This document shows, piece after piece, positions 1 to 64,000 of a stretch of 64,000 nt of DNA. The stretch is from Opitutia bacterium ISCC 52. GTDB lineage: Bacteria > Verrucomicrobiota > Verrucomicrobiia > Opitutales > UBA2995. The stretch covers positions 1,922,001 through 1,986,000 of the forward strand of contig CP076040.1 in assembly GCA_014529675.2 (NCBI GenBank), written 5' to 3'. The translations under genes and the position numbers were made by a program. Positions within the stretch are counted from its first letter, which is position 1; every line of letters starts with the position of its first letter. The notes below the pieces were generated by a model. It was not told where the DNA came from. It saw only the letters and a list, made by a program, of their open reading frames with translations, and ran no database searches.

Positions 1-777
1 TTTGGTGAGTGCGTCAAGAAGTGCGGATTCTTCTACACAACCACCTCGTGCAACATTGATGAGGCAGGCGGACGATTTCATTCTGTCTAGGGTGTCATCG
101 TTGATCAGATCAGTCGTTTCGTTTGTAAGCGGACAGGTGAGTGCCACGAAGTCTGCCTGAGGCAACAAATCTGCGACCTTCTTGGAAGCATGAAGCTCGT
201 CGACATCGTGATTCTCGACCGCTGTGTTTCGCTTGGTTGCAAGGACTCGCATGTCGAAGGCTTTTGCCAGTTTAGCGAGGCGTGAACCGATCGTACCAAG
301 TCCGACTATCAATAGCGTTTTACCACCGAGCTCGTCTTCACGAATAGTCGAGTCAGATATCATGCCGCGCCAATGGTGTTTGGTTTGATTGTCCCGACCG
401 CTGTGGATTTTTCGTGTGAGACCAAGGATCATCGCCATGGCGTGTTCGGAGACGGCATTTTTATTGACGCCGCTAGCAGAGGCCAGGCGGATGCCGCGCT
501 CGCGAAGTGTATCCAGGGGGAACTGATCGTAGCCGGCACCGATCGATTGGATGAACTTAAGTTTGCCTGCGCCTTCCAGTAACGAGTCGTTCCAGTATCC
601 GGATACGACCAGTACGTCAGCGTTAGAAATCTGCTCTGCTGTTTCGGCTGGGGTCCAGGTTTGGTAGTGCGGATAATCTGTTTTTCGGTCGGCGAATCGT
701 GGGCCGATTTGGTAGGCACCGTGTGCGAACTGTACGGTGATCGAATTGGGTGGGGAGAATGGATTGGAGTTAGACAC
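1..777 (-). CDS. D-2-hydroxyacid dehydrogenase, NAD-binding (3' end cut by window edge)
   Basis: Cytoplasmic NAD(P)-dependent reductase of 2-oxoacids to D-2-hydroxyacids, family of D-lactate, glycerate and phosphoglycerate dehydrogenases. The visible 259 codons start at a GTG at 777 (a TTG lies 18 bases further upstream; no ATG is available in frame). An N-terminal substrate-domain segment leads to FIQSIGAGYDQ, then SGVNKNAVSEHAMAM, the Rossmann dinucleotide motif GLGTIGSRLAKL, and LINVARGG, which carries the conserved substrate-binding arginine region. The catalytic Glu/His that follow in this family lie beyond position 1, so they cannot be checked. It is divergent from the chimeric ORF at 889. 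Family assignment is firm; the exact substrate is unknown. Confidence 0.9.
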   Translation of the reverse strand, partial: MSNSNPFSPPNSITVQFAHGAYQIGPRFADRKTDYPHYQTWTPAETAEQISNADVLVVSGYWNDSLLEGAGKLKFIQSIGAGYDQFPLDTLRERGIRLASASGVNKNAVSEHAMAMILGLTRKIHSGRDNQTKHHWRGMISDSTIREDELGGKTLLIVGLGTIGSRLAKLAKAFDMRVLATKRNTAVENHDVDELHASKKVADLLPQADFVALTCPLTNETTDLINDDTLDRMKSSACLINVARGGCVEESALLDALTK

Positions 778-888
778 TGCTTTAGACTTCAATTCTCCAT
801 TATCGGGTCAATGGGAATATGTGATGGCCACGTGCTGCCGAAATATTTACTCGAAGGATGTCCGAATTCTGGAAATAGTTACACCTTA

Positions 889-1314
889 ATGAAGCGTGTA
901 CTTTGTTTTGGAGATTCTAATACCTGGGGATTTACTCCGGTTACGGGGGAGCGGATGGCTGCCGATGTTCGGTGGCCGGGCGTCATGCAACAAGAATTGG
1001 AAGTGGCTGAAACAGGTACTTATGAGTTCGAGCTTCGTCGTTGGCCACGTGAAGCTGATACGGCTATTGCGGCCGGTATGCCAGCAGTGGATGTTACCGC
1101 CGGTCGTTTAGAGGAGGGTGTCGCTTTGCCGATCAAATCTGCTCGCATTCAGGTCGGTCGTGAGTTTCAAAGCAAAGCTGTCGGCAAGAATGATAAATCA
1201 GTCACCTTTACCTTCGATCTCGAAGCTGGGCCGACACGTTTATACACTTGGTTTGAGAAGAGTCCACGGCAAGGCATTCTGGGTGCATATCACGTCTATG
1301 TGAATCGTCTTTGA
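889..1314 (+). pseudogene. Chimeric remnant: SGNH-hydrolase N-terminus fused to sulfatase C-terminal domain
   Basis: An intact 141-codon frame made from two unrelated genes. Residues 1-37 (from ATG 889) are the N-terminus of a GDSL/SGNH arylesterase-like hydrolase: LCFGDSNTWGF with the nucleophile Ser, followed by ERMAADVRWPGVMQQEL. From about nucleotide 1001 the sequence becomes the end of an arylsulfatase: VAETGTYEFELRRWPREAD and, at the C-terminus, GAYHVYVNRL. The same beta-rich tail occurs at the end of the sulfatase at 37380 (RWPMDAG, GAYYIYL). The rest of the hydrolase (its G-x-N-D and D-x-x-H blocks) and the whole sulfatase catalytic domain are absent. I infer a large deletion that happened to stay in frame. 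A functional small protein is possible but unlikely. Confidence 0.75.
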
Positions 1315-1337
1315 TAAACCTGTTGTCTACCCTTACC

Positions 1338-2720
1338 ATGATTTTGAAAGACAAATGGGTTTATTTGCTTTTGGGAATTGTACTCCTGTTCTCCGTTTGT
1401 TTACATAGCGCCGTCCTGGTGTCGAATGAAGGCAGTGAACGGGCTACGGTCGGCAACGGTAATAAGATCGTCAGCTATGACGGAAAGACCCACGTCGTTT
1501 GGCAGGATGTTTCCCGGGAAGGGTACTTAAATCAGGTAAAGTCCTACGATCATAAGTCCGGAGTTTGGTCTGAACCTTATACGCTAGGTACAGGCATTGA
1601 TAACCATGCCCGACCGATCCTGACTGTGGATCATGAGGGATATTTGCACGCGATTCAGAGTGGTCATAATTCTCCAGTGACTTGGAGACGATCTGTTAGG
1701 CCGAATGACAGTTCGGAGTGGACGACGCCTGAGAAAGTCGGAGAGGGGACTTATCCCGTGGTTCTTTGTGACAAAGACAATACGCTCTACCTTACTATGC
1801 GGGGAAATAACCATATCGGCGTTGATTTTTATGCGAAGCCAGAGGGGCAGTCGTGTCGGATGGTAACGCGCATAGTAAAGAACGCAAAAGAATACCGTGA
1901 CGCTTATGCAGCCTTTCACATGAACATGGCTTTAGGATCGGATGGGATGATTTATGCAGTCATCGATTTTTATGAAGGACAAGACCAGGTCGGCCGGGGG
2001 CTTCATCAGGCGGTGTGCTATGCGAAAAGTCCAGATGGAGGAAAGACCTGGTTGAAGGCTGACGGTACTTTCTTTAAAACTCCTGCTCGTCCCGAAGATA
2101 TGGATACACTCATTCGCAGCACACGAACGCGAGTTGAGCATCTTCCAAGGCCCGAGCATCGGAATGTAGGTATCGTGGTGGACTCAAAAGGAATCCCATA
2201 CGTTTTCTACTATTCTCATGGCGAAGCGCCGGGGCAGCTGTACGTGGCCACGCCTGATTCCAACGGCAAATTCAATAAACGATCCCTGTCGTATCTACTG
2301 GAAGACAAATGGCCAGACATGCGTCTGACCGATGGCAAGGTGACCATCCAGGAAGATGACCGTATCTGTGTGTTGGCCACCCTGTCACCGTTGAATGATG
2401 AATGGCTCAATGGCAGACCAACTCGGGCCATGAGCATGAAATCACGCAAAGATCAGCGGCTGGTATTGATACATTCAAAAGATGGCGTGCATTATCAAGC
2501 GGAGTCGGTTCTTGATCCCGGCCAGGCCTACAATTCTCCCAACCTGGAAAAACCAGTGGGGGCGAACCGCTTATCCTCTTCCAGAATTCCCAAGTTTTAC
2601 CTATTCAATGGTAGCAGCGCTTACCCGGGTGGTGGAGACTATTACCAGAAACCAGCCATCGAATATTTAAAGGCCGGTGAGTTCTGGACGAACGATGTCT
2701 TTTTGTATGGAATGCCCTAA
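1338..2720 (+). CDS. BNR-repeat (BNR_4-like) secreted beta-propeller protein
   Basis: Predicted 460-residue exported protein. The start at ATG 1338 gives a clean signal peptide (MILKDKW, then a hydrophobic run ending CLHSA); an in-frame TTG at 1311 overlaps the previous stop but adds nothing recognisable. Repeated blocks of the type YDHKSGVW...DNHARPILTVDHEGYLHAIQSGHNSP and AKSPDGGKTW are typical of BNR/Asp-box propellers, and the layout resembles the BNR_4 family. That family includes some ulvan-type polysaccharide lyases and many proteins of unknown activity. The His-Asn-Ser-Pro segment is where related lyases carry an active-site His, but no catalytic assignment is safe. It lies 3 nt before the PhoD-like gene, so the two are probably co-transcribed. 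Confidence 0.7.
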   Translation: MILKDKWVYLLLGIVLLFSVCLHSAVLVSNEGSERATVGNGNKIVSYDGKTHVVWQDVSREGYLNQVKSYDHKSGVWSEPYTLGTGIDNHARPILTVDHEGYLHAIQSGHNSPVTWRRSVRPNDSSEWTTPEKVGEGTYPVVLCDKDNTLYLTMRGNNHIGVDFYAKPEGQSCRMVTRIVKNAKEYRDAYAAFHMNMALGSDGMIYAVIDFYEGQDQVGRGLHQAVCYAKSPDGGKTWLKADGTFFKTPARPEDMDTLIRSTRTRVEHLPRPEHRNVGIVVDSKGIPYVFYYSHGEAPGQLYVATPDSNGKFNKRSLSYLLEDKWPDMRLTDGKVTIQEDDRICVLATLSPLNDEWLNGRPTRAMSMKSRKDQRLVLIHSKDGVHYQAESVLDPGQAYNSPNLEKPVGANRLSSSRIPKFYLFNGSSAYPGGGDYYQKPAIEYLKAGEFWTNDVFLYGMP

Positions 2721-2723
2721 ATT

Positions 2724-4271
2724 ATGAAACGAATCAGATACTCTATCCTTATTCTTCTGCCTCTATTTACCGCCTTAATTACCCATGCGGATGTAAACAT
2801 TCTCTGGGTGCAATACTTGACAGCGAATGACACGCTTAAGTTGGCGGCTCACACGGATGCGGATCCAACCGACCCTAGCAATGCTACCGTTGATCTCTAT
2901 TTAAAATCCGGCAGTGGCTGGACGAAGACACGGACAGTCAAAGTAGATCCGCTTACAACAGTGGCCGAATTCCGCATCGATGATTGGGATACGAATCGCG
3001 ACCGGAGGTATCGCGTGAGCTCCGGATCCAGCTCGATCACCGGCACCATCCGTAAAGATCCCGAGGATAAGAGCATCATCAAACTGATGGGCGTCTCGTG
3101 TGTGAATGATAAACGTTTTCCCTACCAAAAGGCCGTGGATCAAATGGTGGCCCAGAATCCTGATCTTGTGTTTTTTCTAGGGGATCAGCTTTACCGGAGC
3201 AATGCAGGAGGGGAATGGATTGACCCCTATGAGGATGATGAAGTGATTCCGGCCATGAAAGGCTACCTGGCCAAATGGCGAAAATTTGGACTGACCTTTC
3301 GTGACCTGTTGAAAGATCGGCCCTGCGTGATTATTACGGACGATCACGATGTTTATGCACGCGATTTGTGGGGCAATGGAGGAATGCTGATGACAGGAGG
3401 CCGAACCGACGGTGGTTACTTTCACATGGACTGGACCAATGCGGTTGAGAGAGTGCAGACCTGGATCCTGCCCGATGCCGCTAATCCGGGGCCCTGGGGC
3501 GACGGCATTATGGCCTATTACACGTCTATGGATTATGGCGGAGTCAGCTTCGCTATTCTTGAAGATCGTAAATTTAAATCGCCGCCAACCGACATTCTTA
3601 AAAAGGCGGTCGATGATCCCCGAACCAACCAACCCAACACGACCTTAGAGGTTGTTAAAGATCCCACATTCGACATCGATACACTCGATGCCCCCGGTCT
3701 TAATCTATTGGGCAAGGAGCAAGAAGCCTTCCTGGCTGACTGGGCACAAAGCGTGGCAAAGTCAGGTAAAATGTCTGTGGTACTACATCAATCGCCCTAT
3801 GCAAACATAGCCAATTATCACCGCACTTTTGGAGACATGGATTCCAGTGCCTGGCCACCAACGCCGCGCGATCGCACACTCCGGTCTCTGACTCCAGCCA
3901 ACCCGGTATTGGTTTCCGGAGATATGCATTACGGAACGATTGTACAACACGGCGTGGACAAATGGGGCGATGGTCCCTGGGAATTTTCCTTACCGCCCTT
4001 TGGTTCAGGTGTGAATCGCCTGTGGGATCCTGTTAAGCCACCTCTAGGCGGAGTCATTCCTGGGAGACCTGGCACCGGCAACCACCATGACCGTTTTGGC
4101 AATAAACTCACCCTGGTCGCCAAATCAGACAAAGGAGTAGGCTACGGGATGATCTTATTGGATAAGGATAGTCGGGACGTGACCTTTCAGTTTCATCCGA
4201 CTGATCCGACGACCCGTGATCCAATTGAAGCAGATGTGCCGGGGTGGCCCAAGCGGATTTCAATTCCGTGA
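2724..4271 (+). CDS. PhoD-like metallophosphatase, secreted
   Basis: A 515-residue exported protein with a signal peptide (KRIRYSILILLPLFTALITHADV) and a short beta-sandwich before the catalytic domain. Metal-binding motifs of the PhoD/alkaline-phosphatase-D family are visible: FFLGDQLY (about residues 150-157), ITDDHDVY (about 204-211) and, near the C-terminus, LVSGDMHYG. The family hydrolyses phosphomonoesters or diesters outside the cytoplasm with Ca/Fe-type metal centres; many environmental members have no known substrate. ATG 2724 lies 3 nt after the BNR gene stop, which indicates translational or transcriptional coupling. It is the first of three distinct PhoD-like genes here (others at 35324 and 60985) and the only one paired with a BNR protein. 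Confidence 0.8.
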   Translation: MKRIRYSILILLPLFTALITHADVNILWVQYLTANDTLKLAAHTDADPTDPSNATVDLYLKSGSGWTKTRTVKVDPLTTVAEFRIDDWDTNRDRRYRVSSGSSSITGTIRKDPEDKSIIKLMGVSCVNDKRFPYQKAVDQMVAQNPDLVFFLGDQLYRSNAGGEWIDPYEDDEVIPAMKGYLAKWRKFGLTFRDLLKDRPCVIITDDHDVYARDLWGNGGMLMTGGRTDGGYFHMDWTNAVERVQTWILPDAANPGPWGDGIMAYYTSMDYGGVSFAILEDRKFKSPPTDILKKAVDDPRTNQPNTTLEVVKDPTFDIDTLDAPGLNLLGKEQEAFLADWAQSVAKSGKMSVVLHQSPYANIANYHRTFGDMDSSAWPPTPRDRTLRSLTPANPVLVSGDMHYGTIVQHGVDKWGDGPWEFSLPPFGSGVNRLWDPVKPPLGGVIPGRPGTGNHHDRFGNKLTLVAKSDKGVGYGMILLDKDSRDVTFQFHPTDPTTRDPIEADVPGWPKRISIP

Positions 4272-4334
4272 GGTCAGGAATGAGGTGTCAGGTTGGAGAC
4301 CCTCAGCGGTTGAAGGACAAGAGTTGTAATAATT

Positions 4335-4402
4335 GTAGGAGACAACTTGTTCGCGACCTGGAATGCCTATGATTTACGAGTCGCGAACAAGTTTGCTCCT
4401 AC
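4335..4402. repeat. REP-like inverted pair (GTAG-headed palindromes), family 1
   Basis: Two 23-nt arms face each other: 4335-4357 reads GTAGGAGACAACTTGTTCG and on to CGAC, and 4380-4402 is its near reverse complement, with 22 nt between. Each arm starts with GTAG and contains an imperfect palindrome, the hallmark of bacterial REP sequences arranged as a BIME. A closely related pair lies at 5964-6031. Arms of this type are known from Pseudomonas, where RAYT transposases mobilise them; no RAYT gene is visible here. Confidence 0.8.
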
Positions 4403-4544
4403 AGAAGGTGTTCGAACGCTCATCAATATATTCTAGTGGTAGATCATTCTCGTTTTCAATAGATACAGCAATCTCACGCAATCGTTGCTCTCATACTGCC
4501 GAAAGCTTGAAATGCATTCCTCTGGCCTTGCATCCAGAGCCCAA

Positions 4545-5936
4545 ATGTTTCTGTCTTGTAGCGTGCTTTACCCTAAGATCCTAAGAACTCTGTGCACGGT
4601 TACCAGTTTGGCTGGGCTTTGTCTGGCCTTACCGTTGCTTACTAACTCGCTCACCGCGGCCGATCAGTCACCCAACATCATATTGATCATGGCGGATGAT
4701 TCCGCGGTGGACAATTACAGTTGCTACGGCAGTGATTACTTTTCGACGCCTCGGCTGGATCGTTTGGCTGCATCGGGCGTGAAGTTTAATCACGCCTATT
4801 CGACGCCGGTTTGTACGTCGAGCCGTGTGAAGATCATGACCGGACGAGACAATGTGCGGAACTATGTGATTTTCGGTTGTTTGGATCGGGAAGAAATTAC
4901 ATTTGGGAGCGTGCTCAAGGATGCTGGATATGCCACTGCGGTTGCTGGTAAATGGCAATTGCATGGGGCGCCCAATGGATCTGTTCCTTCCGACCATGAT
5001 TTCGATACCTTTTGTTTATGGAATTTTCCGGGTGGAGGCCTATCAAGGTTTTGGGATCCCAGCCTGATTCAGGATGGCCGGTTGCTCGATACTAAGGAAA
5101 CTGACTATGGTCCGGATATCGTATCAGACTTCCTCGTCAATTTTATAGAAGAAAACCAGGACGGACCCTTCTTTGCATACTATCCTATGATTTTGGTCCA
5201 CAACCCATTCGACCCGACGCCGGATAGTGTTCCGGTTAAAGGGCGGAGCAAGCAGCAGGAATTGCTGGAGAATTACCGGGACATGGTCAGCTATGCCGAC
5301 AAGATCGTTGGTAAGATTGTAGACAAGTTGGATGAGCTTAAAATACGGGATAACACGATTGTCATTTTTACCGCCGACAATGGCACGAACCGTTCTCTGA
5401 CCTATCCCTTTGAGGAAGAGCAGCGTAAGGGGGAAAAGGGGCTGGCGACTGAACGTGGTTCCCACGTTCCGCTCATTGTCAATGCGCCAGGATTTGTTAA
5501 AGAAGGTATTGAAGTCGATGATATGGTTGATTTTTCAGATATACTTCCCACCTTGGCCGATATAGCCGGAGCAAAGCTTCCGGAGGTCGAACTGGATGGT
5601 CGTTCGTTTTTGCCACAGCTCCAAGGCAAGAAAGGAAATCCACGCGATTGGATTTATCAGTATCACTTTCCGAAGTTTACTCCTGCTGCAATTCCTCATG
5701 GGCAAGGAGTCCGGAATTTGGAAATTATCTGGGCACAAAACCAATCCTACAAATTGTATGATGATGGTTCCTACTATGCCGTCGAAGATCACCAAGAGGT
5801 GAATCATATAAAGAGGGGCAAAGGATCGAAGGTTGCTGAGCGCACTCGAAAGATGCTTCAGAAAGCTTTGGACTCGATGCCTAAGACGTCGCCGAAATTG
5901 AGGCCGGAGTACGGGCCGAAGGGATTAGAGAAGTAA
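4545..5936 (+). CDS. Sulfatase (formylglycine type), paralog of the 7463 gene
   Basis: Exported sulfatase of 463 residues from ATG 4545, the start that best places the hydrophobic signal (CTVTSLAGLCLALPLL). In-frame alternatives are ATG 4512 and TTG 4485. The metal motif is LIMADDSAVDN; the residue converted to formylglycine is Cys90 in CTSSR, where Ser replaces the usual Pro of C-x-P-x-R. A second metal motif is FTADNGTN. It shares LWNFPGGGLSRFWDPS, the RGSHVPLI region and a QKALDSMP tail with the gene at 7463, so these two are paralogs with a different sulfatase between them. The substrate is probably a sulfated glycan; which one cannot be read from sequence. REP-like repeats flank both sides. 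Confidence 0.9.
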   Translation: MFLSCSVLYPKILRTLCTVTSLAGLCLALPLLTNSLTAADQSPNIILIMADDSAVDNYSCYGSDYFSTPRLDRLAASGVKFNHAYSTPVCTSSRVKIMTGRDNVRNYVIFGCLDREEITFGSVLKDAGYATAVAGKWQLHGAPNGSVPSDHDFDTFCLWNFPGGGLSRFWDPSLIQDGRLLDTKETDYGPDIVSDFLVNFIEENQDGPFFAYYPMILVHNPFDPTPDSVPVKGRSKQQELLENYRDMVSYADKIVGKIVDKLDELKIRDNTIVIFTADNGTNRSLTYPFEEEQRKGEKGLATERGSHVPLIVNAPGFVKEGIEVDDMVDFSDILPTLADIAGAKLPEVELDGRSFLPQLQGKKGNPRDWIYQYHFPKFTPAAIPHGQGVRNLEIIWAQNQSYKLYDDGSYYAVEDHQEVNHIKRGKGSKVAERTRKMLQKALDSMPKTSPKLRPEYGPKGLEK

Positions 5937-5963
5937 GCAATTTAAACAAATGAACTTAGATTT

Positions 5964-6031
5964 GTAGCAGCAAACTTGTTCGCGACTTGAACATCTTAAA
6001 CACTCTAGGTCGCGAACAAGTTTGCTCCTAC
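5964..6031. repeat. REP-like inverted pair, family 1 (second copy)
   Basis: Arms 5964-5986 (GTAGCAGCAAACTTGTTCG then CGAC) and 6009-6031 (the reverse complement, ending CTCCTAC) are separated by 22 nt. The right arm is identical to the right arm of the 4380-4402 repeat. It sits between two sulfatase genes and ends 12 nt before the ATG at 6044, so the messenger of the downstream gene could begin with this hairpin if transcription starts upstream. Confidence 0.8.
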
Positions 6032-6043
6032 AAAAAGAACTAC

Positions 6044-7447
6044 ATGAAACACTTAATTAAAAAATCATCTCTCTCCCTATTCTGCTTGTTGGTATTTCCA
6101 TTGTTCACCCACGCCAAAATCGAAAACGTCCTGTTTCTCATCTCCGATGACCTGAAAGCGTCCACCCTCGGGGCCTATGGCGACGCCATGGTTCAGACGC
6201 CGAATATCGACGCTTTGGCAGCTCAGGGCATGGTCTTTAAACGTGGGTATTGCCAGGGAACGACCTGCGGACCCTCACGTCGCTCATTCATGCGTAGTCG
6301 GTATCGGGATGCCAATGGTATTACCATGGGTGAGAACTTCATCAACAACGGGTTCTACTCTGCACGTGTGGGGAAGATCTTTCATATGCGTGTGCCAGGT
6401 GATATCGTAGCGGGTACAGACGGTGAAGATGTAGAGGCGTGTTGGACGGAAAGTTTCAATTCTCCGGGGTTGGAGGCCCACACCGCGGGCGTGTATTCAG
6501 AGTTTAATCACAATATCTTCACGACGAGCATGAAGGTGCGTGCAAGCACTGCTGAGAAAGACCGTTGGTTTGTTTCGGTTCAATACGATGGCGATGGTTC
6601 TGATCAGCCGGATCATAAGACGGCTTCCAAGGCGATTGAGCTTATTCGGGAGCATGGTAAAAGCGATAAGCCCTTTTTTATCGCTGCCGGCTTTGTGCGC
6701 CCACATTACCCGAATGTAGCTCCGAATCAGTATTTCGATCTTTATCCCTATCAGGATATTACTTTGCCAGAAACGAGGGAAGGGGACTTGGATGACATTC
6801 CAAAAGATGGTCATACCTCTGTCACCAGTTTGAATGATCCGATCGGAAAGTATCCCGATAATCAAAAACGCTTTTGGGCTTCTTACTACGCAACCATTAC
6901 TTATATGGATGAGCAAGTCGGACGCATTATTGCTGAACTGGAAGCTCATGGATTACGTGAATCCACTGCGATTGTTTTTATTGGTGATCATGGCTACCAC
7001 TTGGGCGAGCACTTCTTTTGGCAAAAGAGTAATGTACATGAAGATGTGACCCGAGTTCCTTTTATTATCTCCGCTCCAGGTTTTAAGCCTGGTGAATCCG
7101 ATTCGTTTGCTGAACTGGTGGATATCTATCCGACGGTGTCAGAATTGGTCGGTGTATCCGTCCCCCAATCGGTTCAGGGTAAAAGCCTCGTTCCGGTTTT
7201 GAAAAATGCTCGCAAGTCGGTTCGCGAAGCCGCCTTTACCGTGGGAAATCACAAGGAGTTTGCGCTGCGGGGAGACAAGTGGGTTTACATACTCTACAAG
7301 GATGATCAGGAGGAACTATACGACATGCATAACGACCCGAAGCAGTTCACGAATCTTGCTAAGGATCCCCAATACGCAAAAGTGAAAGCTGAATGGCGCA
7401 AGAAGCTGGAGGATCGCATTTCAAAAGCGGGTCTCTCAAGAGGTTAA
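6044..7447 (+). CDS. Sulfatase, iduronate-2-sulfatase-like (S1_7-type)
   Basis: Exported sulfatase of 467 residues. ATG 6044 is preferred because the upstream in-frame codons are REP sequence; it gives MKHLIKKSSLSLFCLLVFPLF as signal. Motifs: LISDDLKAS (metal), Cys75 in CGPSRRS (formylglycine site), GFVRPHYP and GDHGYHLGEH (metal), ELYDMHNDPKQFTNLA near the end. The HYHLGEH-type loop and the FVRPHYP block are typical of iduronate-2-sulfatase-like enzymes, a group that in marine bacteria also attacks fucoidan and other algal glycans. I assign the subgroup by motif memory only. It lies between the two paralogous sulfatases at 4545 and 7463. Confidence 0.9.
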   Translation: MKHLIKKSSLSLFCLLVFPLFTHAKIENVLFLISDDLKASTLGAYGDAMVQTPNIDALAAQGMVFKRGYCQGTTCGPSRRSFMRSRYRDANGITMGENFINNGFYSARVGKIFHMRVPGDIVAGTDGEDVEACWTESFNSPGLEAHTAGVYSEFNHNIFTTSMKVRASTAEKDRWFVSVQYDGDGSDQPDHKTASKAIELIREHGKSDKPFFIAAGFVRPHYPNVAPNQYFDLYPYQDITLPETREGDLDDIPKDGHTSVTSLNDPIGKYPDNQKRFWASYYATITYMDEQVGRIIAELEAHGLRESTAIVFIGDHGYHLGEHFFWQKSNVHEDVTRVPFIISAPGFKPGESDSFAELVDIYPTVSELVGVSVPQSVQGKSLVPVLKNARKSVREAAFTVGNHKEFALRGDKWVYILYKDDQEELYDMHNDPKQFTNLAKDPQYAKVKAEWRKKLEDRISKAGLSRG

Positions 7448-7462
7448 AGCGGAGCATTGAGA

Positions 7463-8818
7463 ATGAAGAATCATATTGGACGTATTTTTTTAGCTTTTCT
7501 TTTTACGGCTTTCTTGGCCCAGCTAAACGGGAAGCCACTGAACGTAATCCTCATTCTTTGTGATGACGTAGGTTTCGAATGTTTCAGCAGTTATGGTAGC
7601 AAGGAATACCACACGCCGCGTCTCGATCAACTCGCCGCCGAGGGTATTCGCTTTGAGAATTGTCATTCGACGCCACTTTGCACCCCTAGTCGGGTGAACC
7701 TGATGTCGGGAAAGTCAAATGTGTTTAACTACTACAACTTTGGCGTCTATCCAAAAGAGGAGCCCACATTTGCCAATCATTTCAAATCACAGGGTTACAA
7801 AACGGCTGTGGCGGGAAAGTGGCAGCTATTATTGGAAGATAAGGGGATAACTCCGACCGAAGCTGGTTTCGATACTTACTGCTTGTGGAATATGCCATTG
7901 ACGGAGAGGGCGCGCTACTGGAATCCATCCCTTGATCAAAATGGTAAACTCCTTGATTTGCCCGACGGTTCCTATGGTCCGACGGTTGTTAACGATTTTA
8001 TTCTGGATTTTATTCGGGAGAATAAGGATGAGCCATTCCTCGTATACAATCCGCTGATACTGCCTCACAATCCATTTCCTCCGACTCCGCACAGTACGAA
8101 TCAGGAGGAAACAGATGACAAAAAGAACTTTGTCGATATGGTTGAATATATCGATTTTCTCGTCGGTCGGATTGTGGACACACTCGAAGAGCTGGGATTG
8201 CGTGAGAATACCTTAATCGTTTTTACAAGCGATAATGGGACCAACCAGGTACTAAGCTCTGAATTCGAAGGCAGGCAGATTCAGGGAGGAAAAGGTTACA
8301 CCCATGATTATGGAACCCGTGTCCCGATGATCGCCAATTTTCCCGGCCGCATTCCCGTGGGTCAGGTCAACAGCGATCTGATCGCGTTTTCTGATTTTTT
8401 TCCGACCATGGTCGAGGCTGCTGGTTTGAAACCCAAGTCAATCCGTGAAAGTGATGGGTGGAGCTTTTGGCCTCAGTGTATTGGAGAGTCAGGTACGAAG
8501 AGAGATTTTATTTATGGCTACTATTTCCCACGACCCTATGCGAAGCAGTTTGATTCTATGTATAACCATTGGGAGGTCCGCTATGCGCGAGATAAGCGTT
8601 ACAAATTGTATGGCAATGGGGACCTATTCGATACGCAGAAGGATGTGTTGGAAAAGAGCCCTTCCCGGCCGGGTGCTGAAAGCCGAACTTTGAGTACTGT
8701 GCGGAAGCGATTGCAGAAGGCGTTGGACTCCTATCCTTCAGAAGGGCAGGGAGTTGATCGAGAAAAGGTGAATGGCAAGTTACCCAAAGAAATGCTTCGC
8801 TCTCCGAAGCTTCAGTAG
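7463..8818 (+). CDS. Sulfatase (formylglycine type), paralog of the 4545 gene
   Basis: Exported sulfatase of 451 residues. ATG 7463 has a GGAG eight nucleotides upstream, the only clear Shine-Dalgarno I found in the window. The signal peptide is followed by LILCDDVGFE (metal), Cys73 in CTPSR (formylglycine site), a WQLLLED region where the catalytic Lys of GKW lies, FTSDNGTN (metal) and RDKRYKLYGNGDLFD. CLWNMPLTERARYWNPS and QKALDSYP match the 4545 protein. Spacing of 15 nt to the previous stop supports co-transcription with 6044. Confidence 0.9.
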   Translation: MKNHIGRIFLAFLFTAFLAQLNGKPLNVILILCDDVGFECFSSYGSKEYHTPRLDQLAAEGIRFENCHSTPLCTPSRVNLMSGKSNVFNYYNFGVYPKEEPTFANHFKSQGYKTAVAGKWQLLLEDKGITPTEAGFDTYCLWNMPLTERARYWNPSLDQNGKLLDLPDGSYGPTVVNDFILDFIRENKDEPFLVYNPLILPHNPFPPTPHSTNQEETDDKKNFVDMVEYIDFLVGRIVDTLEELGLRENTLIVFTSDNGTNQVLSSEFEGRQIQGGKGYTHDYGTRVPMIANFPGRIPVGQVNSDLIAFSDFFPTMVEAAGLKPKSIRESDGWSFWPQCIGESGTKRDFIYGYYFPRPYAKQFDSMYNHWEVRYARDKRYKLYGNGDLFDTQKDVLEKSPSRPGAESRTLSTVRKRLQKALDSYPSEGQGVDREKVNGKLPKEMLRSPKLQ

Positions 8819-8863
8819 TCCCTCGTTTGCGGTAAGAACCAAGAGATTCATTTGATTCAGCTA

Positions 8864-9721
8864 ATGGCACAATTTTTCACTCGATTCGCGCTGGTTGCTT
8901 TGCTGCTTGGTTCTTTCGGATGTGGCGAGGCCACGGATAAATCTCAGGAAAACGATGCATTATTTCGTAAGGACAATCTAGTGGCCTGGTGTATTGTTCC
9001 GTTCGATGCCAAGGAGAGAAGCCCTGAAGAACGGGCTGCGATGTTGGAGCGATTGGGGATCGAACGAGTAGCCTATGATTGGAGGCAGAAGCATGTAACG
9101 GAATTTGAGCGGGAGATATTGGCCTACCAAAAGCATGGATTGGAATACTTTGCTTTCTGGAATGAACATCCGGAGGCCTTCGCCTTGTTTGAGAAATACG
9201 ACATGCATCCGCAGATCTGGAAAACCCTGCCATCACCGGAAGCTGATTCGCAGGAGGAACGGATAGAGCTGGCCGGGAAGCAGATGTTGCCGCTGGTCGA
9301 AAGAACCCGACGAATGGGCAGTAAGTTTGGCCTCTACAATCACGGGAGTTGGGGAGGTGAACCGGAAAACATGATAGCGGTCGTCGATTGGCTCCGGTCT
9401 CAAACGGATGCCGACCACGTAGGCATCGTTTACAACCTGCATCATGGTCATGAGCATATCGATCGATTTAAAAGTCTTCTTCAGCAGATGATGCCCTACT
9501 TGTTATGCTTGAATCTCAATGGCATGAACTCGTCTCCGGATCCGAAGATTTTGGCCCTGGGGCAAGGAGAACACGAGGAGTCATTATTGAGAATCATTCA
9601 AACAAGTGGGTATACTGGGCCTGTCGGTATTCTTGGTCACCAGAATGACCTGGATGTTGAAGTGGCGCTCCGGGAGAACCTGGAGGGTTTGCAAAGTATT
9701 CAGAGCCGCTTGAACAAATAG
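8864..9721 (+). CDS. Exported sugar-phosphate isomerase/epimerase-like TIM-barrel lipoprotein
   Basis: A 285-residue protein starting at ATG 8864 (an upstream TTG at 8852 is less likely). A hydrophobic N-terminus ends LLLGSFGCGEATDK, a probable lipobox, although the -3 Ser is not ideal. The body resembles the xylose-isomerase-like AP-endonuclease-2 TIM barrel: MLERLGIERVAYDWR, GLEYFAFWN, MGSKFGLYNHGSW, VGIVYNLHHGHEHIDRF and TGPVGILGH, with spaced acidic and His residues that could bind a metal. Relatives in the cytoplasm isomerise sugars; exported ones have no settled function. It precedes a second CGE lipoprotein, the PQQ dehydrogenase at 9816, so a shared role in sugar oxidation is plausible. 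Confidence 0.7.
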   Translation: MAQFFTRFALVALLLGSFGCGEATDKSQENDALFRKDNLVAWCIVPFDAKERSPEERAAMLERLGIERVAYDWRQKHVTEFEREILAYQKHGLEYFAFWNEHPEAFALFEKYDMHPQIWKTLPSPEADSQEERIELAGKQMLPLVERTRRMGSKFGLYNHGSWGGEPENMIAVVDWLRSQTDADHVGIVYNLHHGHEHIDRFKSLLQQMMPYLLCLNLNGMNSSPDPKILALGQGEHEESLLRIIQTSGYTGPVGILGHQNDLDVEVALRENLEGLQSIQSRLNK

Positions 9722-9815
9722 AACGTCAATCCTCCTCAGGTCTGTGCGTGACTTTTAAAGCATCCTGTGAATTTATGAGAGCAGCTTTCTACTTCATCTG
9801 ATTTTCTGTTTATCT

Positions 9816-11957
9816 ATGAAATTTCTACTTCCCTGTCTGTTTCTTGCATTATTTCTGGTCGGCTGCGGCGAAATTGAAAACGTTCAAAAACGAAGCGAGT
9901 ATAACAACTATCGAGATTGGGGGATTTATCGAGGTGATCAGGGGGCGAATCAATACTCAGAGCTGGACCAGATCAATAAAGAGAATGTCCACTCGCTGGA
10001 GCCTGTCTGGCAATTCAACACCGGCGACCACACAGAGCGTTCCTTGTTTCAGAATAACCCGCTGGTGATCGATGGTTACCTCTACATCGTGTCTCCGGGG
10101 GGCAGGGTGATCGCGTTGGACGCCGTGACCGGACGAGAAATCTGGGACTTTGATGGTCGGACTGAGGAGCAGAAGAAAGGCGGCTACTCAGTGGTGAACC
10201 GGGGTTTGACTTACTGGGAGGAAGATGGCGAAGGGCGTTTATTCTATACCATGGAAATGTCGCTCTACGCAATCGAGGCCAAGACTGGGCGATTGGTGCA
10301 GGAATTTGGCGCAACTGGGGTTGTCGATATTTCGGAGAATCTGGTTGAAGGCGAAGAGGTTGTTTCTGTATCTGCCACTACGCCGGGTGTGATTTTTGAG
10401 GATCTTTATATTCTCGGAATGCGCACGGGTGAAACCTTTGGCTCATCTCCGGGGCACATTCGGGCCTGGGATGCTCGCACCGGTGAGTTTCGTTGGAAGT
10501 TCAACACCATCCCTGAGGAAGGTGAACTGGGGTACGATACCTGGGAGTTTGTGGATGGAGAAACCTATGGCGGTGCTAACCCCTGGGGTGGCTTGACGGT
10601 TGATGAAGATAGAGGATGGGTTTTTGCAGCGACCGGCTCTGCCACCTACGATTTTTACGGTGCCAATCGAAAGGGCCAAAACCTGTTTTCAAATTGTGTT
10701 TTGGCGCTGAACGCCCGAACCGGTGAGCGCATATGGCACTACCAGACGGTGCATCACGATATCTGGGATATGGACAATCCGCCATCGCCCATATTGGTGA
10801 CGATCAATCAGAACGGATTCAATCGCGATGCGGTCGTTCAGATGACGAAAATGGGATTTATCTTTGTCCTGGATCGCAACACCGGTGAACCCATTTTTCC
10901 GGTGGAAGAGCGTCCCGTGCCAGCCTCAACCTTGCCAGGTGAGGAGGCATGGCCGACCCAGCCATTTCCCTTGGTTCCTCCTCCGCTGGTTCGGCAAGGA
11001 TTTACAGATGACATGCTTTCCGATGTTACGCCGGAAATTCATGACTACGTGAGTGAGATCTACGAGAAATATAAGGGCGTTCCGATGTATACCCCATTTA
11101 GCATGACCCCGCAGGTAATGCTACCGGGTATGAGTGGTGGCATGGAATGGGGCGGTGGGTCTTTCGATCCCAACAGTCGGGTCCTCTTTGTAAATGTGAA
11201 TGAGATGCCTAACCTCATTGATATGCTGCAGGTCACTACTTTACTTGATGATACCGGTCTCAGCCCCGAAAACAAAGGTCGTTTGCTGTATCAGTCGAAC
11301 TGCGTGGCCTGTCACGGTGTGGAATTGCAAGGCGCTCCTCCTGTGTTTCCTTCATTGCAGGATCTCTCCATGCGCACGGATGAGGAGCTACTGACTTCTA
11401 TTCGCTTGGGGAAAGGTACGATGCCGCCCTACAAGAATCTTCCCGAGGAAGATATTCAGGCTCTGTTGGCCTATTTAAAGGACCCAAGTGAAAAGCCAAT
11501 GGACCGCATGGCTCGACCGACCAAAACAACGTATTTGATGAATGGTTACAACCGATTCTTCGATCAGTTCGACCATCCAGCAATCAAGCCACCCTGGGGC
11601 AGTCTGGCAGCGGTCGATCTCAATACCGCAGAGATCAAATGGAAAGTTCCATTGGGTGAGTATCCGGATCTTGTTGAAAAGGGTATTCGCAATACCGGTA
11701 CGCTAAATTGGGGTGGCGCTGTAGCTACAGCAGGAGGTGTTCTATTCATTGGCGCGACTGCCGATGAAAAGATGCGCGCCTTCGATGTAGATACCGGGGA
11801 AGTGCTTTGGGAATTTAAAATGCCGTTTGCCGGATGTGCGACCCCAGCTGTGTTTGAGCAGAATGGAAAGCAGTATGTAGTCATCTGTGCGGGTGGAGGG
11901 CCCAAGTCGCCGGTGAAGTCTGGTGACGCGGTGATTGCCTTCGCTCTGCCTGAATAA
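9816..11957 (+). CDS. PQQ-dependent quinoprotein dehydrogenase with inserted cytochrome c domain, lipoprotein
   Basis: A 713-residue periplasmic lipoprotein: lipobox LFLVGCGE near residue 17, then an eight-bladed PQQ propeller with tryptophan-docking repeats (VIALDAVTGREIWDF, IRAWDARTGEFRWKF, VLALNARTGERIWHY, LAAVDLNTAEIKWKV, MRAFDVDTGEVLWEF). A cytochrome c domain lies inside the propeller, with haem site Cys496-V-A-Cys499-His500 and a possible Met ligand in GTMPPYKN. The closing blade contains GGGPKSP. This is the architecture of glucose/alcohol quinoprotein dehydrogenases that pass electrons through the built-in haem to the respiratory chain. The sugar or alcohol oxidised is not predictable; PQQ synthesis genes are not in the window. 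Confidence 0.88.
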   Translation: MKFLLPCLFLALFLVGCGEIENVQKRSEYNNYRDWGIYRGDQGANQYSELDQINKENVHSLEPVWQFNTGDHTERSLFQNNPLVIDGYLYIVSPGGRVIALDAVTGREIWDFDGRTEEQKKGGYSVVNRGLTYWEEDGEGRLFYTMEMSLYAIEAKTGRLVQEFGATGVVDISENLVEGEEVVSVSATTPGVIFEDLYILGMRTGETFGSSPGHIRAWDARTGEFRWKFNTIPEEGELGYDTWEFVDGETYGGANPWGGLTVDEDRGWVFAATGSATYDFYGANRKGQNLFSNCVLALNARTGERIWHYQTVHHDIWDMDNPPSPILVTINQNGFNRDAVVQMTKMGFIFVLDRNTGEPIFPVEERPVPASTLPGEEAWPTQPFPLVPPPLVRQGFTDDMLSDVTPEIHDYVSEIYEKYKGVPMYTPFSMTPQVMLPGMSGGMEWGGGSFDPNSRVLFVNVNEMPNLIDMLQVTTLLDDTGLSPENKGRLLYQSNCVACHGVELQGAPPVFPSLQDLSMRTDEELLTSIRLGKGTMPPYKNLPEEDIQALLAYLKDPSEKPMDRMARPTKTTYLMNGYNRFFDQFDHPAIKPPWGSLAAVDLNTAEIKWKVPLGEYPDLVEKGIRNTGTLNWGGAVATAGGVLFIGATADEKMRAFDVDTGEVLWEFKMPFAGCATPAVFEQNGKQYVVICAGGGPKSPVKSGDAVIAFALPE

Positions 11958-11992
11958 TGATGGTTTTGTAAAGAGCTTCAAGGATGAGGTCC

Positions 11993-12009
11993 GGGATTCA
12001 AAAAATCCC
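11993..12009 (+). terminator. Weak hairpin after the PQQ dehydrogenase
   Basis: GGGATT-CAAAA-AATCCC forms a six-pair stem with a five-base loop, 36 nt after the stop. A T-run does not follow, so it is at best a weak terminator. The rest of 11958-12200 shows nothing I can name. Confidence 0.3.
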
Positions 12010-12200
12010 ATACAATTGTTAGCTGAAAACTAACCGCTTTGTTACGGACGGGTATCTTTTTAACGGCTGGGTAACAGAGTGTTACGATAGGGTTTCAGTT
12101 GTTTACAGACGGTTTCTCAAAGCATTTAGTTAAAAGTCTCTCGTTCAACGTCATTTTAATTTATCAACCACAAACGGTGTTATGCTGGCTGATTTTTTTC

Positions 12201-15200
12201 ATGGGGTTTTTTCGTCGACTTCTTACCAGTCTCTCATTTCGCGCATATTACGAAGGTGTATTTGATATCGAATACACGAGTTATCAGCCGTGGAATCATA
12301 GGTACTCAATGCGTGGAAAGCTGGTGGCCTCAATTGGAACTCCTCAGTTTCTGCGACTAACCAAGGGGAAGAAAAGGATCACCGTCGACCTGAAGGAAGG
12401 ATCCAATACTGGGTCGGAAGGTGATGCTGAAGCTTATGCTACGCTGAAGGAGTTTTCACTTACGTTTTTCCAAAAGAGCCCGGAGACAAAGATTCGTTTC
12501 GATGTAAAATTTGAAGGTCGAAAGCGTTGGTATTTTATTAAGGATTTGAGAGTTAAAGAATTAACGCCCGATTTATTGCATCCCTGTTCGCTTACTTTGG
12601 AGGAGATTCTCATTCATAGTCACTCCTCGACCCGGCTACTGACCGGTTGGATTGTTCCGCGAGATAAGTTTAGTATTACCAAGGTCAGCATATACAGCGA
12701 TTCCCAGGAACTGGAACTTGTATCGGGGATTGAAAGGTCAGATGTTGCGGCTCAGTTGCCGACTTCAGACGCAGCTCGCTTCAGTGGAATATCAGTAGAG
12801 TTGCCCAACGATAGTAAGCATAATTTCATAAGGATATATTGTGAGGTGGATGGCAAATATACGGTGCTTTGCTGGGAAGGTTCAGTAGAGTACTTACCCA
12901 AAGTATTTTATGAGCACCCGATTGGCATTCATAATTTATCTGACCTGAAAAATGATAAGATCAGAAATGTCGTCGAAGGGTGCTTCCATGATGTGGCGAG
13001 TCCATACAAGAAAAAGTTGTTTGGCTGGATAGTGGATTTGAAAAGTTCAAATGCAGTGAACGGAGTTCGAGTACGGTTCTGCGACAAAATCGTTGAAGGT
13101 AAGTGTACGCTTCCTCGGCCAGATGTGGAAAAACAGCATCCAAATACCGCCCACAGTTTAAACACAGGGTTTGAGATCGCGATTCAGCGTGTAGTGGGAG
13201 ATCCATTCATGGCATTTGATTATCTGAATGCGGAGGGAAAGTGGGTTGAGTTTCGTTTTGGGTTTTTGTCGGACTTTAAAGCCTATCGTACGTTGACTCA
13301 GACGATTAAAGAGGACACCAGCGGGGTTAAATATAGGGTTGATCACGCAAAAGTGGGGAGACCCTATGGTTACGAGTACATGATCGTCGGCTGGTGTTTC
13401 CGTCTGGACGACCAACCGATTGAGGCAGTTCGCTTGAAATCGAATGGCTCGATTTTTGAGGCAAAGATACGCCGAAAGCGCCCTGATGTTCGGAAAGAAT
13501 ACGGAGGAGAATTTTCTACGGCGAAACGATCAGGGTTTGAAATTCCCGTCACCAAGCTCGATTTGGATGGGTGCTTGGAATTTGAATACATGCTGGAAGG
13601 AGGAGATTGGATTCTGTTTGCCGAGGAATCTATGGACACTGTCCCTTTTGCTCAGTTCCTCCATTATAAGTATAAGTGGCATAATTACGACCGTTGGAGA
13701 AAACGCTACCAACACCTGATTTCAGCTTCTGAGGTCGTTGGGGAGATTATAAAGCAACGTTTAGATTACAGACCTCTTATCTCTATACTGATGCCCACTT
13801 ATGACTCTGATACCAAGTTTCTTAGAAAGGCGGTTGAATCAGTGCTGGAACAGAAGTACGAACGATGGGAACTCTGTATTTCAGATGATGCTTCCGAAAA
13901 ATCGGACACCTTGGATGCCTTGGCAGAGATAGCAGAACTGGATCCTAGAATTCAAATCGTATACCGTGAAAATAATGGCCACATCAGTTTGGCGACTGAA
14001 TCTGCCTTTCAGCTATCTACTGGATCTTGGATCACGTTTTTGGACCACGATGATGAATTACATTCTGACGCCTTGCTAAGAATCGTCGAAGCGATCAATG
14101 AAAAGCCAGAGACTCAATTTATCTACTCAGACGAAGATAAATTGACGGAGGAAGGCGAGCGAGAGGATCCGTTTTTCAAGACAGATTGGGATCCCTATCT
14201 TTTAGAGGGTCAGAACTACGTCTGTCACCTTAATGCCATGAGGCGGTCCTTGTATTTGGATGCAGGTGGATTACGAGAAGGCGTTGAAGGTTGCCAGGAT
14301 TGGGATTTGGCTCTGCGGGCGACCTCATTGATTGAATCTGCCCAAATTGTCCACCTTCCCTATGTGTTGTATCATTGGCGAATCACAGAAGGTTCAACCG
14401 CTCTGGATGTGCATCAGAAATCTTACGTCCGGTCAGCGTCCGAAATGGTGTTGAATGATCATATTCTCCGAAATAATCTCGTTGGTAGCCTGGTTCCAAC
14501 TCCTCACCATGAATGGAACATCATACGTGAATTCAGGGGGGGTGAAGTAAAAGTTTCCATCATTATTCCGACTCGAAATGGCCTAGATCTGCTTTCCTCC
14601 TGCATTGAATCCATCTACCATTTTACCCATTACCGAAATTTTGAGATCCTGGTCATCGATAACCAGTCGGATGATCCTGAGACCATTGAATTTTTGGAGA
14701 GGCACAAGAGCTCAACCTTCCGGGTTCAACGGTACAAAAAGCCGTTCAACTTCTCGGCCATGAACAATCTGGCCGCGAAGAAGGCGAGGGGTGATGTGTT
14801 GGTTTTTCTAAACAATGATATTACGGTTCAGTCTCCCCATTGGCTTCATGACATGGTGGTTATGGCGTTGGAAGAAGAAGTGGGAGCAGTTGGCGCCCAG
14901 CTTCTCTACCCGGAAGGTTGTATGCAGCACGCGGGAATCGTTTATGGAATCAGCGGTGTGGCAGGGCATGCGTTTCGATACTATCCGATGGGATCAGCAG
15001 GACAAAGAAACCGTCTGAATCTGACTCGCGGAGTTGCTGCGGTTACGGGTGCATGCTTGGCTATTCGAAAAGATCATTTCTTCAGCGTGGGTGGTTTTGA
15101 TGAGGAGAATCTGAAAGTAAACTTTAGTGACGTAGACCTTGGTTTAAAGTGCATGCAGGCGGGGCTAAAGAATCTTATGGTTCCGCGGGCCGTTCTCTAT

Positions 15201-15482
15201 CATCACGAGTCGGCTTCGCGGGGTGGCAAGTTGGACACGCGCGTCTTTGAGCAGGAAGTAGAGTTCTTTCATCGAAAGTGGGAATCGCTGTTGAGAGAAG
15301 ACCCCTTTTACAATCCGAACTTAACCCTTACCTTCGAAGATTACTCCTACCGTTTTCCACCGACTTTGGGTCAGGAGAGGCGGGAACAGAAGGATCGTGT
15401 GAAGCGTAAGCAAACGGTCGATGCATTACTAAATACCGATTACTTGACCGGAGATGACGGAGATCGGGAACGGGTAGCATAA
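12201..15482 (+). CDS. Large glycosyltransferase: three tandem beta modules plus two GT2 domains
   Basis: A 1093-residue protein from ATG 12201 (an upstream TTG at 12099 would add 34 residues without similarity). Two family-2 glycosyltransferase domains are clear: about residues 525-760 (ISILMPTYDSD, FLDHDDELHSD, YSDEDK, GCQDWDLALRA) and about 782-1010 (VSIIIPTRNG, ILVIDNQSDD, FLNNDITVQSP, GACLAIRK, NFSDVDLGLK). The first half carries three related modules starting near residues 146, 272 and 395 (LTGWIVPRD, LFGWIVDLK, IVGWCFRLD), each with an R-x-D-V and a GFEI-like segment. The protein probably builds a surface polysaccharide or rhamnan-type chain in the cytoplasm. It stands alone, without neighbouring polysaccharide genes, and has no membrane segment. 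Confidence 0.85.
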   Translation: MGFFRRLLTSLSFRAYYEGVFDIEYTSYQPWNHRYSMRGKLVASIGTPQFLRLTKGKKRITVDLKEGSNTGSEGDAEAYATLKEFSLTFFQKSPETKIRFDVKFEGRKRWYFIKDLRVKELTPDLLHPCSLTLEEILIHSHSSTRLLTGWIVPRDKFSITKVSIYSDSQELELVSGIERSDVAAQLPTSDAARFSGISVELPNDSKHNFIRIYCEVDGKYTVLCWEGSVEYLPKVFYEHPIGIHNLSDLKNDKIRNVVEGCFHDVASPYKKKLFGWIVDLKSSNAVNGVRVRFCDKIVEGKCTLPRPDVEKQHPNTAHSLNTGFEIAIQRVVGDPFMAFDYLNAEGKWVEFRFGFLSDFKAYRTLTQTIKEDTSGVKYRVDHAKVGRPYGYEYMIVGWCFRLDDQPIEAVRLKSNGSIFEAKIRRKRPDVRKEYGGEFSTAKRSGFEIPVTKLDLDGCLEFEYMLEGGDWILFAEESMDTVPFAQFLHYKYKWHNYDRWRKRYQHLISASEVVGEIIKQRLDYRPLISILMPTYDSDTKFLRKAVESVLEQKYERWELCISDDASEKSDTLDALAEIAELDPRIQIVYRENNGHISLATESAFQLSTGSWITFLDHDDELHSDALLRIVEAINEKPETQFIYSDEDKLTEEGEREDPFFKTDWDPYLLEGQNYVCHLNAMRRSLYLDAGGLREGVEGCQDWDLALRATSLIESAQIVHLPYVLYHWRITEGSTALDVHQKSYVRSASEMVLNDHILRNNLVGSLVPTPHHEWNIIREFRGGEVKVSIIIPTRNGLDLLSSCIESIYHFTHYRNFEILVIDNQSDDPETIEFLERHKSSTFRVQRYKKPFNFSAMNNLAAKKARGDVLVFLNNDITVQSPHWLHDMVVMALEEEVGAVGAQLLYPEGCMQHAGIVYGISGVAGHAFRYYPMGSAGQRNRLNLTRGVAAVTGACLAIRKDHFFSVGGFDEENLKVNFSDVDLGLKCMQAGLKNLMVPRAVLYHHESASRGGKLDTRVFEQEVEFFHRKWESLLREDPFYNPNLTLTFEDYSYRFPPTLGQERREQKDRVKRKQTVDALLNTDYLTGDDGDRERVA

Positions 15483-15561
15483 CTGAACTAAGCAGAGGAA
15501 ATTTTCCGCTTCTTGCTGTCTTTTCCTTGGCTGGAACCAATGTAAAGCGCATCCTGTTGCG

Positions 15562-16923
15562 ATGAATCACCCCATCAGTAGACGTAAATTTGTGGCTGCG
15601 TCGTCGGCCTTTGGTCTTTTTCAAATTGTCCCACGAAACATCCTGGGTGGTGCGGGTCACACGGCGGCCAGTGAGAAGCTCAATATTGCCGGGATTGGAA
15701 TTGGTGGAATGGGGAATGGCAACCTGAGCCACTGCAAGACGGAGAACATCGTCGCGCTATGTGACGTAGACCATGACTACGCAGCACCTGTTTTCGAAAA
15801 ATACTCCCAGGCTAAGATGTATACCGACTACCGTGTCATGCTGGAAAAGCAGAAGGACATTGATGCGGTGGTGATTGCTACGCCTGATCACACCCATGCG
15901 GTGATTGGTATGGCTGCGTTACAGGCGGGCAAACATGTGTTTCTGCAAAAACCCCTTACACACACCGTCAAAGAATCACAGATACTTCTCAAAGAATCTC
16001 GGCGTCACAATCTCCAGACTCAGATGGGTAATCAGGGGCACTCATCGGAACACATACGACTTCTGAAGGAATGGCTGGATGACGGTGTGATTGGCGACGT
16101 GACGGAGGTGTATGCGTGGACGGATCGTCCAGTTGGTGGCGCTCCTTGGTCGACTTTCGCAGTAAAAGGGAAATCGAGTGAAACCCCTCCTGTGCCGGCG
16201 AATATGGATTGGGATTTGTGGTTAGGCCCTGCCCAGTACCGTCCTTATCATCCGGATTATCATCCATTGAAGTGGAGGGCTTGGTTGGACTTTGGCACGG
16301 GCTCCCTGGGAGATATGGGCTGCCATATTATCGACCCTGCTTTCTGGGCGCTTGATCTGGGACAACCTGAAACGATTGAAGCGACCTCGACTCATTGGGA
16401 AGAGGAGGTGTCCTCACAGACCTATCCCAGAGCGTCGATTTGTCGTTACCAATTTCCTGCGCGAGGAAATAAACCGCCAGTAACCCTGCACTGGTCGGAC
16501 GGTCGACTCCTTCCACCGAGACCGGAGATGCTTCCACCTGAGGTGAAACTTTTTAATAGCGGTGCATTGATCCTTGGGAGTAAGGGAGTCATTCAACACG
16601 GATCTCACGGAGCAGGGGGATTACAGCTTTATCCGGAGAGCCTCAGGAAGTCTTATCAACGTCCGGAACCAACCATTCCGCGGGTCAAGGGTGGGCAACA
16701 AGGGCATTTGGAAGACTGGCTTCGGGCCTGCAAAGATGGAAATCCGGCCAGTTCGAATTTCGAATATGGGGCTGCCCTGACAGAAACAGTGCTTCTGGGA
16801 GTGCTCGCCATTCGAGCCAAGGACCAGAAGCTCTATTGGGATTCGGAGAAGTATGAGTTTACAAACAACGACGAAGCGAATGCCTTACTTCATCCTCCCT
16901 ATCGCGAAGGGTGGACGATTTAG
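15562..16923 (+). CDS. Gfo/Idh/MocA family oxidoreductase, Tat-exported
   Basis: A 453-residue protein with a twin-arginine signal (SRRKFVAASSAFG). The NAD(P)-binding fold reads LNIAGIGIGGMGNGNL, followed by IVALCDVD, VVIATPDHTHA and the catalytic-lysine motif QAGKHVFLQKPLTHT (Gln replaces the usual Glu before Lys-Pro). The C-terminal substrate domain includes GSLGDMGCHIIDPAFWALD and PPYREGWTI. Exported relatives of this type are abundant in the PVC group and may interconvert or oxidise sugars using a tightly bound cofactor. The substrate is unknown. The gap to the neighbours is about 80-90 nt on each side, and it is only distantly similar to the second copy at 58694. Confidence 0.87.
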   Translation: MNHPISRRKFVAASSAFGLFQIVPRNILGGAGHTAASEKLNIAGIGIGGMGNGNLSHCKTENIVALCDVDHDYAAPVFEKYSQAKMYTDYRVMLEKQKDIDAVVIATPDHTHAVIGMAALQAGKHVFLQKPLTHTVKESQILLKESRRHNLQTQMGNQGHSSEHIRLLKEWLDDGVIGDVTEVYAWTDRPVGGAPWSTFAVKGKSSETPPVPANMDWDLWLGPAQYRPYHPDYHPLKWRAWLDFGTGSLGDMGCHIIDPAFWALDLGQPETIEATSTHWEEEVSSQTYPRASICRYQFPARGNKPPVTLHWSDGRLLPPRPEMLPPEVKLFNSGALILGSKGVIQHGSHGAGGLQLYPESLRKSYQRPEPTIPRVKGGQQGHLEDWLRACKDGNPASSNFEYGAALTETVLLGVLAIRAKDQKLYWDSEKYEFTNNDEANALLHPPYREGWTI

Positions 16924-17012
16924 CAGTTGTTTGCCGCGGTTAAGTGGTGTGATTTATTCGTAGTGAGGAGTGAGGTCTAACCGTCCCGTCCAATAATCCT
17001 AAGAACACCGCC

Positions 17013-18257
17013 ATGGATAACAAATCACCGCTAACGGGTATAGAGTCCGACATCGTGGCTGCGATTGATCGTAACCGCGACGAGGCATTGTCATTCCTAA
17101 GACGCGTCATAGACACCAACAGCGGCACCATGAATTTTGAGGGGGTTCTTCAGGTGGGCGACATGTTCTCAGAAGTGTTTGATTCCCTAGGTTTGCAGAC
17201 GCGGTGGTATGACAAATCTCAAGTCAATCGGTCTGGCCATCTTTTTGCGGAAACCCTGGGTGACAAAGGTAAACGCCTCCTGCTCATAGGACACCTTGAT
17301 ACCGTGTATCCCAGTGATAGTCCGTTTCAGAAAATGGAGCAAAAAGAGGACGGTCGGTGGCGAGCGCCGGGTGGTGAAGATATGAAAGGCGGAGACGTGA
17401 TTATCGTCTATGCATTGAAGGCGTTGAGCGAGCTGAGGCTTCTGAGTGATGCTCAAATCATTGTTGCTTTTACGGGAGACGAAGAAAATCCCGGCAGTCC
17501 CCTTGAGGAAACGCGAAAGGAGTTGGTGGAGGCTGCGAAACGAAGCGACATCGCCCTCGGCTTCGAGGGCGCAGGAGATGGTAGTAAGGCAGTTGTGTCC
17601 CGTCGGGGTGCGTCCTTTTGGAAGCTGGAAGTTCAAGGCAAACGAGCGCATTCATCTACGATCTTTAGTGAAGATGTCGGAGCCGGGGCGGTCTTTGAGC
17701 TAAGTCGTATCTTGAATGCCTTTTATGAGGAACTATCGGGCGAAGAGTATTTAACCTTGAACCCAGGATTGATTGCTGGAGGCAGCGACATCGAAACGGA
17801 CGAGGCCGAGGGGTTCAGCAAGGCCTATGGCAAATTTAATGTGGTTGCAGAGACAGCGGTGGCATCGGGCGGACTTCGTTATGTTTCGGAAGCGCAATTG
17901 AAAAGCGCAAGGGAGCAGATGAGGGAAATTGTCAGTCGTCACCTGCCTCATACTTCGGCCACGATTACCTTTTCTGATGGCTATCCTGCCATGGCTCCGA
18001 CGGAAGGGAATCGTGGGTTGCTCGATCAGATGAATCAAGTGAGTCTTGATTTGGGTCTACCTACTCAGGATTTATATAATCCTCTGGAGCGAGGTGCGGC
18101 AGATATTTCCTTTATTGCAGACTATGTGGACGCTTTGGATGGACTGGGAGCCATGGGTGGGGGTGCGCATTCATTAGATGAGTTTATCGATCTCAACACC
18201 TTTGGAGATCAGATCAAACGAGCTGCTTTGCTGATTTACCGCTTGATTCAATCTTGA
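17013..18257 (+). CDS. M20 family metallopeptidase (carboxypeptidase G2-like)
   Basis: A 414-residue protein without a signal peptide, so probably cytoplasmic. Two-zinc motifs are in order: LLLIGHLDTVYP (first His and catalytic Asp), APGGEDMKGG (bridging Asp), AFTGDEENPGS (catalytic base and metal Glu pair), and a final GGGAHSLDEF (metal His). The dimerisation domain sits between, with RRGASFWKLEVQGKRAHSS. This family removes C-terminal residues or acyl groups from small peptides and acyl amino acids; the specificity cannot be told. The gene is complete and the start codon ATG 17013 is the first in frame. Confidence 0.9.
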   Translation: MDNKSPLTGIESDIVAAIDRNRDEALSFLRRVIDTNSGTMNFEGVLQVGDMFSEVFDSLGLQTRWYDKSQVNRSGHLFAETLGDKGKRLLLIGHLDTVYPSDSPFQKMEQKEDGRWRAPGGEDMKGGDVIIVYALKALSELRLLSDAQIIVAFTGDEENPGSPLEETRKELVEAAKRSDIALGFEGAGDGSKAVVSRRGASFWKLEVQGKRAHSSTIFSEDVGAGAVFELSRILNAFYEELSGEEYLTLNPGLIAGGSDIETDEAEGFSKAYGKFNVVAETAVASGGLRYVSEAQLKSAREQMREIVSRHLPHTSATITFSDGYPAMAPTEGNRGLLDQMNQVSLDLGLPTQDLYNPLERGAADISFIADYVDALDGLGAMGGGAHSLDEFIDLNTFGDQIKRAALLIYRLIQS

Positions 18258-18304
18258 GCTGTCTGGGCTATCTGTAATCATCGGGGAAACTACCCTTTGA
18301 AACT

Positions 18305-19783
18305 ATGTCTTTGATTACCCGCTTATGCTGTCTTCGTTTGCTATTGGTTGTCTTGCTTTGTTCGGCCGGCTTATACGCGAATGATCGACCCAATGTCCTC
18401 TTCATTGTCAGTGACGACCTTACTGCCTGTCTTGGGTCGTACGGCAATGAAGTTTGTCAGACTCCCAATCTCGATCGTCTGGCTAGTGAAGGAGTGCAAT
18501 TTAACAAGGCGTATTGTCAGTATCCGGTCTGTGGTCCTTCCCGAGCGTCTTTCATGAGCGGGCTATACCCCAAGCGTAACAAAGTATTGGGAAATAATTA
18601 CACGCTCGGAAGCTATAAGGCACTCAATCCAGCCTTGGCTAGTCATCCTAGTATCGGCGAACTCCTGCGAACCAACGGTTATGTCTCACTGCGTGTATCC
18701 AAGATTTACCACATGGGAGTTCCGGGTGGCATTGAAGCGGGCGAGCCCGGTGGAGATGAACCTGATTCTTGGGATCGTGCGTTTGATGTGATGGCACCAG
18801 AGACAGCCAGTCCGGGAACGTTGGAACTACTGTCACCTAAACGTAAACACTATGGCTCCAATTTTGCACGCATCATTGTGCCGGATGATAGTATTCAGAC
18901 CCAGGCAGACATTCTTGCCGCTGACCATGCGATCGCCATTCTTGAAACAAGAGCCCGAGGAGGAGACCACTCACGTTTTCTTCGCCATGATGAGCCCTTC
19001 TTTTTGGCAGTAGGGTTTGTGCGTCCACATGTGCCGCTCGTGGCTCCAAAATCCTGGTTTGATGAATACCCTGAGGAGGAGTCGGTGTTACCTTATGTGC
19101 CTAAAGGAGACCTGGATGATATTCCTGCCTTGGCCGCCACCAATGCAAACGATCTAAAGTACGGTATGAGTGATCTTCAGCAGAAACAATCACTTGCCGC
19201 CTACTACGCCAGTGTGTCCTTCATGGATGAGCAGGTAGGTCGTTTGTTGGATACCCTGGACCTTTTGGATATACGCAAGAACACGGTTGTCATCTTTACT
19301 TCGGATCATGGTTACAATTTAGGCCATCACACGATGTGGCAGAAAGGGAGTTTATTTGAAAATAGTGCTCGTGTCCCGTTGCTGATCTCGGCTCCCGGAT
19401 TTGAGTCAACCGCAGGTCAGAGCACCGATGAGTTGGTAGAACTGGTTGATCTGTATCCCACTATCGCTGAGCTCACTGGTGTCTCTGACAAAGTGCCTTC
19501 AAACCTGGACGGCATAAGCCTGACCGCATTGATGAACGATCCAGAAAGTGGGGTGGGGCATGATGAAGCCTACACGGTCGTGGGTAATAGGCAGAGGATG
19601 GGTGAATCCATTAAGACCAAACATTTCCGCTATAATTATTGGGCAGATGGAAAAGAGGAACTCTACGATCAAGTGAACGATCCGGATGAGTTTATAAACC
19701 TCGTTGCTTTCCCAAATCACGCTAAAGTATTGGAGCACATGCGAGCCAGGCTGGCTGAGAAAAACAAGAGTTTCACTAATTAA
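18305..19783 (+). CDS. Sulfatase, iduronate-2-sulfatase-like (S1_7-type)
   Basis: Exported sulfatase of 492 residues with signal LLLVVLLCSAGLYAND. Metal motif FIVSDDLTA; formylglycine site Cys76 in CGPSRASF; RVSKIYHMG in place of the GKW-type block; AVGFVRPHVPLV; TSDHGYNLGHHTMWQKGS; ELYDQVNDPDEFINLV at the end. The protein resembles those at 6044 and 40855 in these blocks more than the other six sulfatases here. It is separated from its neighbours by 47 nt on each side, so it may be in a loose transcription unit with the M20 peptidase and the broken phosphodiesterase. Confidence 0.9.
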   Translation: MSLITRLCCLRLLLVVLLCSAGLYANDRPNVLFIVSDDLTACLGSYGNEVCQTPNLDRLASEGVQFNKAYCQYPVCGPSRASFMSGLYPKRNKVLGNNYTLGSYKALNPALASHPSIGELLRTNGYVSLRVSKIYHMGVPGGIEAGEPGGDEPDSWDRAFDVMAPETASPGTLELLSPKRKHYGSNFARIIVPDDSIQTQADILAADHAIAILETRARGGDHSRFLRHDEPFFLAVGFVRPHVPLVAPKSWFDEYPEEESVLPYVPKGDLDDIPALAATNANDLKYGMSDLQQKQSLAAYYASVSFMDEQVGRLLDTLDLLDIRKNTVVIFTSDHGYNLGHHTMWQKGSLFENSARVPLLISAPGFESTAGQSTDELVELVDLYPTIAELTGVSDKVPSNLDGISLTALMNDPESGVGHDEAYTVVGNRQRMGESIKTKHFRYNYWADGKEELYDQVNDPDEFINLVAFPNHAKVLEHMRARLAEKNKSFTN

Positions 19784-19828
19784 TCAATTACTGGAAAACA
19801 AAGTTTACGAGAACCAGCGAACTGACTC

Positions 19829-20655
19829 ATGAGCCGATACTTTCTTTTGATTCTGTTGATGTCTTGTTTGGACTCAGTTGGTAAGAATGAGGATCTAGCG
19901 ATCGCAGTCGGCAATTTAACTCAAATCATTGCTCATCGCGGTGCCAGTGCGGAACGTCCGGAATGCATGATCACTGCAACCAAACGAGCCATCGAAGTGG
20001 GTGCTACCGCAACCGAGGTCGATTTGCGCACGAGCAAGGATGGAAAGTTGTTTATTCTACACGACGCTACCTTGGCCGGACTTCAAATGGGACGGGTCCG
20101 GCAAACGAGTTAACCCTCGAAGAGTTGCAACAGTTGGATGTGGGTTCCTGGTTCGATAAAACCTATCGGAACGAAAGGATTCCCTCTTTAATTGAAGTGG
20201 CTCAACTGTGTCGCGGAAAGATTGATCTTTTACTGGACTTGAAAGAGCAGGGTGAAGTCTATGATCGCCAGGTTGCAGATGTGATCTGTAAACACGGGGA
20301 ACCTAGCAAGACTTTGATCGGTGTGCGCAGTTTAGCCCAGGCTATTCGTTTTAGAAATCTGCTTCCTGAAGCCAAACAGTTAGGGCTCATCCCAACCGTA
20401 GATGATATCGAGGTCTTTGCAAAAGCTGGTTCTGAATATATACGACTCTGGCCGAAGTGGCTGGAAGAGGGAGACGCACCCGCAAGGCGAGTGAAAGCGA
20501 CGGGGAAGCTCTTGCGTCTTAATGGCGGGACGGGAGATATGGAAGAAGTGATAGCTCTTCTTGCATTCAAGCCGGATTCCACTGGAGCGGATGATCCTAA
20601 ACAGCTTCTTGCTACATTGAAGAAGATCGCGGGCGGAATGGATTCTTTGGATTAG
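19829..20655 (+). pseudogene. Glycerophosphodiester phosphodiesterase, frameshifted
   Basis: The first frame (from ATG 19829) gives a lipoprotein-like N-terminus (FLLILLMSC), then QIIAHRGASAERPE, ATEVDLRTSKDGKLFILHDATL, the classic GDPD His-Arg, Glu-x-Asp and His-Asp motifs, and stops at 20113. The family continues in another frame as GRTSNGTGPANELTLEELQQLD, WFDKTYRNERIPSLIE and IDLLLDLKE, up to the stop at 20655. Restoring one C around 20075-20078 (GGCCGG to GGCCCGG) joins the halves as DATLARTSNGTG, exactly as the family requires. It is either a recent one-base deletion or a sequencing error. If intact it would release glycerol phosphate from glycerophosphodiesters outside the cytoplasm. 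Confidence 0.85.
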
Positions 20656-20687
20656 TTGATTAAAGGTATTCTTAGTCCACTCATTAT

Positions 20688-20751
20688 CGGCAGCAAGCTA
20701 CCTCCTGCATTTAGATATGCGAAACGAAGTGTAGGAGGTAGCTTGCTGCCG
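20688..20751. repeat. REP-like inverted pair, family 2
   Basis: Arms 20688-20708 (CGGCAGCAAGCTACCTCCTG, then C) and 20731-20751 (GTAGGAGGTAGCTTGCTGCC, then G) are inverted copies with one mismatch, 22 nt apart. Only the right arm has the GTAG head; the left arm has GCAG. The design and 22-nt spacing match family 1 although the sequence differs. It lies between the broken phosphodiesterase and the DUF488 gene. Confidence 0.75.
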
Positions 20752-20791
20752 AATGGAATATCCTGAAAGGAATCGCATTTAGTAGGCACCA

Positions 20792-21148
20792 ATGCTTGTG
20801 ACGCGCATTCTAACCAAACGTATTTACGAAGGCATAGTCCCTGAAGATGGCTACTGTGTCTTAGTCGACCGCATTTGGCCACGAGGTATATCGAAGGAGA
20901 AATTAGGTGAAGCTATCTGGTTTAAAAATATAGCTCCCAGTACTGAGCTGAGGAAAGAGTTTAAGCATGATCCTGCTCGTTGGAATGAATTTAAGAAACG
21001 GTATTTCGTTGATCTAGATTCTCAGCCCGAGCTGGTTATTGAGTTTCTAAATCTCATAAAGCTTAAGGAAGTGGTAACACTATTATACTCAGCTAGAGAT
21101 ACTGTTCATAATCAGGCGAATGCTTTGAAAGAATATTTGGAAAGTTGA
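20792..21148 (+). CDS. DUF488 family protein (YeaO-like)
   Basis: A 118-residue cytoplasmic protein. The signature VLVDRIWPRGISKEKL and the FKHDPARWNEFKKRY block, followed by VTLLYSARDTVHNQA, identify the DUF488 (YeaO-like) family at its usual length of about 115-120 residues. No biochemical role is established. The invariant Arg-x-x-Pro-Arg-Gly segment suggests a small-molecule or nucleic-acid phosphate-binding site, which is my inference only. It stands alone between a REP-like pair and a sulfatase. Confidence 0.85.
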   Translation: MLVTRILTKRIYEGIVPEDGYCVLVDRIWPRGISKEKLGEAIWFKNIAPSTELRKEFKHDPARWNEFKKRYFVDLDSQPELVIEFLNLIKLKEVVTLLYSARDTVHNQANALKEYLES

Positions 21149-21242
21149 AGAGAGGTCTTCGCTAAGCTTTTGCCAAGGAGTTGGCTCAATTTCTTAAGTT
21201 TTGGCTAGATCGATGGTGTAATTTCAGTTCCAATAGAAATTT

Positions 21243-22724
21243 ATGTCCCTTCGACCTCTACCTAGTCTTTTTTCATTTTGCTTTTTTATCTTGGCCTTAG
21301 GCCTGTCTGCCCAGGGTCAACCCAACATCATCGTCTTCATTGCTGATGATGTGAGTTGGAATGACTACGGCTGTTACGGCAACGACGGAGTGCGCACACC
21401 CAATATCGATGCGCTGGCAGCAAATGGCATTAAGTTCACCAATGCCTACCTAACGGCCAGTAGTTGTAGCCCAAGCCGTGCCAGTATTATCACAGGTCGC
21501 TATCCTCACAACAATGGCAAGGCCGCAGAACTGCATCTGCCTATCGCAGATCACCTGCCTTGGATTCCTGAACTACTGCAATACGAGGGCTACTACACGG
21601 CTTTGTCGGGCAAGGACCACATGAAGCGTGAGGATGCTACGCATGAGGAATTTTGGGATCACCATGATGGAGGACGTGTGGAAGGTAATCGAGGCGGGGA
21701 GGCCAATTGGGTCGATATCACACGGGCACGTCCTGACGATCAGCCGTTTTTCTTTTGGTTTGCTGCTTACGATGCCCATCGTCAATGGGAGGCAGACGAT
21801 GAGTGGGTAGAAGAGCTTTATGGCCCCATGACTGGATTGTCGGATGTAACAGTACCTCCCTTCCTGCTTGATACGCCAGAGACTCGTCAGGACCTGGCGA
21901 GTTACTATAATGAGATAACACGGTTCGATTACTTCATAGGGGAAGTCGTCAAGGAACTGGAAGAGCAAGAGGTATTAGATGAGACGCTGATCTTGGTTTT
22001 GGCGGATAACGGCAGACCTTTTCCGCGAGCTAAAACCCGCCTGCATGATTCTGGGATGAAGACCGCTTTGGTCGCGCATTGGCCAGATGGTATTAGTGAT
22101 CCGGGTACCTGTGATAGTCTGGTGAGTGTCATTGATTTCGCACCCACATTTCTGGATGTCGCCGATGCAGAGCCCAATGAAACGTTTCAAGGGGTGAGTC
22201 TGCTTCCTTTATTTCAAAATATCCAAACAGACATAAGACAGTATGTTTTCTCGGAGCACAATTGGCATGACTATGAAGCACTTGCCAGAAGCATTCGAAC
22301 CAATCAATGGTTGTACATCGAGAACTATAGAACCGAGTCCGCGTGGCAGGGGCCGGCTGACTCGGTGAGATCTCCGTCATTTGTACAGTTATTAGAAACG
22401 CATAAAGCGAATGGCTTGAGTGATGCCCAGAAAGATGTGTTCTTAGCACCGCGACCAGCGGCTGAGCTCTATCGGTTTCAGGATGATCCCCATCAGTTGC
22501 ACAATTTGATAGAGGACGGCAAACACAAGGGGGTGCAGCGAGCCTTGTCAGGTGTGCTCAAAGTATGGCGGCTTGAAACGGGTGACTCCAATCCGGATCG
22601 TATATCGGAAGATCAATTTCACAACGAAACTGGATTGAGGATTTTTGAAGATCAGTCGTTTCGTGGTGAAACCCCCGGGGAATCTAATGTCGCTTCTGAA
22701 ATAAATCGTCACGGCCCCAGGTAG
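21243..22724 (+). CDS. Sulfatase, heparan N-sulfatase (SGSH)-like
   Basis: Exported sulfatase of 493 residues with signal ending LGLSAQGQ. Motifs: VFIADDVSWNDYGCYG (metal), Cys75 in CSPSRAS (formylglycine), SGKDHMKRE, FFFWFAAYDAHRQW, VLADNGRPFPRAK (metal) and LHDSGMKTALVAHWP. The ADNGRPFPRAK-LHDSG run resembles N-sulfoglucosamine sulfohydrolase-type enzymes (S1_8) rather than arylsulfatases. The assignment to a subgroup is inference from these blocks. There are 94 nt of plain spacer before it and a long leader of the TonB receptor remnant after it. Confidence 0.87.
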   Translation: MSLRPLPSLFSFCFFILALGLSAQGQPNIIVFIADDVSWNDYGCYGNDGVRTPNIDALAANGIKFTNAYLTASSCSPSRASIITGRYPHNNGKAAELHLPIADHLPWIPELLQYEGYYTALSGKDHMKREDATHEEFWDHHDGGRVEGNRGGEANWVDITRARPDDQPFFFWFAAYDAHRQWEADDEWVEELYGPMTGLSDVTVPPFLLDTPETRQDLASYYNEITRFDYFIGEVVKELEEQEVLDETLILVLADNGRPFPRAKTRLHDSGMKTALVAHWPDGISDPGTCDSLVSVIDFAPTFLDVADAEPNETFQGVSLLPLFQNIQTDIRQYVFSEHNWHDYEALARSIRTNQWLYIENYRTESAWQGPADSVRSPSFVQLLETHKANGLSDAQKDVFLAPRPAAELYRFQDDPHQLHNLIEDGKHKGVQRALSGVLKVWRLETGDSNPDRISEDQFHNETGLRIFEDQSFRGETPGESNVASEINRHGPR

Positions 22725-22902
22725 GATCATGTATTTATTATTACCCGTGGGGTGAAGCTGTTTTCAAAATTAACGAATGGGCTTATCTAATTGCTCTGAG
22801 GGTGGAGTCGTTTGGATTGGTAGTAGTTTCTCTTAACATTAATTACCGCTAACTAGGGTGTTAAATTAAAGCAATCTCACCGCTTTAACGAATAGAAATT
22901 TC

Positions 22903-22931
22903 TTGACGCATCTAGGAGTTGCTTTTAATGT
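22903..22931 (+). promoter_or_regulatory. Sigma-70-like promoter upstream of the TonB receptor remnant
   Basis: TTGACG (22903-22908) and TAATGT (22926-22931) are separated by exactly 17 nt. This is the best -35/-10 pair in the 22725-23136 spacer and would give a leader of about 200 nt before ATG 23137. The rest of that spacer holds no gene or repeat that I recognise; its 3' end is rich in ACCCCAAACCCCAAA, a feature I cannot interpret. Confidence 0.5.
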
Positions 22932-23136
22932 TTGTTCATCCCCTGTAGGTAGTATTTACTTATTTAGCCTATCTCTTTCCTCTCCTCCTTATTTCCCCAT
23001 GATACCCTAGCAGACCTCCTCCAAAGTGGTCCTCATCAATGAGACGCAATTGCTGCGTGTACATTGGTATTCGCTTTTTGCTAAACCTCAATAAACGGTC
23101 GACTGAGACCTTACCCCAAACCCCAAACAGAACAAA

Positions 23137-23792
23137 ATGAACAGGAAATTATTCCGAATCCCCTCCCTCTTCGTCGGCATTTTGCTGACTGTTCCTCTCT
23201 TCGCTTTTGCCCAAAACGAAGACGAGGACGATACCGTCACTTTATCACCCTTCACCATTGAAGAAGGTGATTCCGTTGGTCACCAGGCAACCAACACGCT
23301 TGCTGGTAGTCGTCTCAAAACGCCTCTCCGCGATGTTGGATCGGCTATTCAGGTGATTACTTCTCAATTATTTGAAGATACCGGGGCAACCACCATGGAG
23401 GAAATTCTCCCTTATGCACTGAATATCGAATCCAATGGTGCGCTTGGTAATTTCGCCGATGGCCTGCTTCAGGGCTTTACGGCAGGGGGTGGTGTTCGTT
23501 GGCAAGACCGCAATGCAATTGGATATCCCAATATCTTTAGCTCGGATGGACAAGTCATTCCTGACCTGGCGAGTCCGTTCTTGGGACCTGAACAGTTGAA
23601 TGGGGATATCTTCTTCAGCTATCGTCGCCTATCTGGGATGACAAGATCGATTGGAAGTTTCAGTTCAACTTCCGCAATGCGTTTGGTGACAATGATCCGA
23701 TTCCGGTCGCGATCAACCCAGATGGAAACATCGCCGTTATTCGCAATTCGCAGCAGAAGACCTTGTTTCTAACCAACACCTTCAGTTTCTAA
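23137..23792 (+). pseudogene. TonB-dependent receptor with most of the barrel deleted
   Basis: N-terminus: signal peptide, then DTVTLSPFTIEEGD, GHQATNTLAGSRLKTPLRDVGSA and VITSQLFEDTGATTMEEIL, the plug domain of Opitutales-type receptors. At about 23461, after NFADG, it jumps to the last strands of a barrel (LLQGFTAGGGVRWQDRNAIG, LNGDIFFSYRR). A frameshift near 23628 follows: adding one C gives SYRRPIWDDKIDWKFQFN and the terminal FLTNTFSF ending at the TAA 23790-23792. A normal receptor of this type has roughly 900-1100 residues; about 220 remain. It cannot form a pore. It keeps its promoter and a strong terminator, so it probably decayed from a functional gene at this site. Confidence 0.85.
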
Positions 23793-23823
23793 TATTTATT
23801 CTGAGTTCTAGTTTGGTTCGAGG

Positions 23824-23858
23824 TGGCCCCTATGTCTGCGTAGGGGCCATCTTTTTTT
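23824..23858 (+). terminator. Rho-independent terminator after the TonB receptor remnant
   Basis: TGGCCCCTA (23824-23832) pairs perfectly with TAGGGGCCA (23841-23849) around an eight-base loop, and a run of seven T follows at 23852-23858. This is the clearest intrinsic terminator in the window. Confidence 0.9.
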
Positions 23859-23946
23859 GGTTAACGCTGCATGTTGGCAGGTTAATGAATTTGTTTGTTT
23901 AGGATCGGTCATTGCCATTGGGCAGAAAAGTAGGCACCTTCTCAGT

Positions 23947-24345
23947 ATGAAATTACAGTTACGCTCATTGTTACTCCTGGTTTTTATAAAACTAATTTTT
24001 GGCGGTCTCTTTCTTTCCGCTGCACATCACGAAGGTCCGATTATTGAGGTGCGTGTCTATAAGATTCCCGAGGGAAAAATGGATGAGTGGGAACGTTTCT
24101 TTCACGACAAACTGGTAGAGCCGCAAGAAAAGGCGGGTATCAAGATTCTGAGTGCCTATCGCACTATGGGAGACGAGAACCTCTTTGTATGGAGCCGGCA
24201 GTATTCCAGTAAGGCTAATATGGCTAAACAGCGTGCTGGTTTTTATGAAAGTGAAATCTGGGTTAATACCCTTCTTCCTGAACTACGGGAAAGAGGCCTG
24301 ATTGAAGGGGTTGAGAAGGTCTACACGGTTTCGCCCAGTAAGTAG
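23947..24345 (+). CDS. Secreted NIPSNAP-family protein
   Basis: A 132-residue protein from ATG 23947; the upstream in-frame codons back to 23857 overlap the terminator and are not used. Signal peptide SLLLLVFIKLIFGGLFLSAAHH, then the ferredoxin-like NIPSNAP domain: PIIEVRVYKIPEGKMDEWERFF, AYRTMGDENLFVWSRQYSS and ESEIWVNTLLPE. Members are small dimeric alpha-beta barrels of uncertain function, some related to monooxygenase-like folds. It precedes the ThuA-like gene, with which a dyad repeat shares the spacer. Confidence 0.8.
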   Translation: MKLQLRSLLLLVFIKLIFGGLFLSAAHHEGPIIEVRVYKIPEGKMDEWERFFHDKLVEPQEKAGIKILSAYRTMGDENLFVWSRQYSSKANMAKQRAGFYESEIWVNTLLPELRERGLIEGVEKVYTVSPSK

Positions 24346-24376
24346 CGTTAATTAATAATCCGGGAATTTATCAAAG

Positions 24377-24500
24377 TTAAACCACTGATAGTACCGATTT
24401 ACACTGATACTTTCATGCTGTACTTTAGACCCATTGAGTGATTCGGAGCCTGTTTCTCGAGCCTATTGAATCAGTGTTCATCAATGCTATCAGTGGTTAA
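24377..24500. repeat. Inverted repeat of ACCACTGATAG type
   Basis: The left arm 24377-24408 (TTAAACCACTGATAGTACCG then ATTTACACTGAT) and the right arm 24470-24500 (the reverse complement of TTAACCACTGATAGCATTGA then TGAACACTGAT) are imperfect inverted copies around 61 nt. Within each arm ACTGAT recurs at about 12-nt steps, as in the dispersed ACCACNGATNNCACNGAT-type repeats seen in several PVC genomes. It occupies nearly the whole gap between the NIPSNAP and ThuA-like genes. Confidence 0.7.
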
Positions 24501-24572
24501 TCACCTAAAACTTTTCCTATGCAAATCTTATTTGGACTGCTAGCTTCAGCCAAGAACTTAAAATCTACACCT

Positions 24573-25325
24573 ATGAAGTTACTTCGCATTCTACTTTTCA
24601 CCGTAATCTCAAGTGGTTCGGCTCTCACCGTATTGGCTGATCACCATGGCAAAAAGCCGATCAAGGCTCTGATTATAACCGGTGGCTGCTGCCATAACTA
24701 TCACTTCCAAACGAGTGCTATGACGGAAGGCATCAGCAAAGAGGTCGATGTCAATTGGACCATCCTGCACGAGGGCGGCACGAGCAAAGATCACCATTCA
24801 GAATTTTATGCAGATCCCAATTGGGCCAAGCCTTACGATATCGTTATTCATAACGAGTGTTTTGCTCAGGTGACTGATGAATCTTACATCCAGACGGTAT
24901 CTGACGGTCACAAGAATGCTGGAACACCTGCGATAGTCATTCATTGTGCCATGCATACTTATCGTGATATTGACGCGAATGATTGGCGAAAGTTTCTCGG
25001 AGTGACGAGCAAGCGCCACGACCACAAAAGTAATTATGCCGTAAAGCTGGAAAAACCAAACCATCCAGCTCTTAAGGGGACACCCAAAGATTGGGTCACT
25101 CCCATGGATGAGCTTTACATCATAGAAAAGCTTTGGCCTGGCGCGACTTCACTTGCTAGCTCTGTCAGTGAGAAAGACGGCAAAGCTCACCCGGTTATTT
25201 GGGTAAACGATTTTGAAGGTACCCGCGTATTTGGAACGACTTATGGTCACTCCGACGATACCTTCCGCGATCCAGTGTTTATTAACCTCCTGACCCAGGG
25301 GTTCCTTTGGGCAGCGAGGAAGTAA
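24573..25325 (+). CDS. Secreted ThuA-like domain protein
   Basis: A 250-residue exported protein. ATG 24573 gives the signal peptide LLRILLFTVISSGSALTVLA; ATG 24519 would put 18 extra residues in front of it. The ThuA (trehalose-utilisation, glutamine-amidotransferase-like) fold is recognised by KALIITGGCCHNYHFQ, YDIVIHNECFA, AIVIHCAMHTYRD, HPVIWVNDFEGTRVFGTTYGH and INLLTQGFLWAA. Exported members are common in the PVC group, often beside sugar oxidoreductases. The activity is unknown. The double Cys of GGCCHN is typical of the family. Confidence 0.85.
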   Translation: MKLLRILLFTVISSGSALTVLADHHGKKPIKALIITGGCCHNYHFQTSAMTEGISKEVDVNWTILHEGGTSKDHHSEFYADPNWAKPYDIVIHNECFAQVTDESYIQTVSDGHKNAGTPAIVIHCAMHTYRDIDANDWRKFLGVTSKRHDHKSNYAVKLEKPNHPALKGTPKDWVTPMDELYIIEKLWPGATSLASSVSEKDGKAHPVIWVNDFEGTRVFGTTYGHSDDTFRDPVFINLLTQGFLWAARK

Positions 25326-25356
25326 TCGTCCTTATGTTCGGAGTGTAAAGGCGTCG

Positions 25357-25467
25357 GGTGTCAGTGTTCAGGCATGGATTCATGATTTCTTTCACTCGCT
25401 CTAAATTTCAACATCCACAACGATCTACACAACGACTGCGCTATACTGACACCTGACAACTGACACC
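25357..25467. repeat. Inverted GGTGTCAG repeat
   Basis: GGTGTCAGTGTTCAG (25357-25371) faces CTGACAACTGACACC (25453-25467), an imperfect inverted pair around 81 nt in the gap between the ThuA-like gene and a sulfatase. Similar GTGTCAG words occur after 4271 and between 34928 and 35012, always in intergenic DNA. Confidence 0.6.
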
Positions 25468-25474
25468 GTTTCTC

Positions 25475-26938
25475 ATGCGCATCTATCTCCATCTCTTTCT
25501 CTTCTTTCTTCTCCCGTCCTTCAGTCTTCTTGCAAAAACCAACTTGGTTATCGTCATGACGGACGAGCATAATTTCCGGACGCTGGGATGTTATCGAGAG
25601 CATCTGTCAGAAGATCAGGCCTTCGTATGGGGCAAGGGGGTTAAAGTAGATACGCCACATATGGATGCGTTGGCTGACGAAGGTGCACTCCTCACCAGTT
25701 TCTACGTATCTTCTCCTGTATGCTCACCTTCAAGAGCTGCCTTTGTCACTGGCTTGATGCCTCACCTGACCGGAGTGCCCACTAATGATATCCCGATGCA
25801 CGGTCATATGACGACCATCGCAGATATCCTTGGCGACAATGGCTACGCCACCAGCTATATCGGCAAATGGCATTTGGACGGTGTAGGGAAGCCGCAGTGG
25901 GAGCCTGAGCGCAATTTTGGTTGGGCAGATAATCGTTTCATGTTCAACCGTGGCCATTATAAGAAGTTTGCCGAAACGCATGATGGAGCAAAGGTGGACG
26001 CACCCAAGGGAAGAGATGGTATACCCGGTTACCAAGTTGGCGATGCAGATGAAAAATCCTACGCCACAGATTTTCTTATGGATCGCACTTTGGATTTCAT
26101 CCGAAAGAACCAGGACGATCCATTTTGCGTGATGCTGAGTCTTCCAGACCCTCATGGCCCCAACACGGTGCGCGAACCTTACTGGGATAAATATAAAGGA
26201 CTCAAATTTGAAGCGCCGAAGACTATGTTCAAGACCGAGGAGGAAGCACCTGGGTGGAGTAGTTTTTCAGGGAATAACTACATTAAAAATCGTGAAATCA
26301 ACCAGGACCAATTCGCAGCCATCTTTGGTATGATTGAGTGTATCGATGACAATATCGGCCGACTGATTGCCGAGCTGGATAAACTAGGACTGGAAGATGA
26401 CACCATCGTGGTACTGACTTCCGATCATGGAGACCTCATGGGTGAACACCGTCGCCACAACAAAGGTGTGCCCTTTGAAGGGTCTGCGAAAGTGCCTTTT
26501 CTTGTGAAGAGCCCGAAACAGGTAAAGGCAGGCAAGGTTATTCATTCGGTTATGACTTCGGTTGATGTGGGCCCCACATTTCTATCGATGCTGGGAATCG
26601 AAGATGAGCTTCCTGGCACGCAAGGTAGAGACCGCTCAGATTGGTTTGAGAATAGCAAGCAGGTGGTAGATGAAGATCATATCGCATATATTCGGGCTAC
26701 GACGATGAGTCCGCCGTGGGTCGCTGCCGTATCAGATGATTACAAGCTGGTGCTCTCCAATCAGGATTCGCCTTGGCTATTCGATCTCAAAAAAGACCCG
26801 GATGAGCTGATCAATTTCTATGATCATAAAGCTTATAAGCGTATCCGGGAATCGATGACGCAGGCTCTCAAGGAAGAAATGAAGAAAGCCAATGAGCCTG
26901 CTCTGACTATGTCAGGATACGCACCTTGGCTGAATTAA
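25475..26938 (+). CDS. Sulfatase (formylglycine type)
   Basis: Exported sulfatase of 487 residues; the signal LFLFFLLPSFSLLAK starts 8 nt after the inverted GGTGTCAG repeat. Motifs: VIVMTDEHNFRTLGCY (Asp-Glu in place of Asp-Asp at the metal site), Cys83 in CSPSRAAF, YIGKWHLDG, MLSLPDPHGP, LTSDHGDLMGEHRRHNKG and FLVKSPKQ. The TDEHNFRTLG start and the DLMGEHRRHNKG loop resemble choline-sulfatase or N-acetylglucosamine-sulfatase-like enzymes found in glycan-degrading bacteria. The substrate is not resolved. The C-terminus ends SGYAPWLN. Confidence 0.9.
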   Translation: MRIYLHLFLFFLLPSFSLLAKTNLVIVMTDEHNFRTLGCYREHLSEDQAFVWGKGVKVDTPHMDALADEGALLTSFYVSSPVCSPSRAAFVTGLMPHLTGVPTNDIPMHGHMTTIADILGDNGYATSYIGKWHLDGVGKPQWEPERNFGWADNRFMFNRGHYKKFAETHDGAKVDAPKGRDGIPGYQVGDADEKSYATDFLMDRTLDFIRKNQDDPFCVMLSLPDPHGPNTVREPYWDKYKGLKFEAPKTMFKTEEEAPGWSSFSGNNYIKNREINQDQFAAIFGMIECIDDNIGRLIAELDKLGLEDDTIVVLTSDHGDLMGEHRRHNKGVPFEGSAKVPFLVKSPKQVKAGKVIHSVMTSVDVGPTFLSMLGIEDELPGTQGRDRSDWFENSKQVVDEDHIAYIRATTMSPPWVAAVSDDYKLVLSNQDSPWLFDLKKDPDELINFYDHKAYKRIRESMTQALKEEMKKANEPALTMSGYAPWLN

Positions 26939-26962
26939 TGGAGTGAAGCCCTATAGCCTGTA

Positions 26963-27076
26963 TTAACGCTTCGCCACAAATAGCCCCTGCTGGGTAGTTA
27001 TGTAGAGGGTGTTGAAGTCTTCGCCGGCAAAGGCACAATTGGTCACTTTCTCTTCAGGGAGCGAAATAAAATCATC
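26963..27076 (-). pseudogene. SMP-30/gluconolactonase C-terminal fragment
   Basis: On the minus strand this reads DDFISLPEEKVTNCAFAGED, then FNTLYITTQQGLFVAKR and a stop. The VTNCAFAGED-TLYITT-GLF pattern is the last blade of SMP-30/gluconolactonase-type beta-propellers, which normally have about 300 residues. Only about 37 codons remain. At about 27071-27080 the sequence passes, out of frame, into the start of an NTF2-like gene, which points to a deletion that removed the rest of both genes. Confidence 0.75.
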
Positions 27077-27270
27077 TTGTTTCCCTTTTGTATTGAAGAC
27101 CCAAATGCCTCATCGATAGCAGACTTTCCTTCCAGACGCTTACCGCCTGGAGGCAACATAACCGCGTCGTCAGACATGATGGAGCGCAGCGTCTCAAAGT
27201 CCTCCGACTTAGCAGCCTCCGCATCTCGCTTACGGAGTTCCATTATGGCCTTTATGTGCTGATCGCTCAT
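27077..27270 (-). pseudogene. NTF2-like (SnoaL/DUF4440-type) N-terminal fragment
   Basis: From ATG 27270: MSDQHIKAIMELRKRDAEAA, then SEDFETLRSIMSDDAVMLPP and KRLEGKSAIDEAF. This is the first half of a SnoaL/DUF4440-like protein, a cone-shaped alpha-beta fold of about 130 residues. After IQKGNK it runs into the SMP-30 fragment in a different frame and ends after eleven unrelated residues. The truncated product would lack the beta-sheet that forms the pocket, so I treat it as a remnant. Confidence 0.75.
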
Positions 27271-27305
27271 GTAGGGTTCTGTTTTAATAGAATAGACATG
27301 AATAG

Positions 27306-28127
27306 TCAGCCAATCCGCTGCGGATGCGAGTAGACATTAAACTTTCCGTTGCGGAGAAAGCCAACCAGTGTTTGGCCGCTTTCCAGGGCGAAAGAAATGG
27401 CCAGGGATGACGGGGCAGAAACAGCGGCGACCAGGCCGATGTGAGCTGCGAGAGCTTTCTGCATAATCTCGAATGCCACACGCCCGCTCACCATGAGCAC
27501 ATGCTCGTCGAGTGGCCAGAGGTCGTTGAGAAAAGCGTGGCCGATGACTTTGTCCAAGGCGTTGTGGCGTCCAACGTCTTCACGCTGGAAGAGAAGATTG
27601 CCTTCCAGGTCGAATAGTCCGGCAGAGTGAAGTCCGCCCGTTTGATCGAAAACGGTTTGTGATTCTCTTAGCTTGTCGGGCAATTCGATGAGCGTTTGGC
27701 GATTGAATTGAAAAGAACTATCACTCGGGGGAAATTGATTTTGGATGACGTCGATGGATGCTTTTCCGCACACGCCACAACTCGCTGCAATTGCACCGTG
27801 TCGATTGGATTTAACGCCTTCAGGTATCGCGTCTTGTATCAGGTCGACTCGTAAAGTGTTGTCGGGTGTAGGAGAGGTGGGGCAGCGGCTGAGTTGTTTG
27901 ATATCAGATCGCTTCTTGATTATGCCTTCAGTCACTAGGAATCCAACAGCGAGATCTTCGTCATGCCCCGGCGTACGCATGGTGACTACAAAAGGTTTAT
28001 TTCCAATGCGAATTTCCAACGGCTCTTCGACGGCAATGTGGTCATGTTCAGTCTCAACCGCACCGTCCTTGTTCATGCGAACAATGGTGCTTTGAATGAT
28101 GGGTTCGTTTAAGGGATCTTCCGACAT
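27306..28127 (-). CDS. fdhD: Formate dehydrogenase accessory sulfurtransferase FdhD
   Basis: A 273-residue cytoplasmic protein. FdhD carries sulfur from a cysteine desulfurase to the molybdenum cofactor of formate dehydrogenases and their relatives. The redox motif Cys117-G-V-Cys120 lies in AIAASCGVCGK; the family blocks FVVTMRTPGHDEDLAVGFLV, TGGLHSAGLF, REDVGRHNALDKVIG and VSGRVAFEIMQKAL are all present. ATG 28127 is chosen; a TTG at 28145 is in frame. No formate dehydrogenase or molybdenum cofactor gene is visible in the window, so its partner enzyme must be elsewhere. Confidence 0.93.
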   Translation of the reverse strand: MSEDPLNEPIIQSTIVRMNKDGAVETEHDHIAVEEPLEIRIGNKPFVVTMRTPGHDEDLAVGFLVTEGIIKKRSDIKQLSRCPTSPTPDNTLRVDLIQDAIPEGVKSNRHGAIAASCGVCGKASIDVIQNQFPPSDSSFQFNRQTLIELPDKLRESQTVFDQTGGLHSAGLFDLEGNLLFQREDVGRHNALDKVIGHAFLNDLWPLDEHVLMVSGRVAFEIMQKALAAHIGLVAAVSAPSSLAISFALESGQTLVGFLRNGKFNVYSHPQRIG

Positions 28128-28186
28128 GGCGTTTGTATTGTGCAAGGCTGAGAAATTAATCGGAGCTTACAATGGTATATTGAACG

Positions 28187-28216
28187 GGGCGAAGGGCGAG
28201 AAGCGAGAGGCGAGGG
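28187..28216. repeat. Short GCGAGAG-type purine-rich tandem repeat
   Basis: Between fdhD and the DUF1697 gene, three or four degenerate GCGAG units follow each other (GGCGAGAAGCGAGAGGCGAG). The function is unknown. A GGTAAC/GTTACC dyad at 28246-28279 lies in the same gap. Confidence 0.45.
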
Positions 28217-28294
28217 ACTTGGTTGTTTGAACAAAAGGCACCTAGGGTAACGGAGGAATGTCTAGAGACCTTTGTTACCTTCTGTTAAAGATAT

Positions 28295-28825
28295 TTATTG
28301 TTTACTCAATTCCAACAGGGCGTTCACGGTTTTCCAGTTACGTGTGGTAGCCAATAATTGGAGCTTCTTCTCAAAAAATAAATTGTGGATCTTGGTCCGA
28401 CCATAACCATCGGGGCAGCAAATATAGATGAGATCGTCCTTAAGCGAAAAGCGGCCTGTTTCATTGGCGGGTAGGGTGCCGTTTGAGGCGGTCTCTTCAT
28501 CAGGCGACTCCCAAGGAAAGGTGACATAGCAATGGGCAGTATTGGCTCCATCTTCGAGGAATGGATTGTTCTGGATAAGCGTCTTTAATCGATCAGCCGC
28601 GAGTATTAGAACGGGAACCTCCAGCCCGAATTGCTTTGATATAGCAGACTGGATATCTTTCGCAGAAATAGCCGTTGTTGATTGGTACACCACATTACCG
28701 CTTTGCAAATAGGTCGCAACCGATTCGCAGCCCAAGTTTATAAAAAGATCCTTTAAGTCCGCCATGAAGATCTTGTTTTTACCGCTGACATTGATGCCGC
28801 GGAGCAATGCGATAGATGAAGGCAT
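28295..28825 (-). CDS. DUF1697 family protein
   Basis: A 176-residue cytoplasmic protein of the usual DUF1697 length. Diagnostic segments: SSIALLRGINVSGKNKIFMA, SVATYLQSGNVVYQS and GRTKIHNLFFEKKL, then ATTRNWKTVNALLEL. The family has a two-domain alpha-beta fold and no settled biochemical function. It starts at ATG 28825 and is separated by 58 nt from the AttH-like gene upstream on the same strand, so it may be the last gene of that transcription unit. Confidence 0.88.
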   Translation of the reverse strand: MPSSIALLRGINVSGKNKIFMADLKDLFINLGCESVATYLQSGNVVYQSTTAISAKDIQSAISKQFGLEVPVLILAADRLKTLIQNNPFLEDGANTAHCYVTFPWESPDEETASNGTLPANETGRFSLKDDLIYICCPDGYGRTKIHNLFFEKKLQLLATTRNWKTVNALLELSKQ

Positions 28826-28883
28826 ATACCTAGGGGAGTTTAATCCGAGGATGTGGACAAATAGAAAGCAGTCCCTTGATTAT

Positions 28884-30026
28884 TTACCGCAATTTATTTC
28901 CAAGAGAATCATGATAACCTGCTAATTCAAGGTAGGCTTGTCCCAAGCTTATCCCTTCAGGGTTTTGGACCTCGCAAGCTCCTTCCCAGTAATAGGTTCC
29001 GTTGAGCTCTCCACGGACTTCCTGGTTATCGAGTTTGGGAGTAAGTGTCAGGGAAATCCTTTGACCGCTTTCTGGGTCGATGGTGCTAAGCCTAACCGTG
29101 GTCGGGTAGGTGGCATCCTTCTCTGGACTCTGCCAGGTGCTGACGCGCTCCCATGTGAAGGATTCTGGGCCGGCGTAATGGGTCTCACCGTCCTTACCAA
29201 TCCATATGAAGCGTGAGAAAGGGGATGCAGTGCCATCTTCTTGTCTCAGGATGTAGGCTTTAATTTCGCGACCGTCATTGAGTTGAATCGCCGTCCAGTC
29301 CCAACCCTGTAAGTCTGCACTGAGTTGCTGGCTGGCAATTTCGTGATCCATCCATGCTTCTCCGGTGACTTCCAATTGCTTCCGGTCAAGCGCTAGGGTG
29401 CCGGTTGCTTTGAGCCTGGGAAAAGTGATGTAATAACTCCGGGCGGTTTGAGCCGTGCCTTTGCGTGAAGTTCCATCTTCACCAAAGATTACTTTGGGCT
29501 TTGCTGGGAGTAATTCTAAATCCAATTGTGCCTGGCTTCCAATGTGAAACTGAAGCTGCATTTGCTCCGACGTGGTATCTATCATCTCGAGTGTCCATGG
29601 ACCATGCCGGAGTCCCAAGCCTTCAGTGGATGCTGAAGCGTCCCAGCCATTGCGATCTAAACGTTCATCGAAAAGAAAACGATTTCCTTCTATATCTGTG
29701 AGGGCTACCTGAGATGAAAACAGTTGGTTACTTCCAAAGGCAGCGCTTGCTGAAGGTGCTCGTTTCAGGGGCGCGGCAAAGCGAAAGAATGTGGCTTGGA
29801 AACCAAAGGTTCTTTGATCATTGGATTGCAGGTGTCCCGTGAGATACCACCACTCGATTTTGTAGTCTGGATGACTTCCGTGATCGCGGGGAAACTCGAG
29901 CGTTGTCCCTGGTTGTGGCACGCGAAATCCCTCCGTTGTGAATTCTGGAACCGCTGCCCAGGCATGGCTGCAACAGAAATAGATAAAAGCCATCCAGAGG
30001 TAATTTAAAGAAACGCCTGCCTTCAT
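28884..30026 (-). CDS. AttH/CrtC-type lipocalin-like exported protein
   Basis: A 380-residue protein with a signal peptide (YLWMAFIYFCCSHAWA). Two lipocalin-like halves are indicated by KIEWWYLTGHL and WMDHEIASQQLSADLQGWDW, with DGREIKAYILRQEDGT between; this is the AttH/carotenoid 1,2-hydratase-like family. Its ATG overlaps the stop of the FtsX-type permease by four bases (ATGA), so the two are translationally coupled. An ATPase-permease-AttH order recalls the attEFGH cluster of Agrobacterium. The transporter may move a lipophilic substrate that AttH binds or modifies outside the membrane. That role is inference. Confidence 0.85.
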   Translation of the reverse strand: MKAGVSLNYLWMAFIYFCCSHAWAAVPEFTTEGFRVPQPGTTLEFPRDHGSHPDYKIEWWYLTGHLQSNDQRTFGFQATFFRFAAPLKRAPSASAAFGSNQLFSSQVALTDIEGNRFLFDERLDRNGWDASASTEGLGLRHGPWTLEMIDTTSEQMQLQFHIGSQAQLDLELLPAKPKVIFGEDGTSRKGTAQTARSYYITFPRLKATGTLALDRKQLEVTGEAWMDHEIASQQLSADLQGWDWTAIQLNDGREIKAYILRQEDGTASPFSRFIWIGKDGETHYAGPESFTWERVSTWQSPEKDATYPTTVRLSTIDPESGQRISLTLTPKLDNQEVRGELNGTYYWEGACEVQNPEGISLGQAYLELAGYHDSLGNKLR

Positions 30027-32704
30027 TCTTCCTGCAGGGGTTTGGTGTTTCCGTTAAACCAACCGACGAGCCAGCTGACAGCAAAGCCCAGTAGGAGTAA
30101 TATAATGCCCAAGCCAAGGATGCTGGGCCAAGGAATGGTGTACTGGAGAGTCCAGCCAAAGGATTGACGGTTGATGACATAGACTAATAGCCAGCCGAGT
30201 CCTAAGCTTAGGAGGATCCCACCCATGCTGGCGATCAAGGTCATGCCCAAGCCTTCACAAGCGGTAATGGACGCCCGTTCTTTTCGCCGAACACCCAGTC
30301 CATTGAGCGTCGCCAAGCTTGCTGCGTCTTCCTTAAGGATATTCATTAATGCCAGCGCCAACCCCACGACCGCAACAAACAACCCCAGCAGACGCAAAGC
30401 GTAGGTCACAGCAAAGGTTTCGTTAAAGATGCGAATCGCATTCTTCAGAAGAGATTCTTGCTCTCTTATGGCTAGATGCGGGTATCGTTCGCTTAGTTGT
30501 ATGGCCAGGTAATCTGCATCGCGGTCGGGTTTTAGATATAAACTGAGATTGGAATAATCTCGTGTGCCGTACCAGGCGCGCATGTCTGCTTCGTCGATCA
30601 AGATGCTACCACGGTCGCTACCATAGTCGGCTTTAACGCCTCGAATCCATAGTCGTTTATCTCCTAAGGGAGTTGGGATAGAAATGAGATCCCCGACTTC
30701 GTGTCCAAATCGGTATTGAAAGGCCTCATTGCTGATCACCCAGGAATCAGCTTCAGCGGGTATCTGTTCAATGGGCAGAGGTTCGTTGATCCAAAGGAAG
30801 GACTCATGGCTCCCCATTAATTTGCTTTTAAATCCCACTAAGAAGACAGGGCGGCCTTTGTATTGGATGTTCAAATACCGGGAAGGTGAAACTTCAGCGA
30901 TCTCATCAACCTGTGTGAGTTCATTGACCGTTTCTTCGCTCACATACTGGGTAGAGCTTCCTCCTGTGAAGGCCTTATTGGACACATAGAGATCTGCCTG
31001 GAATCGATTATTCATCCAGCCAAGAACGGTGGCCTCGAAACTTCCGACAAGTATGGTCATACTGGCGGCCATGCCCACGGCTATGAATAATCCCGACACA
31101 GCCAATCGGTGACGATTGCCAGGAGTCCTCAGTTTTCCAAAACCAAGATTTCCTCCGATGGAAAATGCAAATGCCCGTCGCAAGACGCGTCCAACGGGAG
31201 CCATCAATCCCGCAAGTACTAGCGAACCGCCGATCAGCCAAGTAAAAGCCGTAATATAGCCGAACACGGGGAGTGGGCTATTCGCAGTGAATTGGATAGC
31301 GGGAAATTGAGACATTGCAAAACCCATTAACAGGAGACCCCATCCTAAGCGTTGGAAAGGAAATCGACTGCGACTAATTTCCTGACGGCCACTAGCCAGG
31401 ATTTTGGAGGGTTGTATCTGATTGGCCACAGACAAAGGAAACAATCCCGCTATCAAGCTTCCTACAAATCCAAGTAGAAGACCGTAGGCACAGTCGCTCA
31501 TATTCAATTGGGCGCTCGTGGCTGTGCTGTTTAGATAGAGCGCATTGACGGTCCTTGCAATGCCTACAACTACCGATTGAGCTGCAAGCCATCCCAATAG
31601 AATCCCCAGTAAACTCCCAAGGAAGCCAAACACAAACAAGTCGATCAACCAAAGGTTGCGAATCTGAGACGGCAGTACGCCCAGTGCCCTGAGAATGCCC
31701 ATCTCCTTTCTTCTTTGAATAACGGCCGCATCCATTGACTGGGTGATGAGGTAAATACCTACGAGAAGCGAGATGAGGGAAAGAATGGCCAGGTTAAGCC
31801 TGAAAGCGGAGGTCATCATGGCATTTGATTTCTGTTCGCCTTGAGGGGAGGTTACATTCCAGCGACCCGCTGCCATGTTCCTTAATTTAGATTCTATAGA
31901 TTGTATTTGTGTCAATCGAACGGCTTTCTCCGATTCAAGTATTAGCTCAACCCGTGTAACTGCTTCATTATCACGGAGGAGGTCCATGGCTGCTGGTAGA
32001 TCCATGACAGTTAAGCTTGCTGGCATCTCTACGCCCAAACGGTTGGCCGGTAGGATGCCCCGGATGTTCAGGTTTGTTACTCGATCATTTATCAAAACGG
32101 ATATGGAGTCTCCGCTCTCTACGGAAAATTGTTCAGCCAATCCGGAGGAGATAAAAATAGAGCGAGGCTCGCTGATGACTTCGAATAAATCGTAGCCTTT
32201 TTGGATGCTTTCGGTGTTCAGGAGTCGGCCACCATTTCCAGCGTATTGTACGTTGGAGATGCCCACGACATCAATGCCGATAATAGTGATGGGGAACCCT
32301 AAGTCAGTGGCTTTAAGTTGAGTACCTTGAATGCGTGCTTGGATTTCCAATACAGGAGCTATTTCTATGGGATACTCCTGCAGTGCGGATCTAACTTCTG
32401 GTAACCAATTGGTCAAGAAGCGGTCACCTTGAGCATTCAATGTTAGGTCGGAGCTTCCTGTGATGGATTCGGTGAATCCACGAAATCCTTGAATAGCCGC
32501 TCGATTGGCCATGCGGATAGAAAGAAAAGAAGCGACACCCAAGGCTAGAATGGCAACTAGGATAGTAAATTGCACTTTGTGTCTTGCCCAGTGACGAAAG
32601 CTGGTCCTCATCCAAAGTGTAAGAAAAGACCGTACTGATAGTGCTGGATTCACTTCAGGAAGATGGATTTTGGGTCGGCGTGTTCTTTGCGCTGAGCTTC
32701 CCAT
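30023..32704 (-). CDS. FtsX/MacB-type ABC transporter permease (AttF/AttG-like)
   Basis: An 893-residue inner-membrane protein with two FtsX domains: an N-terminal helix (FTILVAILALGVASFLSI), a large periplasmic domain, three helices around residues 300-450, a second periplasmic domain and three final helices, ending LLLLGFAVSWLVGWF. LRALGVLPSQIRNLWL and LNGLGVRRKERASITACEGL are the conserved FtsX loops. In related systems two permeases or one double-length permease work with one ATPase. The start ATG 32704 overlaps the ATPase gene by 50 nt; a Met at 32611 (MRTSFRHW) is an alternative that removes the overlap. It is coupled downstream to the AttH-like gene. Confidence 0.87.
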   Translation of the reverse strand: MGSSAQRTRRPKIHLPEVNPALSVRSFLTLWMRTSFRHWARHKVQFTILVAILALGVASFLSIRMANRAAIQGFRGFTESITGSSDLTLNAQGDRFLTNWLPEVRSALQEYPIEIAPVLEIQARIQGTQLKATDLGFPITIIGIDVVGISNVQYAGNGGRLLNTESIQKGYDLFEVISEPRSIFISSGLAEQFSVESGDSISVLINDRVTNLNIRGILPANRLGVEMPASLTVMDLPAAMDLLRDNEAVTRVELILESEKAVRLTQIQSIESKLRNMAAGRWNVTSPQGEQKSNAMMTSAFRLNLAILSLISLLVGIYLITQSMDAAVIQRRKEMGILRALGVLPSQIRNLWLIDLFVFGFLGSLLGILLGWLAAQSVVVGIARTVNALYLNSTATSAQLNMSDCAYGLLLGFVGSLIAGLFPLSVANQIQPSKILASGRQEISRSRFPFQRLGWGLLLMGFAMSQFPAIQFTANSPLPVFGYITAFTWLIGGSLVLAGLMAPVGRVLRRAFAFSIGGNLGFGKLRTPGNRHRLAVSGLFIAVGMAASMTILVGSFEATVLGWMNNRFQADLYVSNKAFTGGSSTQYVSEETVNELTQVDEIAEVSPSRYLNIQYKGRPVFLVGFKSKLMGSHESFLWINEPLPIEQIPAEADSWVISNEAFQYRFGHEVGDLISIPTPLGDKRLWIRGVKADYGSDRGSILIDEADMRAWYGTRDYSNLSLYLKPDRDADYLAIQLSERYPHLAIREQESLLKNAIRIFNETFAVTYALRLLGLFVAVVGLALALMNILKEDAASLATLNGLGVRRKERASITACEGLGMTLIASMGGILLSLGLGWLLVYVINRQSFGWTLQYTIPWPSILGLGIILLLLGFAVSWLVGWFNGNTKPLQEE

Positions 32705-33338
32705 CCGTCATGTGCAAGTTTCGATGGCAGATCCGCGTTGTCTCGGGTTGATGGGTTACCAGCAGTAAGGCCACTTGGTGCTGTTCGGACAGCCGTTCCA
32801 AGAGATCCAATACTCGGTCTCCATTTTCAGCATCCAGGTTTCCTGTGGGTTCGTCGGCTAACAACAGAGTGGGTTCGACGACCAAGGCGCGTGCTATGGC
32901 AACGCGTTGCATTTCTCCTCCGCTCATTTCCCGTGGGAAGGCATGGGCGCGATTGTAAACGCCGACTTGTTCCAACATCTTCTCTGCTCGCTCCAATTGA
33001 TCTTTTTTGGAAAAGCCATTCAGCTGTAGTGGAAGACAAACGTTTTCCACTGCAGTCATGGATGGGAGCAAATGAAAGAATTGAAAAATTGAACCTATCG
33101 TTTTGCGGCGCAGTAGGGTTTTATCGTCTGAGCTTAGCTGAACGATGTCCTGTCCGTTGAGTTGGATTGAGCCTTCATCCGGGGCATCTAAACCGGAAAT
33201 ACAATTGAGTAATGTGGACTTACCAGATCCGGAAGGCCCCATGAGAGCTACTCGCTCGCCCGCGCCCATAGTGAAGGACACGTCGTCCAATACCTTGCGC
33301 TTACGGTATGCTTTTGAGAGATGGCTAACGGTTAGCAT
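32655..33338 (-). CDS. ABC transporter ATP-binding protein (LolD/MacB class)
   Basis: A 227-residue ATPase. Walker A GPSGSGKST is at residues 34-42, the Q-loop is in SIFQFFHLLPS, the signature is MSGGEMQRVAIARAL, Walker B is LLLADEPTGNLD and the switch His is in LLVTHQPE. The size and the EPTGNLDAENGD block place it in the LolD/MacB/AttE group of exporters that energise FtsX-type permeases. It is the first gene of the operon followed by the permease and the AttH-like protein. The ATG at 33338 is the first in frame. Confidence 0.93.
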   Translation of the reverse strand: MLTVSHLSKAYRKRKVLDDVSFTMGAGERVALMGPSGSGKSTLLNCISGLDAPDEGSIQLNGQDIVQLSSDDKTLLRRKTIGSIFQFFHLLPSMTAVENVCLPLQLNGFSKKDQLERAEKMLEQVGVYNRAHAFPREMSGGEMQRVAIARALVVEPTLLLADEPTGNLDAENGDRVLDLLERLSEQHQVALLLVTHQPETTRICHRNLHMTDGKLSAKNTPTQNPSS

Positions 33339-33436
33339 GCCTTATGACATAAGCTTGAGAATCAGGAAGGCAACTGGCTCTTCTAAAAAAACCTGACTCT
33401 ATCGCGCCACTGCCGATTCAAGGCTTAATCCATGGC

Positions 33437-34921
33437 CTAAGCAAAGGCGCCAGCTATTTTGGACCAGGCCAGCCAGACTCCTGCCACGAGTAAACCCGAA
33501 GCAGAGAGCCATAAAAAGAAATCCCATGCCTTTGAAGGTTTAAGGGCCAGAATAGCGTGTTTATAACGGAAATGGATGGCGGCAAAACCAAGCATGGGTA
33601 GCATGAATGCCTGCATAGTGCCGGCGAGTAGGACGAGCTCTTTGGGTTTTGGGTAGAGCCAGAAGAAGAGGAAGCTGACCAGCGGGAATCCCAGGCACAA
33701 CCACTTGATCCACAGGTAATCTGTTGCTGGATTTCGTTTACGCCAACCGAAGATGACCAGCGCATCGGAAAAGACACGTCCCTTGCTAGCATTGACCACG
33801 AAAAAGGTAGAGTAGAGGACAAAGACCGAGCCAATCAGGAACAGTTCAACGGCCCACTTGCCAAACACCGGTTCGTACATCGCGGCGAGCGTGCGGATCA
33901 TTTCCATGCCTTTAGGGTGCAGGTCCGCTCGATTAAGCACCGCAGCGCCCAGTAGGTAAAAGACGACAGTGGACGACGTATAAACAACAAGCGAAAGGAC
34001 GGCGTCCCAACGGAGGACACGAAGCCAGCCTTTGGCGCGTTCATTCCAGACAGGTGTATCTTCCCGTTTGCCGATCCAGGCTGCATAACCTTTCTCTAGG
34101 CAGAAGTACGGATAGTAGACGAGCTCCCCAGCTCCAACTCCAATGAGCCCGAAGGTGGCGAGGGCGGTTACGACAGGATCGATCCCTGCTTGGGCCGGGG
34201 GCAGCTTGAAGGATAACCCTTGCTTGATGCTCTCCCAGCTCACCGCCCATTCCGGATTCATCTGGAGCATCACCAGATTGACTAGAGTAAACACAGTAAA
34301 CCCAGCGACGAACACCGTTACGATGGTCTCTATGGCTGAGTATCTCCCGAAAAATAGAATGATGGCGGTGAGAACCGAAATCACTAACGCCCAAAAGAAG
34401 ATGTCGATACCAGGATCAGGGAGTGGGGCTGCAATCGCCGCCAGCTGCGTCTCGCTTACTTCTCCACTGGCCAGAGCCAGTTTGGCCATTACTTGTTCCT
34501 CCGCGGCATCGTTGAAGGTGACTCCTTGCTCGGTAATGGGTGCGCTGATACTTAAAGCCTGTCCTACGCCGCCGATGATACCGCCCTGCTGTGCCGTCGT
34601 AGCCACATACATGAGCAGCCAGAACCAGGCGATCCAGTGGACGCCTTTGAAGCGAAAACCCGGTAGGCTATTGATACCTTCCAAAGTCGTGCGACCTGTT
34701 AATATAACATAGCGACCTATCTCAACCTGGACAAATACCTTAATCACGCAGCCGACGATGATTAGCCACATCAACCAGAAGCCCGCTTCTGCTCCCGTCG
34801 CCGTGGTAGCAATCAACTCACCCGATCCGACAATCCCCGCAGCCACGATGAGTCCGGGCCCGAGTTCCTTCAGCGTTCCCAGGAATGTCTTGGGTGGTTC
34901 GCGTATTAGAGATGGGTCCAT
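33437..34921 (-). CDS. Nramp-related metal-ion transporter, atypical ion site
   Basis: A 494-residue inner-membrane protein with about 11-12 helices and Nramp-type layout (ELGPGLIVAAGIV, QQGGIIGGVGQAL). Canonical Nramp transporters bind Mn/Fe through Asp-Pro-Gly-Asn in helix 1 and Met-Pro-His in helix 6. Here helix 1 reads GSGELI (residues 32-37) and helix 6 reads GAGELVYYPYF (263-273), so none of those ligands is kept while the same G-x-G-E-L motif occurs in both helices. The ion is therefore probably different, perhaps Mg or another hard cation or a proton-coupled solute. It is monocistronic, about 400 nt downstream of the PhoD-like gene on the same strand. Confidence 0.82.
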   Translation of the reverse strand: MDPSLIREPPKTFLGTLKELGPGLIVAAGIVGSGELIATTATGAEAGFWLMWLIIVGCVIKVFVQVEIGRYVILTGRTTLEGINSLPGFRFKGVHWIAWFWLLMYVATTAQQGGIIGGVGQALSISAPITEQGVTFNDAAEEQVMAKLALASGEVSETQLAAIAAPLPDPGIDIFFWALVISVLTAIILFFGRYSAIETIVTVFVAGFTVFTLVNLVMLQMNPEWAVSWESIKQGLSFKLPPAQAGIDPVVTALATFGLIGVGAGELVYYPYFCLEKGYAAWIGKREDTPVWNERAKGWLRVLRWDAVLSLVVYTSSTVVFYLLGAAVLNRADLHPKGMEMIRTLAAMYEPVFGKWAVELFLIGSVFVLYSTFFVVNASKGRVFSDALVIFGWRKRNPATDYLWIKWLCLGFPLVSFLFFWLYPKPKELVLLAGTMQAFMLPMLGFAAIHFRYKHAILALKPSKAWDFFLWLSASGLLVAGVWLAWSKIAGAFA

Positions 34922-35229
34922 GGTGGGGAGGTCAGTAGAAAGCAGTGGTCGGTGACTAGTGTTCAGGTGTCGGGATGGAGGGGTAATCGGTGATCAGTGA
35001 CCGGTAATCAGTAATCTGGTCTATTGGAAGAGGAAGGCAAAGAGTAGGAGGAAGAAGGAAGATCTGTCAGTTACGATTCGCCCGCGATCCGATAGGCGGG
35101 GCTGGCCAGCTGTGACCAAGCAAGCATACTTTGAGATACGATACGCCTGCGACTTCCCGGTAGGTTCACGGAGTCAAGATGTTGGATTTGGTGAACGGTG
35201 AGGAAACCAAAGGCGGCATCTTGGCCCGA
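34922..35229. other. Intergenic spacer with GTGATCAGTG-type direct and inverted words
   Basis: No gene is visible. From 34928 to 35012 words such as GGTCAGTAG, GGTCGGTGACTAGTG, GGTGATCAGTGACCGG and GGTAATCAGTAATC follow one another as degenerate repeats. From 35080 a GC-rich hairpin (CGCCCGCGATCCGATAGGCG) follows, and 35168-35229 aligns loosely with 51330-51429 (CACGGAGT, AGATGT, GGCAT, GCCCGAAGG in the same order). Confidence 0.6.
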
Positions 35230-35316
35230 AGGTGTGTGTGATTTTCAGTTTAGTGAGTTTCCTGTGTTCCTGAAGGTACCCAATCCAACTCAAGCTTAAA
35301 TCCATTACACACACCT
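35230..35316. repeat. Paired GGTGTGTG-bounded element, copy 1
   Basis: An 87-bp element with terminal inverted repeats AGGTGTGTGT (35230-35239) and ACACACACCT (35307-35316). Flank and inner words (GCCCGAAGGTGT, CAATCCA, ACACCTGCTGA) recur in the same order in the element at 51430-51520. It directly follows the stop of the minus-strand PhoD-like gene at 35324. It could be a 3' hairpin, a MITE-like element or a structured RNA; no coding capacity is seen. Confidence 0.65.
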
Positions 35317-35323
35317 GCTGAAC

Positions 35324-37156
35324 CTATCGGGCGTGGACGGGTTGAGCATAAATGAGCTCACCCGTATAACCATCGTAGTATTTAAATAGCACGTGGGGTT
35401 TCGGATACGCTACCCAGCGTTCGCCTCCGCGTTGTAGCGGGTTGTTGAATACGTTGTTTACTTGTGCGATGCAAAAGGTCGGATAGAGGCGTTCCAGGCG
35501 CGGTGCCTCGGAATAGGCATAGGTCGACCATTTGATATCTACTTCGCGATCCTGATAGGTCCACTTTCCATTTACAGGGCGGCCACCTTCGTCTTGCAGG
35601 GGCATGTGATTAACCGAGTTACCTGGGCCAGCGGCAAATTCCCACATGTTGTCGGTTATCTGGATAGCGAAGCTGTTGTGCAGGTCGCCGGTGATTACGA
35701 AGAATTGTTTAGGATCTCTTTCGTCGCAGAATTCGATGAGCTCATCGCGTTCTTCGAGAAAAACGGTCCAGGCTTCGTCCTTAGGATAGGTGTTTTTGTC
35801 TGCACCGCCACCGGAACCCGTGTGAGGAACTACAAAGTCGACGGAGGAGACCATGAAAATGAAATCGGCGGTGGAGTTCTTGATGCCTTCCTTAAGCCAT
35901 TCGAATTGTTGCTTACCCAAAATGGTGGCTCCTTCTTGCCAGGGCTCACTCAGGATGTGGAGGGAGCGGTGAGGCCGGGTCTGCAGCATGAAGAATTCAC
36001 AGTTGGCCACCTTGAAGGAACCATAACTTCTGCGGCCGATTGAGTAGGTGCCTTCATTCGAAATCTTGGGTTCAGGCGTTATGCGCAGTCGGTGTTTGTC
36101 GATGACTTCCACGACGCCGTAGACGGCAGAGTTGGGATTGGGTGGTGGTGCCACGTCCAAGGACATGTTGAGTGTTCCGTCGAGATTTCCATGGCCCCAA
36201 TGCACATGCAAGGTGGAGAAGTCTTCCATGTTCATGTCCGTGAAATCTGCTTCTGGATCGTATAGCACGTCACTGCCTTTTTCGAACTTACCGCGGCCGA
36301 AGTAGGCATCGGCTTCGTGCTCCATAGGATTGGCCCAACCCACGTAATCGTGCCAGGCCTTGACGCCGGGATCGCGGAAGACGGCGCGTCGGTTGACCAG
36401 GCCAATTTCGTTGGTGCCATAAATATCGTTCAACAGTTCATGGTCATCGAAGGTGTAAACGTTGGGTACGTTTTGATGCCATTCCATCAGGTTCATGCCA
36501 CGTGATAGGTAGGTTTTGTAGTTTTCCCAGACGCCCACGATGGACGGTGCGAGGTCGAGCACTTCTGGTACGTCCGCTCTATCGAGTCCCACTTGATGAC
36601 GCCAGGCCTCTATGGTGAAGTCGCGGTCTTCCTCGTAGATGAAATCTCCGTTGTTGATGCCGAAAAGTACTTTGTCCGTCCATTGTTCGTTGAGAATGTC
36701 GTAGGAGGGTAGATCGGGGCCTGCACCGGAGCCGGGATTCTGATTGATGCAGGAAGTTGCATGGAACTGGAAATTGAAGAGTCCTTCAGGATTGTATTCT
36801 TCGTTTCGGTAGTCGTCCGCTTCAGGGAAAGTGCGGAAGCTGCCCCCTCGGCCCGTATCAGTCCGGTAGTAATACAAGGTATCTGGCTCCAGATTCGTTA
36901 GCTTTACCACGGCTGTGAAATCATTTTCAGCTTTAGTTTCAACCGGGGCGGATTGTTGGTCCAGAATGTGGCGATGAGTACCGTAGGTGACGGATACGCT
37001 GGTGGGGCCATTGGTTCGCATCCAGATACTCATGGTGTCTTTGCCCGGGCGTCCCAGGAGTGGACCATGGGTAACCTTGGTCTCCATGGTGATGGCAGGT
37101 TGCGCCCATACCAAAGAGGTCATAAATAGCAGCGAAAGGATGGTAATGATTTTCAT
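35324..37156 (-). CDS. PhoD-like alkaline phosphatase, secreted
   Basis: A 610-residue exported protein; ATG 37156 starts a clean signal (MKIITILSLLFMTSLVWAQ), while an upstream in-frame start at 37219 would bury it. An N-terminal Fn3-like PhoD domain (VTHGPLLGRPGKDTMSIWMR, LEPDTLYYYR) precedes the metal-binding catalytic domain: FGINNGDFIYEE, TFDDHELLNDIYG, FFVITGDLHNSFAIQ, and EFAAGPGNS. This is the long PhoD form closest to phosphodiesterase-type alkaline phosphatases D. It is unrelated in detail to the copy at 2724 and could release phosphate from nucleic acid or lipid phosphodiesters in phosphate-poor sea water. Confidence 0.87.
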   Translation of the reverse strand: MKIITILSLLFMTSLVWAQPAITMETKVTHGPLLGRPGKDTMSIWMRTNGPTSVSVTYGTHRHILDQQSAPVETKAENDFTAVVKLTNLEPDTLYYYRTDTGRGGSFRTFPEADDYRNEEYNPEGLFNFQFHATSCINQNPGSGAGPDLPSYDILNEQWTDKVLFGINNGDFIYEEDRDFTIEAWRHQVGLDRADVPEVLDLAPSIVGVWENYKTYLSRGMNLMEWHQNVPNVYTFDDHELLNDIYGTNEIGLVNRRAVFRDPGVKAWHDYVGWANPMEHEADAYFGRGKFEKGSDVLYDPEADFTDMNMEDFSTLHVHWGHGNLDGTLNMSLDVAPPPNPNSAVYGVVEVIDKHRLRITPEPKISNEGTYSIGRRSYGSFKVANCEFFMLQTRPHRSLHILSEPWQEGATILGKQQFEWLKEGIKNSTADFIFMVSSVDFVVPHTGSGGGADKNTYPKDEAWTVFLEERDELIEFCDERDPKQFFVITGDLHNSFAIQITDNMWEFAAGPGNSVNHMPLQDEGGRPVNGKWTYQDREVDIKWSTYAYSEAPRLERLYPTFCIAQVNNVFNNPLQRGGERWVAYPKPHVLFKYYDGYTGELIYAQPVHAR

Positions 37157-37379
37157 AGAGACAGAGTAAATCGGGGTATTAATGAGTTTTAAAGTATTCA
37201 GAAAAACAGTGCCTTCCACCTAGTGCGAACCAAAAGTCGAGATTCTCACACGATTGAGGGAAAGTGATACTAAAACGGTCAGAAGGAAAAAGACCCTTAA
37301 AATAAAGAACTCATCGAAGAGAATGTGCCGACAGCTGTTAAGTGGTGCTTGATGCTGTCCTTCAGTCACCTATCTTTCG

Positions 37380-39233
37380 ATGGCAATGAAGCACCTCTCT
37401 ACGCTGTTTTTAATTCTTCTCTGTATTCTCAACGTGGCCTGTAGGGCCCAACGAGGTAAATCTCCCGTCCTTGGATTTAATCAGGTCAAAACCAATGTCA
37501 TCGTGATCATAACGGATGACCAGGGTTACGGAGATATTGCGGCTCATGGAAACCCAGATATCAAAACGCCGGGACTCGATGCGCTACATGCCGAAAGTGT
37601 GCGATTGACTGATTTTCATGTCGATCCTACCTGCTCACCCACACGTGCGGCTCTGCAGACCGGACGCTATTCCTCCAGGGTAGGGGTTTGGCTTACTTAT
37701 GGGGGACGGAATCATTTGCGGAAGGACGAAGTAAGCTTGGGAGATGCCTTTAAGGAAAGTGGCTATAAAACGGCTACCTTTGGTAAGTGGCATTTGGGCG
37801 ATAACTACCCATTTCGGCCTCAAGATCGTGGTTACGATCATTCACTCATTCATGGGGGAGGAGTTGTTGGAGAAACGCCTGATTACTGGAATAACGATTA
37901 CTACGATGATACCTATTTCAGAAATGGAGTGCCCGAGCAGGTTGAAGGGTATTGCACGGACGTCTGGTTTCGTGAGGCGGGTGATTGGATTGAAGAAAAC
38001 AAAGAAGAGCCGTTCTTTGTCTATCTGGCTACCAATGCACCCCATGGGCCTTCCCATGTGCCGATGGAATATGTGCAACCCTATCTCGATGCTGGAATCC
38101 CCAAGGCTCGGGCTATCTTCTATGGTATGATTCAAGTGATTGATGAGAATATCATCGGGCTAAGGCAGCGGCTTGAAGATCTGGAAATCGCAGAGGATAC
38201 GATGATTGTTTTCATGACAGATAATGGAACCACGCGTGGTTACGAACTCGGTGAGAATCCCGAATATCCGAAATCCGGGTACAACTCCGGGATGCGCGGA
38301 AAGAAGTCCTCGGCTTATGAAGGTGGACATCGAGCGGCAGGATTTATCCATTGGCCTAAAGGGAACCTCGTTCACGGGACCGACGTGCCTCAATTAACTG
38401 CTCATGTGGATATTATGCCAACCCTGGTTGAGCTTTGTAATCTCAAATTGCCCAAACGAGTAAGATTCGATGGAACGGATATATCCCCGCTACTTCGTGG
38501 GAAACCCAATTCATGGTCTGACCGAACACTGTTTGTGCATCATCAAGGAAGATTCGGTCAGTTTGTGGGCGATGGCTTCCTTATAAAAGACAAAGATTAT
38601 GCTGTGATGACTCAACAGTGGCGCATGGTTGGGGACGAGTTGTACGAGATCGCATCAGATCCAGGACAGCGAACGGATGTGGCAGCCGAAAACCCCAAGG
38701 TCGTGAAAAAGCTGCGCGAAGAGTATGAGGATTGGTGGGAAGATATCTATCCGGGATCCGAAGCCTATGTCCCCTTCGTGGTCGATGCAGCCAAGCAAGA
38801 GGTGTATACGCTATCTTCTCAAAATTGGCATGGTGATACGATTCCTTACAATCAACACATGGTTCGAACCGGGATGGAGGGAAATGGATTTTGGGCAGTG
38901 GATATTGTTGAAAGCGGCAGTTACGAGATTTCTGTTCACCGGTGGCCTATGGATGCAGGTGCAGCTATGAATACAGCGGTTGAGCTGGGGCCTTATGATC
39001 CTTCGCTTCATAGTATTAATGCTCGGACCAGTGAGCCCACGAAAGTAATGGAAGTAAGGTCCGTTCGCTTAAAGGCTGCGGATTATGATCAGACCCTCGC
39101 TGTGACTCCCGGTGATAAGGAAGTACGGTTCAATGTCTATTTGCCGGAAGGCGAACACAAGATACAGGCCTGGCTGAATCTCGAGTCGGGTGATTCGAAT
39201 GGCGCCTATTATATCTACCTGAGGAAATCTTAG
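37380..39233 (+). CDS. Arylsulfatase with C-terminal beta domain
   Basis: Exported sulfatase of 617 residues. N-terminus MAMKHLSTLFLILLCILNVACRA may be a signal or a weak lipoprotein signal. Motifs: IITDDQGYGDIAAHGNP (metal), Cys85 in CSPTRAAL (formylglycine), FGKWHLGDNYPFRPQDRG, NAPHGPSHVP, FMTDNGTTRGYE (metal) and YEGGHRAAGFIHWPKG. From about residue 500 an extra beta domain follows (FWAVDIVESGSYEISVHRWP to GAYYIYLRKS). The same type of tail is what survives in the remnant at 1001-1314. YEGGHR and the long PQDRG block are typical of arylsulfatase A-like enzymes. It starts a run of three sulfatases leading to the sugar-acid operon. Confidence 0.9.
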   Translation: MAMKHLSTLFLILLCILNVACRAQRGKSPVLGFNQVKTNVIVIITDDQGYGDIAAHGNPDIKTPGLDALHAESVRLTDFHVDPTCSPTRAALQTGRYSSRVGVWLTYGGRNHLRKDEVSLGDAFKESGYKTATFGKWHLGDNYPFRPQDRGYDHSLIHGGGVVGETPDYWNNDYYDDTYFRNGVPEQVEGYCTDVWFREAGDWIEENKEEPFFVYLATNAPHGPSHVPMEYVQPYLDAGIPKARAIFYGMIQVIDENIIGLRQRLEDLEIAEDTMIVFMTDNGTTRGYELGENPEYPKSGYNSGMRGKKSSAYEGGHRAAGFIHWPKGNLVHGTDVPQLTAHVDIMPTLVELCNLKLPKRVRFDGTDISPLLRGKPNSWSDRTLFVHHQGRFGQFVGDGFLIKDKDYAVMTQQWRMVGDELYEIASDPGQRTDVAAENPKVVKKLREEYEDWWEDIYPGSEAYVPFVVDAAKQEVYTLSSQNWHGDTIPYNQHMVRTGMEGNGFWAVDIVESGSYEISVHRWPMDAGAAMNTAVELGPYDPSLHSINARTSEPTKVMEVRSVRLKAADYDQTLAVTPGDKEVRFNVYLPEGEHKIQAWLNLESGDSNGAYYIYLRKS

Positions 39234-39352
39234 TATTTAGTCGATATTAAGGGCAGGGTAAATGACTTAAACGTACGGCCTCATGTTGCCTGAACTGTTC
39301 CAATCATTTTTTCCTCTTCAATTGGTAGAGAATGTCACACTATTAGGTTTTT

Positions 39353-40858
39353 ATGATTCTTCATCGATTCTCTCTCTTCTTCCTGACTCTATGTTGCTCA
39401 TCCTTTGGTCTGCTGAAAGCCCAACAGAAGCAACCCAACATCCTCTTTATCTTCACGGATGACCAATCTCACCGGACGGTCTCGGCTTACGAAGATTCCA
39501 GGCAGTGGATTAAAACTCCTAACATTGATCGTCTGGCCGAAGAGGGAATACGCTTTAAACACGCCTTTGCGGGCCCGTGGTGTGCTCCGAGTCGGGCCAT
39601 GTTCCTAACCGGTAAGCATCTGCATGGCATCCAGGGATTGGATTTCGTTGAATATCCTAAGATCAATCAGACGGAGGACTTTCGCATGTGGCCTGAGGTA
39701 TTTAGAGACAATGGATACACCACCGCGGTGATTGGGAAATGGCATCTGGCTTCTGACTATCGTCATGGGCAGGTGTGGGATCACTCCATTATCTGGGAAC
39801 GACTGGGTGGTGAGAAAAGCGGGGATTACTTTCGGGGCCAGAAACTTCGATTCGATGAAGGCGACTTCACGCCCGTAGGTGGGCATTCCACGGATAATTA
39901 CACGAACTATGCCGTCGATTTTGTGAAGCGAGACCACGAGAAGCCCTGGATGCTCTGGCTTTGTTATGATGCCGTGCATGCGCCCTTTACTCCGGCTGAT
40001 CGACATGAGGGTGATTACAGTGACGTGGATTCTATCCCGGTGCCTGGGGATATCTATCCACCGAGACCAACCAAGCCAACCTATATGCAGAACTACTCGA
40101 TGTTCTCGCCGGGTCCGGATGGTGTCCCTGTAGACGAAAGGCAACAGCTGCCGCTTCCAAAGCTCGTCCAGAAATACAACGAAGGGGTGCTTTCTATTGA
40201 TGAGGGTGTCGCTGACCTTTTGGAGACTTTGAAAGCTACGGGCCAACTCGATAATACCATCATCGCCTTCAGCTCTGATCAGGGGATCGCGATGGGGCAT
40301 CATGGTATGGAGATAAAGGTGGCTCCTTATGATGATAATATTCGGGTGCCCTTTATTGTTCGATTGCCCGATGGTACCTCGGCGGGAAGAGTGATCGATC
40401 ATCCGGTTAATGTGATTGATCTGGTACCTACCTTTTTTGATTACGCAGGGATTGATCTTCCTTGGAGAATGCATGGAGACAATATTCGACCCTTGCTGGA
40501 GGACTCGGTTATCACCTGGGATCGTCCGTTGATTCAGGAGAATTTCAGTCGCAGCTTTGGACCGCAAACGGATCGAGGCTTGACTCTGGTCGATCCAGAA
40601 CAGGGAATTCCTAACCAGAATGTGGATTGGTGGATTTTTACGAGGTATGGAAAGTATAAATACATCCAGACGTTGGTTGAGAATGAAATCGAGGAATTGT
40701 ACGACATCGAAAATGATCCACACGAATTAACGAACCTGGCCTTGGATCCAGCCTATCGATCGACTTTAACTGCATTGAGATCCAAGATGCTTGCTGAACT
40801 CGAGCGTATGGACGCCGGTTTTGTTAAGAATCTTCCTGAACCCAAACGAACCCCATGA
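39353..40858 (+). CDS. Sulfatase (formylglycine type), translationally coupled
   Basis: Exported sulfatase of 501 residues with signal FFLTLCCSSFGLLKAQ. Motifs: FIFTDDQSHRTVSAYE (metal), Cys77 in CAPSRAMF, VIGKWHLASDYRHG, LCYDAVHAPFTPADRHEGDY, FSSDQGIAMGHHGMEIK (Gln replaces the usual His or Asn of the SDHG/DNG metal motif) and ELYDIENDPHELTNLAL. Its stop codon overlaps the start of the next sulfatase (ATGA at 40855-40858), so the two proteins are made together and may act on successive positions of one substrate. Confidence 0.9.
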   Translation: MILHRFSLFFLTLCCSSFGLLKAQQKQPNILFIFTDDQSHRTVSAYEDSRQWIKTPNIDRLAEEGIRFKHAFAGPWCAPSRAMFLTGKHLHGIQGLDFVEYPKINQTEDFRMWPEVFRDNGYTTAVIGKWHLASDYRHGQVWDHSIIWERLGGEKSGDYFRGQKLRFDEGDFTPVGGHSTDNYTNYAVDFVKRDHEKPWMLWLCYDAVHAPFTPADRHEGDYSDVDSIPVPGDIYPPRPTKPTYMQNYSMFSPGPDGVPVDERQQLPLPKLVQKYNEGVLSIDEGVADLLETLKATGQLDNTIIAFSSDQGIAMGHHGMEIKVAPYDDNIRVPFIVRLPDGTSAGRVIDHPVNVIDLVPTFFDYAGIDLPWRMHGDNIRPLLEDSVITWDRPLIQENFSRSFGPQTDRGLTLVDPEQGIPNQNVDWWIFTRYGKYKYIQTLVENEIEELYDIENDPHELTNLALDPAYRSTLTALRSKMLAELERMDAGFVKNLPEPKRTP

Positions 40859-42276
40859 TACCTTTCAAGAAAGCAGGCTGTTTGCTTCTGTTATTTGCGT
40901 CGCTTTCTTTGGCTGCGCAGACTGAGCGTCCCAATGTGCTTTTTATAGCAGTGGATGACCTGAATAACTGGGTGGGTTTTCTGGATAACCATCCAGGAGT
41001 CAAAACGCCACATATGGATCAATTGGCGAAGCAGGGGATGCTCTTTACCAATGCTTACTGTTCAGCACCAGGTTGCAATGCATCGCGATCAAGTTTGTTT
41101 ACCGGGTTGAGGCCTTCGAGCACGGGGATTTATGCCAATGGGCATGATTGGCGCAAAATGGATATTACCAAGGATCTGGAGACTCTTCCGGTTACTTTGC
41201 AAAACGGAGGTTACAAGACGGTGCGTGGAGGTAAACTCTACCATGCGCATACACTTCGAGAATCTGCTTACGAAGGACATCTGGATCCTGAGCCCTGGGA
41301 TGGTTATTTCCCTTCGCGGAATCTACAGCTGCCGCCCGAGGTCGAACCAGCATCCTGGCCGGTTAATACTACAAAGATGTTTTATCAAGGTCGTTGGGAT
41401 TGGGCGCCCCTGGATATTGAAGATGCCGAGATGGGGGATGCCAAGGTGGTTTCCTGGGCTGAAGGAGAATTGTCAAAGACTCACGACAAACCCCTGTTCC
41501 TCGGAGTAGGTATTTACCGACCGCATTGGCCATGGTGGACACCTCAATCTTATTTCGATCAGCATCCACTCGATGAAATTGAGTTTTTGCCGGAGCCTGA
41601 AGATGACTTGGATGATTTGCCGGCAGCCGGAAGAAAAATGGTTCGAAGTAGATGGGACGACTGGATTCTGGATAAGAACCTGCGCAGCCATGCCATGCAG
41701 GCCTATCTTGCTTCCATGACATTTGCGGATGCGATGGTCGGACGTTTATTGCGAGCCTTAGAAAATGGACCGCTTGCTGATAATACCATCATTATACTAT
41801 GGTCGGATCATGGTTACCACATCGGGCAAAAACATCATTGGGAGAAGTTCGCTCTATGGGAGCAGACGACGAATGTGCCTTTGATTATTGTGGATCCTCG
41901 TAATGAGAAAGCAGGTACGCGGATTTCTCAGCCTGTTAGTTTGTTGGATCTTTATCCGACCATAGCCGATCTTTGTGGGCTAGAAGCTCCGGAGCACCTT
42001 GAAGGTACCAGCCTTTTTCCGCTTCTTCGAAACCCCGAAGTGGAAACGAACCGTGGAGTTATTACGACACAGGGTTTAAAGAACCATGCTGTGCGGTCAG
42101 CTCATTGGAGATATATTCGGTATGCGGATGGGTCCGAGGAGCTCTATGACCACCGGAACGATCCTCAGGAATTTACCAATTTGGCAGGTCAGAGTGAGTT
42201 TGATTTTGTGAAACGGTATCTTGGAGAGATGCTTCCACTTAGAAATGTCAAACCACCCGCGCGAGGGGCGGACTGA
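40855..42276 (+). CDS. Sulfatase, iduronate-2-sulfatase-like, coupled to the previous gene
   Basis: Exported sulfatase of 473 residues; signal LLLLFASLSLAAQTE. Motifs: FIAVDDLNNWVGFL (metal), Cys74 in CNASRSSLF, where Ala stands in the third position (a permitted C-x-A-x-R variant), GVGIYRPHWPWWTP, SDHGYHIGQKHHWEK and ELYDHRNDPQEFTNLA. The HYHIGQ and YRPHWPW blocks resemble S1_7-type enzymes at 6044 and 18305. ATG overlaps the previous stop by four bases. The GntP operon starts 113 nt downstream on the same strand. Confidence 0.9.
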   Translation: MIPFKKAGCLLLLFASLSLAAQTERPNVLFIAVDDLNNWVGFLDNHPGVKTPHMDQLAKQGMLFTNAYCSAPGCNASRSSLFTGLRPSSTGIYANGHDWRKMDITKDLETLPVTLQNGGYKTVRGGKLYHAHTLRESAYEGHLDPEPWDGYFPSRNLQLPPEVEPASWPVNTTKMFYQGRWDWAPLDIEDAEMGDAKVVSWAEGELSKTHDKPLFLGVGIYRPHWPWWTPQSYFDQHPLDEIEFLPEPEDDLDDLPAAGRKMVRSRWDDWILDKNLRSHAMQAYLASMTFADAMVGRLLRALENGPLADNTIIILWSDHGYHIGQKHHWEKFALWEQTTNVPLIIVDPRNEKAGTRISQPVSLLDLYPTIADLCGLEAPEHLEGTSLFPLLRNPEVETNRGVITTQGLKNHAVRSAHWRYIRYADGSEELYDHRNDPQEFTNLAGQSEFDFVKRYLGEMLPLRNVKPPARGAD

Positions 42277-42389
42277 TTTGAGAAAAGTCAGCAAGTTTTA
42301 TTAGATCGAAGAGTTGAGATTTATTTGTTTGGATTACCGCTGGAATTTGTGCATCAATTGCAGCCATCTCCTAACAAAGTCTACACTCT

Positions 42390-43820
42390 ATGGACCCACT
42401 CTTCGTTCTTCTCATTGGGGTTGCTATTGTCTTTATTGGCATCCTGGTATTTAAACTCCATGCGTTCTTTACGCTGACCCTCGCTGCCATGGCGGTTGCG
42501 GCCTTTTCCAGTCCCGAGCTGATATCGGCTTTTTGGCAGGGGGAAGGGAAGTCGGTCGCTGAGGCGACCAGTCTGGCGAACTCACCCTTCGGGCTCCGAG
42601 TTGCGACTGCGTTCGGAGTAACGTGTGGAAAGATCGGAATTGTAATCTGCATGGCATCCATCATTGGGAAGACCCTTTTGGATAGTGGTGCAGCTCTTAG
42701 GATTGTCCGAGCCATTTTGAAAGCCCTCGGAGAAAAACGCGCTCCTGCAGCGATGGGCGCTAGCGGCTTCTTTCTGGGTATACCGGTATTCTTTGATACG
42801 GTCTTTTATTTGATGGTGCCCTTGGCAAAGGCCCTGGCTGCCTCCACCAAACGCAACTATGGCCTATACATTTTGGCGATCATTGCTGGAGGTTCTATCG
42901 CACACTCTCAGATACCTCCTACGCCCGGACCCTTATTTGTAGCTGAGCAACTCGGCATAGATATCGGCATGATGATGATCTCTGGAATCATCGTTGGGGG
43001 TATCGCCGCGTTTAGTGGCATGCTTTATGCCAAGTGGATTAATAAGAAAAAACCCATTCCATTCCGCGATTTGGAAGAAGGTGGCGATACCGAAATGCAA
43101 AGTTGGGATGAGGTTGATGAATCGAATCTTCCCAATCTTTGGTTGTCCATGGCGCCTATCGTTCTTCCTTTGGTCCTTTTGTCGGGTAAAACGATTTTAA
43201 CTGGAGGTGCTGGTGCAGCAGGCATGAATCTCCCTGGGTGGTTATCTAACTTGGTTGGCTTACTAGGTGATAAGAATGTAGCGCTGACTCTTGGTGCCTG
43301 TATTGGCCTCTTTACACTCTTTAAAATGAAGGGTGGTAATAATGCTGTCAAAGAAGCCATGCAAGCAGCCCTTGCCAGTGGTGGTATCGTTTTGATGATA
43401 ACTTGCGCTGGTGGAGCTTTCGGCGGAATGTTGCAACAATCCGGCATTCGCGAAGTGGTTGCATCTCTGGGAGTAGGCAATGGTTTTTGGTTTTTACCGA
43501 TGGCTTTTATTCTCACAGCCATGATTCGGACTGTGCAGGGATCAGCCACTGTGGCGATGATTACCTCAGTCGGTATTCTCGGTCCTATGGCAGGGGATTT
43601 AGCTTTTCATCCGATCTACTTGGCTATGGTGATTGGTTTCGGTTCTAAACCGGTGCCTTGGATGAACGATAGTGGGTTCTGGGTCATTAACAAAATGAGT
43701 GGCATGACCGAAGGTGAGACCTTAATGAATTTCTCAGTCATGGCTACGATCATGGCTACCGTTGGTTTGATTTTTAGCATTATTGGATCTATCGTACTTC
43801 CTCTTGAAGGATTGATGTAA
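42390..43820 (+). CDS. GntP family sugar-acid permease
   Basis: A 476-residue inner-membrane protein with about 12-14 helices. The family (gluconate:H+ symporters, also glycerate and other sugar-acid carriers) is recognised by GKIGIVICMASIIGKTLLDSG, GIPVFFDTVFYLMVPLAKALA, GGSIAHSQIPPTPGPLFVA, AMIRTVQGSATVAMIT and PWMNDSGFW. The PPTPGP and VQGSATVAM loops are its usual substrate-pathway segments. The next two genes are a KduD-like dehydrogenase 5 nt downstream and an enolase-superfamily enzyme, so the imported compound is most likely an aldonate that they process. Confidence 0.92.
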   Translation: MDPLFVLLIGVAIVFIGILVFKLHAFFTLTLAAMAVAAFSSPELISAFWQGEGKSVAEATSLANSPFGLRVATAFGVTCGKIGIVICMASIIGKTLLDSGAALRIVRAILKALGEKRAPAAMGASGFFLGIPVFFDTVFYLMVPLAKALAASTKRNYGLYILAIIAGGSIAHSQIPPTPGPLFVAEQLGIDIGMMMISGIIVGGIAAFSGMLYAKWINKKKPIPFRDLEEGGDTEMQSWDEVDESNLPNLWLSMAPIVLPLVLLSGKTILTGGAGAAGMNLPGWLSNLVGLLGDKNVALTLGACIGLFTLFKMKGGNNAVKEAMQAALASGGIVLMITCAGGAFGGMLQQSGIREVVASLGVGNGFWFLPMAFILTAMIRTVQGSATVAMITSVGILGPMAGDLAFHPIYLAMVIGFGSKPVPWMNDSGFWVINKMSGMTEGETLMNFSVMATIMATVGLIFSIIGSIVLPLEGLM

Positions 43821-43825
43821 ACAAC

Positions 43826-44587
43826 ATGGAACCATTTAATTTAACTGGAAAAGTTGCCCTGGTATCGGGCTGTAGTCGTGGTATCGGAAAGGCGATGGCC
43901 GTGGCTCTCGCTGAGGCCGGAGCTGATATTATTGGCGTAGCTGCGCATATGGAAACATCGGGCAGTGCTGTTGAGCAGGAAATTCAGGCACTCGGTCGAT
44001 CATTTTCAGGCTATAACTGTGACTTTTCGGATAGGAAAGCTCTGTATTCGTTTATCGAGGACGTGAAAGCAAAACACCCTCAGGTCGACATTCTTATTAA
44101 TAATGCAGGGACCATTCTCAGAAAACCGGCAGCCGAACATCCTGATGAATATTGGGATACGGTCATGGAGGTGAATTTGAATGCCCAGTTTGTTCTTTCA
44201 CGTGAGTTTGGAAAAGAAATGGTCGAACGTGGAAGTGGGAAAATAGTTTTTACCGCATCACTCCTGACCTTTCAGGGAGGTATTACGGTACCTGGCTATG
44301 CTGCGAGCAAGGGGGGTGTCGGGCAACTGACCATGGCCTTAGCGAATGAGTGGGCTGGTAAAGGTGTAAATGTAAACGCGATCGCCCCCGGTTATATTGC
44401 AACTGATAACACGCAGGCACTTCAGGACGATCCTGTTCGAAGTGAACAGATTCTCGGCCGTATTCCTGCTGGACGTTGGGGACAGCCCGAGGATTTTAAG
44501 GGTCCTGTATTATTTCTAGCATCTGATGCTGCGAACTATGTTCATGGAACGACGCTGCTGGTAGATGGAGGATGGATGGGACGTTAA
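43826..44587 (+). CDS. kduD: KduD-like 2-keto-3-deoxy sugar acid 5-dehydrogenase (SDR)
   Basis: A 253-residue classical SDR. Cofactor motif VSGCSRGIGKAMA, NNAGTI, catalytic Ser in TASLLTFQGG and Tyr-x-x-x-Lys in GYAASKGG. ANEWAGKGVNVNAIAPGYIA, NTQALQDDPVRSEQILGRIP and AGRWGQPEDFKGPVLFLASD match what I know of KduD, which interconverts 2-keto-3-deoxygluconate and 2,5-diketo-3-deoxygluconate with NAD; a homologous enzyme oxidises 2-keto-3-deoxy-L-galactonate in agar sugar catabolism. Spacing of 5 nt from the GntP gene and 21 nt before the enolase-type gene shows one operon. Family firm, substrate uncertain. Confidence 0.88.
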   Translation: MEPFNLTGKVALVSGCSRGIGKAMAVALAEAGADIIGVAAHMETSGSAVEQEIQALGRSFSGYNCDFSDRKALYSFIEDVKAKHPQVDILINNAGTILRKPAAEHPDEYWDTVMEVNLNAQFVLSREFGKEMVERGSGKIVFTASLLTFQGGITVPGYAASKGGVGQLTMALANEWAGKGVNVNAIAPGYIATDNTQALQDDPVRSEQILGRIPAGRWGQPEDFKGPVLFLASDAANYVHGTTLLVDGGWMGR

Positions 44588-44608
44588 TTCATAAGACTTA
44601 CTTGTCAC

Positions 44609-45700
44609 ATGTCCGAAATTTCCAGAATCGAATCCAAACTCTACAATGTTCCATTAAAGGAAGCGCTATATGATGCGCAGCATGGGCTTCATACGCATTT
44701 TGAGTTGATAGTGGTCAGTATTTACCTGAATGACGGAAGTTCTGGTACTGGATATACATATACTGGAGGAAGAGGTGGTACTGCTGTTCAAGCCTTAATT
44801 GATCAAGACCTTGACCCTGCTCTGAAAGGTCAGGATGGAACCAATGTCGAAGGTATTAACGAATTTTGCGAATGGTACATTCACTACGTTGGCCGTGGTG
44901 GAATTGCTTCATTTGCCATATCGGCTTTGGACATCGCTCTTTGGGATATTCGCTGCAAGCAGGCGGAAAAGCCACTCTGGCAATATTTGCGTGGAGAGGC
45001 TCCAACCTGTAAGGCTTATCATGGCGGGATTGATCTAGACTATACTGTGCCGCAACTTACCGAGAGTGTTCGAAATGCTTTGGATAATGGGTTTAATGCC
45101 GTAAAAATAAAAATCGGAAAAGACGACTTTGCTGAAGATATAGAGCGCATCGCTGCAGTCCGAAAGGAAATCGGTGATGAGGTGCCTTTTATGGTGGATG
45201 CCAACTATTCAATGACGGTTACGGGTGCCATTGAATGCTCCAAGGCGATGGAGCCTTACGATATATTCTGGTTCGAAGAGCCTACCTTGCCCGATGACTA
45301 TGCCGGCTTTGGCAAAATTGCAGATGCTACCAAGATCCCCTTAGCCATGGGTGAAAACCTGCATACCATGCTTGAGTTTAGTTATGCATTTGCTCAGTCG
45401 AAACTGTCATTTATTCAACCGGACGCCTCTAATTGCCTGGGCATTACTGGTTGGTTAAAAGTTGCAGAGATGGCTCGTTTCTATGGCGTGTCTTTATGCT
45501 CCCATGGAATGCATGAACTACATGTCAGCTTACTCGCTGCACAACCGAATTCAGGATGGTTAGAGCATCATAGCTTTCCCATTGATGAATACACAACGCG
45601 TCCTTTGGTGTTGGAGGATGGGCTCGCAGTTGCACCTGATGATCCCGGGATTGGTGTTCAATTTGATTGGGCTAAGCTTCGGCCTTTCCGGAAGCTATAA
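44609..45700 (+). CDS. Enolase-superfamily sugar-acid dehydratase/cycloisomerase (mandelate racemase subgroup)
   Basis: A 363-residue cytoplasmic enzyme. The N-terminal capping domain carries [19 protein letters not shown] and [20 protein letters not shown]. The barrel has KIKIGKDD (Lys-x-Lys base), [17 protein letters not shown] and AMGENLHT (three metal ligands), then CSHGMHELH, whose His can be the second base. These are hallmarks of the mandelate racemase subgroup. The capping-domain wording resembles 3,6-anhydro-L-galactonate cycloisomerase as I remember it, and the preceding KduD-like enzyme fits the next step in that route. I cannot exclude another aldonate dehydratase. Last gene of the GntP operon. 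Confidence 0.8.
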
Positions 45701-45751
45701 TTCTCTTGTTTTGCTCTTCGGTAAATTGGGTTCAATGATTGACTGATTACA

Positions 45752-45773
45752 AATGATCAGAGGAGTGATCATT
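45752..45773. terminator. Hairpin between convergent genes
   Basis: AATGATCA-GAGGAG-TGATCATT is a perfect eight-pair palindrome midway between the enolase-type gene (+) and the DUF1552 gene (-), so it could stop transcription from both sides. It lacks a clear T-run, and a bulged extension (ACA/TGT) continues the stem. Confidence 0.5.
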
Positions 45774-45851
45774 GTAGCTTCCTTCAGAAATCGATTGTTG
45801 TCTGACGTAATGGAGAAGAAATAGGAGAGCAATTACTTCTGTCGACTTAAT

Positions 45852-47465
45852 CTAGCCATTTTGAGTGCCCGGTTTACTATTACCGAATAAGCTCTTCAAT
45901 TCCGTTACTTTTGTAATTAATAATTGGGTACCTACGGCAGAACCGTTTCCTGTTAGGGTGATAGGAGTTCCAACGTGGTAGGCCAAATTGAAGTCATGGA
46001 AATCGCGAAATGAGATTTCTATTTTCACAGATTCCTGACCTTCAACATCGATATAGAAGATCTTTGCCTCATCCAGATTATCGGACATGCGCAAGCGACC
46101 TTGAGCCGTAATAGTTTCCGTAGAATGTTTCACCCAGCTGTTGAACGGTTGCTCCTTGAACTCTTTGAAGTGTCCTCCGTCTAAGCCAGGTAGTGGGTTG
46201 CTGGAAGAGGAGTAATTTTCGGCATCAACACCAAACGTTTTTAGCAGGGAAAGGTGAAGGCTGCTCACCTCTTGGTTTTTTGCGTAACGAATATACCTGC
46301 CTGTTTTAAGGCGCCCCTGACCATTGCCTGCGAGAATGATCGGAATACGTTGGGCGGTATGGTTGTCGCTGTGTCCCATCCCTGAACCAAAGAGCACAAT
46401 GCTATTGTCCAGCAGTGTTCCATTCTGATCCTTGTAGCTTTTCAGCTTAGTAAGGAGATAATCAAATTTCTCCATATGCCACAGGCTTATTTTTAGGAGA
46501 GATTCTAGATTCTTTCGGCTGAAGTTTCTAAAGAAATGAGACAGGTAGTGGTGTTGTTCATTTACTCCCAAGAAGTCAAAGATCATGCGACTGTTGCTAT
46601 TACCCAGCATATAGGTGATGCACCTGGTAGAATCCGTCCACAGAGCCAATGCAATCAAGTCAATCATCGTGTCGACTTGTTCATTGAGATTTCCGCCCAC
46701 GGGTGGACGTTGGAGATCGGCCAGATCTATGGGGGAAACCGGTTTTGATTTCTCTATGTTTTCGATTCTTCGTTCGGTATCTCGAACCACAGTGAGATAC
46801 TCGTCTAAGGTTTGTTTATCCTCAGAACCGGCATCGCGTATCAACGCTTTGGTATCGTCTTGAACACGATCGAGCAGGCTGCTCATTCGCTGACGTTGAT
46901 TGGGGTCGCTCAGGGGATTTCGGAAGAGTCGATCAAATACGAGTTGAGGATCGCTTTCTCGCGGTATGGCACCTCCGTCCTTGTCGTATGAGATATAGCT
47001 ACAGCCAAATTGCCCCGTAAATAGTCCTTCCGTAGTAAGTTCGAGTGATCGATGAGCTGTGCCATCACTGACCTTGTCGGCGATCATTTGATCTACTGAG
47101 GCACTGTCCTTATTCTCATGGTGACCAGACAGGAATCGACGTGTCGAATTGGCATGGGAGGAAAAACCAAAATCCCCCATGTTGTCCAATATGAGCAGGT
47201 CTTCCTTGTGCTTGGCGAAAGGGGCCATGAGTGGAGACATGCGAAAGTCAAATTCGGTGCCACCGTTGATATTCCAGGAAGGAGGGTGAACTCCATTGGG
47301 TTTAAATAAAGTAAGAAACCTTAGGGGGACTTTACTGGCTGTTTTTGTATTGCCGATAGCATGGGTGGTGCTTGCATCCATCAAATTTAGGAATGGCAGG
47401 GGAAGCACAGCTCCGGCGACGCCTCTGAGAAATGTCCTGCGATCAATTTTCCAATTTCGGGCCAT
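45852..47465 (-). CDS. DUF1552 family protein, Tat-exported
   Basis: A 537-residue protein with a twin-arginine signal (DRRTFLRGVAGAVLPLPFLN). DUF1552 blocks are seen in RFLTLFKPNGVHPPSWN, ILDNMGDFGFSSHAN, RFLSGHHENKDSASVDQMIA, FGCSYISYDKDGG, VLFGSGMGHSDNHTAQRIPI and LPGLDGGHFKEF. In this type of pair the DUF1552 protein is always next to a DUF1592-type cytochrome protein, as here (34 nt from the gene at 47500). DUF1552 is related to the DUF1501/sulfatase-like alkaline phosphatase superfamily. No reaction is known. Confidence 0.88.
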   Translation of the reverse strand: MARNWKIDRRTFLRGVAGAVLPLPFLNLMDASTTHAIGNTKTASKVPLRFLTLFKPNGVHPPSWNINGGTEFDFRMSPLMAPFAKHKEDLLILDNMGDFGFSSHANSTRRFLSGHHENKDSASVDQMIADKVSDGTAHRSLELTTEGLFTGQFGCSYISYDKDGGAIPRESDPQLVFDRLFRNPLSDPNQRQRMSSLLDRVQDDTKALIRDAGSEDKQTLDEYLTVVRDTERRIENIEKSKPVSPIDLADLQRPPVGGNLNEQVDTMIDLIALALWTDSTRCITYMLGNSNSRMIFDFLGVNEQHHYLSHFFRNFSRKNLESLLKISLWHMEKFDYLLTKLKSYKDQNGTLLDNSIVLFGSGMGHSDNHTAQRIPIILAGNGQGRLKTGRYIRYAKNQEVSSLHLSLLKTFGVDAENYSSSSNPLPGLDGGHFKEFKEQPFNSWVKHSTETITAQGRLRMSDNLDEAKIFYIDVEGQESVKIEISFRDFHDFNLAYHVGTPITLTGNGSAVGTQLLITKVTELKSLFGNSKPGTQNG

Positions 47466-47499
47466 TTTGAATAAGGTAGGAGTTCTTGGGTGGAAAGTA

Positions 47500-49467
47500 T
47501 CAGGGAAGAATTGTTTCGTTGAATGGCAGACTCAATGCCACTTCAACAAAGAGATCACGCCATGAACCGTTGTTTTCGTCAATCTTTTCGGTAATCGCAT
47601 CAATGGTCGGACGATCAAAGGCCTCAAGCTTTCGACAAAGCGCGTATGCCAAAGTCTGCTCAACCGCATTGTGAATGATGTCCTTCCGCTTGGAATTAAG
47701 AAGAATCTGTTTTAGCCCTTCGTAATCTTCGAATCTTTCTCCACTGGGAAAGCGTCCCGAACTATCCAATACGTCGAGCGTGTCATCATGCTCTTTCTTG
47801 CGTCTGGGAGGTTTATAATCGTCAGCTAGTTTGTAGAGGCCGGCGTCATCGTAGATTTGCATGGAAAATCCTAAGGGGTCGAGCCGATCGTGGCATCGGG
47901 CACAGGTTGGGTCGCTGCGATGTTGTTCAAATCGTTCGCGAAACGTGAGGTCTTCGTCCGGCAGTGTAGCCTGAATCGCGGGAACGTCTGCGGGCGGTTC
48001 TCCGAGTCGTTCGCCTAGAATGCGTCGAAGCATCCAGGTTCCTCTGAGGATAGGCCCTCGATTCATCGCGAGAATGCCCGGCATGGTTAGCATACCGCCG
48101 CGACCATCGTACTCTTGCAGCGTCATTCGCTGATTGGGCACGAGCTGCCGTTCAATCCCTTTGGGTTTCTGGTATTTCACCAGCTGCGATCTGTTTTTAG
48201 GGTAATAGCCCGCAGTGATATAATTGGCAAATGCGACTTTTGAGTCGATGAGCTCTATGACAGGTCGATTTTCAGTAAAAAGGTAATTGAGAAAATCTAT
48301 TGGCTGACTTCTTAGAGCATCCCGTTTGGTGACGTCTTTGTCTGCATTATCAATGTCTGCCAAGCCCAGCCACTGAGCACCAAAACTTTCTGCCAGAGAT
48401 ATCGATTTGGAGGACGCGAGCATGCGGTTCACTTGAGCCTCCAATTGGGAGCGCGTGCTTAGTCGCTTTCGTTTGGCTGCCCGAAGTAATTCTTCATCCG
48501 GCATATCTTCCCACAGAAAGTAAGATAAGCGTTCGGCCAGTTCATAGGAATCTACTGCTTGTTGTTGCCCTGATATCCCTTCCATTAATAGCCCTCGGTA
48601 AAGAAAGGAAGGGGATACCAGGAGGGCTTTGATCTCATCCTTGGCTGCCTGGACCAGGGCTTCACCTTTGAGCCCCTTGATTGACGCAAGGATCTTTTCG
48701 GCGCTCTTCCTCTCCAGAGGACGGCGGTATGTTTGAAGACTGAAATGCTTAAGCAGCGATCTGGCCTGCTTCTGGTTAAAATCCTTGGTTTCAAAATGCG
48801 GCGGAAGTGACTGACCTATTATTGTTGCCAGAGCATCTCTTCGTTTTGGCGTAAACAGTTCGCTTAAAGCCCTTTCTGCCAAGTAAACATACTGCTCCCA
48901 GGTGTTGGCATCCAAGCTTACGCCATGAGTGTCGTTGACAAATCCACTTTCACCAGGCGGGTCAACAGGAAGCAGTTTTATGGCCAGGGAACTTTCTGTT
49001 CGCGTTTGCTCCGCGGCCATCACCGTATTCTCCAGTTCGAAACCAAACAAGGACGTTAAGGTGTTTCGATACTCAGGCGCAGATAGGCGTCTCGGCTTAA
49101 ATTCAGCAGGTCGGGCTTCAACGGTATGGATGAACCGTTCTTCGTACCAATCAATGATTCCTTGTGCTTCTTCGATACTTGGACGCTTTTCTTCCTCTTC
49201 AGGAGGCATTTCTTCGTAAGCGAGTACATAGGCGACGGTTTCCCAGATTTCGAAATGCGTGGCAAAGTCCTTCTCAGATTTGATCAAGGTGAAGTCTGTG
49301 TCTCCTTTTACTTTTTCGCCACCATGGCATTTGATACAGTAGGAATCTACAAATTCTAGAACCTCAGAATCATTTGGGAGGCTATAAAGATCGACAGCGG
49401 GAGCTAGGAATAGCAGGATGAGCAGATAGCGGTAGAGGTGTTTAGGAATGCTGACGATTGAGATCAT
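47500..49467 (-). CDS. DUF1592/1588/1587/1585 cytochrome c-type protein (PSCyt group)
   Basis: A 655-residue secreted protein. ATG 49467 gives a hydrophobic signal (LYRYLLILLFLAPAVDLYSL); an in-frame start at 49512 adds 15 residues. A haem motif Cys44-I-K-Cys47-His48 follows in SYCIKCHGGEKVKGD. Then come the serial domains of the DUF1587-1592-1588-1585 family: RRLSAPEYRNTLTSLFG, YRRPLERKSAEKIL, ELAERLSYFLWEDMPDEEL, ILAMNRGPILRGTWMLRRIL, and CARCHDRLDPLGFSMQIYDD with a second CxxCH. The C-terminus LAYALCRKLEAFDRP-SWRDLFVEVALS is DUF1585. Electron transfer outside the cytoplasm is implied. It overlaps nothing and is paired with DUF1552. Confidence 0.88.
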   Translation of the reverse strand: MISIVSIPKHLYRYLLILLFLAPAVDLYSLPNDSEVLEFVDSYCIKCHGGEKVKGDTDFTLIKSEKDFATHFEIWETVAYVLAYEEMPPEEEEKRPSIEEAQGIIDWYEERFIHTVEARPAEFKPRRLSAPEYRNTLTSLFGFELENTVMAAEQTRTESSLAIKLLPVDPPGESGFVNDTHGVSLDANTWEQYVYLAERALSELFTPKRRDALATIIGQSLPPHFETKDFNQKQARSLLKHFSLQTYRRPLERKSAEKILASIKGLKGEALVQAAKDEIKALLVSPSFLYRGLLMEGISGQQQAVDSYELAERLSYFLWEDMPDEELLRAAKRKRLSTRSQLEAQVNRMLASSKSISLAESFGAQWLGLADIDNADKDVTKRDALRSQPIDFLNYLFTENRPVIELIDSKVAFANYITAGYYPKNRSQLVKYQKPKGIERQLVPNQRMTLQEYDGRGGMLTMPGILAMNRGPILRGTWMLRRILGERLGEPPADVPAIQATLPDEDLTFRERFEQHRSDPTCARCHDRLDPLGFSMQIYDDAGLYKLADDYKPPRRKKEHDDTLDVLDSSGRFPSGERFEDYEGLKQILLNSKRKDIIHNAVEQTLAYALCRKLEAFDRPTIDAITEKIDENNGSWRDLFVEVALSLPFNETILP

Positions 49468-49609
49468 TAGGGAAGACAATCTTTGTTCTGCACGGATCTG
49501 TTTTTCTAACAAGAGAAAATTAAGGTGACGCTCTATTGGCCGAAGCAGTGAGCGGATAATCGATCGTTTTCAGATGCTACCAGAAAAAGCTAGGCTCAAA
49601 TGAATTCGT

Positions 49610-51085
49610 TTAAGCAAATAGCGCCGAAACGCGTTCGGCTTTTACTAACTCACGAGGTTGATTGAGATGATTGTAAACGATGGTGGTCGGATCGATGCCC
49701 ATGGCGTGGTAGACCGTGGCCAGAATTTCGGTAGGGTGAACCGGTTTTTCTATGGGCGCTGAGCCAGTCTTGTCGGACTTGCCATGAACATAACCCCGTT
49801 TGATACCTGCTCCACCAATGACGCTGGTGTAACAGTAAGGCCAGTGGTCCCGTCCATCCGCACTGTTGGTATTGCCAGAAGTGGATACACCTTTCTCCGG
49901 GCTTCGTCCAAATTCACCAATTGCTACAACGAGAGTCTCGTCGAGTAATCCTCGGTCATCGAGATCTTCGAAGAGTGTGCTGAGGCCTTGGTCCAGCATG
50001 GGGCCGGATTGTTCCTTCATGCGTTTGCTCAGGCCTACGTGGTGATCCCAACTGTGATTATCGGAATTGGCGACTTTCGGCCAAACGACTTCAACAACCC
50101 GTGTGCCAGCCTCTACCAGTCGTCTTGCCAAAAGACAGCTCTGCCCAAACGTATTTCGACCATAGCTGTCACGCAATTTTTCATCCTCTGCCTGAATATT
50201 GAAAGCGTCACGAGCACGTCCACTAACCAGAAGGTTCAGGGCCTGATCATAAAACTCATCGATGTTGTAGTCTTCTACGGCTTTATCGATAATTGGCATT
50301 TGCGCGTTGATGGCTTCTCGAAGGCTCGCGCGGCGACGTAGTCGTGCCGAGAATACATCGGGTCGTAGTTGGAGGTCATCGACTTTGATGCCATCCATTT
50401 TATCGTGTTTCATGTCATCGCCTTCAGGAAAGAGATAGTAGGGGTCGTAAGCTTTGCCCAGGAATCCTGCAGTTCCACCTTTATTGACCACGTTCGACTC
50501 TTGAAGGGGGCGGGGAAGCATGACGAAAGGAAGCATGGGTTCGTCCGTTGGTTTAAGCCGTGTAATGTTGGAGCCGAAGTTTGGGAAATCTTTTGGAGTC
50601 GGTGGTTCTAACTGACCGGATGGGCTTACCTTGTCAGTCGTATATCCGGTCATGATTTGGTAGATCGCTGCCGTATGGTTAAATAAACCATTGGGCGTGT
50701 AGCTCATGGATCGTATCATAGTGAATTTATCGTTCACTTTTGCCAGCTTTGGCAGGATATCCGTAAATTGGATACCCGGGATCTTAGTGGAAATGTTATT
50801 AAACTCCGATCGCACATTGTCCGGCACTGAGTTTCTCTCTTTCGGATCCCATAAATCTAAATGGCTGGGGCCACCTTGGAGGTAAACCATGATGACGGAC
50901 TTTGCTTTTCCCCAGCCTGGCCCACCAGCAAACTCACTCGAAGCCGAAGCCGATTGAGCACGGAGAACAGAGTTGAGGGTTAGTCCTAGCATACCTGCTC
51001 CACCCACACGTAAAAAATCACGTCGACTGGTATTGAGATGCGAATCGCAGAGGTCTTTTCCTTTAGGTCCTGGTACTCTGAACAT
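49610..51085 (-). CDS. DUF1501 family protein, Tat-exported
   Basis: A 491-residue protein with a Tat signal ([19 protein letters not shown]), fold of the alkaline phosphatase/sulfatase superfamily. DUF1501 blocks: [90 protein letters not shown] and [21 protein letters not shown]. It acts in the periplasm, probably after folding in the cytoplasm. It stands downstream of the giant DUF1553 cytochrome protein (451-nt gap, filled with repeats); this pairing is standard in Planctomycetes and Verrucomicrobia. The function is unknown. Confidence 0.9.
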
Positions 51086-51158
51086 GGTAGTGTTTGGGTT
51101 GAGTTAAAATGGTTCTTATTGAGTTATTACGCCCTGATAGTTTGAAGTTCTTTTGTGC

Positions 51159-51183
51159 GATCGCGGGATAAACCCGCTTCTAC
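51159..51183 (-). repeat. Single REP-like hairpin, family 3
   Basis: On the minus strand it reads GTAGAAGCGGGTTTATCCCG and then CGATC: a GTAG head followed by a perfect GCGGG/CCCGC stem with a five-base loop. Words of this form are typical of Pseudomonas-type REP sequences. Unlike families 1 and 2 it is unpaired. It lies just upstream of the DUF1501 gene start (51085) in its probable leader. Confidence 0.7.
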
Positions 51184-51429
51184 AGTTTTTCCATATACCC
51201 ACGAGTTTCGACGTAGATTTCGGAGGGCTGACAGGAGCAAGATGTTGCTTTTGACGACCGATAGACGAGTGAGCGCACGTCCTTTCTTTTCCAAAACCTG
51301 TAAGGTCCGATTGGGATTCCGGGTTTCTCACGGAGTTGAGATGTCGACATTGAACTCTGATAAGCAAGGGAGCGCACTGCTGTGCCTGACTGAAGGTTGG
51401 AGGAGTGAATATTCGGCATGTCAGCCCGA
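51184..51429. other. Spacer with repeated AGATGT...GAGCGCAC blocks
   Basis: Two blocks resemble each other: 51235-51279 (AGCAAGATGTTGCTTTTGAC to GAGTGAGCGCACG) and 51336-51379 (AGTTGAGATGTCGACATTGA to AAGGGAGCGCACTG). The second block continues into the paired element at 51430. An open frame runs through the minus strand here, but its composition looks like translated repeat DNA, so no gene is called. Confidence 0.5.
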
Positions 51430-51520
51430 AGGTGTTTGTGAATAGAGCCTTCCTAGGGTTGGAATAACTCAATCCAGTTTCATGCTTTATTCTTAAATGA
51501 TTTGTCATTTGCAAACACCT
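51430..51520. repeat. Paired GGTGTTTG-bounded element, copy 2
   Basis: A 91-bp element with terminal inverted repeats AGGTGTTTG (51430-51438) and CAAACACCT (51512-51520). It shares the word order GCCCGAAGGTGT, CAATCCA, GCTT, ACACCTGSTGA with copy 1 at 35230-35316, and, as there, it directly follows the stop of a long minus-strand gene (51537). The terminal stem has covarying bases (GTGTG/CACAC against GTTTG/CAAAC), which argues for a conserved base-paired structure. Confidence 0.65.
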
Positions 51521-51536
51521 GGTGAGAAAGACGGAA

Positions 51537-54500
51537 TTAGTGGTTAAAGAGGAAGGCGGAATTATTGATCAGGGCCCAGGCGAGATCCTGGGCAGCTGTC
51601 AGTCTGGTATTGCCGGCTTGTTGGCTGGAGTATTGCGCATCCTTTCGTAACTGAACTAACACAGGATCGTCCTTAACCGGAAGTTCAGCCTTGGCCAATG
51701 CGGCTTTGAGTAATTCCATTTTGGGATCCAGCGGTATTGGTCGCTTGGCTACCAGCCATTCATGGCGCCTGTTTAAATAATCTGGGTCTTGAAATTTAAC
51801 CCATGCTTCGAGGCTATGGCCATCTTCCTCATTTCGAAGGTCTGAAGGTTTTTGCAGGATCGTAGCGATGGCTTCAGGCAGACCGAGATTAACGGGGTCG
51901 CTCGAGTCGGTGGCTAGTAAACGGAATTTACCAAGTGGCCAGTCACCGTCTGAGTAACGACAAACAATGGTCACCGTTAGGTATCCGCCTTCCTCGTCAA
52001 TTTCCAATGGTTCACTGAGTTTCATGCGGGCCCAATGAGGTTGTCGACCTGCTCCTGCGACTGACCAGGCTTTGTCATTTCTTTCATTGGCACCGTTAAT
52101 CAACTTGGCGACATCGTAGCCTTCAGCGACATAATCGGCCGCGGCTTCGGAGAAGCTAAGTTGTACCAGATCTTTTGGTTTGGGATCTTCGAGCGTTGAG
52201 AAGCTCGCTTTTACTTCGCTCACTACGAATTCTCCAGATTCACGGAGTCCAGGACCAAACCCAGGAATGGAATCCTCAGTAAGCGTCTCCAGCATGAGAC
52301 CCGTCAGGGTTTGTGACGAAACCGGAATCGTTATTACGTAATCAATATTCCTTCCATTCAAGTCAGAGACCAAAACAGATGCGTCATCCTTAACTTCAAG
52401 CTTCGCCTTTCCAGCTCCTGTTTTTGCATCGGATGGGGTGAGCGCTTTCCATTCTGTCTGGAATCGATCCGTCGTAATAGATCCGATTGTCTGATTGGTT
52501 TTGTGGGTAAGGATTTCTGAATCAAACAGATCTAATCGAGTTTCGTTAGAGGCTATGAGTTGCTTGCGCTCTTGTTTGGCGATGCTCTGCTTCTTTTGGT
52601 ATTCAGGCATATAGTCATCCATTTCTGTCTGAGCTAAGGTCATGTTCTGATAGCGATTGGATTCTAATACTGACTTTTTGTAGACCCAATCGCTCTCCAT
52701 CTCAGCTAACTGCCGGAGGAGGTCAGCATGATCCTGTTCGATTAATTCCCAGCTCTTTTTAACCAACGCTACCTCTGTTTGCGTCGCCTGACGATTCAGG
52801 ATCCGTAAGTAGATCTTTTCAATCAAATGAACATCCTCTGGCTCTTGCTCCACTAGCTCTGCAAGCGCATTTCTTGGATCGCCAACCGCTTCTGCAATCG
52901 CCGGACCACTGAGCAGAGACATGACTGCACCTAGTTGTACGTCGTTGGTGCGGTCGCACTCGCAGGAGGATTCCCTTGTCGGTCGCCCGAGGTTCGCCAG
53001 GAAACCGCTTTTAGTATCGAGTTTGGCATCTGCCAGTTGCGCTGCTCGCATGCCGGGTTTAGCGCCAGGGATGTTGGGAGTAGATCCGGTGACAGCATGA
53101 ACTGCATCGTAAATAACTTCGGCGGGAAGTCTGCGCGCCTTTCCATGAGAGTAGTTAATCTCATCATCTTCGTTAAACGGATTGGTTTGAATCGATAGCT
53201 GATAGGTACGCGAATTGCAGATCTCCTTTATTAAAGCTCTTACGTCGAACCCGGAATCTATAAAGAAATCAGTCAGGTAGTTCAGTAGTTCTGGATTGGT
53301 TGGAGGATTGCCGGCACGTATGTCATCGATGGGTTCAATGATCCCAGTTCCAGTGAGATATCCCCAGATACGATTTGCATAGCTCTTGGCGAAGAATTGA
53401 TTATCTTCCGCAGTGATCCAGGCAGCGAGCTGTTTTCGTCTGGACGGTTGCAGGTTGTTTTCATCCTTTATTGCCTTCGACGTAGCCGGGTAGGGGAAAG
53501 CTGGGTTCGCTATCTCGCCGGTTACGATATTCGTAACCGTGCCTTCGGTGAGATCTGAAATGACCTCATAGAGGGGTTTGGCGTTTTCGACCGCGCTCCC
53601 GCCAATATTTTTTTCGGGTGCGTTTTCTTGGTCTCGCTTAAGCCCGATTTGAGAAAAGAAAGCGGCCGTCTGATAGTAATTGTCGACGTTCCACTTTTCA
53701 AATGGATGGTCGTGGCACTTGTTGCAATTGAACCGGGTAGCTAGAAACAGGTGAGTAGTGTTTTCAACGAGCTCTTCGGGAGTTCTTAGAATCTTATAAT
53801 AAGAAGCTGCAGGGTTTTCTTTGTTAGAGCCACTGGCTGTCAGTATCGAATAAACGAATTCATCGTAAGGCCGGTTCTCGGATACCTGGTCGTGTATCCA
53901 GTTTCTGAATAATTGCGCCCCGTCTTTGCCAAGGAATTTAGAATTCACCTGAAGCATATCAGCCCACTTGTTGCTCCAATGGTCCACGAATTCTGGTGAT
54001 CCGATGAGAGAATCGATCATTTCGGAACGTTTCAGCTTGGTTGGGCGATCGTCTTTGAGAAAGGAGATGATGGCTTCAGGGGTTGGTGGCAGTCCATTTA
54101 GGTCTAGATGAATGCGACGCACAAATGCCTCATCCGATGACAGTCCAGATGGGAGGATTTTCATGCGCTGCCATTTGGCGGCGATTAAGTTATCGATGTC
54201 GTTCCAGGTGTCAGGTTCTTTCCATTCAAAGCCTGTGCGATCTCCCATTACTGTAAGAGTGGTCGCTGCGTAAGCGCCTTCATAGCGAGCAAGGATAGGG
54301 GCCTCGCCACGTCGCAGGGTTCCTATGAGGCCAAAATCATCAGCAAAGGCTACTTCTGTATTACCGATCTCAACAAAAGATTCCAAGGTGACATCACGCT
54401 GAGATCCATTGGGGTAGTGAGCAATGACACGGATTTGTTGGCTGGAGCTAATGGATTGAATCACCGGGTTTTGTGGTTGGAGCTCAATGCGCTCCACTTT

Positions 54501-56708
54501 TTCTGAATCCGCATCGAACTGAGCACCATCTGAGATCCACTGGCGAATCGTGTTGTAATAATTGGAGCCGATTTCGGTGACCATACTACCTTCATGGGGT
54601 ACGGCACCGGTTGCTTTGAGTAGCATGAGGGAATCATCCGGGGAAGCGAAGTTCACTCTTCTGGCCGCATGATCGTCGCTAAACGCACGCACGTCGAAGA
54701 GATTGTCGTAGCCACGCAAACTTAGTTTGAATCCTGCCTTACCATCCTTGGCTCCATGGCAGGTGCCAGCGTTGCAACCCAAACGGGTTAAAATCGGATT
54801 CACGTCTACCAGAAAGTCGGGGGTATATTCATCCTTGAATCCATTTACTGAAATTTTGGCGAAGGCTTTTTTGCCATTGAAACTGGCGGTCAAGGTACCA
54901 CGACCATTAGTGTTAGGACGAACGACTCCCCGATCATCAACCGAGGCCACCGTCTTACTGAGGGTCCAATCTACTTGCCGTGTGAGGTCTATCGCTTCGC
55001 CCGATGCGAGTTCGCCATTAATCAGGACCTGATTATAACTCATGGGTCCGTTCAGTGTAATATTCGCAGGATAGATGGATAAGGAAACAAGCTGTTGGCT
55101 TTCGTTGAGTGGATTTAATCCCTGGTTGGCCTTACCCTTCTTCAGGTTAATTGGATTTTCTTTCACTTTATGCTTTGCCAACGATTTCGAGTCGGAAACC
55201 TCCACGGGTATAATGCTATTTCGGATTTCACCACTCGATGCATCGACAAATAGGATGCGTCCATCCGAGGTGCCTGCGGCTACCGTTTTTCCATCCGGTG
55301 AAAAAGCGACCGAAAAAACAGGGGAATCGATATCAAAGGAATGAAGTTCTTCTGCTCCACGTGTATGAAATTCCTCGATTTTGGGATCGATGTTCTTGGT
55401 TCCATCCGGATTGCGTCGGGCTGTTTCGAATCGCTTTTTTAATTCAGGAGTAATCGTTGCATCGTAATCTGACTTGTAGAGTTTGATCTGGCCCAATCCG
55501 TTTAGGCTCGAAGCGGCGGCAAAGCTCTTAGCATCTGGTGCGAAAGCAGCGCTCCAGATGCGCCCAATCATGGCAGGGTATTTGCGAATGAGATTGGCAT
55601 TGTCTCCGATCTTACGATCTGTCTCGCGATGCATTCGGTAAATCTGTGGAACTCCATCCGAACCGCCCACTAGTATGTGGTCCCACTCAGGGTGGCTATC
55701 AATGGCATTCATGCCGCCTTTGAGTGCGTTTGGCGTTATGGAAGTTATATTATCAATAAATCGTTCGGTTTCGACATGGGTAAGCTTGGCACTCATGTCA
55801 CGACTGACGGATACAAGGTGCTGACCGTCTGCGGACCACGCTGTATCCAGAATCCAATCACTATGGCCGCCCATGATGAAAATTTCTTTCTCTTTCTCGA
55901 CATCGAATGCATGCACCGTGTTGTCAGGCAAACCATAAGCGACATACTTTCCGTCCGGTGACCAACTGGCTCCGTAGGCGGTATCAAATCCGACGGGCTT
56001 GGAAAGAATCAGGCTCCCCTTGGCAATATCCCAAATTTGTATTTCACCCATGCGGCCGGGTAGTCCGCCAGCAACGGCCAGCATATCGCCGTTCGGCGAA
56101 AATCGTGCAGATTCGATTCTTTCGGATAATCCAATGAGTCGAGTGATTAATCCTGACCCATCCGCCTTGTGAATGAGCACTTCATGGAAACCGGCAACCG
56201 CGAGCAGCTCACCATCCGGAGAATAATCAAGGGAAGTCAGAACCGGTGGAACCGCGTATTGGGGTGGATTGTCGCGGTCGTAGAGTTGTTTTGCATTTTC
56301 CGGGGTGTCGTCACTGGCCCCCGTGGCAATCCACTTGGTTACCAGCTCTAGTTCATAAGGCGTGAGAGGTTCATCCTTCTCAGGCATTTCAGGACGTTCG
56401 TCTCCTGGTTGGAGCGTGACTACATCGATCAGATAACTTTCCTCGGGTTTGTAGGGTATGACAACCGCTTCGCCGCCCTCACCACCGGCAAGGAGGGATT
56501 CCACGTCCGTCATTATATAATCCGCCTTCGACCTGGATGGCTGGTGACAGCCATGGCATTTTTCCTGAAAAATAGGTCTTATGTGTTCATAGTAGCTGAT
56601 TCGCTCAGGGATGCCGACATCGGGTTCGTTCGCGTGAAGGGCAATAGAAGTGAGCAGGCACGCAAACGCGAACCAACAGGGTCGAAGTAGGGTAGTGGCA
56701 GAAGACAT
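51537..56708 (-). CDS. Giant PSCyt/WD40/Big2/DUF1549-DUF1553 cytochrome protein
   Basis: A 1723-residue exported protein, the largest in the window. Order: signal peptide; planctomycete cytochrome domain with Cys51-H-G-Cys54-His55; a WD40-like propeller (about residues 160-500: LTSLDYSPDGELLAVAG, SASWSPDGKYVA-type blades, FSVAFSPDGKTVAAGTSDG); a Big2-like immunoglobulin domain (VDWTLSKTVASVDDRGVVRP); a second haem-type segment (LGCNAGTCHGAKDGKAG); DUF1549 (RRIHLDLNGLPPTPEAI, HWSNKWADMLQVNS, TRFNCNKCHDHPFEKW) and DUF1553 (RIWGYLTGTGIIEPIDDIRA, ICNSRTYQLS). A C-terminal concanavalin-like portion follows. Its partner DUF1501 gene lies downstream. Proteins of this type are found only in PVC and related bacteria; the role is unproven, perhaps surface electron transfer to a polymer substrate. 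Confidence 0.88.
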   Translation of the reverse strand: MSSATTLLRPCWFAFACLLTSIALHANEPDVGIPERISYYEHIRPIFQEKCHGCHQPSRSKADYIMTDVESLLAGGEGGEAVVIPYKPEESYLIDVVTLQPGDERPEMPEKDEPLTPYELELVTKWIATGASDDTPENAKQLYDRDNPPQYAVPPVLTSLDYSPDGELLAVAGFHEVLIHKADGSGLITRLIGLSERIESARFSPNGDMLAVAGGLPGRMGEIQIWDIAKGSLILSKPVGFDTAYGASWSPDGKYVAYGLPDNTVHAFDVEKEKEIFIMGGHSDWILDTAWSADGQHLVSVSRDMSAKLTHVETERFIDNITSITPNALKGGMNAIDSHPEWDHILVGGSDGVPQIYRMHRETDRKIGDNANLIRKYPAMIGRIWSAAFAPDAKSFAAASSLNGLGQIKLYKSDYDATITPELKKRFETARRNPDGTKNIDPKIEEFHTRGAEELHSFDIDSPVFSVAFSPDGKTVAAGTSDGRILFVDASSGEIRNSIIPVEVSDSKSLAKHKVKENPINLKKGKANQGLNPLNESQQLVSLSIYPANITLNGPMSYNQVLINGELASGEAIDLTRQVDWTLSKTVASVDDRGVVRPNTNGRGTLTASFNGKKAFAKISVNGFKDEYTPDFLVDVNPILTRLGCNAGTCHGAKDGKAGFKLSLRGYDNLFDVRAFSDDHAARRVNFASPDDSLMLLKATGAVPHEGSMVTEIGSNYYNTIRQWISDGAQFDADSEKVERIELQPQNPVIQSISSSQQIRVIAHYPNGSQRDVTLESFVEIGNTEVAFADDFGLIGTLRRGEAPILARYEGAYAATTLTVMGDRTGFEWKEPDTWNDIDNLIAAKWQRMKILPSGLSSDEAFVRRIHLDLNGLPPTPEAIISFLKDDRPTKLKRSEMIDSLIGSPEFVDHWSNKWADMLQVNSKFLGKDGAQLFRNWIHDQVSENRPYDEFVYSILTASGSNKENPAASYYKILRTPEELVENTTHLFLATRFNCNKCHDHPFEKWNVDNYYQTAAFFSQIGLKRDQENAPEKNIGGSAVENAKPLYEVISDLTEGTVTNIVTGEIANPAFPYPATSKAIKDENNLQPSRRKQLAAWITAEDNQFFAKSYANRIWGYLTGTGIIEPIDDIRAGNPPTNPELLNYLTDFFIDSGFDVRALIKEICNSRTYQLSIQTNPFNEDDEINYSHGKARRLPAEVIYDAVHAVTGSTPNIPGAKPGMRAAQLADAKLDTKSGFLANLGRPTRESSCECDRTNDVQLGAVMSLLSGPAIAEAVGDPRNALAELVEQEPEDVHLIEKIYLRILNRQATQTEVALVKKSWELIEQDHADLLRQLAEMESDWVYKKSVLESNRYQNMTLAQTEMDDYMPEYQKKQSIAKQERKQLIASNETRLDLFDSEILTHKTNQTIGSITTDRFQTEWKALTPSDAKTGAGKAKLEVKDDASVLVSDLNGRNIDYVITIPVSSQTLTGLMLETLTEDSIPGFGPGLRESGEFVVSEVKASFSTLEDPKPKDLVQLSFSEAAADYVAEGYDVAKLINGANERNDKAWSVAGAGRQPHWARMKLSEPLEIDEEGGYLTVTIVCRYSDGDWPLGKFRLLATDSSDPVNLGLPEAIATILQKPSDLRNEEDGHSLEAWVKFQDPDYLNRRHEWLVAKRPIPLDPKMELLKAALAKAELPVKDDPVLVQLRKDAQYSSQQAGNTRLTAAQDLAWALINNSAFLFNH

Positions 56709-56874
56709 GATTTTCCGTTACGCGTGAAGCGAAGCTCGAGTCTCACTAATACGGCCTAAGAATAGTGGATATTCAAGGATTTTCCCATAGTTCCCGCTGG
56801 CCCTTATTCTTTGGTATTTCTTCAAAATTATTGTAGCGCAATCATTTCAAAGCGTTGAGTATATTAAGATCTTC

Positions 56875-58491
56875 ATGAGCCACTCCTTTTCAGTTACTTC
56901 CTTTTTTCTTCCTAGTTGGATTATTTTATTCCTGTCGGGGTGCGGAGAGCCAGGAATGGAGGAACCAGGACCGACCGCGAGCTACAATGAGTTTCCGCTT
57001 CTGGAGGCTTCGATCCAGGAGCTCCAGTCAAAGATGGAATTGGGTGAACTCAGTTCCCAGCAAATTACAGAGCTCTACTTGGATCGTATTCTTGCCATCG
57101 ACAAAGACGGTCCGAAACTGAACTCGGTGATCGAGATCAATCCGGACGCCCTGGAAATTGCGGCCGCGATGGATGAGGAACGAGCCGCCGGAATGGTTCG
57201 TGGTCCCATGCACGGGATCCCTGTCATGATCAAAGACAATATCGATACCGCGGACCAGATGATGACCACGGCTGGCGCGACGGCGTTGATCGGAAACTAT
57301 GCGAAGGAAGATGCCTTTCTAGTGAAGAAACTTCGGGAAAGCGGAGCGGTTCTGCTTGGGAAAACGAATCTTAGTGAATGGGCTAACTTCAGGTCCTTTA
57401 AATCATCAAGTGGCTGGAGTAGTCGTGGTGGACAAACAAAAAATCCTTATGTGCTCGACCGCAATCCCTGTGGATCCAGCTCTGGATCCGGAGCGGCGGT
57501 GTCAGCGAATCTATGTGCCGTTACCATCGGGACAGAGACCAATGGCTCGATAGTGTGTCCCAGCAACGCTAATGGGGTGGTTGGTATCAAGCCAACGGTT
57601 GGGCTCATTAGTCGGAGTGGGGTGATTCCAATTTCATTCTCGCAGGATACGGCCGGACCGATGGCTCGTTCGGTAAGCGATGCGGCTCTGTTTATGGGTG
57701 CTCTTGTTGGCGTCGATGATCGAGACTCCAAATCGAAAGAAAGTGCAGGACACTCGCATGATGACTACACTCAGTTTTTAAATGAGGATGGTCTCAGGGG
57801 AAAGAGGATAGGCGTTTGGACCTCCAAGCTATCCATGCATTATGGTGTTGAGCCAGCCATGGAATCCATTTTGAAACGCATGGAAGAAGCGGGTGCTGTA
57901 TTAGTGGGTCTTGATGAGATCGTTCCTGATAGCGGTGACATGGGCGGAAAATCCTTTCTACGCATGCAGTATGAGTTCAAGGACGGATTAAATAAATACC
58001 TGGAAACTGCCTCACCAAGCTCCGGTGTAAAAACGCTGGCGGATATCATCGCTCACAATCGGGAAAACGAGGCAGAGGCCATGCCTTACTTTAAGATGGG
58101 CATTCTCGAATTGTCTGAGACCAGGGGAGATCTTCAGGAAGATAAGTACCTGGATATCCGTGACTCCATCACAGACCGGACCCGAGAAGGGATTGATGAG
58201 GCAATGAGCTCACATGACCTGGATGCCATTTTTGCTCCTACTGGAGGACCAGCCTGGTGCAGTGATCCGGTCAATGGGGATCGAGGTGTAGGAGGCAGTT
58301 CTTCACCCTGTGCCTGGGCAGGTTATCCTATCATCACTGTACCGGCGGCATCGGTTCATGGATTGCCCCTTGGTGTTTCGTTTATGGGACGAGCTTGGTC
58401 GGAAGGAGAGCTGATCGAAATTGCCTACGGCTTTGAACAGCTGACCCAGGCGAGAAAGGCGCCGGAGTTTTTACCTACGATTCAGTATTGA
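56875..58491 (+). CDS. Amidase-signature enzyme, exported lipoprotein
   Basis: A 538-residue enzyme with lipobox LFLSGCGEP. The amidase signature family uses a Ser-cisSer-Lys triad: the Lys is in HGIPVMIKDNIDT, the Ser pair in NPCGSSSGSGAAVSANL, and the surrounding TETNGSIVCPSNANGVVGIKP block is intact. FSQDTAGPMARSVSDAAL and AWAGYPIITVPAA follow. It would hydrolyse amide or ester bonds at the cell surface; similarity to the GatA group gives no substrate. The start ATG 56875 is followed by a good hydrophobic signal. It is divergent from the giant cytochrome gene, with a 166-nt shared spacer in which I see no strong promoter. Confidence 0.9.
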   Translation: MSHSFSVTSFFLPSWIILFLSGCGEPGMEEPGPTASYNEFPLLEASIQELQSKMELGELSSQQITELYLDRILAIDKDGPKLNSVIEINPDALEIAAAMDEERAAGMVRGPMHGIPVMIKDNIDTADQMMTTAGATALIGNYAKEDAFLVKKLRESGAVLLGKTNLSEWANFRSFKSSSGWSSRGGQTKNPYVLDRNPCGSSSGSGAAVSANLCAVTIGTETNGSIVCPSNANGVVGIKPTVGLISRSGVIPISFSQDTAGPMARSVSDAALFMGALVGVDDRDSKSKESAGHSHDDYTQFLNEDGLRGKRIGVWTSKLSMHYGVEPAMESILKRMEEAGAVLVGLDEIVPDSGDMGGKSFLRMQYEFKDGLNKYLETASPSSGVKTLADIIAHNRENEAEAMPYFKMGILELSETRGDLQEDKYLDIRDSITDRTREGIDEAMSSHDLDAIFAPTGGPAWCSDPVNGDRGVGGSSSPCAWAGYPIITVPAASVHGLPLGVSFMGRAWSEGELIEIAYGFEQLTQARKAPEFLPTIQY

Positions 58492-58494
58492 ATA

Positions 58495-58557
58495 GTAGCA
58501 CAGGCATCTTTCCTGTGTCGCTCCCGGAAATCTACACAGGCAAGATGCCTGTGCTAC
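58495..58557. repeat. REP-like inverted pair, family 4 (AGCACAGGC)
   Basis: Arms 58495-58518 (GTAGCACAGGCATCTTTCCT then GTGT) and 58534-58557 (reverse complement of GTAGCACAGGCATCTTGCCT then GTGT) face each other 15 nt apart, with one mismatch. The GTAG head and 24-nt palindromic design parallel families 1-3 though the sequence is distinct. It starts 4 nt after the amidase stop and may act as its terminator. Confidence 0.8.
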
Positions 58558-58693
58558 TCTATGCCGACTTGATTTTCATCACTGAAAAAGAGAAAGGAGC
58601 TGTTGGTAGGTAGTAGAAATCCGACCTTGCGCTTGCCTCTTACACATTGGGTCGATTAAGGGTTCTTGCAGAATTTATTTCCCCAAACATTTT

Positions 58694-60004
58694 ATGAATA
58701 GAAGACGCTTCCTGAAAACGGCTGGATTTGCTGCAACCGCCACTACTTTCCCTCTGTGGTATCAGGAGGAGCTATTGGCTCAATCCACGACTGCCGTTCC
58801 TAAAATGAAGAACGACCGACTGGGCATTGCTCTGGTTGGGTGTGGTGGACGAGGGACAGGTGTCGCGAGGGAAATGGTCTACTACGGTGATATGGTCGCT
58901 ATCTGTGACGTTGATGATGCGCAAATCGCCAAGGTCAAAGAGCACTTTCCCAAAGCACGTGCCTACAAAGATTTTCGCGACGTAATGGAGCAAAAAGACG
59001 TCGATGTTGTTATCTGTGGCACGGTCGACCATTGGCATACCCTCGTTTCATTAGCGGCCATGCGCGCTGGTAAAGATGTCTATTGTGAAAAACCACTGAC
59101 CCTTTGTATCGATGAGGGGAAGCATTTGGTTGAGGCAGAAAAAAGGACTGGACGTATCCTACAAACGGGTACTCAGCAAAGGAGTGATCCACGGTTCCGA
59201 TTGGCCTGTGAGCTGGTTCGAAACAAGCGTATTGGCGAGCTGAAAGAAATCGATGTGTATCTTCCCGCGGGGCTACACGAGGGACCTTTTAATTCAGCAC
59301 CCATACCGGCAGGATTCGATTGGGATATGTGGCAGGGTCAAACCAAGGCTGTCGATTTTGTTCCCCAACGTGGGCACAGAACTTTTCGTTATTGGTGGGA
59401 ATATTCAGGTGGTACCATGACAGACTGGGGAGCACACCATAATGACATTGCTTTGTGGGCGACCGGTTTTGAGCGCAGTGGTCCCGTTTCGGCAGAAGGT
59501 AAAATGCTCACCGACATGATCCCGGGAGGTTATACAGCTGCCAGCCAATATGAACTTAAATACGTTTACCCTAGTGGAGTGGTACATCGTTGTCGAAGCA
59601 CCTTGGCGAGTTCTTGGAGTGGGGGTGTAGTGAACCAATTCGGTCAGCTACACGGAGTTCGTTTCCAGGGAACAGCCGGTTGGCTTTGGGTAACGCGTGG
59701 GCATATGGAATCAAGCATTCCCGATATTCTTACTGAGCCGCTTCCTTTGGGAGCCGAACGGCTTTACGTGAGCAATGACCATGTTGAGAACTTTGTGGAG
59801 TCGGTTCGTTCCAGGAAGAAAGCCATTTGTGATGCTGAGATCGGGCATCGTTCTGCAACGATGTGTCACCTGGGGGTTACGGCTGTTCGGTTAGGCCGCA
59901 AGATTCATTGGGATCCGATTACTGAATCCTACATCGGTGATGAGAAGGCAGCAGCTACCCAACAGCCTCCAATGCGCAAGCCGTGGGACTATTCTCTGGT
60001 ATGA
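58694..60004 (+). CDS. Gfo/Idh/MocA family oxidoreductase, Tat-exported (second copy)
   Basis: A 436-residue protein with Tat signal NRRRFLKTAGFAATA. The Rossmann motif is ALVGCGGRGTGVARE, followed by VAICDVDDAQ, VVICGTVDHWHTLVS, and the catalytic Lys-Pro in KDVYCEKPLTL (Glu kept, unlike the 15562 protein). TGTQQRSDPRFRLACELV, GGTMTDWGAHHNDIALWATG and FQGTAGWLWVTRGHMES characterise the exported, probably glycoside-oxidising branch found in PVC and Bacteroidota. A DMT transporter starts 14 nt downstream, so the two genes are probably co-transcribed. Substrate unknown. Confidence 0.9.
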   Translation: MNRRRFLKTAGFAATATTFPLWYQEELLAQSTTAVPKMKNDRLGIALVGCGGRGTGVAREMVYYGDMVAICDVDDAQIAKVKEHFPKARAYKDFRDVMEQKDVDVVICGTVDHWHTLVSLAAMRAGKDVYCEKPLTLCIDEGKHLVEAEKRTGRILQTGTQQRSDPRFRLACELVRNKRIGELKEIDVYLPAGLHEGPFNSAPIPAGFDWDMWQGQTKAVDFVPQRGHRTFRYWWEYSGGTMTDWGAHHNDIALWATGFERSGPVSAEGKMLTDMIPGGYTAASQYELKYVYPSGVVHRCRSTLASSWSGGVVNQFGQLHGVRFQGTAGWLWVTRGHMESSIPDILTEPLPLGAERLYVSNDHVENFVESVRSRKKAICDAEIGHRSATMCHLGVTAVRLGRKIHWDPITESYIGDEKAAATQQPPMRKPWDYSLV

Positions 60005-60018
60005 GGTTCTCAATCTAG

Positions 60019-60930
60019 ATGGAGTCAGATCGCTGGAAAGGGATAACCTTTGTACTGATCAGTGGTTGCTGCTGGGGCTTCCATGGGGTGCTGATCAAAC
60101 TTGCCTTGGCGATGGGACCATCCTTTATCCAGGTATTCTTTTTCGAAACGGTATTCGCGACCTTGTTCTTCCTCTTGTTTTCCCGTTCCTTTTTTGCGGT
60201 GATGCGGCCCCAGACACCCATCCAATGGATTGGTCTTTTCGCGATCGGAATTGATACGATCGGTGTCGGTTATTTTCTTTTCCTGGCATTCAGTTTAGGG
60301 CCGGTAGCGATTGGGGCTACGTTGATGTTTATGTACCTGCCGGTTGTCTATACCTTCTCACTGATAGCCAGACATCAGCGGTTCAGCTGGCGAAAAGTTT
60401 TTGCAATTGGGCTCATTCTGATTGGAGCGGTTATGACCACACGTATCCTTTCCAGTTTCAGGGAGCCTGGGGCGTTAGCTGCAGTCTGGGCTGCGCTTGC
60501 TGCTTCGATTTGCTATTCGATCGTCTTCATTTTGACCCCTTCTGTCTCGAAATACACCACCCCTTTGTTCCGTTCCTTTGCTGCCTCCGCCGTGGGTTTG
60601 GTTGGATGCCTGGTCATTATTGGATTCTCAACTGAGCTTTGGTATCCATTGCCTGAGGATTACCTGCCATTATTGCTTATGGTGCTAGTGTTGGGAATCA
60701 TCGGGCAAACATTGCCTGTAATCACTTTGATGAAAGGACTTCCAATAACTGGAAGCAGTCTGGGTGGTGTGCTTGCTTCGGTGGAGCTGCCGATTGCGGT
60801 ATTTAGTGCTGCTTTAATTCTAGGAGAATCCTTCACGCTCCTCAAAACTGTAGGGGTGTTTCTGGTTCTAACTGGAATAGTTTATTACAATATATCGGAT
60901 GTCGGACGACCCTTCAGGAAGATCTCCTGA
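60019..60930 (+). CDS. EamA/DMT-family metabolite transporter
   Basis: A 303-residue inner-membrane protein with ten helices in two EamA repeats: FVLISGCCWGFHGVLIKLAL, then GVGYFLFLAFSLGPVAIGAT and a second repeat starting about residue 150 with AAVWAALAASICYSIVFILT and ending GGVLASVELPIAVFSAALIL-GESFTLLKTVGVFLVLTGI. The DMT superfamily exports or takes up amino acids, nucleosides and other small molecules. The substrate cannot be predicted. It is sandwiched between a Gfo/Idh/MocA oxidoreductase (14 nt) and a PhoD-like gene (54 nt), one apparent operon. Confidence 0.88.
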   Translation: MESDRWKGITFVLISGCCWGFHGVLIKLALAMGPSFIQVFFFETVFATLFFLLFSRSFFAVMRPQTPIQWIGLFAIGIDTIGVGYFLFLAFSLGPVAIGATLMFMYLPVVYTFSLIARHQRFSWRKVFAIGLILIGAVMTTRILSSFREPGALAAVWAALAASICYSIVFILTPSVSKYTTPLFRSFAASAVGLVGCLVIIGFSTELWYPLPEDYLPLLLMVLVLGIIGQTLPVITLMKGLPITGSSLGGVLASVELPIAVFSAALILGESFTLLKTVGVFLVLTGIVYYNISDVGRPFRKIS

Positions 60931-60984
60931 TCTCGGTTTGCCTGGTTCGCGTGCCTATAAACTTGCCTGATTAATTTCACCACG

Positions 60985-62394
60985 ATGTCTTTTGGTATGA
61001 GCTCTAACAAATTACTATTCATTCTGTTACCTTTGATCTGCTGGGGGTCGACTTTTGTGTGCGCTGAAGGCCCGTATTTCGCCAATGGAGCCAAGGTGGG
61101 AGAAGTGAATCAGAACTCAGCCATCGTTTGGGTTCGGCTTACCCAATCTCCGGAGGCCGATTTCGAACGGCTTCCTATCTTTACCCTGGGTTTGGTGGAG
61201 GGTGCTAAAGACGAAGGTTCAATGTCATCTGACGTGGTGCCTGGAATGCCTGGTGAGACACGCGTTACTTACTGGCCAAAAGATGGAAGGCTGAAACGTT
61301 CGACTGATTGGGAGTCGGTATCTTCTTTGAGTGACTATATTTTTCAATTTCGCTTAAAGGGACTCAAGCCGGGTACGGAGTATGCCTACCATGTTGAATC
61401 GCGAAAGCCACTGGCTAATCAAGTTTCCAATACGATCTCTGGTCATTTTAAAACGGCACCCCAAGCGGATGCCGCATCTGCTATTCGGTTTATAGTGACG
61501 ACCTGTCAGGCGATCCGCAGTATCGATTCGGGACGTGAAGGGCATCTGACTTATGAGCAGATGCTGGAATTCGATCCGGACTTCCTGGTTCATACCGGAG
61601 ACATCGTTTATTACGACAAAGCACCTTTGGCCAAATCAATTCCACAGGCCCGTGCGAAATGGAACCTGATGTTCGCCTACGGTAATAACCAACGTTTTCA
61701 CCAGAACGTGACCTCCTACTTCATGAAAGACGATCATGATACGCTAAAGAATGATTGTTGGCCGGGGCAGATGTATGGCGATCTCACATTCGAGCAGGGA
61801 TTGGAGCTGTTTCGGGAACAAGTCCCCATGGGTGATAAAACCTATCGTACCTATCGCTGGGGCAAGGACGTCCAGATCTGGATGACTGAGAATCGCGACT
61901 ATCGCTCTTCCAATCGTATGGAGGATGGTCCAGAGAAAACGATTTTAGGAGCTAAACAAAAAGCCTGGTTGAAGCGGACAATCGAAGCCTCGGATGCTAC
62001 TTATAAATTTGTCATTTCACCTGGTCCTTTAGTTGGGCCGGACAAAGCCGGCAAAAAAGACAACCACGGCAACGATGTATTTTTCACTGAAGGACAGGAA
62101 CTACGTGATTTTCTCAGCGTTCAAAAGAACACCTTTGTGATTTGTGGTGATCGGCACTGGCAGTATATGTCTAAAGATCCTAAGACGGGGCTTATGGAAC
62201 TCGGCTCCGGAGCAATAAATGACCAGCATAACTACGGCGGCAATCCAGGGAAAGTTCCTGAGTATCACCAGTATTTTAGCGGGAAAGGTGGATTTCTTGG
62301 AATCACGGTCGAAGGCGGGCAGGCCAAGGCGCAATGGTTTACGGCTGATTACAGTGCCGAAAAGCCCAAAGTTCTGTTTACGCAACCGCTTTGA
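60985..62394 (+). CDS. PhoD-like metallophosphatase, secreted (third copy)
   Basis: A 469-residue exported protein; signal LLFILLPLICWGSTFVCAEG. A PhoD N-terminal Fn3-like domain (GAKVGEVNQNSAIVWVRLTQ, GLKPGTEYAYHVES) precedes the catalytic part: FLVHTGDIVYYDKA, YFMKDDHDTLKNDCWPGQM, FVICGDRHWQYMSKDPK and LMELGSGAIND. The metal ligand Asp, His and Cys-Gly-Asp positions are all present. The insert YRTYRWGKDVQIWMTENRDYRS distinguishes this type from the other two PhoD-like proteins. It probably hydrolyses a phosphodiester or phosphomonoester in the periplasm. It follows the DMT transporter by 54 nt. Confidence 0.87.
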   Translation: MSFGMSSNKLLFILLPLICWGSTFVCAEGPYFANGAKVGEVNQNSAIVWVRLTQSPEADFERLPIFTLGLVEGAKDEGSMSSDVVPGMPGETRVTYWPKDGRLKRSTDWESVSSLSDYIFQFRLKGLKPGTEYAYHVESRKPLANQVSNTISGHFKTAPQADAASAIRFIVTTCQAIRSIDSGREGHLTYEQMLEFDPDFLVHTGDIVYYDKAPLAKSIPQARAKWNLMFAYGNNQRFHQNVTSYFMKDDHDTLKNDCWPGQMYGDLTFEQGLELFREQVPMGDKTYRTYRWGKDVQIWMTENRDYRSSNRMEDGPEKTILGAKQKAWLKRTIEASDATYKFVISPGPLVGPDKAGKKDNHGNDVFFTEGQELRDFLSVQKNTFVICGDRHWQYMSKDPKTGLMELGSGAINDQHNYGGNPGKVPEYHQYFSGKGGFLGITVEGGQAKAQWFTADYSAEKPKVLFTQPL

Positions 62395-62493
62395 AAAAGA
62401 ATGGATACTCTTGGTTGATTCACTGTCTCTAAGTAGTTCATATTTTCGTCAGTCACGTATATCAGTAATCGGTTTAAAATCACCCTCTCTGCT

Positions 62494-64000
62494 TTGATCG
62501 TAGCCGCATGTGGAGGAGTTATTGTTTTCTCCCTTCAACGTGCCGGTAATAAAGTAAACAAAGATCGGCCGAGTTTGGATGAAATTCCTCCGCCCGTGGA
62601 AGTTGCCATGGCGAGGCCACAGGAGCTAATGGCTGCTGAGGCAGAACCGGTTATTGAACCGATTGGCGAAATTACGATGAATCTGATTGAGGTTGGGCAT
62701 CATCATGTAGCACTGAAATGGGACGACAATGAACGATGGGGTTTTCCCTGGCTTATTCAACGATCCACAAAGTCTGAATTTATAAATCCCACCCAACTAA
62801 AATTTAATCAAGCAGCGGATAATACGGATGCAGGTACTTTCCGCTGGCTTGGGATTAATGCCGATAATTATGTGGATATTGATGGCTTGGAGGAGGAGAC
62901 TGTTTATTATTACCGAGTAGCTTCGGTAACGAACATGTCCGCGTATCGGAAAAATGGCGACGCCCCTCAGTTTTCAGCTTGGCGATACGGTGAGGTGACA
63001 ACCAAGGCGCTTCCGGAAAAGAGAAAGCAAGTATATGATGTGACCTCTGAAAAATACGGAGCCATTCCAGACGATGGTTTAAATGATTACCCTGCAGTGT
63101 TGGCCGCATACAATGATGCCAGAAAGTCAAAGGGAGGTATGATCTATTTACCGGCTGGTAAGTACGACTTCTGGCCTGAGCATGAGGATATCGAAATTAA
63201 AGAGGGAATCCCCACCATCCGACATGGCAAACGTATACAAAATGCTCTGTTTAATGTAACGGCAGACAACATTACATTTGCTGGCGATGTAGATGCTCAG
63301 GGCGAGCCAAGCACCTTTATTGAATTATTTTTTTGGGGAAAGGTTCCACTGACAAGCTGGTTGGAAGAGGTCAATCGAGACGGATTCGTCGAGAATGCTC
63401 GGAGGTATCATATGTTTGTTTTGGATGACGTAGAAAATTTTACCTTACGTAATCTTGATATCAACGGTGGGGCTGTCCCTGTTCATACCGGAAAAGAATG
63501 GTATTCATTGGATGATAAGCGCTACCAGTGGGATATCTCTCACAAGTTGATTGCTACCTGGGACTCTTCGCAGTCAAAAAACGTTGTTGTCGACAATGTA
63601 GATACGCGGAACTGGCGCGGTGAGGTTTATTATAATGGAGGCGGTTCTCAAAAATTCCTGCTTAAAGATGGATCCGTCTCACAAACGAACTCGTCAATGG
63701 TATCAGGATCCTTTGACCTGGAATTGGTTAATATGACCATTCGTGATTCGGCGAACTCGGGTATCGAATCAGCACTTTTTAGTGGTCAAAAAACTCCAAT
63801 GTCCCGTCATTATTACAACCAAAATCATATCGCCAGAGGATGTACTTTTATTGGTCTCGATCAATCGGAAGCAGGTGTCATGAAAGACCTCCCGGGAGCA
63901 AAGAAAGCGTTCAATGGATGGCTTGTATTTAATTCGGAGGGTACCTATCAGACCGTTACGGATTGTGAGTTCAAAGACCATATCTACGCTGCCTATGGAC
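62494..64000 (+). CDS. Fn3 plus right-handed beta-helix (pectin-lyase-fold) protein, 3' end cut by window edge
   Basis: An open frame with no stop to the window end, at least 502 codons. A signal-anchor-like stretch (ALIVAACGGVIVFSL) is followed by a proline-rich linker, a fibronectin type III-like domain (VALKWDDNERWGFPWLIQRS, ETVYYYRVASV) and a pectin-lyase fold starting VYDVTSEKYGAIPDDGLNDY, GGMIYLPAGKY with AADN-FTFAGDV turns and stacked NVVVDNVDTRNW, SGSFDLELVNMTIRDS repeats. This start of a glycan lyase or glycoside hydrolase-like beta helix fits polysaccharide degradation. No ATG lies upstream in frame after the stop at 62434; TTG 62494 is the first usual start, and the natural N-terminus may begin earlier at ATC or ATA. 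Start uncertain. Confidence 0.8.
   Translation, partial: MIVAACGGVIVFSLQRAGNKVNKDRPSLDEIPPPVEVAMARPQELMAAEAEPVIEPIGEITMNLIEVGHHHVALKWDDNERWGFPWLIQRSTKSEFINPTQLKFNQAADNTDAGTFRWLGINADNYVDIDGLEEETVYYYRVASVTNMSAYRKNGDAPQFSAWRYGEVTTKALPEKRKQVYDVTSEKYGAIPDDGLNDYPAVLAAYNDARKSKGGMIYLPAGKYDFWPEHEDIEIKEGIPTIRHGKRIQNALFNVTADNITFAGDVDAQGEPSTFIELFFWGKVPLTSWLEEVNRDGFVENARRYHMFVLDDVENFTLRNLDINGGAVPVHTGKEWYSLDDKRYQWDISHKLIATWDSSQSKNVVVDNVDTRNWRGEVYYNGGGSQKFLLKDGSVSQTNSSMVSGSFDLELVNMTIRDSANSGIESALFSGQKTPMSRHYYNQNHIARGCTFIGLDQSEAGVMKDLPGAKKAFNGWLVFNSEGTYQTVTDCEFKDHIYAAYG

What the first reader, a model, noticed from the sequence alone, without database searches (positions are those of the whole stretch)
4335..6031. 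REP family 1 in face-to-face pairs with 22-nt spacing
Two copies, 4335-4402 and 5964-6031, have identical right arms and a GTAG head. Their form (GTAGGAGCAAACTTGTTCGC) is strikingly close to Pseudomonas REP sequences, yet the surrounding genome is of PVC type. This may mean transfer or convergent growth of a RAYT-driven system. Both flank sulfatase genes and may protect or terminate their transcripts.
Basis: partly seen in the sequence, partly recalled or inferred. Interest (0 to 1): 0.6.

Follow-up and report, generated by a model that had tools for sequence, protein, structure and literature searches.

The report
Orphan mobile hairpin repeats in Opitutales
The two hairpins are copies of a small mobile DNA repeat found in one group of Opitutales bacteria; they look like Pseudomonas repeats because they are built to the same general plan, not because they recently came from Pseudomonas, and their own transposase gene could not be found in this genome.

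Summary
Window 4334-4403 and 5963-6032 are two REP doublets, GTAG ends outside, each with 22 nt between the arms. They belong to a family (F1) with 26 copies in this 4.8-Mb genome against 0 for the reversed pattern. F1 occurs in 4 of 6 sampled genomes of the genus and in 5 of 372 of the order. Named records matching contigs of same-genus genomes are Opitutales.

Covariation supports a single-REP hairpin GTAG-GA-6 bp-TT-6 bp-GAC whose third stem pair is almost always an A.C mismatch. F1 doublets moved during divergence of the genus: 3 of 14 sites in G005 coincide with sites here.

Recent transfer from Pseudomonas is not supported. Opitutales RAYTs form their own clade, about 30% identical to the one Pseudomonas RAYT available, although many are flanked by REPs of the same plan. 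No intact F1-flanked RAYT was found; the only one so placed is a decayed gene in G002. F1 is probably orphaned here.

Terminator function is not supported. In sister species the site between the two sulfatases carries a different REP family, and F1 lies unusually often beside sulfatase genes (11 of 20).

The parts
4334..4357 (+). REP F1, left arm of doublet 1 (GTAG head outside; two changes from consensus)
4358..4379 (.). 22-nt spacer of doublet 1
4380..4403 (-). REP F1, right arm of doublet 1 (consensus)
5963..5986 (+). REP F1, left arm of doublet 2 (GTAGCA head)
5987..6008 (.). 22-nt spacer of doublet 2
6009..6032 (-). REP F1, right arm of doublet 2 (consensus, identical to that of doublet 1)
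2724..4271 (+). PhoD-like phosphatase gene; ends 62 nt before doublet 1
4485..5936 (+). sulfatase gene A, between the two doublets; ends 26 nt before doublet 2 (start may be the ATG at 4512)
6044..7447 (+). sulfatase gene B; likely ATG at 6044, 11 nt after doublet 2 (the mechanical ORF starts at 5987, inside the doublet)

Best explanation
The two features are REPINs (inverted REP doublets) of a family, F1, seen in one genus of Opitutales. Inferred mechanism: as single-stranded DNA each REP folds into GTAG-GA-[GCaAAC TT GTTcGC]-GAC, where lower case marks a conserved A.C mismatch at the third stem pair. A cognate RAYT (IS200/IS605-like HUH nuclease) recognises tag and hairpin and moves or copies the doublet as a unit, mostly into gaps downstream of genes. 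Shown here: family, hairpin with covarying stem pairs, fixed mismatch, doublet geometry, related spacers, different sites in different species, and a RAYT clade of the same genus flanked by sister REP families. Inferred: RAYT cleavage and movement (by analogy with E. coli and Stenotrophomonas), and that F1 is now orphaned here because its RAYT decayed or was lost. The resemblance to Pseudomonas REPs comes from a shared REP plan, not a recent transfer. When transcribed the doublets form a hairpin of about 25-30 bp, which could shield the upstream mRNA 3' end; this is untested.
For: 26 copies against 0 reversed controls; 32 model hits at E<0.01. Covariation: both-sided changes at two stem pairs, 0 of 500 shuffles reach the observed covariation score. 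Five stem pairs form in 30 of 31 own arms and 64-65 of 65 relatives' arms, while pair 3 is A.C in 26 of 31 and 63 of 65. Of 35 doublets 32 are head-head; 21 of 32 have a 22-nt gap; spacers are more alike than shuffled ones, mean 9.5 against 6.7 of 22. Turnover: 3 of 14 G005 sites and 2 G003 sites are shared with own sites; site 1 has no REP in G001. RAYTs: NF047646 in 8 of 8 family genomes; own L002 scores over its cut-off. F1 lies just after a decayed RAYT in G002.
Against: No intact RAYT flanked by F1 in any locus examined; the F1-RAYT link rests on one decayed gene cut by a contig end. G002 is 75% complete and in 850 contigs, so flanks and genes may be missing. Movement itself was not observed. 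Non-shared sites could partly reflect missing contigs. The absence of F1 from G004 and G001 could be loss rather than late arrival.
Confidence: 0.8

Rival explanations
1. F1 came recently from Pseudomonas together with its RAYT.
For: The consensus is close to Pseudomonas REPs: PMC3686654 Table 1 (passage read) lists GTAGGAGCGAGCyyGCTCGCGA and GTGGGAGCGAGCTTGCTCGCGAT; a Pseudomonas plasmid carries TGTGGGAGCGAGCTTGCTCGCGA beside its RAYT.
Against: RAYTs of the genus are 28-41% identical to that Pseudomonas RAYT over 78-154 aligned residues and sit in an Opitutales clade of 28 rows (support 95/89), apart from Pseudomonas plus Pseudoalteromonas (99/97). Another Opitutales genome (G180) carries exactly TGTGGGAGCGAGCTTGCTCGCGA around a RAYT only 33.6% identical. 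The exact F1 23-mer is absent from viral contigs, and a composite F1 doublet finds nothing in plasmids.
Confidence: 0.05
2. F1 is still moved in trans by another RAYT of this genome, most likely the intact gene at 3698573 (L002), so it is not orphaned.
For: L002 keeps HUH (DHIH) and Tyr (YMWKNP) motifs and is 94% identical to its G005 counterpart. It belongs to the clade whose REPs share head, TT loop and GA tail. 12 of 26 F1 copies match the 23-mer exactly.
Against: L002 is flanked by other REPs (GAGGAGC and GGTAGC stems), not F1. Reported RAYTs co-evolve with their own REPs (PMC8266576, abstract).
Confidence: 0.3
3. The hairpins are transcription terminators or fixed regulatory RNA elements of sulfatase operons rather than mobile repeats.
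For: Strong hairpins between codirectional genes; 0 of 20 F1 sites lie in divergent gaps (background 48 of 195, p=0.009); 11 of 20 sites touch a sulfatase gene.
Against: No terminator-like site at the doublets; no Rfam family reaches its gathering score in 4000-6500. Site 1 has no REP in G001, and site 2 holds a different REP family in G001 and G003. Covariation is within single REPs, as expected for single-strand DNA recognition.
Confidence: 0.1

Closest known systems
GTAG-1 REP family of Pseudomonas and others (Di Nocera et al. 2013, PMC3733652)
   Same: GTAG tag, two unpaired bases (GW) before the stem, short stem, short loop, 3-base tail (paper text and Table 1 passages read).
   Different: F1 has a conserved A.C mismatch in the stem and a GAC tail. 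Pseudomonas examples in PMC3686654 Table 1 mostly end GAT/GAA and, by my reading, mostly have regular stems. The Figure 1 consensus sequences of PMC3733652 are not held, so exact family assignment was not possible.
GTAG-17, -19 and -20 repeats of Opitutus terrae (PMC3733652)
   Same: Verrucomicrobia, GTAG/GTGG tag, dimers; the paper calls O. terrae highly enriched in GTAG repeats.
   Different: Only 1-2 bp separate partners in GTAG-17 and GTAG-19 dimers, against 22 nt here; sequences could not be compared.
REPINs of P. fluorescens SBW25 (Bertels and Rainey 2011, PMC3116915, abstract and outline read)
   Same: Inverted REP doublets forming a hairpin as the replicating unit, linked to RAYTs.
   Different: Other phylum; no intact cognate RAYT found; sequencing evidence of transposition intermediates not available here.
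E. coli REP with TnpAREP (RAYT group 2)
   Same: A conserved stem irregularity; mutations restoring a regular stem abolished activity (PMC8266576, passages read).
   Different: E. coli REPs are longer with a two-base bulge; E. coli rayT sits on a long branch outside the Opitutales clade.

Membership tests
GTAG REP superfamily | short palindrome with an unpaired GTAG at one end, many extragenic copies | tested here: met
   GTAGGA head in 29 of 31 own and 59 of 65 relatives' arms; 20 of 20 sites compatible with intergenic position (18 clear; two lie in upstream-extended ORFs)
GTAG-1 (PMC3733652) | GW dinucleotide between GTAG and stem, and 3-bp tail at the other end | tested here: met
   GA and GAC conserved; feature text from PMC3733652
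GTAG-1 (PMC3733652) | agreement with the published consensus of Figure 1 | not testable with these tools
   figures are not held
REPIN | two inverted REPs with spacer forming one hairpin | tested here: met
   32 of 35 doublets head-head; folds. Among the 20 own sites, 9 head-head doublets of two full arms and 1 tail-tail were found; the rest are single arms or pair with a degenerate or long-loop partner
REPIN | mobilised by a RAYT | not tested
   would need in vitro cleavage or population sequencing
REPtron (RAYT flanked by cognate REPs) | F1 copies flank a RAYT gene | tested here: inconclusive
   no F1 in the own RAYT-like loci examined; one decayed RAYT in G002 has F1 at its 3' side, other side lost at the contig end
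RAYT (NCBIfam NF047646) | score over curated cut-off | tested here: met
   own L002 82.4 bits against 80; own L004 63.7, below
RAYT subclass 2.5 / group 3 (PMC6006769 Table 1, passage read) | DH[LF]H, WQ and YI[VI]ANP motifs | tested here: not met
   L002 has DHIH, WQ, YMWKNP; L004 has DHTH, WQ and Cys in place of Tyr. Not filed in 2.5
intrinsic terminator | hairpin followed by a T run | tested here: not met
   the two sites found, at 4603 and 6212, lie outside the doublets

The most novel reading that the evidence does not exclude
This genus evolved a RAYT/REP branch that joins the short GTAG-GA-stem-TT-stem-GA plan to an obligatory stem irregularity at the third pair (A.C in F1, T.T in F4, T.G in F2), normally a trait of long group 2 REPs. 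In addition, gaps behind accessory sulfatase genes act as exchangeable REPIN slots, in which families whose RAYTs live or die replace one another.
Probability: 0.2. Interest if true: 0.55.

Novelty: new member of a known kind. Interest (0 to 1): 0.38.

Why it matters
It places a Pseudomonas-like REP plan firmly in a separate Opitutales RAYT lineage, a warning against reading short REP identity as transfer: one Opitutales REP matches a Pseudomonas plasmid REP over 23 nt while the RAYTs share a third of their residues. A conserved mismatch in a short REP makes RAYT recognition rules testable. Several REP families with intact, catalytically altered, decayed or missing RAYTs in one genus give a natural series for what happens to REPs after RAYT loss.

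Tried and rejected
Recent Pseudomonas origin: rejected on the RAYT tree and identities. Terminator: rejected. Known structured RNA: seven Rfam matches, all far below gathering scores. F1 as part of a phage or plasmid: no hit. A RAYT relic near other F1 copies: a profile scan of the fetched F1 loci found only G002. A 250-nt interval between two F1 arms in G003 (L116) holds no RAYT.

Rows left out: the tree used 36 proteins; L106, L104 (broken) and L146, L147, L148, L151 (inside long ORFs) were left out, and some rows were cut at the profile match. A first look at NC_000913 used wrong coordinates and was replaced.

The sulfatase enrichment is post hoc: the sulfatase model was built from F1-adjacent genes, two sites share one gene, and the background is 20 evenly spaced 20-kb stretches. 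The F1-F4 pooled test counts three gaps twice and is not relied on.

Full report
What is there. Doublet 1 lies at 4334-4403 and doublet 2 at 5963-6032. Each is two inverted 24-nt arms, GTAG ends outside, with 22 nt between them. The right arms are identical. Both fold far better than shuffled sequence. Doublet 1 lies 62 nt after a PhoD-like gene; doublet 2 lies 26 nt after sulfatase gene A and 11 nt before the likely ATG of sulfatase gene B.

Copies. The 23-mer with up to 3 mismatches occurs 26 times in the 4.816-Mb genome against 0 for the reversed pattern. A covariance model built from 27 arms finds 35 places at E<=1, 32 at E<0.01; the building set matches by construction. In the genus, 4 of 6 genomes have F1 at up to 2 mismatches (own 26, G002 6, G003 32, G005 24; none in G001 and G004). 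In the order sample it is 5 of 372, the fifth being one two-mismatch hit in G318.

Hairpin. On the GTAG strand the single REP reads GTAG-GA-stem-TT-stem-GAC. Two stem pairs change on both sides, and no shuffle of 500 reaches the covariation score. Over 31 own and 65 relatives' arms, pairs 1, 2, 4, 5 and 6 form in 30 of 31 and 64-65 of 65; pair 3 is A.C in 26 of 31 and 63 of 65. These arms were found with up to 5 substitutions from the F1 consensus, which favours consensus letters everywhere; the contrast between pair 3 and the others is the informative part. In PMC8266576 (part 1 of 7 and passages read), a mismatch put near the middle of a group 3 REP stem reduced or almost eliminated cleavage, whereas the group 2 bulge is required. 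F1 therefore combines a short REP with an irregular stem.

Doublets as units. 32 of 35 close pairs are head-head, and 21 of 32 gaps are 22 nt. The 21 spacers of that length are more alike than shuffled ones: mean 9.5 against 6.7 of 22, two pairs at 15 or more against 0.015 expected. In 21 of 32 doublets one arm is followed by C and the other by T. This fits copying of the doublet as a polar unit with fast spacer drift.

Mobility. Masking F1 arms, the flanks of 3 of 14 G005 sites match an own F1 site; two G003 sites (L195, L201; 20 G003 loci were given) and none of three G002 sites do (20 own sites were given). In G001 the gap at site 1 has no REP. The gap between the two sulfatase orthologues holds in G003 and G001 copies of another family, F4, TGTAGGAGCTGCTTTAGCTGCGATT (G003:C41:27521-27545 exact; G001:C25:1776-1800 with 2 mismatches). 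F4 is itself a genus family: own 15, G001 21, G002 1, G003 47, G005 43, G004 0 at up to 3 mismatches. By inspection its third stem pair is T.T. Whether F1 replaced F4 or both hit the same gap cannot be told. No tagged doublet was recognised by eye in the G002 and G004 gaps.

RAYTs. NF047646 matches all 8 sampled family genomes, 5 of 8 over the cut-off; the own genome has 6 matches. L002 (158 aa) passes the cut-off and keeps its motifs; L004 has Cys where the catalytic Tyr is expected. Both are flanked by other REPs of the same plan. F1 follows directly on a RAYT remnant in G002:C551: its HUH motif reads NHIP, the frame is broken, and the gene is cut by the contig end; it is 42% identical to L002 over 85 residues. 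A profile scan of the fetched F1 loci found no other. PMC3686654 (passages read) already proposes that REPs decay once their RAYT is lost.

Pseudomonas resemblance. In a script that sought tagged hairpins with a similar partner within 500 nt of RAYTs, 29 of 34 Opitutales RAYT loci qualified, many with GTAG/GTGG-GA-stem-TT-stem-GA (L082, L104, L106, L142 and L146 did not). G180 has TGTGGGAGCGAGCTTGCTCGCGA on both sides of its RAYT, identical to the REP on a Pseudomonas plasmid (L153), yet these RAYTs are 33.6% identical. In a tree of 36 RAYT proteins the 28 Opitutales rows of this branch group together (95/89), apart from Pseudomonas plus Pseudoalteromonas (99/97); Proteobacterial sampling is thin and E. 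coli sits on a long branch. Of 39 viral-contig copies of a degenerate Pseudomonas-like pattern, 37 read GCGAGCTTGCTCGC, two GCGAACTTGTTCGC and none F1; the hosts of those contigs were not checked.

Surroundings. Of 20 own F1 sites, 11 touch at least one sulfatase gene. In 20 evenly spaced 20-kb samples, 18 of 147 codirectional or convergent gaps of 40 nt or more do, Fisher p=4e-5. Among the sites fetched of other families: F2 6 of 15, F3 2 of 8, F4 2 of 5, F5 3 of 19 (only part of each family was fetched). No F1 site is in a divergent gap, 0 of 20 against 48 of 195, p=0.009. The association may reflect tolerated insertion behind accessory genes.

Literature. GTAG repeats in Verrucomicrobia are in print (PMC3733652: parts 1 and 2 of 8 and passages read). 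My searches for REP/RAYT with Verrucomicrobia and Opitutus terrae with palindromic listed no paper on this genus by title or abstract start; only PMC open-licence papers were searched. REP/RAYT papers were found; of PMC6006769 and PMC8049555 I saw passages only.

Verdict. A real, lineage-restricted REPIN family, ordinary in kind, with three less ordinary traits: a fixed stem mismatch, a missing or decayed RAYT, and sites shared in turn by different REP families beside sulfatase genes.

Noticed in passing
window 20687-20752: Tail-tail pair of another REP family (F2, TGTAGGAGGTAGCTTGCTGCCGA), seen as inverted repeat I4; F2-type copies flank RAYT genes L002 and L004 of this genome.
   Followed up: partly
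window 58495-58557: Head-head pair of a further family (F5, GTAGCACAGGCATCTTGCCTGTG), 37 copies in the genome at up to 2 mismatches, reversed control 0; one copy lies about 0.3 kb from a RAYT-like gene with an internal stop at 3190501-3190833.
   Followed up: partly
L008, L014, L020, L028 (own genome), L187 (G005): Long-loop F1 partner: the TT loop is replaced by about 35 nt, typically holding a stretch like GCTGTCGGCTAAAGCCTCGGTA; L187 of G005 matches L008, L020 and L028 at 85-90% identity over 61 nt.
   Followed up: partly
L004:1324-1857: RAYT with Cys in place of the expected catalytic Tyr (FCMWNNP), otherwise intact and flanked by REPs.
   Followed up: no
own genome 1325033/1325124, 1351347/1351393, 1375009/1375068: Three of 20 F1 sites have a REP of another family within 100 nt (F2, F4 and F3), as if some gaps collect REPs.
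   Followed up: no
L131 (G223:C1), about 1295-2470: Tandem array with a period of about 121 bp of two REP types on both sides of an Opitutales RAYT.
   Followed up: no
window: Nine sulfatase ORFs in 64 kb, and 21 among 373 ORFs of at least 80 aa in 400 kb of samples: a sulfatase-rich genome.
   Followed up: partly

Follow-up and report, generated by a model that had tools for sequence, protein, structure and literature searches.

In this study, an open reading frame of 1723 codons in the genome of Opitutia bacterium ISCC 52 was found to encode a member of an old orthologous family, in which three haem motifs are invariant, the fused form is widely conserved, and a separate DUF1501 protein is inherited together with the fusion. 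Our tentative reading, to which we give a probability of roughly 45%, is that the fusion is a tri-haem redox protein of the cell envelope that works with the DUF1501 partner, predicted to have an alkaline-phosphatase fold, as a redox-linked enzyme system. The stretch analysed, referred to as the window, consists of 64,000 nucleotides of contig CP076040.1 (positions 1,922,001 to 1,986,000), and coordinates below are those of the window.

The frame (51537..56708, minus strand) was intact and uninterrupted, with a Sec-like N-terminus, and its assignment as an exported tri-haem fusion protein is based on the ORF, Pfam matches and orthologues. Joining by artefact or frameshift was rejected because 68 other full-length sequences were found. 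Three genes follow on the same strand, after gaps of 451, 97 and 34 bases, respectively: a DUF1501 gene (49610..51085; Pfam, alignment, co-occurrence and fold) whose product has a twin-arginine leader, SRRDFL; a gene for a DUF1587/1592/1588/1585/1595-type protein with two CX2CH motifs (47500..49512; Pfam and motif search); and a gene for a DUF1552 (HXXSHH) protein (45852..47465; Pfam). Promoter and terminator scans gave signals no higher than those in shuffled sequence. A sequence-only reading had described this locus as a 1723-residue chain with haem, WD40, Big2 and DUF1549/1553 domains, next to a Tat-type DUF1501 gene and followed directly by a DUF1592-type plus DUF1552 pair; all of this was confirmed, and the three haem motifs, one of them CX4CH, and a C-terminal sandwich domain were added.

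The domain order of the fusion is PSCyt1-WD40-Ig-CX4CH-Ig-DUF1549-DUF1553-coiled coil-CBM32-like-C-terminal helices. PSCyt1 (aa 51-110, 56379..56558; Pfam 5.7e-11) is followed by a WD40 beta-propeller at about aa 158-500 (55209..56237; Pfam) and by the first Ig/Big_2-like domain (aa 536-626, 54831..55103), recognised by Pfam on family members and by fold. Big_2 scored 16.6 bits in the fusion of the window, below the Pfam cut-off of 22.8, and was matched at E 0.1 or better by 27 of the 35 family members. The second Ig/Big_2-like domain (aa 735-825, 54234..54506) was assigned by fold and by a profile match to LigB/teneurin-like chains. DUF1549 (PSCyt2; aa 838-1021, 53646..54197; Pfam 1e-42) and DUF1553 (PSD1; aa 1090-1318, 52755..53441; Pfam 4e-40) come next, the latter containing an invariant C1249-x-C1251. 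In a predicted model covering residues 536-1723 (mean pLDDT 77.5), the second Ig domain matched LigA best, with Z 15.4 over 88 residues at 1.2 A, and a long coiled coil (aa 1310-1409) precedes a predicted CBM32-like beta-sandwich (aa 1412-1602, 51903..52475), for which the match to 4lqr was moderate (Z 7.8, 140 residues, 3.6 A). Ig domains filled the listing of the fold search with the C-terminal half, and among the matches listed there was no known fold for DUF1549/DUF1553. NCBIfam had no family covering the fusion or its C-terminal half. In nine loci (L097, L099, L102, L109, L113, L126, L132, L133 and L134), the CBM32-like region is interrupted after focal residue 1512 by an additional domain of about 218 aa, which gave only sub-threshold Pfam matches, to sugar-binding domains of glycosidases.

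The three haem motifs are CHGCH in PSCyt1 (aa 51-55), CNAGTCH between the Ig domains (aa 645-651, 54756..54776) and CNKCH in DUF1549 (aa 995-999). The combination of CX2CH, CX4CH and CX2CH was present in 69/69 aligned full-length family members, the fusion of the window included, and by their sequence all three motifs are probably loaded with haem; the genome encodes the c-type cytochrome assembly protein PF01578. The CX4CH site is common to the fused proteins and to shorter Big_2-type proteins, and was not seen in the genome's 22 other PSD1 paralogues, over the stretches fetched. With PSCyt1, PSCyt2 and PSD1 in one chain, all above curated Pfam cut-offs, and with its two CX2CH motifs and one CX4CH, the fusion belongs to the already recognised PSCyt/PSD kind of protein.

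Scanning public genomes yielded 79 loci, mostly full-length matches with 46-70% identity, in records mostly labelled Verrucomicrobiota or Planctomycetota, and in 62 of these loci the protein was encoded by a single open frame at least about 1600 aa long. Orthologues across both phyla are similar in length and have the same domain order; named strains carrying the fusion include Brevifollis (now Prosthecobacter) gellanilyticus and Thalassoglobus neptunius. In a tree built from residues 632-1320, the fused forms made up a single, fully supported group, adjoined by the shorter Big_2-type proteins, whereas the 22 other PSD1 proteins of the genome lay apart as a separate expanded clade. Since full-length single frames are widespread and form one clade, the fused chain is the normal condition in this old family and no local novelty, and a unique local fusion was rejected. 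The sequence-only reading had stated that related proteins often have these parts encoded separately or lack the Big2 domain. Split loci do exist: in L033, L034, L037, L040, L045 and L046, a gene for a 430-557-aa PSCyt1-WD40 protein directly follows a Big_2-DUF1549-DUF1553 gene. The implied rarity of the full fusion was not supported, as it is widespread in two phyla. A second, shorter fused form was seen in L048/L049, and plasmid records contained only pieces of the family.

Several loci departed from the common form. In L105 and L127 the family member consists of two genes, with the break between the propeller and the first Ig domain; only a few bases separate the two frames in L127, consistent with either natural fission or a sequencing error. 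In an Opitutaceae chromosome (L087, 7932-13150) the fusion is divided into two overlapping frames, with the break at focal residue 340. The family also turned up in records under the names Candidatus Kuenenia, Akkermansia muciniphila and Klebsiella pneumoniae (L083, L085, L073, L091 and L101), which look like mislabelled metagenome bins.

The DUF1501 gene was the sole widely conserved neighbour of the fusion among genes of at least 90 aa, a size below which smaller genes could escape. The arrangement of a PSCyt2 gene adjoining a DUF1501-type gene, as seen in the window, recurred in 31 of 62 full-length loci, with DUF1501 downstream at no more than 0.7 kb. Twelve genomes whose fusion had no DUF1501 neighbour, mostly of Verrucomicrobiaceae, were checked, and all 12 encoded elsewhere a DUF1501 protein with 74-80% identity to that of the window, the next best having about 42% identity. 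The fusion was present in 8 of 52 genomes from the order, and the DUF1501 orthologue in exactly these 8; in one of them the fusion was represented by pieces lying at the ends of contigs. A further genome, congeneric with two of the 8, had neither. The Fisher p value for this co-occurrence was 1.3e-9, which is overstated because the genomes are related. In a phylum sample of 194 genomes, both were present in the same 4, and one fusion fragment was found alone. The partner evolves slowly, with 73-90% identity among the family. These results indicate that the fusion and DUF1501 are inherited as a unit even when their genes lie apart, which is the strongest functional evidence in this analysis and bears out the proposal that the two neighbours are a functional pair. 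That the genes are unlinked in Verrucomicrobiaceae counts against the redox-pair reading, as do the low confidence of the DUF1501 model, whose conserved residues do not obviously fit the usual metal ligands, and the moderate quality of the CBM32 match. Elsewhere in the ISCC 52 genome (G000:C1:3602281-3603193), an orphan PSCyt1 fragment adjoins a fragment of DUF1501 that contains an internal TGA, and together they look like a decayed pair.

Although the model of the DUF1501 protein was weak (mean pLDDT 52, pTM 0.63), fold comparisons pointed in one direction. Foldseek returned 36 significant matches, consisting of sulfatases and LtaS-type, NPP-type and other proteins of the alkaline phosphatase superfamily. 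VIA-align gave Z 12-14 to phosphodiesterases, PafA, LtaS and sulfatases, with 475 chains at Z 8 or more, of which the best 50 all belonged to this superfamily. The partner is thus predicted to have the alkaline-phosphatase/sulfatase superfamily fold, shared with NPP, PafA, LtaS and sulfatases. It differs from them in lacking CXPXR and in its conserved His-rich motifs, which are not obviously in the usual places. A pattern search of the window's DUF1501 sequence found no formylglycine signature C-X-P/A-X-R, and its two cysteines, C318 and C418, lie outside any formylglycine-type motif; identity as a formylglycine sulfatase was rejected because the signature is absent. Invariant residues in the alignment were H75, D77, D80, H137, T138, H344, D347, H349, E391 and H414, which in the low-confidence model show no obvious match to the usual metal ligands and, judging from their conservation, may form a metal site. 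The twin-arginine residues R21 and R22 are also invariant. The Tat pathway generally exports proteins that are already folded and perhaps metal-loaded, which suggests that the DUF1501 partner is folded, and perhaps carries metal, prior to export.

Taken together, the invariant haem motifs, the presence of PF01578, the co-inheritance of DUF1501 and its predicted fold, the invariant R21 R22 and the CBM32-like fold argue for the tri-haem redox pair. The 1723-aa protein would be a Sec-exported, three-haem c-type cytochrome scaffold in the cell envelope, which the dedicated Tat-exported DUF1501 protein would join. Substrate chemistry would more likely take place at DUF1501, with its altered, His-rich and probably metal-binding site; electrons would be taken up by the DUF1549/DUF1553 part and the two internal haems (CX2CH and CX4CH), and the N-terminal PSCyt1 haem would pass them to the respiratory chain. 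Docking and substrate holding may fall to the propeller, Ig and CBM32-like domains. The substrate is perhaps a glycan or an envelope polymer, which is a guess. Quinohaemoprotein amine dehydrogenase likewise combines haem, Ig and propeller domains and has a small quinone-bearing subunit; it serves as an analogy only, the structural match being limited to the Ig domain. A bolder version, in which the pair would represent a new enzyme class with an alkaline-phosphatase fold, a changed His-rich metal site for redox chemistry on polymers, and electron transfer to a tri-haem scaffold, is in our view improbable. The literature searched contained no biochemical data on any family member.

Since a large share of the chain consists of Ig, propeller and CBM-like modules, and the Ig-domain fold matches include adhesins and S-layer proteins, the fusion might instead be a structural or sensory envelope protein, whose haems and propeller would function in assembly, adhesion or sensing, with no catalysis by the pair. 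We consider this doubtful, as three strictly invariant haem motifs and a slowly evolving partner with an enzyme fold suggest chemistry.

The sequence-only reading had gone further and suggested that the two neighbouring pairs act in a joint surface process, maybe delivering electrons to the oxidation of sulfated glycans. Both pairs do lie on one strand, with the last three genes closely spaced. When the DUF1592 and DUF1552 proteins of the window were searched in all fetched loci, they were found nowhere except in the window, and several of these loci extend 6 kb or more past DUF1501 (9 kb or more for one same-genus and one same-family locus). In a species of the same genus, the closest DUF1552 orthologue (82% identical) was on another contig than the fusion. 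The neighbourhood of the fusion with the second pair is a local accident, and a joint process was not supported.

Sulfatases are rare near the fusion in other genomes. Of 27 well-covered loci, only 3 had any sulfatase gene within 8 kb, with 5 such genes in a total of 836 kb of flanking sequence, and no sulfatase was a conserved neighbour in the loci examined. The ISCC 52 genome has 312 first-look sulfatase candidates in 4.8 Mb, and ten sulfatase-like frames lie in the window, at about 583-42273; because the density is so high genome-wide, those near the fusion mean little. Genomes with the fusion are rich in sulfatases (first-look medians 181 vs 16, p 6e-6, from unscored counts in related genomes) and have at least 7 DUF1552 genes, which supports part of the sequence-only reading. 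An orthologue of the window's DUF1552 was present in 4 of the 52 genomes of the order, all with the fusion, and thus in only 4 of the 8 fusion genomes. Sulfatase richness belongs to the genomes and not to the fusion locus, sulfated-glycan oxidation found no backing, and we regard a joint surface machine of both pairs as very unlikely. At 37380-42276, three sulfatase-like frames in a row stand before genes for a GntP permease, an SDR and a protein of the enolase superfamily; this group looks like a set of genes for the breakdown of a sulfated sugar acid.

Neighbourhoods of the fusion loci showed no conserved catabolic neighbours, and the fusion is never duplicated within a genome of the order sample, is spread over two phyla and stands apart from the expanded clade of the 22 other PSD1 genes. 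These observations would fit a general envelope redox role, such as oxidising polymers made by the cell itself, with no relation to food glycans. The distribution is patchy (8/52 genomes of the order and 5/194 of the phylum sample, one of the 5 being a fragment), so the protein is not essential, and we judge this role unlikely.

PSCyt/PSD proteins of Verrucomicrobia were described in 2017 in architecture groups I-III (PMC5615132, Fig. 8). Like the fusion, these are single chains that join cytochrome domains of the planctomycete type to PSD domains, and Big_2 and WD40 are among the accessory domains listed; the genes for PSCyt2 and for PSCyt3 each adjoin a separate family of unknown genes, and sulfatases often lie near, a proximity not seen around the fusion family. 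In the text of that paper we found no single orthologous family, CX4CH site or dedicated partner. For PVC bacteria, a DUF1501 gene is reported to lie in a conserved cluster (Kamneva et al. 2012, as cited in PMC4452313 and PMC4960237), several of whose proteins have signal peptides. In proteobacteria, DUF1800-DUF1501 gene pairs (PMC5122149) likewise consist of a Tat-type DUF1501 and a second conserved protein of unknown function. They differ in having DUF1800 as the partner, to which just 1 of 35 fusion family members showed a weak match. DUF1501 is also a frequent neighbour of WD40 genes in Planctomycetes (PMC5587647). A planctomycete proteome paper (PMC8567305) contained nothing on the fusion or partner families. 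What is new here is the definition of one orthologous family with an invariant haem set and a dedicated partner.

In Verrucomicrobiota and Planctomycetota, PSCyt/PSD and DUF1501/DUF1552 proteins are present in dozens of copies per genome, and the literature found gives no known function for them. The fusion family offers a good handle on function, being single-copy in the order sample, with one partner that can be traced even when unlinked and three invariant haem sites; Prosthecobacter gellanilyticus and Thalassoglobus neptunius, as named strains with the fusion, add to this handle.
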